DNA from: a virus
Reading direction: 5' to 3' (one strand)
Length of the DNA: 24,337 bases
IMG/VR virus record: IMGVR_UViG_3300017772_000123
Coordinates: 1 to 24,337 of that record
The translations under genes were made by a program, and so were the position numbers. Positions 1 through 24,337 of this stretch are shown here, one piece after another; the first letter of the stretch is position 1; each line of letters starts with the position of its first letter. Under the pieces are notes generated by a model. The model was not told the DNA's origin, did not search any database, and worked only from the letters and a program-made list of their open reading frames with translations.

Positions 1-300
1 TAAAGTAGATGTTGCATAAGAAGTTGAACTAATTCCAGTTTCAGTTGTAGTTGATCCTTCAACAATTTGAAGAACTTTTCCACCACTTACTGCCTCAAAA
101 GCTGGAGGTGATCCAGCTCCAGTAGAAGTTAAAACTTGTCCATCACTACCAGTTGCTACTACTGCTGGATTTCCAGAGGCATCATAAGTAATAATATTTC
201 CATCAGTACCTCCAGCCATTTTTGCTAACGAAATAATATCGTCAGCTATATCACTAGCAGTTAAAGCTGCTGATGCTGGTTTGTTACCTATATAACTCAT
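1..300 (-). CDS. Tail fibre/appendage-like protein, N-terminal part (runs off window)
   Basis: The reading frame opens with ATG at 300-298 and is still open at position 1, so only the first 100 residues are visible. It begins MSYIGNKPASAAL, followed by SDIADDIISLAKMAGG, GNIITYDASGNPAVVATG and SDGQVLTSTGAGSPPAFE. This low-complexity, Gly/Ser/Thr-rich opening is a recurring N-terminus of fibre or other surface proteins in marine phages (family knowledge), where variable receptor-binding parts follow. It lies one base after the stop of the 121-residue gene and continues the virion block, so it is probably a tail or fibre accessory component. The missing C-terminus prevents assignment of receptor or enzymatic activity. 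Confidence 0.75.
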   Translation of the reverse strand, partial: MSYIGNKPASAALTASDIADDIISLAKMAGGTDGNIITYDASGNPAVVATGSDGQVLTSTGAGSPPAFEAVSGGKVLQIVEGSTTTETGISSTSYATSTL

Positions 301-301
301 C

Positions 302-667
302 CTATGTTATCTCCATTATAGACAATGTTCCTGAAACTTTATCTGCAACTGAACAATCTATTTTTAGTACATCTGTTGTTTCCATAACTACTTTTCCTCC
401 AGATAAAAGCTCTAATGAACTTCCTGCTGGTATAGTTACATCTTTTACTAAAAATGATGTTGTATTCGCAACATTGTTTGCTCCATTTCGGTTTGATGTA
501 TTACTTTCTAATTCTACTTCAACAGTAACTGCTGAACTATGAATGTTAGTAAGTATCAAACCAAGAACAACAGTAGTTGTACTACCAGCGACAGTATACA
601 TAGTGTACGCTGTACCTGCACTAGCAGGTTCTGCTGCAAAAGTTACACATTTGAACGTGTTAGCCAT
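302..667 (-). CDS. Small beta-rich virion protein, tail/fibre region
   Basis: A 121-residue protein starting MANTFKCVTFAAEP. It has alternating hydrophobic and Thr/Val-rich segments (TTTVVLGLILTNIHSS, VTVEVELESN, FLVKDVTIPAGSSLELL, KVVMETTDVLKIDCS, VSGTLSIMEIT) that predict an almost all-beta domain. Proteins with the same 'LVKD.PIPAGSSL...G.KVVLE..D.I' pattern are common next to fibre genes of marine phages and are treated as structural (family knowledge, no named function). It starts 15 bases after the fibre stop behind the purine-rich site AAAGGAG, and its stop is followed almost at once by the next start. No signal peptide or membrane helix is seen. A role as a fibre or tail accessory protein is inferred from shape and context. 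Confidence 0.7.
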   Translation of the reverse strand: MANTFKCVTFAAEPASAGTAYTMYTVAGSTTTVVLGLILTNIHSSAVTVEVELESNTSNRNGANNVANTTSFLVKDVTIPAGSSLELLSGGKVVMETTDVLKIDCSVADKVSGTLSIMEIT

Positions 668-682
668 TTATTTTCTCCTTTG

Positions 683-2107
683 TTAGCCCAATGCGATTGC
701 GAGCGCAGTGGGATCTTCTCCTGTATTTGTTATTGTTAAAGTTTCATTACTGCCATCATTACTTTCTGTAAAAGAAATTCCTGTTCCAGCTACTAATTTA
801 CCATTTAAATATCCTGCCGTGGAATCATTAGAACTAACTAAAACTTTAACATCTGTATCTGTAGTAATTGCTGCCCAAGAACTACCGTTATAATAATTTA
901 ATGTATTAGCACTGGTATTATAATATAAATCTCCTGCATCATTACTTGATCCAGGTGCAGAACTTGCAATTCTATATCTATCAGCAAAACTATTTACTCC
1001 AGCAATATTTGTTGCTGTAGTATTAACATTAGCAATTGATCCAGCTACACTTGCAATATTAGTTACAACTCCAGAAGCTCCTAAAGTTGCCATGTTTGTA
1101 ACATTGGCAGAAGTTGCTAATAAATTTAAATCAGTAACAATATCACTAGTCGCTAAAGTATTAAGGTCAGATACAATATCTGAAGTTGCTAATGTATTAA
1201 TATCAGAAACTATGTCAGAAGTTGCAAGGGTATTTAAATCTGAAACTATATCGGATGTAGCAAGTGTATTTAAATCGCTTACTATATCTGATGTAGCTAA
1301 AGTGTTCATGTCAGAAATAATATCTGAACTTGCAAGTAAAGCCATGTCAGCTATACAATCTGTTGTAGCAAGTAAAGCCATATCAGCTACACAAGCACTT
1401 GTTCCAAGTAATGCCATATCTGCTACCGCATCTGCAGTACCAAGTCTTCCAATTTCAGTTGCTTTTCCAGCTACAGCTCCTATATCAGAAGCATCTGCTG
1501 CTACCGCATTTATATTTGTTGCATTACCTGCAACAGCAGTAACATTACTAGCTATACCGCTAACTGTTGAAATATTAGCAGCAATCCCAGCTACAGTTGC
1601 AACATCAGTTATTGATTGGTCAAACTCTAAAGCTGTTCCTGAAGAATTAACGGAAAGAATTTTATTTGCTACAAGATTTGGTAAGGTAAGATTGTATGTG
1701 TTTGACGTTGTAGCTGCAGCTTTAGGAGAGAATTTTAAATCTCTTTCTACTTGCTGAATCATAGCAATAATTTTATCTAGTTCAGTATTTAATGAATCTA
1801 TTTGAAAAGCACCTGAAGTTGGAAAGTCTGTTGATCTAGCTATTCCTAAATCTCTATAAATTGTAATTACATCATTAAGAGTAGCCCCACCCCCCAATGC
1901 AATTGCTCCACCGCCAGAAACTCCTGCTCCTGTTACCGAATACTGCGAAGCTGATGATGGTGATGCATTATATGTTAATAATGAAGTACCATTATAAACT
2001 TTAATATCTGCTGTTGTAAAAAATTCAAAGGGAACAGAAAAAGCAGTCTGTCCACTTGAAGCTGTATATTGAACCCTAGGTTCTGTATCAGATATAGTAA
2101 TAGCCAT
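683..2107 (-). CDS. Tail fibre protein with T7 gp17-type N-terminal domain and repeat stalk
   Basis: A 474-residue fibre. Residues 1-125 (YTASSGQTAFSVPFEFF, VYNGTSLLTYN, GGGAIALGGGATLNDVITIYRDLGIARSTDF, LNTELDKIIAMIQQVERDL) match the tail-attachment domain of T7 gp17-like fibres, which docks the fibre to the tail tube. Residues about 170-220 are five 10-residue repeats of the TVAGIAANIS type. Residues about 219-352 are 12-residue repeats of the NTLATSDIVSDL type. Residues 378-415 (RIASSAPGSSNDAGDLYYNT, LNYYNGSSWAAI) are a small domain often found near fibre C-termini. The protein is shorter than T7 gp17 and has no obvious large receptor-binding tip, so the two downstream genes may complete the fibre. 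Its start overlaps the stop of the upstream internal core gene by one base. Confidence 0.88.
   Translation of the reverse strand: MAITISDTEPRVQYTASSGQTAFSVPFEFFTTADIKVYNGTSLLTYNASPSSASQYSVTGAGVSGGGAIALGGGATLNDVITIYRDLGIARSTDFPTSGAFQIDSLNTELDKIIAMIQQVERDLKFSPKAAATTSNTYNLTLPNLVANKILSVNSSGTALEFDQSITDVATVAGIAANISTVSGIASNVTAVAGNATNINAVAADASDIGAVAGKATEIGRLGTADAVADMALLGTSACVADMALLATTDCIADMALLASSDIISDMNTLATSDIVSDLNTLATSDIVSDLNTLATSDIVSDINTLATSDIVSDLNTLATSDIVTDLNLLATSANVTNMATLGASGVVTNIASVAGSIANVNTTATNIAGVNSFADRYRIASSAPGSSNDAGDLYYNTSANTLNYYNGSSWAAITTDTDVKVLVSSNDSTAGYLNGKLVAGTGISFTESNDGSNETLTITNTGEDPTALAIALG
1052..1453 (-). repeat. Tandem 36-bp coding repeat (12-residue fibre stalk repeats)
   Basis: About eleven consecutive 12-residue units lie inside the fibre gene. 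The central five read almost identically (NTLATSDIVSD with L, I or M at one position). The flanking units are diverged but keep the hydrophobic positions and the Ser/Thr-Asp turn. The DNA copies differ at many third positions while the residues stay constant, so protein-level selection or old duplication is more likely than recent expansion. There are no spacers between units. Confidence 0.9.
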
Positions 2108-5100
2108 TAATTTAATCCTTTTTGAATGTCGTCAAACAACCAATCGAGATACCATACATTCTGAAACGGTATCAATCTACGCACATTCTTAGCTGTGTGA
2201 TGGTTATATTTGTTTCCTCCAACATCAAATAATATGTCGGCAATATTATAAATTTGACCTCCAGTTGGGCCAAACATAGTTCCTGCTTTCCATCTTCCAG
2301 AAGATCCGTATGGTCTTTTTTCTCCTAACATAGGAGATATACCAATTCTATTATCTGATAAAGTTTCTATAGCTTTATTTACATCTGTATATATTCCAGC
2401 TAATCCTGATCTATCAAACGCATTAAGTAATTTTTGAGTTAATGATAATTTAGAATAATCTCTATTAAATCTAAATTTATGATATACTCCATCAATTAAC
2501 ATACCTGATCCCATTAATAACATTGATCCAAATAAAAAATCTAAATCACGTTCTTGCATACCCCTCATCAACATTCTTTGTGTTGCTGACATAGCAAATT
2601 TTTTAAATTGAGCAAAAGTAGAACCTAATTCTGTACTCATCCATTTAGGAGTATCTCCTAAACCTGGAGTAACAATTGTAATATTAATATCTTTATTAAG
2701 AGCTGCACCAAAAGCATCAATAGCTTGAGCATCTTTCCATTGAGAAGTATTAGCCATGAAATTATGTTTTGTTTTTTCACCATACTGTTCAAATTGAACA
2801 GCTATTCTTCTAGCCATATCTTTATCAATACCTGAAGATGATAATGCTGTTTTCCATTTATCTCCTAAAGTACCTTTACTCCAAGAAATAGAATCTTCTA
2901 TAATTCTAGAGCCAATAGTAACTGATGCCATAGACTTAGCCATTTCTGTCCATCTAGACATAAGGTTAACATACATAAAATTAATTGCTGATACTTTACC
3001 CATAGCTCCTTCAAGTCTATTTGCTAAACCAAACATATCTCCTACATCTGCAAATAACATTGCTCTTTGACCTGTAACCATATCTACTGCTTCACCAAAA
3101 GATTGAGCTTCTTTTTTACCCATTTTAAATAATTTTCCATCACCAAGAAAATTACCTAACATTTCAAATTGAGTTGCAAAACCTCTTTTAATTCCAGAAG
3201 TCATAGTAACACGAGCTACATCTGGTATTGCTGCAAAGAAACCAGTAAGCATAGTTAATGCGTTATAATGTTTAGCAGTTCTCATTGCTGTTGAAGTCCA
3301 TGCATGAGGATTAGCAGGTAAACCATATGTTCCTTTAATAAGTTCTATACCTGCTTCAAGATCATCTAATGTTTGATCTCTTTCTTTAAGTAATTTAGAT
3401 CTATTAACTTTTTTACCCATAGCCATTTTTATATTGTATTCATTTGCAACACTCATAAGACCAGGATTAAATCCAGACATTTCAGCATCTTCAATAAATC
3501 TAAATCCTAAACCATTAGGATCTCCATATTTTTTTGTAAGTAAAATGTCAGGTATCATTTGTCTTGCGTATATTTTTTGTAAAGCAAATATGTCAGACAT
3601 AATCATACCTGCTTCTATTAATTCTAATTGAGCTTGTTTATCTAAATTTAATTCTCTAGCTCTATTAGCTCTTGCGTATCTTGGATCTTTAAATACATAT
3701 CTTTGATTAACATCGTAATCTCCTTTTCTTGGTTTAACAAAAGGAAAGTGATTTGATAAATCTTTAACTAACTGATCTAAATCAGCTTTGTTAATTTGAA
3801 TACCTTGTCTTTGATAAAATCTTTCTATAATACCTCTAAAATGATCTTTATTTTTATCAATAGCATTTTTAATATAAACAATATTAATATAATCTTTAAC
3901 TCCTTTACCTTTTTGTATTCTTTCTAATCTTTTAGTTAATTTATCAATTGTAGATTCTATTCTTGAAATAGAATAAACTTCATCAGGATCTCCGTATTTA
4001 GATTTAAAAGTTCTAGCACCTAAACCTTTTTTTCTAATATCTTTTAATGTGTCTTGCCAAAATTTTAATTCGGATTCAACTGGTAATTCTCTAATTTTAA
4101 GTAAGTTAGCTTCTTTAAATAAAGGTTCATAAACTTTCTTTTGAGTTATTCGAGCAGCTTCAGCTACTTCAGGTATTGCATGATCAAAACTGTTAAGTCT
4201 TGCAATAGTTATTTCTTTTGCAAATTGTGTTTGATTTAACCATCCTTGAGATTGAGCATCTTTACCTCTGTTTTTAAACATCATCATAAAATCAGTTTTA
4301 GGTACAGAAGATCCTGTTTCTAATTGTTGTCTTTGAACATATTTTAAATATTCGTCTTTAATCATTTTATGAGATTCTATTTCACCTACTCTCATCATAC
4401 GCATATCAGTTTCTATTGATTTGCCTGTTGCATTAAATCCCCATGCTTTAGTATTTTTTAATTTAAGTAACGGAGTATCTAATAAATCTCCCATTATTTT
4501 TCTTGCTGTTAAAGAAGTATTTTGTTTTATAACTCTAAACACAGGAGTCCATGGGCCTTCTTCTCCAAATATACTTAAATTAGATTTGACAAATTTTTCA
4601 CCTGTCATTTGTTCTTTAGCTGTAAATTTTTTAGAAGTTGTTGTTGTTTCCGCAGCTCCTACTGTACTAGGAGATGGATCTGTTTTATTAGGATTAACAA
4701 AAGTACCATCTATAGCTATATCACCTTCTTTAATAGAAGTTTTAGAAGATGTATTGCTAATCCATTGCTCATCATATGCTTTAATTTTTTGTTGTGTTTT
4801 TAAATTAGGAACAGCAGTTAATTTATTTAATAAAAAAGGAATAGCATAACCATATGCTGCTACAAAAGGTACATAGCTATCATCTCTCATTGGATCTAAA
4901 TTTTGTTTAACTAATTCTTCTGCTAACATTGCAGAACCTACCATTTTACCTACAGAACCTGCTTTAGTAAAAAATAAAGCACTTGATGGATCTAATACAG
5001 CACCTGTTACTTTACCTATATAATGCCATGGTGAAGCATAATTTAAATCTTGATGTTTTTTATATTTTTCAATTATAGAAGATGTTTCTTGACTACTTTT

Positions 5101-5334
5101 ACTAAAGTAAAATAAATGCATAAAATCTTCATAACCTTTTAATTGGGGATCTTGAGATGGAATATAATTATCTTCAGGTACAAAATCTGAATTATCAATC
5201 ATATGTTGATAAACCATTGCTGGTAAATTTTCTGTATTAAACCCACCTTTAAAATCTTTCCACCAATCAAATTTTACAGGTTCAATTTGTTTACTACCTT
5301 CATTTGTCCAAGGTCTAGGAAAAAATACTGACAT
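2107..5334 (-). CDS. Internal virion (core/ejection) protein, T7 gp16-position
   Basis: A 1075-residue protein in the place of T7 gp16, between the gp15-like gene and the fibre. In T7-like phages the large core proteins are ejected into the cell and extend the tail channel across the envelope. The N-terminus (FPRPWTNEGSKQIEPVKFDWWKDF) is followed by a helical region with hydrophobic stretches near residues 125-170 (PSSALFFTKAGSVGKMVGSA, VPFVAAYGYAIPFLL). A long Lys/Glu-rich helical middle follows, then hydrophobic segments near residues 690-720 and 935-955 (FLFGSMLLMGSGMLIDGVY). The C-terminal part (MFGPTGGQIYNIADIL, RRLIPFQNVWYLDWLFDDI) is typical of podovirus internal core proteins. No lytic transglycosylase (SLT-type) catalytic motif is visible, unlike T7 gp16. 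The start overlaps the upstream stop by one base. Confidence 0.8.
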   Translation of the reverse strand: MSVFFPRPWTNEGSKQIEPVKFDWWKDFKGGFNTENLPAMVYQHMIDNSDFVPEDNYIPSQDPQLKGYEDFMHLFYFSKSSQETSSIIEKYKKHQDLNYASPWHYIGKVTGAVLDPSSALFFTKAGSVGKMVGSAMLAEELVKQNLDPMRDDSYVPFVAAYGYAIPFLLNKLTAVPNLKTQQKIKAYDEQWISNTSSKTSIKEGDIAIDGTFVNPNKTDPSPSTVGAAETTTTSKKFTAKEQMTGEKFVKSNLSIFGEEGPWTPVFRVIKQNTSLTARKIMGDLLDTPLLKLKNTKAWGFNATGKSIETDMRMMRVGEIESHKMIKDEYLKYVQRQQLETGSSVPKTDFMMMFKNRGKDAQSQGWLNQTQFAKEITIARLNSFDHAIPEVAEAARITQKKVYEPLFKEANLLKIRELPVESELKFWQDTLKDIRKKGLGARTFKSKYGDPDEVYSISRIESTIDKLTKRLERIQKGKGVKDYINIVYIKNAIDKNKDHFRGIIERFYQRQGIQINKADLDQLVKDLSNHFPFVKPRKGDYDVNQRYVFKDPRYARANRARELNLDKQAQLELIEAGMIMSDIFALQKIYARQMIPDILLTKKYGDPNGLGFRFIEDAEMSGFNPGLMSVANEYNIKMAMGKKVNRSKLLKERDQTLDDLEAGIELIKGTYGLPANPHAWTSTAMRTAKHYNALTMLTGFFAAIPDVARVTMTSGIKRGFATQFEMLGNFLGDGKLFKMGKKEAQSFGEAVDMVTGQRAMLFADVGDMFGLANRLEGAMGKVSAINFMYVNLMSRWTEMAKSMASVTIGSRIIEDSISWSKGTLGDKWKTALSSSGIDKDMARRIAVQFEQYGEKTKHNFMANTSQWKDAQAIDAFGAALNKDINITIVTPGLGDTPKWMSTELGSTFAQFKKFAMSATQRMLMRGMQERDLDFLFGSMLLMGSGMLIDGVYHKFRFNRDYSKLSLTQKLLNAFDRSGLAGIYTDVNKAIETLSDNRIGISPMLGEKRPYGSSGRWKAGTMFGPTGGQIYNIADILFDVGGNKYNHHTAKNVRRLIPFQNVWYLDWLFDDIQKGLN

Positions 5335-8300
5335 TATAATTTGCCTAATTCACCATTATATGAATTAATAGCTTCATCAATTCCTCTAAATATAACTGCA
5401 TTTACATAAGGATTATTAATACCAAATTTTTCATTAAAATAATCAACACCCATTTCATGTTTAGTTATAAATTTTAATAATTTATGCATTTGATTAGAAT
5501 CCATTAAATCTATTGTAGTATCTCTACTTAATGTTGGATGATTATCTAAAGCTTCAAAATAAGATTCCATATCAGTTGCATATTTTGTTTTAGTTAATAT
5601 ATCTGAAATTGTTGGTTCTGATCCATATTCAGTAGGTATTTTTTCAGCATTTAAAGCTTGTGTTAAAATAGAATGATTTAAAAATAATCTAGTTGCAGCT
5701 CTAATGCTATCTTTAGGATGTGAAAATACTGCAAAATGTCTGCTATCTCTTTTATAATTAAGATCTATTTCACCATCCCAATTATCTGAACTAATTGATG
5801 TCCAGTTATTCGTTCTGTGTGATAATCTTAATTCTGTATTGTTATAATTTTCTAATGCATAATTTTTAAAATTTAAACTCATTGCATTTTCACTTAAAAC
5901 CATTTTTTCTGGTGGTACTGCAGCAGAAGTAACTTTTTCTAAATTAGATAAATCTCTATTTAAGTTAATCTTTTTTTGTTGACTAATACTGTCGTTAGCT
6001 GTTTTAGCTGCTGAAGATAATTCAGTTGCAATTTCTCTAAAATCTCCATCAAAACCTAATTGTCTTGCAAGAAAAGCAAAAGGTCTAACTTCTGTAGGTA
6101 AATCATCAAGTCCAGGTATATCTGGATAAAATCTGTAATCGCTTAATTTAAGTGAATTTCTTATAACACTATGTAAAAATCTTTTACCCCTATCTGTTCT
6201 GTCATATTCTTTTCCATGAAATGATTCAGTTGTTCCCATTTCTTCATAAATTTTATTTGCAGTATCATTAATTAATGTAGCCATACTGCCTTGAGCTGGG
6301 CCTGGAATTGGTGCTTTACTATAATCAGTCCATCCAATAGGTTTAAAATTACCTTCAATTGGAATCATAAAATCACCATCCCATAAAGTTAATTTGTATG
6401 CAGGTCTGTTATTTTCATCATTATACATTTGTCTATCAATTGAAATTTTTACATTTTCATTATTTTTATTATCAAAATATTTATTTAATATTTTTTGAAT
6501 ATCATTCCAATTATTTGTGCCAAATTTATCTGCTTTTTCTCCTTGGTATAAATTTGCATTTTCAGCTTTCATTTTATCAAATTTTTCATACCATTTATTC
6601 ATTTCGATTTTAGCTGCAGCTCTTTCTTCTTTAGAAGAAGTTAAACCTTTCCAAGAAGTTAATTTAGATTTTTGTTCTGCTAAATAACCTTTGTTAAAAA
6701 TTTCTGTTAAAGCTTCTTCTGAATGAACTTCATCTCCTCCAGCAGTCATAAACGCTTTTTTAACATGAGCATAAATATCTTTATTGTTAGGTTCTCCATA
6801 TGTTTGCCAAAAAGGATCTTTAACTAATTTAGGTTTTCCATCAGAAGTATTTGTTTCAATACCCCACCCTGATTGTTTTAATTTTCTAGTTGCTATATTC
6901 CATGCTTGATCTCTTAAATTTTCATTACCATCTTTCCAAGGATCTATTTCATTACCTGGTGTCATGTTTGCTAAAGCTTCATTAAAAAAACCTTGAAATT
7001 GAGTATAAGCAGCAGGAGGTGTTATGTTACTTGGAACCATTGCAAAAAATGTACTTTGATCTGCTGCAGTAAATAAATGTTTATTTAATTCACCTTTACC
7101 ACCTGCCATCATTTCTGGAATCCAGTTTGGTGATGCTACTTTTGAGTTAAATAATTGTCTAAAATTTTTTGTACTATCTTCGTGATTAACAATGCTTTCT
7201 AATCTTTTATCTTTTTTATCATTACCAATACCATTTAATATATTAGTTGCTGTATCATAATTTTTATTTGATATTTCATCAATTACACCTTTGCTTAAAG
7301 CTTGTTCATATAAACCAGGATATTCAATGTCAGGAAAAAAGTTTTTAACATATTTATATATTTCTGTTTGTTCTTTTAACTTTTCTAAAGAAGGTGGATC
7401 TTTATAATCAGCAGCTTTATTAAGTTTTAAAGCATTTGCTAATTCAGGTGGATAATAATCTTGTCCATCAAATAAATTAATTGCAGTAATAAAACCATCG
7501 CTTTTTAAATCACTATATTTTACTTTACGAATATTATTATTAGCAAGAATAGCTTCACCCCATTCTGCAGGAGTAACTCCTTCATCAGCCCAATTAATTA
7601 TTTTATTAGAATATTGCATTGTTTTAGATACAACTCTTTGAGTATTATTTGCTTTAGATACATAAGTAATTAATTCATCTGTAAGTTCTAAATTGTTATC
7701 TGCTGCAATTTTATTTACATCTTTAAAACCACCTTTAAAATTAGCAATATCTAATGGTTGATTTATTTCACTTAATTCTTTAATATTTGGTTTTATTTTT
7801 TTAGGTTTTCCAAAAATAGTTTCACTATTAAAATCTTTAAATTGCTTCCAAATTTTATCTATAATTTTTATTCTATCTTGGTCATCTTTCATAAAGTTAT
7901 CAGCCATTTTAAATACTGGATTATCTTTATGTTGTTCTCCATAAATAGGATGAGCTTTTCCTTTATATGAAGTTTTATCATTACCTTCTTTTAAAGATTG
8001 TAACCAATATAAAGCTTCAACTTCCATTCCATTTTTATACATAGATTTCATTGTATTAAATCCTCTTGCAACAAGAGCTGCTTCAATATTATTTTTAATA
8101 TTATTTAAATGATCTTTATCTGTAATTTTACGAGTTTTAACCATTGATTCAAAAGCATCATGAGAAAGTTCATTAATAATTAAAAGATTATTAATAAATG
8201 TATCATTAATACCTTTGATACTTAATTCTACTGGCATATCTGTAAAGTTATTCATTGCAAATTCCATTTCAGTATTTACATTTTCCCATGTAACTTCATA

Positions 8301-8699
8301 ATCATTAAATAATTTTGCGTTATCACTAATAGTTTTATTTTTTGCTGCAAATGTAATAGAGTTTTGACTATAACTTGATAACATTGCATTAGCTTGTATT
8401 TTATATGCAGGAGGTATTTTATCTAATAAATTTTTACTGTAAGTATCTACTGTTGCTTTCATTCCATTAGGATCAGCTTCATGATCTAACCTAGCTTTTT
8501 CAAAAAATTCTCTAGTTTTTATTTGAAAGTCATGGAAATAATTTGCATGAGCTGTAGCGTCAGCATCTCTTTGTAATCTTTTTAAAGTAGGTGCAAAAGC
8601 ATCTACAGCAATACTAAAATTACTTTTAGCAGATACATAAGGTACATTTGAACTTATTGTTTTTAATTTAACTTGTTTTTTACCACTATCTAATGCCAT
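5334..8699 (-). CDS. Large internal virion protein, T7 gp15-position
   Basis: A 1121-residue, predominantly helical, Lys/Asn/Glu-rich protein lying between the gp14-like and gp16-like genes, the position of T7 gp15 in the ejectosome. It opens MALDSGKKQVKLKTISSNVPYVSAKSNFSIAVDAFAPTLKRL, then long amphipathic helical stretches without signal peptide or clear membrane helix. Near the C-terminus lie RHFAVFSHPKDSIRAATRLFL and an acidic tail region HKLLKFITKHEMGVDYF. No peptidoglycan-cleaving motif is recognised with confidence, although the SHPKDSIRAATRLF segment resembles a region found before lysozyme-like or structural repeats in some phage core proteins. Its ATG overlaps the stop of the upstream gene by one base. 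Function is assigned from size, composition and gene order, not from a diagnostic motif. Confidence 0.75.
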   Translation of the reverse strand: MALDSGKKQVKLKTISSNVPYVSAKSNFSIAVDAFAPTLKRLQRDADATAHANYFHDFQIKTREFFEKARLDHEADPNGMKATVDTYSKNLLDKIPPAYKIQANAMLSSYSQNSITFAAKNKTISDNAKLFNDYEVTWENVNTEMEFAMNNFTDMPVELSIKGINDTFINNLLIINELSHDAFESMVKTRKITDKDHLNNIKNNIEAALVARGFNTMKSMYKNGMEVEALYWLQSLKEGNDKTSYKGKAHPIYGEQHKDNPVFKMADNFMKDDQDRIKIIDKIWKQFKDFNSETIFGKPKKIKPNIKELSEINQPLDIANFKGGFKDVNKIAADNNLELTDELITYVSKANNTQRVVSKTMQYSNKIINWADEGVTPAEWGEAILANNNIRKVKYSDLKSDGFITAINLFDGQDYYPPELANALKLNKAADYKDPPSLEKLKEQTEIYKYVKNFFPDIEYPGLYEQALSKGVIDEISNKNYDTATNILNGIGNDKKDKRLESIVNHEDSTKNFRQLFNSKVASPNWIPEMMAGGKGELNKHLFTAADQSTFFAMVPSNITPPAAYTQFQGFFNEALANMTPGNEIDPWKDGNENLRDQAWNIATRKLKQSGWGIETNTSDGKPKLVKDPFWQTYGEPNNKDIYAHVKKAFMTAGGDEVHSEEALTEIFNKGYLAEQKSKLTSWKGLTSSKEERAAAKIEMNKWYEKFDKMKAENANLYQGEKADKFGTNNWNDIQKILNKYFDNKNNENVKISIDRQMYNDENNRPAYKLTLWDGDFMIPIEGNFKPIGWTDYSKAPIPGPAQGSMATLINDTANKIYEEMGTTESFHGKEYDRTDRGKRFLHSVIRNSLKLSDYRFYPDIPGLDDLPTEVRPFAFLARQLGFDGDFREIATELSSAAKTANDSISQQKKINLNRDLSNLEKVTSAAVPPEKMVLSENAMSLNFKNYALENYNNTELRLSHRTNNWTSISSDNWDGEIDLNYKRDSRHFAVFSHPKDSIRAATRLFLNHSILTQALNAEKIPTEYGSEPTISDILTKTKYATDMESYFEALDNHPTLSRDTTIDLMDSNQMHKLLKFITKHEMGVDYFNEKFGINNPYVNAVIFRGIDEAINSYNGELGKL

Positions 8700-9136
8700 T
8701 ATGAGTATTGATCCTTTTTAGCTTTGTATTCGTAACCTGCACTTGCAATTGATACCCAACCACCAAACTGTTCTTTTTTACGTTGTGATTTAGCTATTTG
8801 TGCATTTAATGATTGTTCATTAATATCTGATGTCATATTTAATCTAATTGTAGCTATATCTTTTTCTGCTTTATAATATTGTTGATCTTGAATATTTAAA
8901 AATGATCTACTATCAATACTAAAACCTGATCCTGCTTGAATAGCTAAATTATGAGCTTGTGACATTCTTAAATTATCTCTACGATCTTCTTCTTCTTGTT
9001 TAGCAACTTCTGCTATTCTTTGAATACGATCTTGGTATCTAGCTTGTTCAGCTTTAGCTTGTTTTTTAGATTCTTTAATATCATACAAAGCTTTACCAGC
9101 TTGTATAACAAACATTGTTACTGGATCAGCACTCAT
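8699..9136 (-). CDS. Small internal virion protein, T7 gp14-like
   Basis: A 145-residue protein between tail tubular protein B and the large core proteins, exactly where T7-like phages encode gp14. The N-terminus MSADPVTMFVIQAGKALYDIKESKKQAKAE holds a short hydrophobic helix followed by a long charged, coiled-coil-prone helix (KAEQARYQDRIQRIAEVAKQEEEDRRDNL). The middle AGSGFSIDSRSFLNI and the closing Gly/Ala-rich segment FGGWVSIASAGYEY resemble gp14-type proteins that form the outer-membrane part of the ejection channel. It overlaps the upstream TTPB stop by four bases and the downstream start by one base. Shorter than T7 gp14, but shape and position agree. Confidence 0.75.
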   Translation of the reverse strand: MSADPVTMFVIQAGKALYDIKESKKQAKAEQARYQDRIQRIAEVAKQEEEDRRDNLRMSQAHNLAIQAGSGFSIDSRSFLNIQDQQYYKAEKDIATIRLNMTSDINEQSLNAQIAKSQRKKEQFGGWVSIASAGYEYKAKKDQYS

Positions 9137-11340
9137 GCAAAAACTACCTCCACTGCCATTCCTAAGATTTTCATAGGTAAAGGATCATCTTGAGATATTG
9201 TTATTGTTGGACTTTTGTCATAACCTAAAAAGAAAAATTCTTTTTTAGATGTAACTGGAACTAGGTCAGAGCCACCTGTAAAACTAACTTGTTGTACTAT
9301 TAAAGCTTTAGAGGTGCTGTCTGCTGCTTTAATAGTCATATCTAGAGTAGAGTTAAGATCTACAATGGCTCTTGAGATTCTTCTTGGAAGACCTGTTAAT
9401 GGGCCTTCATCTAATTCTTTATCTATAGGCATAGTTTCTAAAGTTGGTGTATAATTAAATCCAACTTTAAGAGCTGTTGCTTTAGGTGCGTTTACAAGTG
9501 TAATTGTATCAGAACCTGATACCGTAAATGTTCCAATTGAACTATTACCTTCAATTACATTAACTGATTCTGCTGTATATATTCCATTTACCGTATGAAG
9601 ATAACCTTTTGTTAAAGTTATAACTGCATTATCTGCAGGAGATGCTGCTAAATTTCTATCTAATGTTAATGTGTATGTTGTGCTACCATTATCTACTAAA
9701 GATGAAATTGTATATTCAGTTGCGTTACCAGCTATAGTAAATGTTTCATTTACTTTAGGTGCTGAACTAAATCCATCAGTTATTAAAACATTTCCAGATG
9801 TAGATTGAGATGCTCCTTTAACTAAAGGAGTACCACGTTGACTTAATGTTGAAGTTGTTTGGCAATCAAGTGTTGTACTATCATCATCAGCAAATTTTTC
9901 TAATGTATATACAGTAGAACTATTTAAAGATCTTTTACCAATACAAATTAAATTTTCATTAAGAGCTGCTATTGATTGAAAAGTATCACCAGATCTTGTT
10001 GACCATTGTACCCAACCTGCTATTTTTTCATCTCTAACAGAATGAAATACAGATAACTTACCTGGATGTGTTGTTCCATTATTTAAAAAAAAAGCATATT
10101 GTTCAGGTCTTGTATTATTACCTTTCATAATAGCAATTTCTTTAGGGCTATCTATTAAATGTTGTGCAAGAATTGAAACAGAAGTTGATTTATAACCATC
10201 TTCAAGATCTGAATAAACAAATTCTCTAATTGACTTTCCGTTCTTTTGAACAAATCCAGTTGCAAGATCAAACATTTTAGGAGCTGTTCTAGAGATGCCG
10301 TATGGAGTTTGTCTTTGAATACTAATATTAGAAGCAGTAATAGTATTATCTGTTGCTGGTGGTACATAATATTCTCCACCATCAGTAAAAATTTGTAAGT
10401 CTTTACCAGATAACATATGTCTTACTTCATTAACTTGATCTCCTGAAATATCTACATCAATAGCATCTGCTGAATCTGCATCATCAACATCAAAGTTAGT
10501 ATATTCAGAAATTTTAGAAGCAAGTACGGCAGCAGGTCTAGAAAACAATCCTCCTAACCATAATCTTTTTGCATGAAATGTAATAGCTTGAGCATATTTT
10601 CTATGAGTTGACATAGCTTCTTCATCCCAATCTGCAGTTGCTCCTGTACCAGCTAATGTTTCACGTATATTTCCTACAACTACTGTTGTGCTAGATCTTG
10701 ATGTAATATCAATTTCTTTTTTACCAATACGAATAGTTTTACCTACCCAATTAGCATCAGAATCAAATATAGTTGTTGATGCAGTTATATTAACACTTGA
10801 ACCTGAAGTTGCTGCAGGAGTTAAAGTTACTGCGCTATCTGCATATTTGTAATAAGGTTGGTATCTTGGATAACCAGTTGAATGAGTTGCAAAAGTAAAT
10901 GCAGATACAGTAAATGAAGATGCTGATGCTCTAAATATTTTTCTAATTGGATTTTCTCTATGAGTTACAAAAATTGTATCTCCAAATTGAGCAAAGTTTA
11001 ATTCAAATAATTGAGCTGTAGTCCAATTACAATTAGTTGTATAATTTGATGTTATAGCTGTTCCAGATGTATTATATACATCCATTCTTTGATTAGATAA
11101 TACAATAATAGCTACTTCATCATCAGAAAATATAAATGGAATAAGTCTGCTTTCTGCTGGAAGTGTTGCTAAATAAGAAGTTCCTGGTCTTCTCATCAAA
11201 CCACCTTCTGCTAATAAAGCAAAATTTTTACATTCTTTAGCACCTTGAAAATAAGATGAAACATCAGTACGAGTTGCTAATAAAGGATTAAGTTCTCCTG
11301 AAGAAAAATTGGTTATTACCTGTCTTAATGTTCTTCCCAT
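9133..11340 (-). CDS. Tail tubular protein B (nozzle), T7 gp12-like
   Basis: A 735-residue protein. The N-terminus (VITNFSSGELNPLLATRTDVSSYFQGAKECKNFALLAEGG, then MRRPGTSYLATL) is the hallmark opening of podovirus tail tubular protein B / stabilisation proteins, which form the tail nozzle below the gatekeeper ring. Further family-like features are the beta-propeller-like repeats with VILS.QRMDVYN, the sequence FHAKRLWLGGLFSRPAAVLASK, and QIFTDGGEYYV with the later EKIAGWVQWSTRSGDTFQSIAAL. The length is close to T7 gp12. It directly follows tail tubular protein A, with one base of overlap, and its stop overlaps the gp14-like start. Confidence 0.9.
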   Translation of the reverse strand: MGRTLRQVITNFSSGELNPLLATRTDVSSYFQGAKECKNFALLAEGGLMRRPGTSYLATLPAESRLIPFIFSDDEVAIIVLSNQRMDVYNTSGTAITSNYTTNCNWTTAQLFELNFAQFGDTIFVTHRENPIRKIFRASASSFTVSAFTFATHSTGYPRYQPYYKYADSAVTLTPAATSGSSVNITASTTIFDSDANWVGKTIRIGKKEIDITSRSSTTVVVGNIRETLAGTGATADWDEEAMSTHRKYAQAITFHAKRLWLGGLFSRPAAVLASKISEYTNFDVDDADSADAIDVDISGDQVNEVRHMLSGKDLQIFTDGGEYYVPPATDNTITASNISIQRQTPYGISRTAPKMFDLATGFVQKNGKSIREFVYSDLEDGYKSTSVSILAQHLIDSPKEIAIMKGNNTRPEQYAFFLNNGTTHPGKLSVFHSVRDEKIAGWVQWSTRSGDTFQSIAALNENLICIGKRSLNSSTVYTLEKFADDDSTTLDCQTTSTLSQRGTPLVKGASQSTSGNVLITDGFSSAPKVNETFTIAGNATEYTISSLVDNGSTTYTLTLDRNLAASPADNAVITLTKGYLHTVNGIYTAESVNVIEGNSSIGTFTVSGSDTITLVNAPKATALKVGFNYTPTLETMPIDKELDEGPLTGLPRRISRAIVDLNSTLDMTIKAADSTSKALIVQQVSFTGGSDLVPVTSKKEFFFLGYDKSPTITISQDDPLPMKILGMAVEVVFA

Positions 11341-11939
11341 TATGCATCCGTTCTTGTAGATTTTCTCAAGTTAATAAACCTACTTGTATCTAAAACTTTT
11401 GTAGTAGTTTCCTGAGAATCTATATTTTTTGCTACAAGAAATTGTCTTTCAGATAATTCTTTAAATTGTCTAATCATAGCAGAATCTCTTGCAACCGAAC
11501 CTGCAAATACTGAAGCTAGTTCATATTCTAAAGCTAATCTAAAATGAGGTGGAAAATATGCTTCACCTACTTTGTAAATATAATCCATTACAAGTGTATT
11601 AGATGAACCATAATCATTTACATAAATATAATCTTGGTATCTTGAATAAGGAATAACGTAGTCGTTTACTGTTATTGAAATAATTTGTAACACTTCAGGA
11701 GATGTAGGCATTTGATAAGCATAACTATATCTTCCTGTTGGTGTATTTGTTAAAAGTGAAAGAGATGCTTGTGTAGTTGCAAATCTCCATCTATGTCTAG
11801 TTAGAGATGCTTCTGTAATATCAGAATAAATGTTTGAGGCAACTAATGCTTCTGTGCTTCCATCTGAAAATGATGATATTGGTTGTGCGCCTATCATCAC
11901 TAAAGCTCTTGCACATATGTCTATATCTGTTGTTGCCAT
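11340..11939 (-). CDS. Tail tubular protein A (gatekeeper), T7 gp11-like
   Basis: A 199-residue protein, the usual length for this family. Matching elements are the opening TDIDICARALVMIGAQPISSFSDGSTEALVASNIYSDI, the segment ASLTRHRWRFATTQASLSLL, the strands around YSYAYQMPTSPEVLQI, and the helix FRLALEYELASVFAGSVARD. Tail tubular protein A forms the ring under the portal to which the nozzle and fibres attach. It is the first gene after the terminator that closes the capsid unit, so its expression probably depends on read-through. The start is 11 bases after the terminator U-tract; no strong Shine-Dalgarno is visible in that short gap. It overlaps TTPB by one base. Confidence 0.9.
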   Translation of the reverse strand: MATTDIDICARALVMIGAQPISSFSDGSTEALVASNIYSDITEASLTRHRWRFATTQASLSLLTNTPTGRYSYAYQMPTSPEVLQIISITVNDYVIPYSRYQDYIYVNDYGSSNTLVMDYIYKVGEAYFPPHFRLALEYELASVFAGSVARDSAMIRQFKELSERQFLVAKNIDSQETTTKVLDTSRFINLRKSTRTDA

Positions 11940-11946
11940 AATTTTT

Positions 11947-11980
11947 AAAAAAGCACCAAGGGGGATTTCTCCCCCTTAGT
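11947..11980 (-). terminator. Intrinsic terminator closing the capsid transcription unit
   Basis: Minus-strand RNA folds into an 11-bp stem. The arms are plus-strand positions 80-70 and 65-55 of the 11900s, and a GAAA tetraloop (GNRA type) at 11969-11966 caps a run of five G-C pairs. Two bases later comes a run of six U (11952-11947). One pair is G-U only if read on the minus strand, which supports that orientation. It lies between the small capsid-accessory gene and tail tubular protein A, the place where T7 has its late terminator. Confidence 0.88.
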
Positions 11981-11992
11981 ATGATTCTAGAA

Positions 11993-12244
11993 TTACGCTA
12001 GAATAACTGTATTTAGGTTTGTTCCACCGTCATTTACAGATACTATTAAAATATCTACAACTGCGTTTGAACCACCGCTATTTACAATTATAATGTCTCC
12101 AGCAGCTAACTCTCTGTATGATAAGATAAAGTAATCATCATTATCTATTGTTCCTATTGCATCACCGTCAGTATAGTACCACATTGAATTTGATGGGCCC
12201 ATCTGTGCGATTTTTTTAACAGGATTGTCTATTGCATAAGCCAT
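11993..12244 (-). CDS. Small capsid-accessory/structural protein candidate
   Basis: An 83-residue beta-rich protein (QMGPSNSMWYYTDGDAIGTIDNDDYFI, AGDIIIVNSGGSNAVVDILIVSVNDGG). Proteins with the same 'LWYY.S.DA...VD..GYF......L..GD.I' pattern commonly sit directly after the capsid gene of marine and related podoviruses. They are thought to be structural, possibly decoration or head-completion proteins (family knowledge, weak functional evidence). It starts 24 bases after the capsid stop behind AGGAGA at about 12257 and ends just before the terminator, so it shares the capsid mRNA. Location and strong unit-specific transcription favour a high-copy capsid partner; this is inference. Confidence 0.7.
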   Translation of the reverse strand: MAYAIDNPVKKIAQMGPSNSMWYYTDGDAIGTIDNDDYFILSYRELAAGDIIIVNSGGSNAVVDILIVSVNDGGTNLNTVILA

Positions 12245-12268
12245 AATATATATTTTCTCCTATTGTTA

Positions 12269-13093
12269 TTATTCTGCACACAACTGCACTCTTGCAGCGT
12301 CGCCATCTATTTCAACAGCTCCTAACGAAATCATTGAAGTGATTAAGTGAGAAACTTTTTCTGGTACATAGTTAACTTCAGTTTTAACATCAGTTCCAAC
12401 GCCTAAACCTAAAGCAGACTTGTGGAAACATAATGTTTGTCTGTCAGTCGCTACTGTTAAACCAGAGTGTACGAAGAACAAGAAGCCCATCCATCTTTTA
12501 GCAGTCATGCCATTAGCGAATGGAAGATCTTGTGGCCCTACGTATTCTACTCTAGAAAACTGATCTACTGATAATAGATCTGACCATTGTTTAGGCCCAA
12601 CTGCCCAGTATCTTTGATTGTCATCTGGAACATCATTCGTGTTGAATGTTTCCATCATGTTTTTTGCTTTAATCAAACTCATACCAGTTGCTGAACTGTT
12701 TACGTTGTTTGCGATTGAAGTTGCACCTTTAAGTACGTCTATGATTACATCATCAGTTTTTCTTCCTAATGCGTAAGCAGCCGATTGTGCAATTACTTGT
12801 CTTTCGTCAATGTTTACCTTTAACTCGTCTAACTTGTCAACGTAGTCTGCTGCATAATAATCAGTCAAAGTTGCAGATACTGCTGTATGTGAAAGATCCA
12901 TAGCAACTACTTCAGCATGTCTTGCTTTAGTATTTGCAGAACCCTTTGCAACTTTTTGAAATTTAACAGAACTTCCGTTAACACCATTAACTGTTCTAAC
13001 TAAGTTTTTCAATTTGCTTCCCATTCTTTGGTAAGCCATATGAACTTCAGCTTCGAACTGAGTAATAAAGGCATTTGTTATTGAACTTGCCAT
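12269..13093 (-). CDS. Major capsid protein
   Basis: A 274-residue capsid protein with an HK97-type fold family pattern. It has no long delta-domain. The opening ITNAFITQFEAEVHMAYQRMGSKLKNLVRT is followed by FQKVAKGSANTKARH, DLSHTAVSATLTDYYAADYVDKLDELKVNIDERQ, YALGRKTDDVIIDVL, and the closing SHLITSMISLGAVEIDG. This pattern is that of the podovirus capsid family found in BPP-1-like and many marine phages. It follows the scaffold gene, separated by a short ORF and a 147-base leader that carries a promoter-like element at 13210-13240. The Shine-Dalgarno AAAGGAC lies 8 bases before the ATG. Codon use here is less extreme than in flanking genes (more AAC, GTT, GAC), fitting high expression. Confidence 0.92.
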   Translation of the reverse strand: MASSITNAFITQFEAEVHMAYQRMGSKLKNLVRTVNGVNGSSVKFQKVAKGSANTKARHAEVVAMDLSHTAVSATLTDYYAADYVDKLDELKVNIDERQVIAQSAAYALGRKTDDVIIDVLKGATSIANNVNSSATGMSLIKAKNMMETFNTNDVPDDNQRYWAVGPKQWSDLLSVDQFSRVEYVGPQDLPFANGMTAKRWMGFLFFVHSGLTVATDRQTLCFHKSALGLGVGTDVKTEVNYVPEKVSHLITSMISLGAVEIDGDAARVQLCAE

Positions 13094-13209
13094 TTATATG
13101 TCCTTTTTTGTTAAGTGTTAATTTACCGATTATCTTTCTAATGCAGGGGTTTGTTGTCTTTAGAATTAAAGGCAAACATTGAACATTTTAAAGGTCTTAA
13201 TAAATAAAT
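13094..13209 (-). promoter_or_regulatory. Capsid mRNA 5' leader
   Basis: This non-coding stretch separates the putative capsid promoter from the capsid ATG, giving a leader of about 110 bases. It has a weak hairpin (TTCTAA at 13136-13141 with TTAGAA at 13160-13165) and a Shine-Dalgarno AAAGGAC near 13101-13107. No credible small ORF is present on the minus strand. Confidence 0.45.
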
Positions 13210-13240
13210 ATTGTATTATGGATAATGTTGGCAACGCACA
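13210..13240 (-). promoter_or_regulatory. Putative capsid promoter with TGTGCGTT element
   Basis: TGTGCGTT occupies 13240-13233 on the minus strand. The hexamer TGCGTT is followed after 17 bases by the -10-like TACAAT (13215-13210). The element begins immediately after the stop TAA of the preceding short ORF. The same octamer or a close variant recurs upstream of four other late genes. Together with the terminator at 11947-11980 it would define a dedicated capsid unit. Promoter activity is inferred from sequence only. Confidence 0.5.
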
Positions 13241-13447
13241 TTAAATCCATTGTTTAGGTATAGTTATAACTTCACCAAATTCTATTTCACCTTTTTCATC
13301 GTAAGAATAAGTACCAAAAAGAGTAATAAAATCATCTGTATCTTTATAAACCCAAAAGTCGCCTGTTATGCAAGTAGCTGGTTTAGCAGAGTCAATATCT
13401 TTTTCGCTAATCCAACCTGTTTGACTTACACAATCAAGCCACTTTAT
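13241..13447 (-). CDS. Conserved small phage protein without a canonical start codon
   Basis: An open frame of 68 codons reads (ATA)KWLDCVSQTGWISEKDID, then AKPATCITGDFWVYKDTDDF, TLFGTYSYDEKGEIEFGEV, and ends TIPKQWI. The pattern W-D-x-GW-x(5)-D-I-x(4)-PA-x-C-x-T-G-x(6)-D and I-L-x-G is that of a small conserved protein often encoded near head genes of marine and other phages, which normally begins M-x-x-W-L-D. Here no ATG, GTG or TTG exists in frame: the frame opens after TAA at 13463-13465 and the likely start is ATA at 13447-13445. It lies in the same frame as the scaffold gene, separated by stops TAA at 13475-13477, 13469-13471 and 13463-13465. Either a rare start, a mutation-silenced gene or a sequence error is possible. 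Confidence 0.6.
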   Translation of the reverse strand: MKWLDCVSQTGWISEKDIDSAKPATCITGDFWVYKDTDDFITLFGTYSYDEKGEIEFGEVITIPKQWI

Positions 13448-13474
13448 AGGTTTTTTTAATTTTTATATTTAAAT

Positions 13475-14227
13475 TTAGCTTTGGTTGCTTTGTCCTTTGT
13501 ATGCTTTTTCATATAACTCCGTTACTCGTCTTACATACGCAGGATCACGTCTTGAACTATCCCAATAACGAGGATCATTTAACATTGATTTTAAATCGTC
13601 TTGGGTAGCTGCAACATCTACTTGAGTTGGTGAAGTAGGCATACTTGTGTCTTTACTAAGTTTCATTAATTCTTCAATAACTTTTACACCACCAGCAGTA
13701 CCTGCTAAATCAGCTATTGTAGTATAACCTTCTGGACTTAAATGTTTTTTAGACCACATACTTGCTGCTTCTATTCTTTCTTTACCTGCATCTCCAAGTT
13801 TTTGTTTTTCAATTTCTGGATTAGGTAAATTAGCAACTGCATTATCTATAAATGCTTTAACACCATTATCATATTGTTCTTGAGATAATCCTGCAGACTT
13901 TGCAGTTTCTCCCCACCATTTAACTATAGGCATATCTTCAGATATAGTTAATTTAGTATTTTCCATTTCTGGAACATTTAATTTATAAGCTTCTGGAACA
14001 TTTTTAAGTTTTTCAGCTTCAAGATCTGTTCTAATTTGTTTAGTTAAATCTTCTGTTCTAGATCCTAATTTAGATTCAAGTGAGTTATAACTTGAAGCTA
14101 AGTTTTCTATGTTAACTTGTTTACTATTTTCATCCCAAAACTTATCCTGCACATATTCAGGTTTAGCTGCTTCAGAAGGTGTTTCTGTAGCGATTGGTGC
14201 TGAAGTTTCAACATTATCATCTGCCAT
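13475..14227 (-). CDS. Capsid assembly scaffolding protein
   Basis: A 250-residue, acidic, helix-rich protein directly upstream of the capsid gene. It opens with an unstructured Glu/Ala/Thr-rich head (MADDNVETSAPIATETPSEAAKPEYV), then DKFWDENSKQVNIENLASSYNSLESKLG, a helical middle, and the C-terminal signature MLNDPRYWDSSRRDPAYVRRVTELYEKAY. The conserved 'DPRYW....RDP.YV..V..LY' tail is found in podovirus scaffolding proteins, whose C-terminal helices bind the capsid during prohead assembly. Position between portal and capsid agrees. Its start overlaps the stop of the Bbp19-like gene by 11 bases. The sequence immediately after its stop continues in frame as a second ORF. Confidence 0.88.
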   Translation of the reverse strand: MADDNVETSAPIATETPSEAAKPEYVQDKFWDENSKQVNIENLASSYNSLESKLGSRTEDLTKQIRTDLEAEKLKNVPEAYKLNVPEMENTKLTISEDMPIVKWWGETAKSAGLSQEQYDNGVKAFIDNAVANLPNPEIEKQKLGDAGKERIEAASMWSKKHLSPEGYTTIADLAGTAGGVKVIEELMKLSKDTSMPTSPTQVDVAATQDDLKSMLNDPRYWDSSRRDPAYVRRVTELYEKAYKGQSNQS

Positions 14228-14498
14228 TTTGTTCTCCTTTTTTGGTTCTTGATTTGATTATACCTACTAAGAATCTCATACCTTCAATATGAAATAATTG
14301 GTTGCTAGTAATGTTTGGCCCAGCAACAGCTTCTGTAGTTATTGATTGTAAGTAGTCTAGAACAACTTTACCATCATCTCCTTTAAAGAGAGTAGCAAAA
14401 TGTTTATTTAATTTAGCTTCATCAGCTTCTGTTCTAACATATCCATCTACACTATTTGCAATCTTTGGTTTGTCTTTCTTTAATGCATCCCATGTCAT
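14217..14498 (-). CDS. Bbp19-like phage domain protein
   Basis: A 93-residue protein with the pattern FATLFKGDDGKVVLDYLQSIT, then NQLFHIEGMRFLVGIIKSRTKKG. This 'F...F.G..G..VL..L......F....G.R.LV..I' arrangement is that of the Bbp19-like family, small proteins encoded between portal and scaffold or capsid genes of podoviruses. Their function is not established; a virion or assembly role is assumed from location. It begins two bases after the portal stop (the TGA/TAA region at 14498-14500) and overlaps the scaffold start by 11 bases, so its translation is probably coupled to both. Confidence 0.72.
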   Translation of the reverse strand: MTWDALKKDKPKIANSVDGYVRTEADEAKLNKHFATLFKGDDGKVVLDYLQSITTEAVAGPNITSNQLFHIEGMRFLVGIIKSRTKKGEQNGR

Positions 14499-14499
14499 A

Positions 14500-16062
14500 T
14501 TATGCTCCTGGTGGAGCTTCTCCTCCTTCTTCTGGATTTTGATTTAATTGTTGTAAACGATCCATTAATTGTTTTTGTTCTTGTTCATCTCTAATAAGTT
14601 TTTCAGGTAAGTTCATCTTTTCAGCTAAATATTTTGCAGTTTCATTTTGATCCACAATTAAGTTAATCATTTGTGGGCCAAATGTTCCTGCTATTATTTC
14701 ATTGAAACGAGTTACATCTGCAACATCTTGTAAATGTTGAGCTTGTGCTAGAGGTGAACGTGGTGCTATTTTAACTTCCCTACCGTTTACTTTAGGAATG
14801 TCAATTCTACCTTGTTTAGATAAAATTCTAATTATTCTTTTTAACAATGGAGTAATTAATTCAGATTGAAGTCTTCCAAAAGAAGATCCTATCTGTCTAG
14901 ATAAATCTGCCATTCTTTCTGAAACTTCGGTAGCAGTCATAGGAGTTCCTTCAGGTCTTCCTAATGCTTCCATGTATAAAGCTTTTTTAATATTCTGTCG
15001 CATATCATTTAATACCAATTGGGCAACATCAAAATTAGATGCTGCCTGAATTGGTAATAAACCTCTAGATCCAGGAGCTACAGGGATAAGAGATCCAGGT
15101 ACAAGGGAAATGTTATCAGGATTTATTACGCCATCATCTTCGTAAGTATAAACTCCACTTACAGACATCTGTGCATTTTGTAATATTAATTCTATTGTAA
15201 GGTTACAAGTTTTAATTGCTCCCATTGCATTAAAGACTGGCCCTCTACCGTAAACTTCTCCAGATGCTTTATTCCATCTAAATACTAAATAAGGATTAGA
15301 ACCTTCGCCTTCATAATATTCTTCTAATAATACTGCTTTAGGATTTTCCATAACAACACAAAATTTATATTTTTCTACATTTTCTTCATAAACTTTATAA
15401 ATAGCTTCAATTAATTTAATTTTTTTCTTTTGTTTTAATGGATCAAAATTTTCTGGTAATTTAGCTTTAGGATATAAAATATTTATTTCATCTGGTTTAC
15501 ACATTCTTGTTCTGTAAATAGTATCTATTTTTCCATCAGGCCCATTATTTAAGCATACTCTTGTAAGAGGTACTGATGTAAATTTAATAGGATTAACAGC
15601 ATCTCCTTCTTCAACAAGCATAACTCCTGTACCAATAGCAAGATCCATAAATGCTTCATGTATTTCTTGGTTAAAGTTTGATTGTTGTAATATTTGAAAA
15701 ACGTAATCAGTAATTTTATCTAATTCTAAATTAATAAAAGATTTTTGTTCAGTTGGTATTTCAGATCCAGCTTGAAAATCTGCCCATCTAGCAAATGTAG
15801 GTGTAATACCTGCTTGTAATCTAGATGCAAATTCTTGTACTCCAACTACTGCAGTTTCATCAAATATTTTATCAGATCTTTTTTGACCTGGAGATTCATC
15901 ATAAAAAGATTCTCTATTAGGAAGACAATATTCATAAGCTTCTTCAAATTTATCTTTCCAATAATCTTTTATGTTTTGAGCTTCCTTATACTTTTTAAGT
16001 ATTGCACTAGCTTTATCGGATGAGCTAGTTATAGGTACATCTGCTGCGTCTATATATTCCAT
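14500..16062 (-). CDS. Portal protein (T7-type head-to-tail connector)
   Basis: A 520-residue protein of the T7 gp8-like head-tail connector family. Recognisable elements are the opening ILKKYKEAQNIKDYWKDKFEEAYEYCLPNRESF, the following DETAVVGVQEFASRLQAGITPTFARWADFQAG, the region MDLAIGTGVMLVEEGD, and YLVFRWNKASGEVYGRGPVFNAMGAIKTCN. The late part TPMTATEVSERMADLSRQIGSSFGRLQSELITPLLKRI holds the long clip and crown helices. The length is as expected for this family. The portal dodecamer occupies one capsid vertex and serves the TerL motor. Its start codon immediately follows the stop of a 55-residue gene without any gap. The extreme C-terminus is Gln/Pro/Gly-rich and probably disordered. Confidence 0.93.
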   Translation of the reverse strand: MEYIDAADVPITSSSDKASAILKKYKEAQNIKDYWKDKFEEAYEYCLPNRESFYDESPGQKRSDKIFDETAVVGVQEFASRLQAGITPTFARWADFQAGSEIPTEQKSFINLELDKITDYVFQILQQSNFNQEIHEAFMDLAIGTGVMLVEEGDAVNPIKFTSVPLTRVCLNNGPDGKIDTIYRTRMCKPDEINILYPKAKLPENFDPLKQKKKIKLIEAIYKVYEENVEKYKFCVVMENPKAVLLEEYYEGEGSNPYLVFRWNKASGEVYGRGPVFNAMGAIKTCNLTIELILQNAQMSVSGVYTYEDDGVINPDNISLVPGSLIPVAPGSRGLLPIQAASNFDVAQLVLNDMRQNIKKALYMEALGRPEGTPMTATEVSERMADLSRQIGSSFGRLQSELITPLLKRIIRILSKQGRIDIPKVNGREVKIAPRSPLAQAQHLQDVADVTRFNEIIAGTFGPQMINLIVDQNETAKYLAEKMNLPEKLIRDEQEQKQLMDRLQQLNQNPEEGGEAPPGA

Positions 16063-16230
16063 TTATTTTTTCTTTGGTTTTTTTTTTGGTATTATTGTCC
16101 AAGGTGGTAAATCTCTTGATTCTGCTGTAAGTCCAGGATTATGCTTTTTTAAATAAGCTTCTCCTTCTTTGGTACTTAAATCAATTACCTTTTTTTTTGA
16201 TGTATAACTTTTATCTGACCAATCGCCCAT
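16063..16230 (-). CDS. Small basic protein upstream of the portal
   Basis: A 55-residue ORF: ATG at 16230-16228, stop TAA at 16065-16063 touching the portal ATG. The sequence begins MGDWSDKSYTSKKKVIDLST, contains EGEAYLKKHNPGLTAESRDL and ends in a Lys/Pro-rich tail, PPWTIIPKKKPKKK. Positively charged, with no membrane segment. It fills the gap between the 206-residue gene and the portal exactly; perfect abutment and codon use like its neighbours support a real gene. Function unknown; a minor virion component or DNA/portal-binding peptide is conceivable from location and charge only. Confidence 0.75.
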   Translation of the reverse strand: MGDWSDKSYTSKKKVIDLSTKEGEAYLKKHNPGLTAESRDLPPWTIIPKKKPKKK

Positions 16231-16238
16231 TATATTTC

Positions 16239-16859
16239 CTATACTGGATCATAAAAACCACGCCCACCTGAATTAGCAAACATTGATCTTGATCCTTTTA
16301 ATCCTCTACGTTTTTTATATTCTTCTTCTGATATTTTAGTTGCAATTTCTTCATCTTCTATTGCTTTATTTTCTGTTATTATTTGTACTTCTGTTTTTCT
16401 AGTTTGATTATTACCATTACCACCTTTATTATAACCAGGATTTGGATTGCCATAAGCATCTGTTTTACCAGACATTCTATTATCCATATAGCCACCATAA
16501 ATTTCTTCTTTTTCTTCTGCTGATAATTGATTAAAAGATTCTTTACCATAATGTGTTCCTTTATGAGTAACACCTTTTGAAGTTAAAACTTTATCTGTAA
16601 AAAATTCTCTTGTTTTTTTAGAACCTGCATTTGTCCATCCTAATGTAGCATTACCTACAAGATCAATAGCCCAATGACCTGATTTAATTTCATCTTTTTG
16701 ACCAGCTGTATGAAAATCACTTTTATCTTTAGCAGCTGAAGTTTTTGTTTCTCCGTATGTAGAAGTTTTAATACCTTTGTTTATTTTGCCTTGTTTAGTA
16801 TAAACTTGTTCTGCTCCTGAAACTTGAGTATCTCCAGCTCCTTTATTATCATTGCTCAT
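16239..16859 (-). CDS. Hypothetical protein in the head gene cluster, possibly virion-associated
   Basis: A 206-residue, Lys/Gly/Asn-rich hydrophilic protein. Residues 1-60 look disordered (NKGAGDTQVSGAEQVYTKQG, TSAAKDKSDFHTAGQKDE). The middle has WAIDLVGNATLGWTNAGSKKTREFFTDKV, followed by a second disordered Gly/Asn-rich segment. The C-terminal KKRRGLKGSRSMFANSGGRGFYDPV resembles the conserved 'GR.S.I.TGG.G' tail found in small head-cluster proteins of several phages (family impression, not a named domain). No catalytic motif or membrane helix is seen. It lies three bases after the 54-residue gene and eight bases before the next. Function unknown; co-transcription with portal and terminase suggests head assembly or packaging. 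Confidence 0.7.
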   Translation of the reverse strand: MSNDNKGAGDTQVSGAEQVYTKQGKINKGIKTSTYGETKTSAAKDKSDFHTAGQKDEIKSGHWAIDLVGNATLGWTNAGSKKTREFFTDKVLTSKGVTHKGTHYGKESFNQLSAEEKEEIYGGYMDNRMSGKTDAYGNPNPGYNKGGNGNNQTRKTEVQIITENKAIEDEEIATKISEEEYKKRRGLKGSRSMFANSGGRGFYDPV

Positions 16860-16862
16860 AAA

Positions 16863-17027
16863 TTATTTCTCGTCATCAAAATCATCAAAGTCTGCATCTA
16901 AATCATCATCATCTTCATCATCGCATTTGCAAACTTGCTCTTTTAATCTTTCTAAAAGCTCATTTTCTTGATCGTGAAGTTCTTCTAATTTTTCAAAGAT
17001 TTGTTCAGGTGTTAATTTTTTTGCCAT
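16863..17027 (-). CDS. Small coiled-coil protein with strongly acidic tail
   Basis: The ATG at 17027-17025 is preferred: upstream codons in the same frame run through the coding region of the neighbouring gene, and AAGGGAAAA lies just ahead. The product is 54 residues. Residues 1-30 (KKLTPEQIFEKLEELHDQENELLERLKEQ) form an amphipathic helix with heptad spacing, probably a coiled coil. Then comes a CKC pair and a tail of almost only Asp and Glu (DDEDDDDLDADFDDFDDEK). Acidic tails of this kind are seen in DNA mimics and histone-like interactors, but no family is recognised. It overlaps the 3' end of the upstream gene by 23 bases and is followed closely by the 206-residue gene. Confidence 0.78.
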   Translation of the reverse strand: MAKKLTPEQIFEKLEELHDQENELLERLKEQVCKCDDEDDDDLDADFDDFDDEK

Positions 17028-17442
17028 GATTTTCCCTTTTTTTCCAAAATGACAAATATCCAGCATTACGCAACGCACAATATAACTGGTAAGGAGTGAT
17101 AATCCACCATCGGTAAAATCCTATTAATCTCATAATAAATGATACGCAGGATAATTCTTTAATCCTAAAAAGATGCCAATCATCTTTAACAGGACAAATT
17201 AATATTTCAAATTGATATAAATACTCTAGAAATTTACTAGCTTTATCTGCACTAATTATTTCAGTTCTAATACCTGCGTGAGTAAAATGTATATGTTCCC
17301 AAGAGTCTAATTCAGATATATATTTTAAAGCTCCACAATGAGAAAAACCATAAGGAGGTTTCCACCACCATATCCATTTAGCATATTTAGTAGTTCTAGT
17401 ATTGTGGAAATATATTAACCATTCCTCTTGAATAGATCCCAT
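17005..17442 (-). CDS. Conserved protein next to TerL; possible permuted papain-like fold
   Basis: The start at 17442 (MGSIQEEWLIYFHN) is favoured over 17484 because the longer form only adds residues decoded from the TerL C-terminus; overlap with TerL is then 28 bases. The 145-residue product has the order WLIYFHN, WIWWWKPPYGFSHCGAL, HFTHAGIRTEIISADKASKFLEYL, ELSCVSFIMRLIGF, WWIITPYQLYCAL. Proteins with this 'GF.HC.A' then 'CV...K..LGI....TPYQLY' order recur beside terminase genes of marine podoviruses with no assigned function. A His motif (H35) before a Cys motif (C99) is also the order found in circularly permuted NlpC/P60-like papain folds, so a cysteine hydrolase is possible; this is inference. 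It overlaps the acidic gene by 23 bases. Confidence 0.75.
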   Translation of the reverse strand: MGSIQEEWLIYFHNTRTTKYAKWIWWWKPPYGFSHCGALKYISELDSWEHIHFTHAGIRTEIISADKASKFLEYLYQFEILICPVKDDWHLFRIKELSCVSFIMRLIGFYRWWIITPYQLYCALRNAGYLSFWKKRENHGKKINT

Positions 17443-18947
17443 ACTTTTCTTGTCTTTCTTTTTTGTCCAGCAAATACATCCCATTCCTTTTTAACAATAG
17501 TAGGTTTAGATTGAGATTTACCTGATAGAAGTGTTCTACCTTCACCAGCTCCCATCATTAAATATTGGAGAGCATCATGTACGTGAGAGTATCTATTTTT
17601 AAATGGTTTCTCATCATATCTATCTCCTGATGTTTGAAGTCTTCGATAATGATAACCACCATTAAATCCTTTTTTTAAATTAATACATTTTTTGTCTAGC
17701 AAGAAACCAGCTTTACCATCTAGCAATCTTTGTAATGTTGTATCTACTGCTTCAACTCTTAAAGCAGGATCATTAGAAGGAGCTGGTAATGCTTTTAATC
17801 CATTGTTTCTCATAATTTGAAAAGGAGTTCTTTCATCAGTTTGTGATCTAAAATCTCCAGCAGGATCTCCGTATATTTGAACATCAAAATTTCTATATGA
17901 TTTTCTTATTTCACCACGAAGTAATTCTGAAAATCTCATAACACCCATATCAAAGCATACAAGTTCATTTAAGATATGCCATCTTCCAGTAACTAATCTT
18001 TGAGCAAAGACTGCTGCAGGTGTTAAACCAAAGTCAATTCCTATAAATATAGGTTGTGTTATATTTGGTTCTAAAGTTTCAACAGCACAATGTAATTCTT
18101 GTTTAAAATTTGGATATACAGGTTTACCTTCTTCTATACTTCCTAGTTTATTTAAAACATAAACATCTATCCATCCTTTTGTTTTACCCCTAATAATATT
18201 TGAATAATATTTTGGTGTTAGGTTTTTTTTATTTTCTGCAAGATCATTTGGATCATAAGCAGTAGTCATTCCATCTTTATCTTTCTTCTCAGTTAATGCA
18301 GGAGGTTGAGAATAGAAAGACCAGTTATCAGGTTTAATTAACATTAAAGCTTCATCTCTAGATATGTGATCTGGTACAGGAACATCTGCTGCCATTATCG
18401 GCCACCAATGATCTTCTTCAGGTGCATTGGTATCAGCTATTACTCCATACCATGTTGCACCTCCATCTCTCATTGAGGGAAATCTTCCTACCCTCATAGT
18501 ACAAGCATCTATAATTGATTTAGGTATTTCTCTAGCTTCATTAATCCATACACCAGTAAGTTCTAAAGATAGTAATTTCTTTACGTCTTCTGGTCTATCA
18601 AGAGCTAAGAATATAACTTCTATTTCTAAATCACCTTTTATAATTCTATGGGTATAAGGTACTGACCATGCAAAGTTTCCCCAAGTATCTTCAGGAAACC
18701 AATCAAGCCATGTTTTAATAGTTGTAGTTTTAAGTTGTGGATTTGTGTTTCTTATTACTGCCCATCTTGTTCTTCTTTTACCTTCTTTGTTTTTTTCTTG
18801 TAACAAAGCTCTACGAAATATTTCAATACAACAAGCAACTGATTTGCCAGAACCAACTGGCCCTCTCATTCCTCTAAAAAAGTCATTAGACTTCATAAAG
18901 GTTTTTAATGTTTGTCCTTCTGGTTTATATTGAAAATTAATCGACAT
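17415..18947 (-). CDS. terL: Terminase large subunit
   Basis: A 510-residue DNA-packaging motor. Residues 29-36 GPVGSGKS are the Walker A motif and VWINEARE at 133-140 is the Walker B with the catalytic Glu. The C-terminal RNase H-like nuclease shows its acidic residues in GIDFG (D305), GDPAG (D361) and HVHDALQY (D458). Domain order and length match complete TerL proteins of podoviruses. It binds the portal and, with TerS, cuts and translocates DNA into proheads. Its start overlaps the upstream 62-residue gene by 11 bases, and its end overlaps the downstream conserved gene. No intein or frameshift is seen. Confidence 0.96.
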   Translation of the reverse strand: MSINFQYKPEGQTLKTFMKSNDFFRGMRGPVGSGKSVACCIEIFRRALLQEKNKEGKRRTRWAVIRNTNPQLKTTTIKTWLDWFPEDTWGNFAWSVPYTHRIIKGDLEIEVIFLALDRPEDVKKLLSLELTGVWINEAREIPKSIIDACTMRVGRFPSMRDGGATWYGVIADTNAPEEDHWWPIMAADVPVPDHISRDEALMLIKPDNWSFYSQPPALTEKKDKDGMTTAYDPNDLAENKKNLTPKYYSNIIRGKTKGWIDVYVLNKLGSIEEGKPVYPNFKQELHCAVETLEPNITQPIFIGIDFGLTPAAVFAQRLVTGRWHILNELVCFDMGVMRFSELLRGEIRKSYRNFDVQIYGDPAGDFRSQTDERTPFQIMRNNGLKALPAPSNDPALRVEAVDTTLQRLLDGKAGFLLDKKCINLKKGFNGGYHYRRLQTSGDRYDEKPFKNRYSHVHDALQYLMMGAGEGRTLLSGKSQSKPTIVKKEWDVFAGQKRKTRKVWDLFKRNG

Positions 18948-19125
18948 TAGTACCTACATTTGCTTTAAGCATTTTGTAGATAACTTCTTCACTAAAAGCT
19001 TCTATTAATTTATCAGCTTCATAATCAGTTATCATGTTTGTAGGATAATAACTTAAGTGAGTTTTCTTAACTATTGTTCTTAATCGTTTTCTATCTTTTA
19101 AAGATAAACCATTAAGAAAGCTCAT
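18937..19125 (-). CDS. Small hypothetical protein between nuclease and TerL
   Basis: A 62-residue helical protein, MSFLNGLSLKDRKRLRTIVK then KTHLSYYPTNMITDYEADKLIEAFSEEVIYKMLKANV. The SLKDRKRLR start and ITDYEADKLIEAF helix recur in small proteins immediately before TerL in related marine phages, without known function. No membrane segment or metal-binding motif. It overlaps the Ref-like nuclease stop by 14 bases and the TerL start by 11 bases, so translation is coupled on both sides. A packaging accessory role is plausible from location alone. Confidence 0.75.
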   Translation of the reverse strand: MSFLNGLSLKDRKRLRTIVKKTHLSYYPTNMITDYEADKLIEAFSEEVIYKMLKANVGTNVD

Positions 19126-19381
19126 TTAATCTCTCCAGTACATTTTTAAGTATTTCTTTTTCTGAGCCGAAATTCTTTTCGAAATTTTTTTTATCTAAAT
19201 GAATTGAGTTTTTACCTTGATGATGGTCATAGCAAAGAGGAATTACTTCAAAATGAGATGATCTTTTACCCATTCCTAATCCTTTATATCTTATATGATG
19301 TAAGGAAGCTGGTCTTAAACATACATAACATCCAAGACTAGCTACCTTATCCATATGTATCTTTTCAGCTTTAGTAGCCAT
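19112..19381 (-). CDS. Ref-like (RecA-dependent type) HNH nuclease
   Basis: An 89-residue protein with a complete small zinc/HNH pattern: C18-x2-C21 (GCYVCLRP), H28-H29-I-R (LHHIRYKGLGMGKR), V-I-P-L-C50-x2-H53-H54-Q-G, then SIH61, KKNF, EKNFG. This is the arrangement of the Ref / RecA-dependent nuclease family first described in phage P1 (Ref), where the HNH fold cuts DNA at RecA-made joints. The length corresponds to the catalytic core only; P1 Ref has an additional N-terminal arm. Being next to TerL also fits the frequent HNH-terminase pairing, in which an HNH nuclease assists packaging cleavage. Which of the two roles applies cannot be told from sequence. Confidence 0.85.
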   Translation of the reverse strand: MATKAEKIHMDKVASLGCYVCLRPASLHHIRYKGLGMGKRSSHFEVIPLCYDHHQGKNSIHLDKKNFEKNFGSEKEILKNVLERLNELS

Positions 19382-19392
19382 TCTTTTTTGGT

Positions 19393-19593
19393 TTAGGCGG
19401 CTTCTTCGGCTTTTTGGGTTTCTTTGGTTTTTTCATATTCTTCCTTATTGATTGATTCATAAGTTGCTCGGCAGCCATCAGGTGTAGCAGCACTTGCTTT
19501 TTGCATTGCAATAACATCGTTCTCCGCTTGGTATAAAATTTCTTTCTTTAACTCATTGCCGTAGTTGTTCCATATTTTTACTAAATAATACAT
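19393..19593 (-). CDS. Small hypothetical protein, late block
   Basis: A 66-residue protein starting MYYLVKIWNNYGNELKKEILYQAENDVIAMQKASAATPDGCRATYES and ending in a Glu/Lys/Thr-rich charged helix, KEEYEKTKETQKAEEAA. The first 50 residues look like a compact alpha/beta unit; the tail is probably disordered. GAGG lies about seven bases before the ATG. A promoter-like element with TATAGT lies 27-60 bases upstream (19620-19652). Family not recognised; similar short proteins with 'A..DVIAMQKA.A' occur in other marine phages. Function unknown. Confidence 0.7.
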   Translation of the reverse strand: MYYLVKIWNNYGNELKKEILYQAENDVIAMQKASAATPDGCRATYESINKEEYEKTKETQKAEEAA

Positions 19594-19619
19594 TAGACCT
19601 CTTTTGTTGGAACAATCTA

Positions 19620-19652
19620 ACTATACCTATTTAAAAATAATTAAAACGCACT
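19620..19652 (-). promoter_or_regulatory. Putative late promoter, AGTGCGTT element plus TATAGT
   Basis: On the minus strand AGTGCGTT (19652-19645) is followed 19 bases later by TATAGTTA (TATAGT at 19625-19620). The terS upstream region has the same TGCGTT, 19-base gap and TATAGTTA, although the intervening sequences differ. A start about seven bases downstream would leave roughly 20 bases of leader before the 66-residue gene. It overlaps the 3' end of a small membrane-protein ORF. Confidence 0.5.
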
Positions 19653-19778
19653 TAGGATTAATGCGAATGTAAATCCTATTATAAAACCAATAATACCTTC
19701 ACGGTAATAAAGGGATAATACCTCTAGTTGTTTTAGATATTTTTTCAGATTATTTTTTTTTAGAATTTTTATGAGCAT
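19641..19778 (-). CDS. Small single-helix membrane protein (holin candidate)
   Basis: A 45-residue ORF: ATG at 19778-19776, stop TAA at 19643-19641. The N-terminal half is basic (MLIKILKKNNLKKYLKQLE) and the C-terminal part EGIIGFIIGFTFALILSAF is a clear transmembrane helix with GxxxG-like spacing. The first 29 bases overlap the 3' end of the 61-residue gene. In T7-like genomes small membrane lysis proteins (holin, Rz) sit around TerS and TerL, so a holin or spanin-like role is plausible, but charge layout alone cannot separate these from other membrane effectors. No Shine-Dalgarno is evident; coupling to the upstream gene would be needed. Confidence 0.6.
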   Translation of the reverse strand: MLIKILKKNNLKKYLKQLEVLSLYYREGIIGFIIGFTFALILSAF

Positions 19779-19935
19779 CTTTGTAAGCTCTTTGTAAATC
19801 ACCTACAGTTGGTTCTTTATACCAAGGAGCTTTATTAGCTCTGCTCTTAACTTCTTTATTAATTTTAATAACTTCATCTCCAGCACTCATATTGCTTTTA
19901 AGTTGTTTCCAAACATTTTTTAATTTATCTGACAT
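19750..19935 (-). CDS. Small basic hypothetical protein
   Basis: A 61-residue helix-rich basic protein: MSDKLKNVWKQLKSNMSAGD, then EVIKINKEVKSRANKAPWYKEPTVGDLQRAYKDAHKNSKKK. It is cytosolic in appearance with no Cys or His clusters. The ATG lies about 34 bases downstream of a TGTGCGTT element (19969-19976) and is preceded by TAGGAATAGG. Its 3' end overlaps the small membrane protein start. No family recognised; basic charge would suit nucleic-acid binding, which is speculation. Confidence 0.65.
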   Translation of the reverse strand: MSDKLKNVWKQLKSNMSAGDEVIKINKEVKSRANKAPWYKEPTVGDLQRAYKDAHKNSKKK

Positions 19936-19968
19936 AACCTATTCCTACAAATATATGCTTTTTCTTAA

Positions 19969-19976
19969 AACGCACA
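19969..19976 (-). promoter_or_regulatory. TGTGCGTT element upstream of the 61-residue gene
   Basis: A perfect octamer directly abutting the stop TAA of the basic 51-residue gene (reads TAATGTGCGTT), the same junction seen before the capsid gene. A -10-like TATATT lies 13 bases after TGCGTT (19955-19950), closer than at other copies. Either a promoter variant or a protein-binding site. Confidence 0.4.
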
Positions 19977-20132
19977 TTATTTCCCCTGTCTATTATAAGC
20001 TTTAAAACTTCTTTTTTTGGATTTATTCATTGATGACTTCTTAGGTCTTCTTTTAGCAACAGAGGTTTTCTTAAACTTTGCCCTCGACTCGTGTTCTATT
20101 TTCGCAAGTAAATTATTTTTTTTCTTTGCCAT
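19977..20132 (-). CDS. Very basic small protein, possible nucleic-acid binder
   Basis: Start ATG at 20132-20130 gives 51 residues; a longer in-frame start further upstream would only add sequence translated from a hairpin-bearing intergenic region. The product is extremely Lys/Arg-rich: KKKNNLLAKIEHESRAKFKK, TSVAKRRPKKSSMNKSKKRSFKAYNRQGK. It has no membrane helix and few hydrophobic residues. Such peptides bind DNA or RNA non-specifically or join virions as histone-like packers; no named family is recognised. It is the first gene after terS on the minus strand and ends at the TGTGCGTT element. Confidence 0.68.
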   Translation of the reverse strand: MAKKKNNLLAKIEHESRAKFKKTSVAKRRPKKSSMNKSKKRSFKAYNRQGK

Positions 20133-20172
20133 AACTAATATAACGAACCTTTTGCAAGACCTAAAAAATTGA

Positions 20173-20299
20173 GGTATGCAATACCGAATGCTTTTTTCAA
20201 CCCCTATTGTTTGTATGACATCACTAGTCATCTACGATGGGTTGTTTTTGCCCCCACCCCTCGAAACTCGAGGTGTGGTCAAGAGTCGGTAGTACCGAC
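20173..20299. promoter_or_regulatory. Triloop hairpin cluster downstream of terS
   Basis: Three perfect short hairpins with 3-base loops lie in the gap between terS and the basic gene. They are GGTAT/ATACC (20173-20185), CCTCGA/TCGAGG (20259-20273, extendable by CAC/GTG) and GTCGGT/ACCGAC (20285-20299). None has a U-tract on the minus strand, so they are poor intrinsic terminators. They could stabilise the terS mRNA 3' end, act as processing sites or be DNA structures. The stretch is visibly richer in G and C than most of the window. Confidence 0.5.
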
Positions 20300-20303
20300 A
20301 CTT

Positions 20304-20678
20304 TTAACTCAGGTCGATATTGATCTTAATGTCGCCCTGTATGTTGTGAGCTACCTTGTCTGGTGCTCTCATCCCTACTCTATCGAGTATATCTCTGGAA
20401 GCTTCGAGCTGAACGTACTCAGATCTAGCTCCACTAGATAGGTCGATAAGTTTCCTACTCGCACTTACTGCTCCAAGTCCTAGAGTTTGTGCAATACGTG
20501 ATTGCATATACGTCTGTACTTTTGGAATACGTAGTGCTCGAGAAGCACTTATTCTCCCAGCTTCTTCACTTCCATTCGTTGAATATCCTGCCTTTTTAGC
20601 AGCTTCCTTAATAGTACACCCAGTTGCTACTATTGTATCAACTAAGGCACGTTGCTTATCTGTTAAGTCGTCTTTCAT
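20304..20678 (-). CDS. terS: Terminase small subunit
   Basis: A 124-residue protein. Residues 5-45 (LTDKQRALVDTIVATGCTIKEAAKKAGYS) form a helix-turn-helix of the terminase small-subunit type. The following SEEAGRISASRALRIPKVQTYMQSRIAQTLGLGAVSASRKLIDL, then EYVQLEASRDILDRVG, matches the oligomerisation helices. TerS rings recognise phage DNA and regulate TerL. AGGA lies about nine bases before the ATG. The late block therefore starts with terS, under a promoter-like element at 20708-20740 with only about 20 bases of leader. Several small genes separate it from terL. It uses more G- and C-ending codons than the neighbouring structural genes. Confidence 0.87.
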   Translation of the reverse strand: MKDDLTDKQRALVDTIVATGCTIKEAAKKAGYSTNGSEEAGRISASRALRIPKVQTYMQSRIAQTLGLGAVSASRKLIDLSSGARSEYVQLEASRDILDRVGMRAPDKVAHNIQGDIKINIDLS

Positions 20679-20707
20679 TACGTTTTCCTATTCTACCCCT
20701 AACATTA

Positions 20708-20740
20708 ACTATAGCTGTAGATTTACTCAGTCAACGCACA
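20708..20740 (-). promoter_or_regulatory. Putative late-block promoter before terS
   Basis: Minus strand: TGTGCGTT (20740-20733) runs into TTGACT, and TATAGTTA follows with a 19-base gap after TGCGTT (TATAGT at 20713-20708). It would start RNA about 23 bases before the terS ATG. An 8-bp triloop palindrome (20741-20759) directly abuts its upstream edge, suggesting a regulator site or a cruciform next to the promoter. Confidence 0.55.
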
Positions 20741-21016
20741 TAAGAACCTACGGTTCTTACGATCTCCCTTGTCCTCGGTCGTGGACTCCCTTCGGTACGT
20801 TTTAAAGAACGCCACTCGCCGTGGCACGGCACACGGTATCACCTAGCATAACAAGGACTCCTTCCAAATTGACAAATGGACAAGTTGACGACTCCCTTCG
20901 GTCGCATCAAACTTGTCGCATGATTTCATCATGCCAAGCATTTGCAATTCGGATCCTTCCTCGTTCTTGCACGGTGTCCGTGTTGGACATTTATTAACTT
21001 AACTAGAAAGGTATGT
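20741..21016. other. Divergent control region rich in short hairpins
   Basis: Non-coding region between the minus-strand late block and plus-strand early block. It holds perfect inverted repeats at 20741-20759 (8-bp arms, TAC loop), 20811-20825 (5 bp), overlapping 20818-20830 (5 bp, GGC loop), 20880-20916 (7-bp arms), 20918-20934 (7 bp, TTC loop) and 20970-20982 (5 bp, TGT loop). A 13-base direct repeat, GACTCCCTTCGGT, occurs at 20784-20796 and 20890-20902, with a shorter relative near 20855. GC is locally high: 34 of 60 bases at 20761-20820 against 21 of 60 at 21061-21120. No credible ORF or tRNA is found. Likely uses are promoter control, replication origin or packaging site. Confidence 0.6.
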
Positions 21017-21184
21017 ATGACTATTGAAGATATGATTGATTACTATGTTATTGCGAAAGATAGCAAAAATATCAAGAGAGTTGAAGAATTAGCTTGTAAG
21101 CGAGATGAAGCTGAAGCTAAAGGAGATATTAGTGAGATTGCTAATATTGATAGTGAACTTAATAACATGAAAGGAACAATATAA
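21017..21184 (+). CDS. Small hypothetical early protein
   Basis: A 55-residue acidic helical protein, MTIEDMIDYYVIAKDSKNIKRVEELACKRDEAEAKGDISEIANIDSELNNMKGTI. The start at 21017 is chosen over an upstream TTG at 20942 because the extra segment would be translated from the hairpin region. GAAAGG lies six bases before the ATG. The helices look like a two-helix hairpin or short coiled coil. It is the first gene of the plus-strand block, and its stop overlaps the next start in TAATG. No family is recognised. Confidence 0.75.
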   Translation: MTIEDMIDYYVIAKDSKNIKRVEELACKRDEAEAKGDISEIANIDSELNNMKGTI

Positions 21185-21687
21185 TGTCAAGAGAAACATA
21201 TAGAGATGATCCAGATTCAAGAGTAGCTAATATGGAATTAGTATTAGATGAATCTGAAAGCAACATGATAACTGGTGTAAATACATTAGTAGATAATGTA
21301 ATTATGCCATTTTTAGACAATGAAGATTGGTCTAGAATTGCTGGTTGGAATTTCGATAGTATCTATGGTGCATTTAATAGACACAATGAAATGTGTATAG
21401 CATCTTTAGATAAAACTAGAGAAAAGACTAAACAAGCAACAAGAGATGATGTTGGTACTGAAATAACAAAGAATGAGTTAAATAAATTGTTATTTATGAA
21501 TCAGGTACAAAATCTAAATGTGAGAAGATCACAATTGATTGTTGATACTTTTGCTAAAAAGTACAAAGCAATATTCAATAAAGATTATATTCCTGTTGGG
21601 AATAGAAAATCTGCAACATCACAAGACGATGTTAACAAAGCTGAAAAAGCTATGGTTGTAGATCAATTAAAGAAATTAGTTGGTTAA
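21184..21687 (+). CDS. Hypothetical early protein, 167 residues
   Basis: An acidic, helix-rich protein: MSRETYRDDPDSRVANMELVLDESESNMITGVNTLVDNVIMPFLDN, a middle EDWSRIAGWNFDSIYGAFNRHNEMCIASLDKTREKTKQ, and a C-terminal helix NNDVNKAEKAMVVDQLKKLV-like end. No metal-binding cluster, membrane segment or nucleotide motif is visible. It is coupled to the 55-residue gene by TAATG and is the last gene before a strong intrinsic terminator, so the two form a short operon pointing away from the control region. Proteins of this kind are typical early takeover candidates, but nothing in the sequence names a target. Confidence 0.75.
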   Translation: MSRETYRDDPDSRVANMELVLDESESNMITGVNTLVDNVIMPFLDNEDWSRIAGWNFDSIYGAFNRHNEMCIASLDKTREKTKQATRDDVGTEITKNELNKLLFMNQVQNLNVRRSQLIVDTFAKKYKAIFNKDYIPVGNRKSATSQDDVNKAEKAMVVDQLKKLVG

Positions 21688-21699
21688 TATAAACAAAAT

Positions 21700-21741
21700 A
21701 AGCCCTTGTATCTCTATTAGTGAGGTATGAGGGCTTTTTTT
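21700..21741 (+). terminator. Intrinsic terminator of the first early operon
   Basis: Arms at 21700-21714 and 21722-21736 pair over 15 bases (three G-U pairs) around a 7-base loop. The AAGCCCT/AGGGCTT base ends directly in seven T (21735-21741). It lies 13 bases after the stop of the 167-residue gene. Confidence 0.93.
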
Positions 21742-22020
21742 ATCGTGTTTAGAATAATTCTAAAAAACACGAAGGGCAAAAACAACAATATGAGGTGCTG
21801 CCGAATAGCATCCCTGATCCCTGATCCAATCACACGATAAATATATTCTAGTAAGCTAGATTGTAATGGTTGGATCTGAGATCAGAAACCCTGATTGCTG
21901 GTTAGTAATGATCTGAGAACATACTAGTTCGATTTTTAACAACTTTACTAACCTGCTATCAGACAATCGCAATGTGCGGTGCTGATAAATATAAACAATG
22001 ATAACAACTAGGAGGTGTTA
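21742..22020 (+). ncRNA. Highly structured intergenic region; candidate ncRNA or long 5' leader
   Basis: No ORF is found over about 280 bases, but complementary arms fill it. They are CGTGTTT/AAACACG with inner AGAA/TTCT (about 21744-21774), GGTGCT/AGCATC (21794-21812) and GATCCAATCA/TGGTTGGATC (21823-21832 with 21868-21877). The last pair encloses TCTAG/CTAGA (21847-21860). A further long-range stem pairs CTGAT + GGTTAGTAA (21891-21908) with TTACTAACC + ATCAG (21945-21962) around a symmetric TGCT/TGCT internal loop. The 7-base tandem CCTGATC (21813-21826) and two GATCTGAGA copies (21873, 21910) also occur. It ends before an AGGAGG ribosome site. A known RNA family is not recognised, and it does not fold as tRNA. 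Confidence 0.5.
21973..21980 (+). promoter_or_regulatory. TGTGCGGT element before the second early operon
   Basis: One mismatch to the TGTGCGTT element of the late strand (AATGTGCGGT), on the plus strand, 41 bases before the ATG of the 63-residue gene. An AT-rich TATAAA (21990-21995) follows after nine bases. Functional equivalence to the late-strand copies is uncertain. Confidence 0.3.
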
Positions 22021-22212
22021 ATGTTAAAGAAACTACAAAATTGGTTAATGAATGTTGCTGCTAAATGGATTTGGATAGCAATCATGTTTCCAATCAGAGC
22101 ATTTTTAGGATTGATGTATGCAATCGCTAGAAATATGCCAGAGAAAGTAGAATTACCTTACGAACTAAAACGTAAAGAAACTAAAAACAATATATTCAAT
22201 ATGGGAGAATAA
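22021..22212 (+). CDS. Small membrane or amphipathic-helix protein
   Basis: A 63-residue protein with a strong Shine-Dalgarno AGGAGG at 22010-22015; the ATG at 22021 is chosen over an overlapping GTG inside that site. Residues 5-38 (LQNWLMNVAAKWIWIAIMFPIRAFLGLMYAIARN) form one or two hydrophobic, Trp-rich helices, followed by a charged cytosolic tail ending FNMGE. It is most likely inserted in or lying on the inner membrane. It is the first gene of the second early operon and overlaps the next start in TAATG. Function unknown. Confidence 0.72.
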   Translation: MLKKLQNWLMNVAAKWIWIAIMFPIRAFLGLMYAIARNMPEKVELPYELKRKETKNNIFNMGE

Positions 22213-22367
22213 TGAAGTGTTTAGATTGTGGTTTTATTGAGGGTACACTATTAAAACAATTTCAAGAACAACCAGAACAAAACTATTCTTGGTATGAATT
22301 ATCAGAAATGACCGAAGTTTGTGCTAGTTGTGGAAGTGAAAATATAAAAATAGAGAAGGGAGAATAA
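22212..22367 (+). CDS. Small zinc-ribbon protein
   Basis: A 51-residue ORF: ATG at 22212, TAA at 22365-22367. It opens MKCLDCGFIEGTLLKQFQEQ and its second half has EVCASCGSENIKIEKGE, giving two CxxC knuckles (C3/C6 and C37/C40) separated by about 30 residues, a classic four-Cys zinc-ribbon. Such ribbons bind nucleic acid or transcription components. It is coupled on both sides by TAATG overlaps. No specific family can be named; an early regulator is plausible. Confidence 0.75.
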   Translation: MKCLDCGFIEGTLLKQFQEQPEQNYSWYELSEMTEVCASCGSENIKIEKGE

Positions 22368-22447
22368 TGAAGTTATTTCTAATAACTATTTTATTTTGGA
22401 CAATACTATTTGGATATTTCTATTTAACAAGAGGAGTAATGCTATGA
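22367..22447 (+). CDS. 26-residue single-helix membrane peptide
   Basis: ATG at 22367 overlaps the zinc-ribbon stop by one base; TGA ends at 22447. The peptide MKLFLITILFWTILFGYFYL continues TRGVML, almost entirely one transmembrane helix with a positive N-terminus. Its last four bases overlap the next start (ATGA), and GAGGAG near 22431 serves the following gene. Perfect coupling on both sides supports translation despite its size. Function unknown. Confidence 0.6.
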   Translation: MKLFLITILFWTILFGYFYLTRGVML

Positions 22448-22680
22448 ATAAACTTAAAGAAAGTTTTATTGATGCAATCGAAAAACTACAAGATGAATAT
22501 GGTGCTTGTAAAATAAATACTCAAGAATTTACCGAAGGTTTAAATAAATTAGGTATTTATACAGCAGAAGAAGTAGATGGACACTTAGCTACTGCAGAGG
22601 ATGCTAGAGTTCAATACAAAATGGATAATAAACAATTTGAACCTACTACTACAGTAATACCTATTCCAGAAGAAAAGTAA
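22444..22680 (+). CDS. Small hypothetical early protein, 78 residues
   Basis: The start ATG at 22444 overlaps the stop of the 26-residue peptide and has AAGAGGAG about eight bases upstream. A start at 22396 in the same frame is rejected because it would read through the membrane peptide out of its frame. Residues MNKLKESFIDAIEKLQDEYGACKINTQEFTEGLNKLGIYTAEEVDGHLA form a helical unit with EF-hand-like spacing but no full calcium loop. The end TTTVIPIPEEK is unstructured. Coupled to the next gene by TAATG. No family recognised. Confidence 0.7.
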   Translation: MNKLKESFIDAIEKLQDEYGACKINTQEFTEGLNKLGIYTAEEVDGHLATAEDARVQYKMDNKQFEPTTTVIPIPEEK

Positions 22681-22832
22681 TGTACTGCGTTATTTGGAAG
22701 AAAAATGGTAAATGGGAATTGTTTACTAATGAAGTTTGGATGCAAGAAAGTGAAGCCAAAGATTATGGCAAACGAAATAAGTTTAAAAAAAACATTGAAT
22801 GGAAGGTAGCTGATGCTGCCGAATGGTTTTAA
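22680..22832 (+). CDS. Small hypothetical early protein, 50 residues
   Basis: ATG at 22680 overlaps the previous stop; TAA ends at 22832. Sequence MYCVIWKKNGKWELFTNEVW, then MQESEAKDYGKRNKFKKNIEWKVADAAEWF. It looks like a compact beta-beta-alpha-beta unit (WKKNGKWELF, SEAKDYGKRN, EWKVADA). It is similar in pattern to many tiny phage proteins whose repeated W-x-V and A-x-x-Y-A features suggest a common fold, without known role. Tight coupling supports it. Confidence 0.7.
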   Translation: MYCVIWKKNGKWELFTNEVWMQESEAKDYGKRNKFKKNIEWKVADAAEWF

Positions 22833-22834
22833 TT

Positions 22835-23026
22835 ATGGGTGAATCGTTAAAATATTTTAGACAAAAAAAAGGTCAATGGATTTGGATTTATGATTTTGAA
22901 ACTCGTAGAGGTAGAAAAATAGAATTACAAGTTTTATTAGATAAAGTTAATTATTCTTTTAGACATGAAAATATAAAGTATTTTGCTTTAAAAAAAGAAA
23001 GAAATCAATTTAAGCTAAATTGTTAG
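22835..23026 (+). CDS. Small hypothetical early protein, 63 residues
   Basis: The ATG at 22835, two bases after the previous stop, is preferred to an in-frame ATG at 22823 that lies inside the upstream gene. The product MGESLKYFRQKKGQWIWIYDFETRRGRKIELQVLLDKVNYSFRHENIKYFALKKERNQFKLNC is basic and beta-rich, with aromatic residues in alternation. No recognised family. The stop is the left edge of a strong hairpin (23025-23046) that probably protects or separates the transcript before the DUF932 gene. Confidence 0.68.
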   Translation: MGESLKYFRQKKGQWIWIYDFETRRGRKIELQVLLDKVNYSFRHENIKYFALKKERNQFKLNC

Positions 23027-23046
23027 CCCCCACGAATGTGGGAGCT
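23025..23046 (+). terminator. Hairpin without U-tract between small genes and DUF932 gene
   Basis: AGC-C-CCCAC (23025-23033) pairs with GTGGG-A-GCT (23038-23046) around a GAAT loop, with a single C/A mismatch. No T run follows (gactcgatatg), so it is more likely an attenuator, RNA processing or stability element than a full terminator. It lies 31 bases before the DUF932 start. Confidence 0.45.
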
Positions 23047-23076
23047 GACTCGATATGAAAGAAAGAAAGAGGTGTT

Positions 23077-24006
23077 ATGCAAACAGCTATACAAATGCAA
23101 TCAAATAATAAACTCACAATAGATAAAAGTGCGTATTTTGATGTAGAGAAAAAACAACTAAATTACATGGTTGATAATATTGAAGATAGTAGATACGATT
23201 TAGAACCTGTAAATAGATATGCTTTAGTAAGAAAAGATACAGGTAAATTACTAGGTATTCATACAGATGATTACATAATTAGACCATATTCTGAATTAGC
23301 AGAAAAGGTTAATGAAGTAATTGTTGAAGCCGTACCTGATTACGAAAGATTTACTATTACACCTAAAGACCAAGTTCTTGAAGGTGGTAAAAAGTTCATT
23401 CGTACAATTAATTTTTGGGATGATGCTATTGATATAAATAACTATAAAGATGGTGGATTTCATATCAAAGGTACTGAAGAAAAAATCATACCACAATTAA
23501 GAATCTATTCATCTATGGATGGAAGATGGGGACAACAAATCATGTGGTCTTCTGTTTATGTAGTTTGTTTAAATGGAATGGTAAGACCTGATTGGACATT
23601 TGTTGTCTATAATAAACATAACGATAAACGAGATATATCTTTCACTATGAATGATTTTAAAATGGGTGTTACAGCTCATAAGGAATTAGGTGAAGATCTA
23701 TTTAAAATGATGCAAAGAAAGGTAACTAACAATGCAGTCACAAACTTATTTAGGAAAACTTTGGCAAACCGTAAAACAAAGCTTGATATTGATGACAACA
23801 GTATGCTTGTCCTTAAGCATTTGGATCACTTATGGGATCAGTATTGTAGTAAATACGGTTCTACAATTTTTGCGATTTACCAAACAGCAACTGACTGGGC
23901 AACCCACCCAATCACTAGAGGAGCAATTCACAATGTTTCGAGAAAACGAGAAAAACAAGTAGCAGAAATGATGAGATCAAATCATTGGGAGGAATTATAT
24001 GGCTAA
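23077..24006 (+). CDS. DUF932 family protein (phage/plasmid-like)
   Basis: A 309-residue protein of the DUF932 family: RYDLEPVNRYALVRKDTGKLLGIHTDDYIIRPYSELAEKVNEVI near residues 38-82, then EGGKKFIRTINFWDD, IIPQLRIYSSMDGRWGQQIMWSSVYVVCLNGMV, and a C-terminal helical region DHLWDQYCSKYGSTIFAIYQTATDWATHPITRGAIHNVSRKREKQVAEMM. The family is widespread in phages and plasmids; its biochemical role is not established. AAAGAGG lies before the ATG, behind a hairpin. Its stop overlaps the DUF6915 start by eight bases, so the two are translated together. Length is full; no disrupted motif. Confidence 0.88.
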   Translation: MQTAIQMQSNNKLTIDKSAYFDVEKKQLNYMVDNIEDSRYDLEPVNRYALVRKDTGKLLGIHTDDYIIRPYSELAEKVNEVIVEAVPDYERFTITPKDQVLEGGKKFIRTINFWDDAIDINNYKDGGFHIKGTEEKIIPQLRIYSSMDGRWGQQIMWSSVYVVCLNGMVRPDWTFVVYNKHNDKRDISFTMNDFKMGVTAHKELGEDLFKMMQRKVTNNAVTNLFRKTLANRKTKLDIDDNSMLVLKHLDHLWDQYCSKYGSTIFAIYQTATDWATHPITRGAIHNVSRKREKQVAEMMRSNHWEELYG

Positions 24007-24331
24007 TTGTTATTACCATAGTTTATCGAGTGTAAAAAAATGGGGAGGTAAACCTGAAGATTACCAACCTATTCACGATTGGTTTGATGAGAGTAAAAAA
24101 CTTACATCTCATTTTGCTCATAGAGCATTACGGCATCATGCTGAAGGATGTTTTGCTGCCGAAAAAGAATTTGGTCAAACGATAACGAATAGCGATGGAA
24201 AAGCTGTTCCAGTAAGACTAATAGCTGAAAAACATATCATCGAAGATTTAGGTTTTATACCTAGCTTTGAAGATTGGATTAAAAACGTAAGAATAGCATC
24301 ATGGATGCGGAAAGGACAACCTATATTATGA
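23999..24331 (+). CDS. DUF6915-like conserved protein
   Basis: A 110-residue protein with the pattern YYHSLSSVKKWGGKPEDYQPIHDWFDESKKLTSHFAHRALRHHAEGCFAAE, FGQTI, DGKAVPVRLIAEKHIIEDLGFIPSFEDWIKNV and a final W-M. This is the DUF6915 family, known from phages and mobile elements; conserved His and Asp residues (HDWFDES, HRALRHHAEG, EKHI.EDLG) look metal- or phosphate-binding, but no activity is known to me. GGGAGG sits about nine bases before the ATG, and the start lies inside the DUF932 3' end. It ends in TGA at 24329-24331. Confidence 0.85.
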   Translation: MANCYYHSLSSVKKWGGKPEDYQPIHDWFDESKKLTSHFAHRALRHHAEGCFAAEKEFGQTITNSDGKAVPVRLIAEKHIIEDLGFIPSFEDWIKNVRIASWMRKGQPIL

Positions 24332-24337
24332 TAGCAA
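24328..24337 (+). CDS. Possible next gene start (window edge)
   Basis: An ATG at 24328-24330 overlaps the DUF6915 stop in ATGA, the same coupling used elsewhere in this operon, with AAAGGA about 13 bases upstream. Only three codons are visible, so this is a suggestion. Confidence 0.3.

Follow-up and report, generated by a model that had tools for sequence, protein, structure and literature searches.

A 280-base non-coding region between two early genes of a podovirus-like phage very probably encodes a structured, modular RNA on the sense strand. The unit of this RNA could be established: its basal helix, CUGAUCCCUG / CUGGGAUCAG, is constant, keeps a U-U mismatch at base pair 9, and carries a complementary upper stem that varies in sequence and stays paired (the top). 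Two units lie in the window (the whole virus record that was analysed, 24,337 bases), at 21814-21885 and 21891-21962, and comparison with other viral contigs demonstrates that phages, unrelated ones included, acquire, lose and exchange units.

Early genes of the window run on the + strand and structural genes on the - strand. PHROG assignments are phrog_2 for the large terminase, phrog_332 for the portal and phrog_3437 for the major head protein, and among sequenced phages it is Pelagibacter phage EXVC031P Hodr that has the closest large terminase (67%). A terminator, which forms the boundary between the upstream operon and the RNA region, and then the region itself sit between a gene of 167 aa (21184-21687) and one of 63 aa that starts at 22021 and has no PHROG match. 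The features of the locus are as follows.

21700-21741, + strand: intrinsic terminator of the upstream early gene, a 15-pair stem (21700-21736) with a T-run
21743-21772, + strand: first hairpin (z -4.4), holding the perfect DNA palindrome TTTAGAATAATTCTAAA (21748-21764)
21774-21812, + strand: conserved core GGGCAAAAAC...GAGGTGCTGCCGAATAGCATC, a pattern present in 32 viral contigs and kept in several clades
21814-21885, + strand: hairpin module A (z -5.2), arms CTGATCCCTGATCC / GGATCTGAGATCAG, U-U at base pair 9, exchangeable top
21891-21962, + strand: hairpin module B (z -5.7 alone), arms CTGATTGCTGG / CCTGCTATCAG, exchangeable top
21958-21986, + strand: terminal hairpin ATCAG...CTGAT (z -2.8)
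22010-22015, + strand: Shine-Dalgarno sequence AGGAGG of the downstream gene, recognised by sequence
22021-22212, + strand: downstream early gene, 63 aa from ATG, kept in more than 100 viral contigs

A sequence-only reading of this DNA had proposed that the region functions as a non-coding RNA, a long leader or an origin, to be judged by its folding against shuffled controls and by covariation in relatives. The + strand of 21742-22020 folds at -76.2 kcal/mol, compared with a mean of -53.0 for shuffled sequence (z -5.01), and none of 200 shuffles did as well; the - strand reaches z -4.15. Covariation in relatives is likewise present, as detailed below. All the arm pairs named in that reading exist: the two-part stem of 9 + 5 bp around TGCT/TGCT is module B, where U-U mismatches at base pairs 6 and 9 make up the loop, and the 10-bp stem enclosing a nested hairpin lies inside module A. 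The terminator ahead of the region and the direct repeats (CCTGATC in tandem, GATCTGAGA twice) were also read correctly, and the region has no ORF longer than 38 aa. The argument from tight gene packing elsewhere holds only in part, as 20679-21018 is a second long structured non-coding stretch. It lies where the small terminase gene and the first early gene diverge, and its + strand folds strongly (z -4.5), into a single long nested hairpin.

The five entries from 21743-21772 to 21958-21986 are the five hairpins of the region, and they differ in the support that they have. The terminator-plus-palindrome signature of the first hairpin recurs in 21 viral contigs, and its sequence TTAGAATNATTCTAA is also found near 29 of 121 arrays (chains of units) of other phages. 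The core is a candidate pseudoknot, with a GGUGCU/AGCAUC hairpin whose GCC loop is inferred to be able to pair with GGGC. Taken alone as a simple hairpin, 21772-21814 folds no better than chance (z -0.2), so that this part is supported by sequence conservation only. One motif of the core, TGCTGCCGAA at 21796-21805, occurs again at 22814-22823 on the same + strand, at the end of ORF 22680-22832 (coding ...DAAEWF), and both copies are conserved in relatives; when the motif was checked as a recurring signal, most other copies proved to encode Ala-Ala-Glu in conserved proteins. The ACTCACAATGTGCG...TGATAA of the terminal hairpin is kept in 11 contigs, and because its 5' arm is the 3' arm of module B, the two hairpins can exchange partners.

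Relatives of the locus were collected from IMG/VR, 32 by way of the upstream gene and 80 more by way of the downstream gene. In most of them the terminator is followed at the same place by TTTTTTTATCG or a close variant; the conserved frame then continues with GGGCAAAA...GGTGCTGCCGAAT, with the TTTAGAATNATTCTAAA hairpin between the two in the window clade. Behind this frame the relatives differ by whole hairpins, with no module in L014, L017 and L018, one in L009, L013, L015 and L071, and two in the window, L001 and L016. The flanking genes of L013-L018 are 96-100% identical, yet the gaps between them measure 158, 180, 250, 268 and 311 nt; among these close relatives whole hairpins have been gained, lost or replaced. 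A short clade (L002-L012, L021, L022) is without a module and has a promoter-like TTGC..-N16-TATAAT directly before the gene. Looking at module-less contigs more widely (L002-L012, L106, L269), we note a promoter-like TTGC/TTGACC-N16-TATAAT just after the core, which module-bearing relatives do not have there. A further clade (L105-L136) has GCCCATTTTCAAAACGTTCGGCGTTGAAAATCATTGGGCGTTGCTGCCGAA upstream of the 63-aa gene instead; its hairpin loop UUCGGC can pair with a 3' GCCGAA, and the element is likely a pseudoknot. Where relatives do carry a B-type module (n=7), pairs 10-16 are standard in all seven, and six of these pairs show two to four pair types (range over the seven pairs 1-4). The U-U mismatches at base pairs 6 and 9 are kept in 7/7, and in L027 the G-C pair between them has become A-U, with both sides changed. 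Across the seven modules there are 5 G-U pairs and no A-C.

The arms of module A, searched in IMG/VR, were found in at least 120 contigs, and 112 distinct tops of 25-58 nt were counted among the matches listed. Because the search pattern itself specifies the arms, it accounts for part of the arm conservation of these tops; looser modules, found by pairing alone or by a model, have the same arms. Both window modules have T-T at base pair 9, and so, on the sense strand, do the great majority of modules detected independently of the strict pattern. It should be kept in mind that IMG/VR contigs are fragments and partly redundant. Other phages carry chains of up to about five units, interspersed with other kinds of hairpin. 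In four contigs (L147, L153, L164, L242) we observed a second conserved element between modules, CTG-NNN-GAATTGAC-NNN-CTATAGTTCAGGTCGCGA framed by GTTGT..ACAAC arms; it resembles a three-way junction that includes a covarying hairpin. Two array-bearing genomes, G006 (57 kb, also with DNA polymerase and primase) and G001 (41 kb), are unrelated to the window phage and have portal phrog_1216 and large terminase phrog_38. When 12 records were searched whole with the model, 8 were positive, each with its units at a single place. Among 84,980 prokaryote genomes the arms matched only once, on a 6.6-kb scaffold of a single-cell genome. This match (L270, KB911123.1, 363-425) is a complete array in a marine Flavobacterium, where it perhaps derives from an infecting virus or from contamination.

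Pairing statistics were computed on 94 dereplicated tops among the matches listed. Upper pairs 1-5 are standard in 100, 99, 98, 85 and 66% of them, against shuffle means of 73, 47, 63, 49 and 47%, and within these pairs G-T occurs 71 times (63 expected) and A-C 4 times (17 expected). Since G-U is tolerated and A-C avoided, selection acts on a sense-strand RNA and not on a DNA hairpin or origin. The tops fold better in the sense than in the antisense direction (p 4e-9); their apical parts, past the five upper pairs, are weakly structured (mean z -0.55). In an alignment of 20 sequences 99.4% of the cells are paired, against 87% when shuffled, and a covariation of 0.352 against 0.098 shuffled and no more than 0.056 slid. 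A covariance model (CM R1), built from 20 modules of other phage groups with the window clade excluded, recognises module A at E 6.4e-10 (42.3 bits sense, 26.9 antisense) and module B at E 1.5e-5 (26.2 and 12.5 bits), a sense-strand advantage of 14-15 bits. Palindromic 6-mers are enriched in the tops (122 vs 71). They occur in 6/57 loops against 2.7 expected, and their concentration in loops, which kissing interactions would call for, was not significant (Fisher p 0.07).

The tops behave as cassettes. In 15 pairs of loci the flanks agree but the tops differ (in L176 and L206 the upstream 150 nt are 99% identical and the tops unrelated), and in 50 pairs one top is shared by loci whose flanks are unrelated on both sides. 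A top of L068, a phage of the window type, ATTGGGCATCTGAGTAACTGCTAGCCCCCGAT, is identical to one in L186, which was found through the array search, and L224 holds a duplicated identical module. Homologous recombination between the constant arms would be a simple explanation for this exchange, an inference on our part. One contig, L259 (1-530, - strand), begins with terminator, palindrome and core of the window type and continues with an array and a promoter-proximal palindrome that resemble their counterparts in the other phage group; it may be a genuine recombinant or a chimera of the assembly. No partner protein common to many loci of both phage groups was found, and only a few small genes are exchanged. 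Two small early genes are common to the phage groups, a 67-aa ORF of the window (22823-23026), 61% identical to L212:5782-5958, and a 107-aa ORF of L068 (3498-3821), 88% identical to L180:2790-3113.

The chain in other phages usually occupies the space between two divergent genes, in many cases shortly after a sigma70-type promoter, and in the large majority it stands upstream of early genes that run in the same direction. Among the matches listed, the nearest downstream ORF is on the array strand in 90 of 100 cases (opposite in 10), the nearest upstream ORF is divergent in 67 of 79 (not in 12), and the strict consensus TTGACA-N16-18-TATANT is found upstream of 33 of 106 arrays, with 3 antisense and 0.14 expected. 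The median distance from promoter to array is 114 nt. Heptamer repeats (CAAGCNN)n follow 91 of 121 arrays and reach to the TTGACA promoters of early genes (L140-L164, e.g. L153:7400-7900). The window copy has no such promoter closely upstream, as none of the sigma70 type was detected on its + strand between 20200 and 22020. With a terminator directly before the region and no sigma70-like promoter found, its transcription would need read-through or an unrecognised promoter. Taken together, covariation, the asymmetry between G-U and A-C, constant orientation and hairpin turnover show a functional structured RNA from the + strand, and therefore support a non-coding RNA or leader among the roles first suggested; an origin is disfavoured for the hairpins.

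The whole is probably best explained as a modular chain of hairpins in an early transcript, with a helix that serves for docking or cleavage. The region would be the 5' part of the transcript, assembled from one exchangeable unit, and the repeated basal helix with its U-U mismatch may be where a double-strand-RNA-binding factor docks or cuts, which is an inference. The chain might then be processed away from the early mRNA, protect it or be released from it, and the tops would be free to vary and be shuffled by homologous recombination between the arms. The identity of the factor is a guess. Host RNase III would be the most likely one, and the simplest to suppose, since T7 employs hairpins between the genes of its early mRNA in this way; the stem length and internal mismatch of the modules are compatible with a processing site, and there are no cleavage data. 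We remain doubtful about the RNase III step itself.

A trans-acting decoy or antagonist also has to be considered, unlikely as we think it. The chain would then be a stand-alone early non-coding RNA that titrates a host factor or a defence that senses structured RNA or cleaves RNA, and its hypervariable tops would reflect an arms race. This would fit the promoter before many arrays and the second one, with heptads, behind them, the restriction of the unit to phages, and the horizontal exchange of such variable tops, but neutral drift of purely structural stems gives variation too. No target or defence system has been identified, and the window chain continues directly into the Shine-Dalgarno sequence of the next gene. 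It is improbable that the chain is a put-like antiterminator, in which hairpins of the nascent RNA would alter RNA polymerase and let it pass terminators farther downstream. Hairpins do follow early promoters, arrays by about 114 nt, as with putL and putR of HK022 (PMC9378689), and in the window clade the short form, which lacks modules, has a strong promoter of its own, the module-bearing form none there. The only terminator nearby in the window, however, lies upstream of the RNA, and put consists of two hairpins of fixed sequence, whereas here their number (0 to 5) and tops vary freely. We give just as little credence to selfish or passenger hairpins, spread by recombination or by an unseen mobiliser without function for the phage. 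Modules come and go in near-identical phages, the same top occurs in many flanks and L224 has its duplicate, yet each genome, where checked, has one fixed array position, orientation to the downstream gene is constant, and pairing is under purifying selection; constant arms with variable tops are, moreover, the reverse of most miniature transposable elements. A DNA element (replication origin, packaging site or attC-like single-strand recombination hairpin) is highly improbable for the modules, for although they lie between divergent gene blocks close to the terminase genes and perfect palindromes such as TTTAGAATAATTCTAAA occur, G-T and A-C are not tolerated alike, sense scores of the covariance model are higher, and the arms misfit attC ends; TTTAGAATAATTCTAAA alone may be a DNA operator.

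If the modular early-transcript chain is borne out, unrelated marine phages maintain a shared repertoire of structured RNA hairpins in a fixed early locus and exchange them, a modular and rapidly reshuffled element that is not in Rfam or in the sequenced phages searched. The signal would be strong enough for direct tests of RNA function in the early region of phages, and the covariance model and a simple sequence signature can now be used for a systematic census. The element might be filed as a variant of a phage structured leader or non-coding RNA; a new class is possible, and we put it forward tentatively. An early-expressed chain that combines a protein-docking constant helix with horizontally traded tops of specific function (decoy, guide or immunity determinant) would be such a class, a case we find conceivable rather than probable.

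At the gathering thresholds of Rfam 15 there was no match in the window or in six array loci. The best sub-threshold match, trpB (39 of 59 bits), falls mainly on the terminator and sequence 5' of it, and weak PyrG-leader and microRNA matches at permissive thresholds reflect resemblance to terminators or hairpins. Neither the window region nor an array, used as nucleotide queries, matched any of the sequenced phages searched, and we found no description of such an RNA in the open-access literature (subscription literature was not covered). The put RNAs of HK022 act in antitermination through the beta' zinc-binding domain of RNA polymerase. Each comprises two stem-loops, conserved in sequence, in about 70 nt near early promoters (PMC9378689). 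Here too hairpins stand in an early phage transcript near early promoters, a position downstream of the promoter that the arrays of other phages share and the window does not; unlike put, the units number 0-5 and combine a common basal helix with exchangeable tops, and the terminator of the window copy comes before, not after. GOLLD and ROOL are large structured RNAs of phages and prophages, of unknown function and each of a single large architecture, often near tRNA islands (PMC12286853). They differ from the simple-hairpin chain described here in that fixed architecture, and here there is no Rfam match, no tRNA in the window by ARAGORN, and no significant excess of palindromic loops. A shared helix bearing exchangeable tops is a feature neither of put nor of GOLLD/ROOL. 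The hairpins of attC sites and of REP and MITE elements also move between genomes and have a variable centre, and the modules resemble them in this; unlike them, they bear a sense-strand RNA signature, occupy one locus per genome in constant orientation to transcription, and lack attC ends. RNase III sites of the T7 early region are hairpins in the gaps between early genes, about two helical turns long and interrupted by an internal loop; their paired sequence may vary. The modules are like them in these respects, but T7 has single hairpins at several gene junctions with no shared arms, whereas here the hairpins form a chain at a single locus, have constant arms with a U-U mismatch, and differ by the swapping of their tops.
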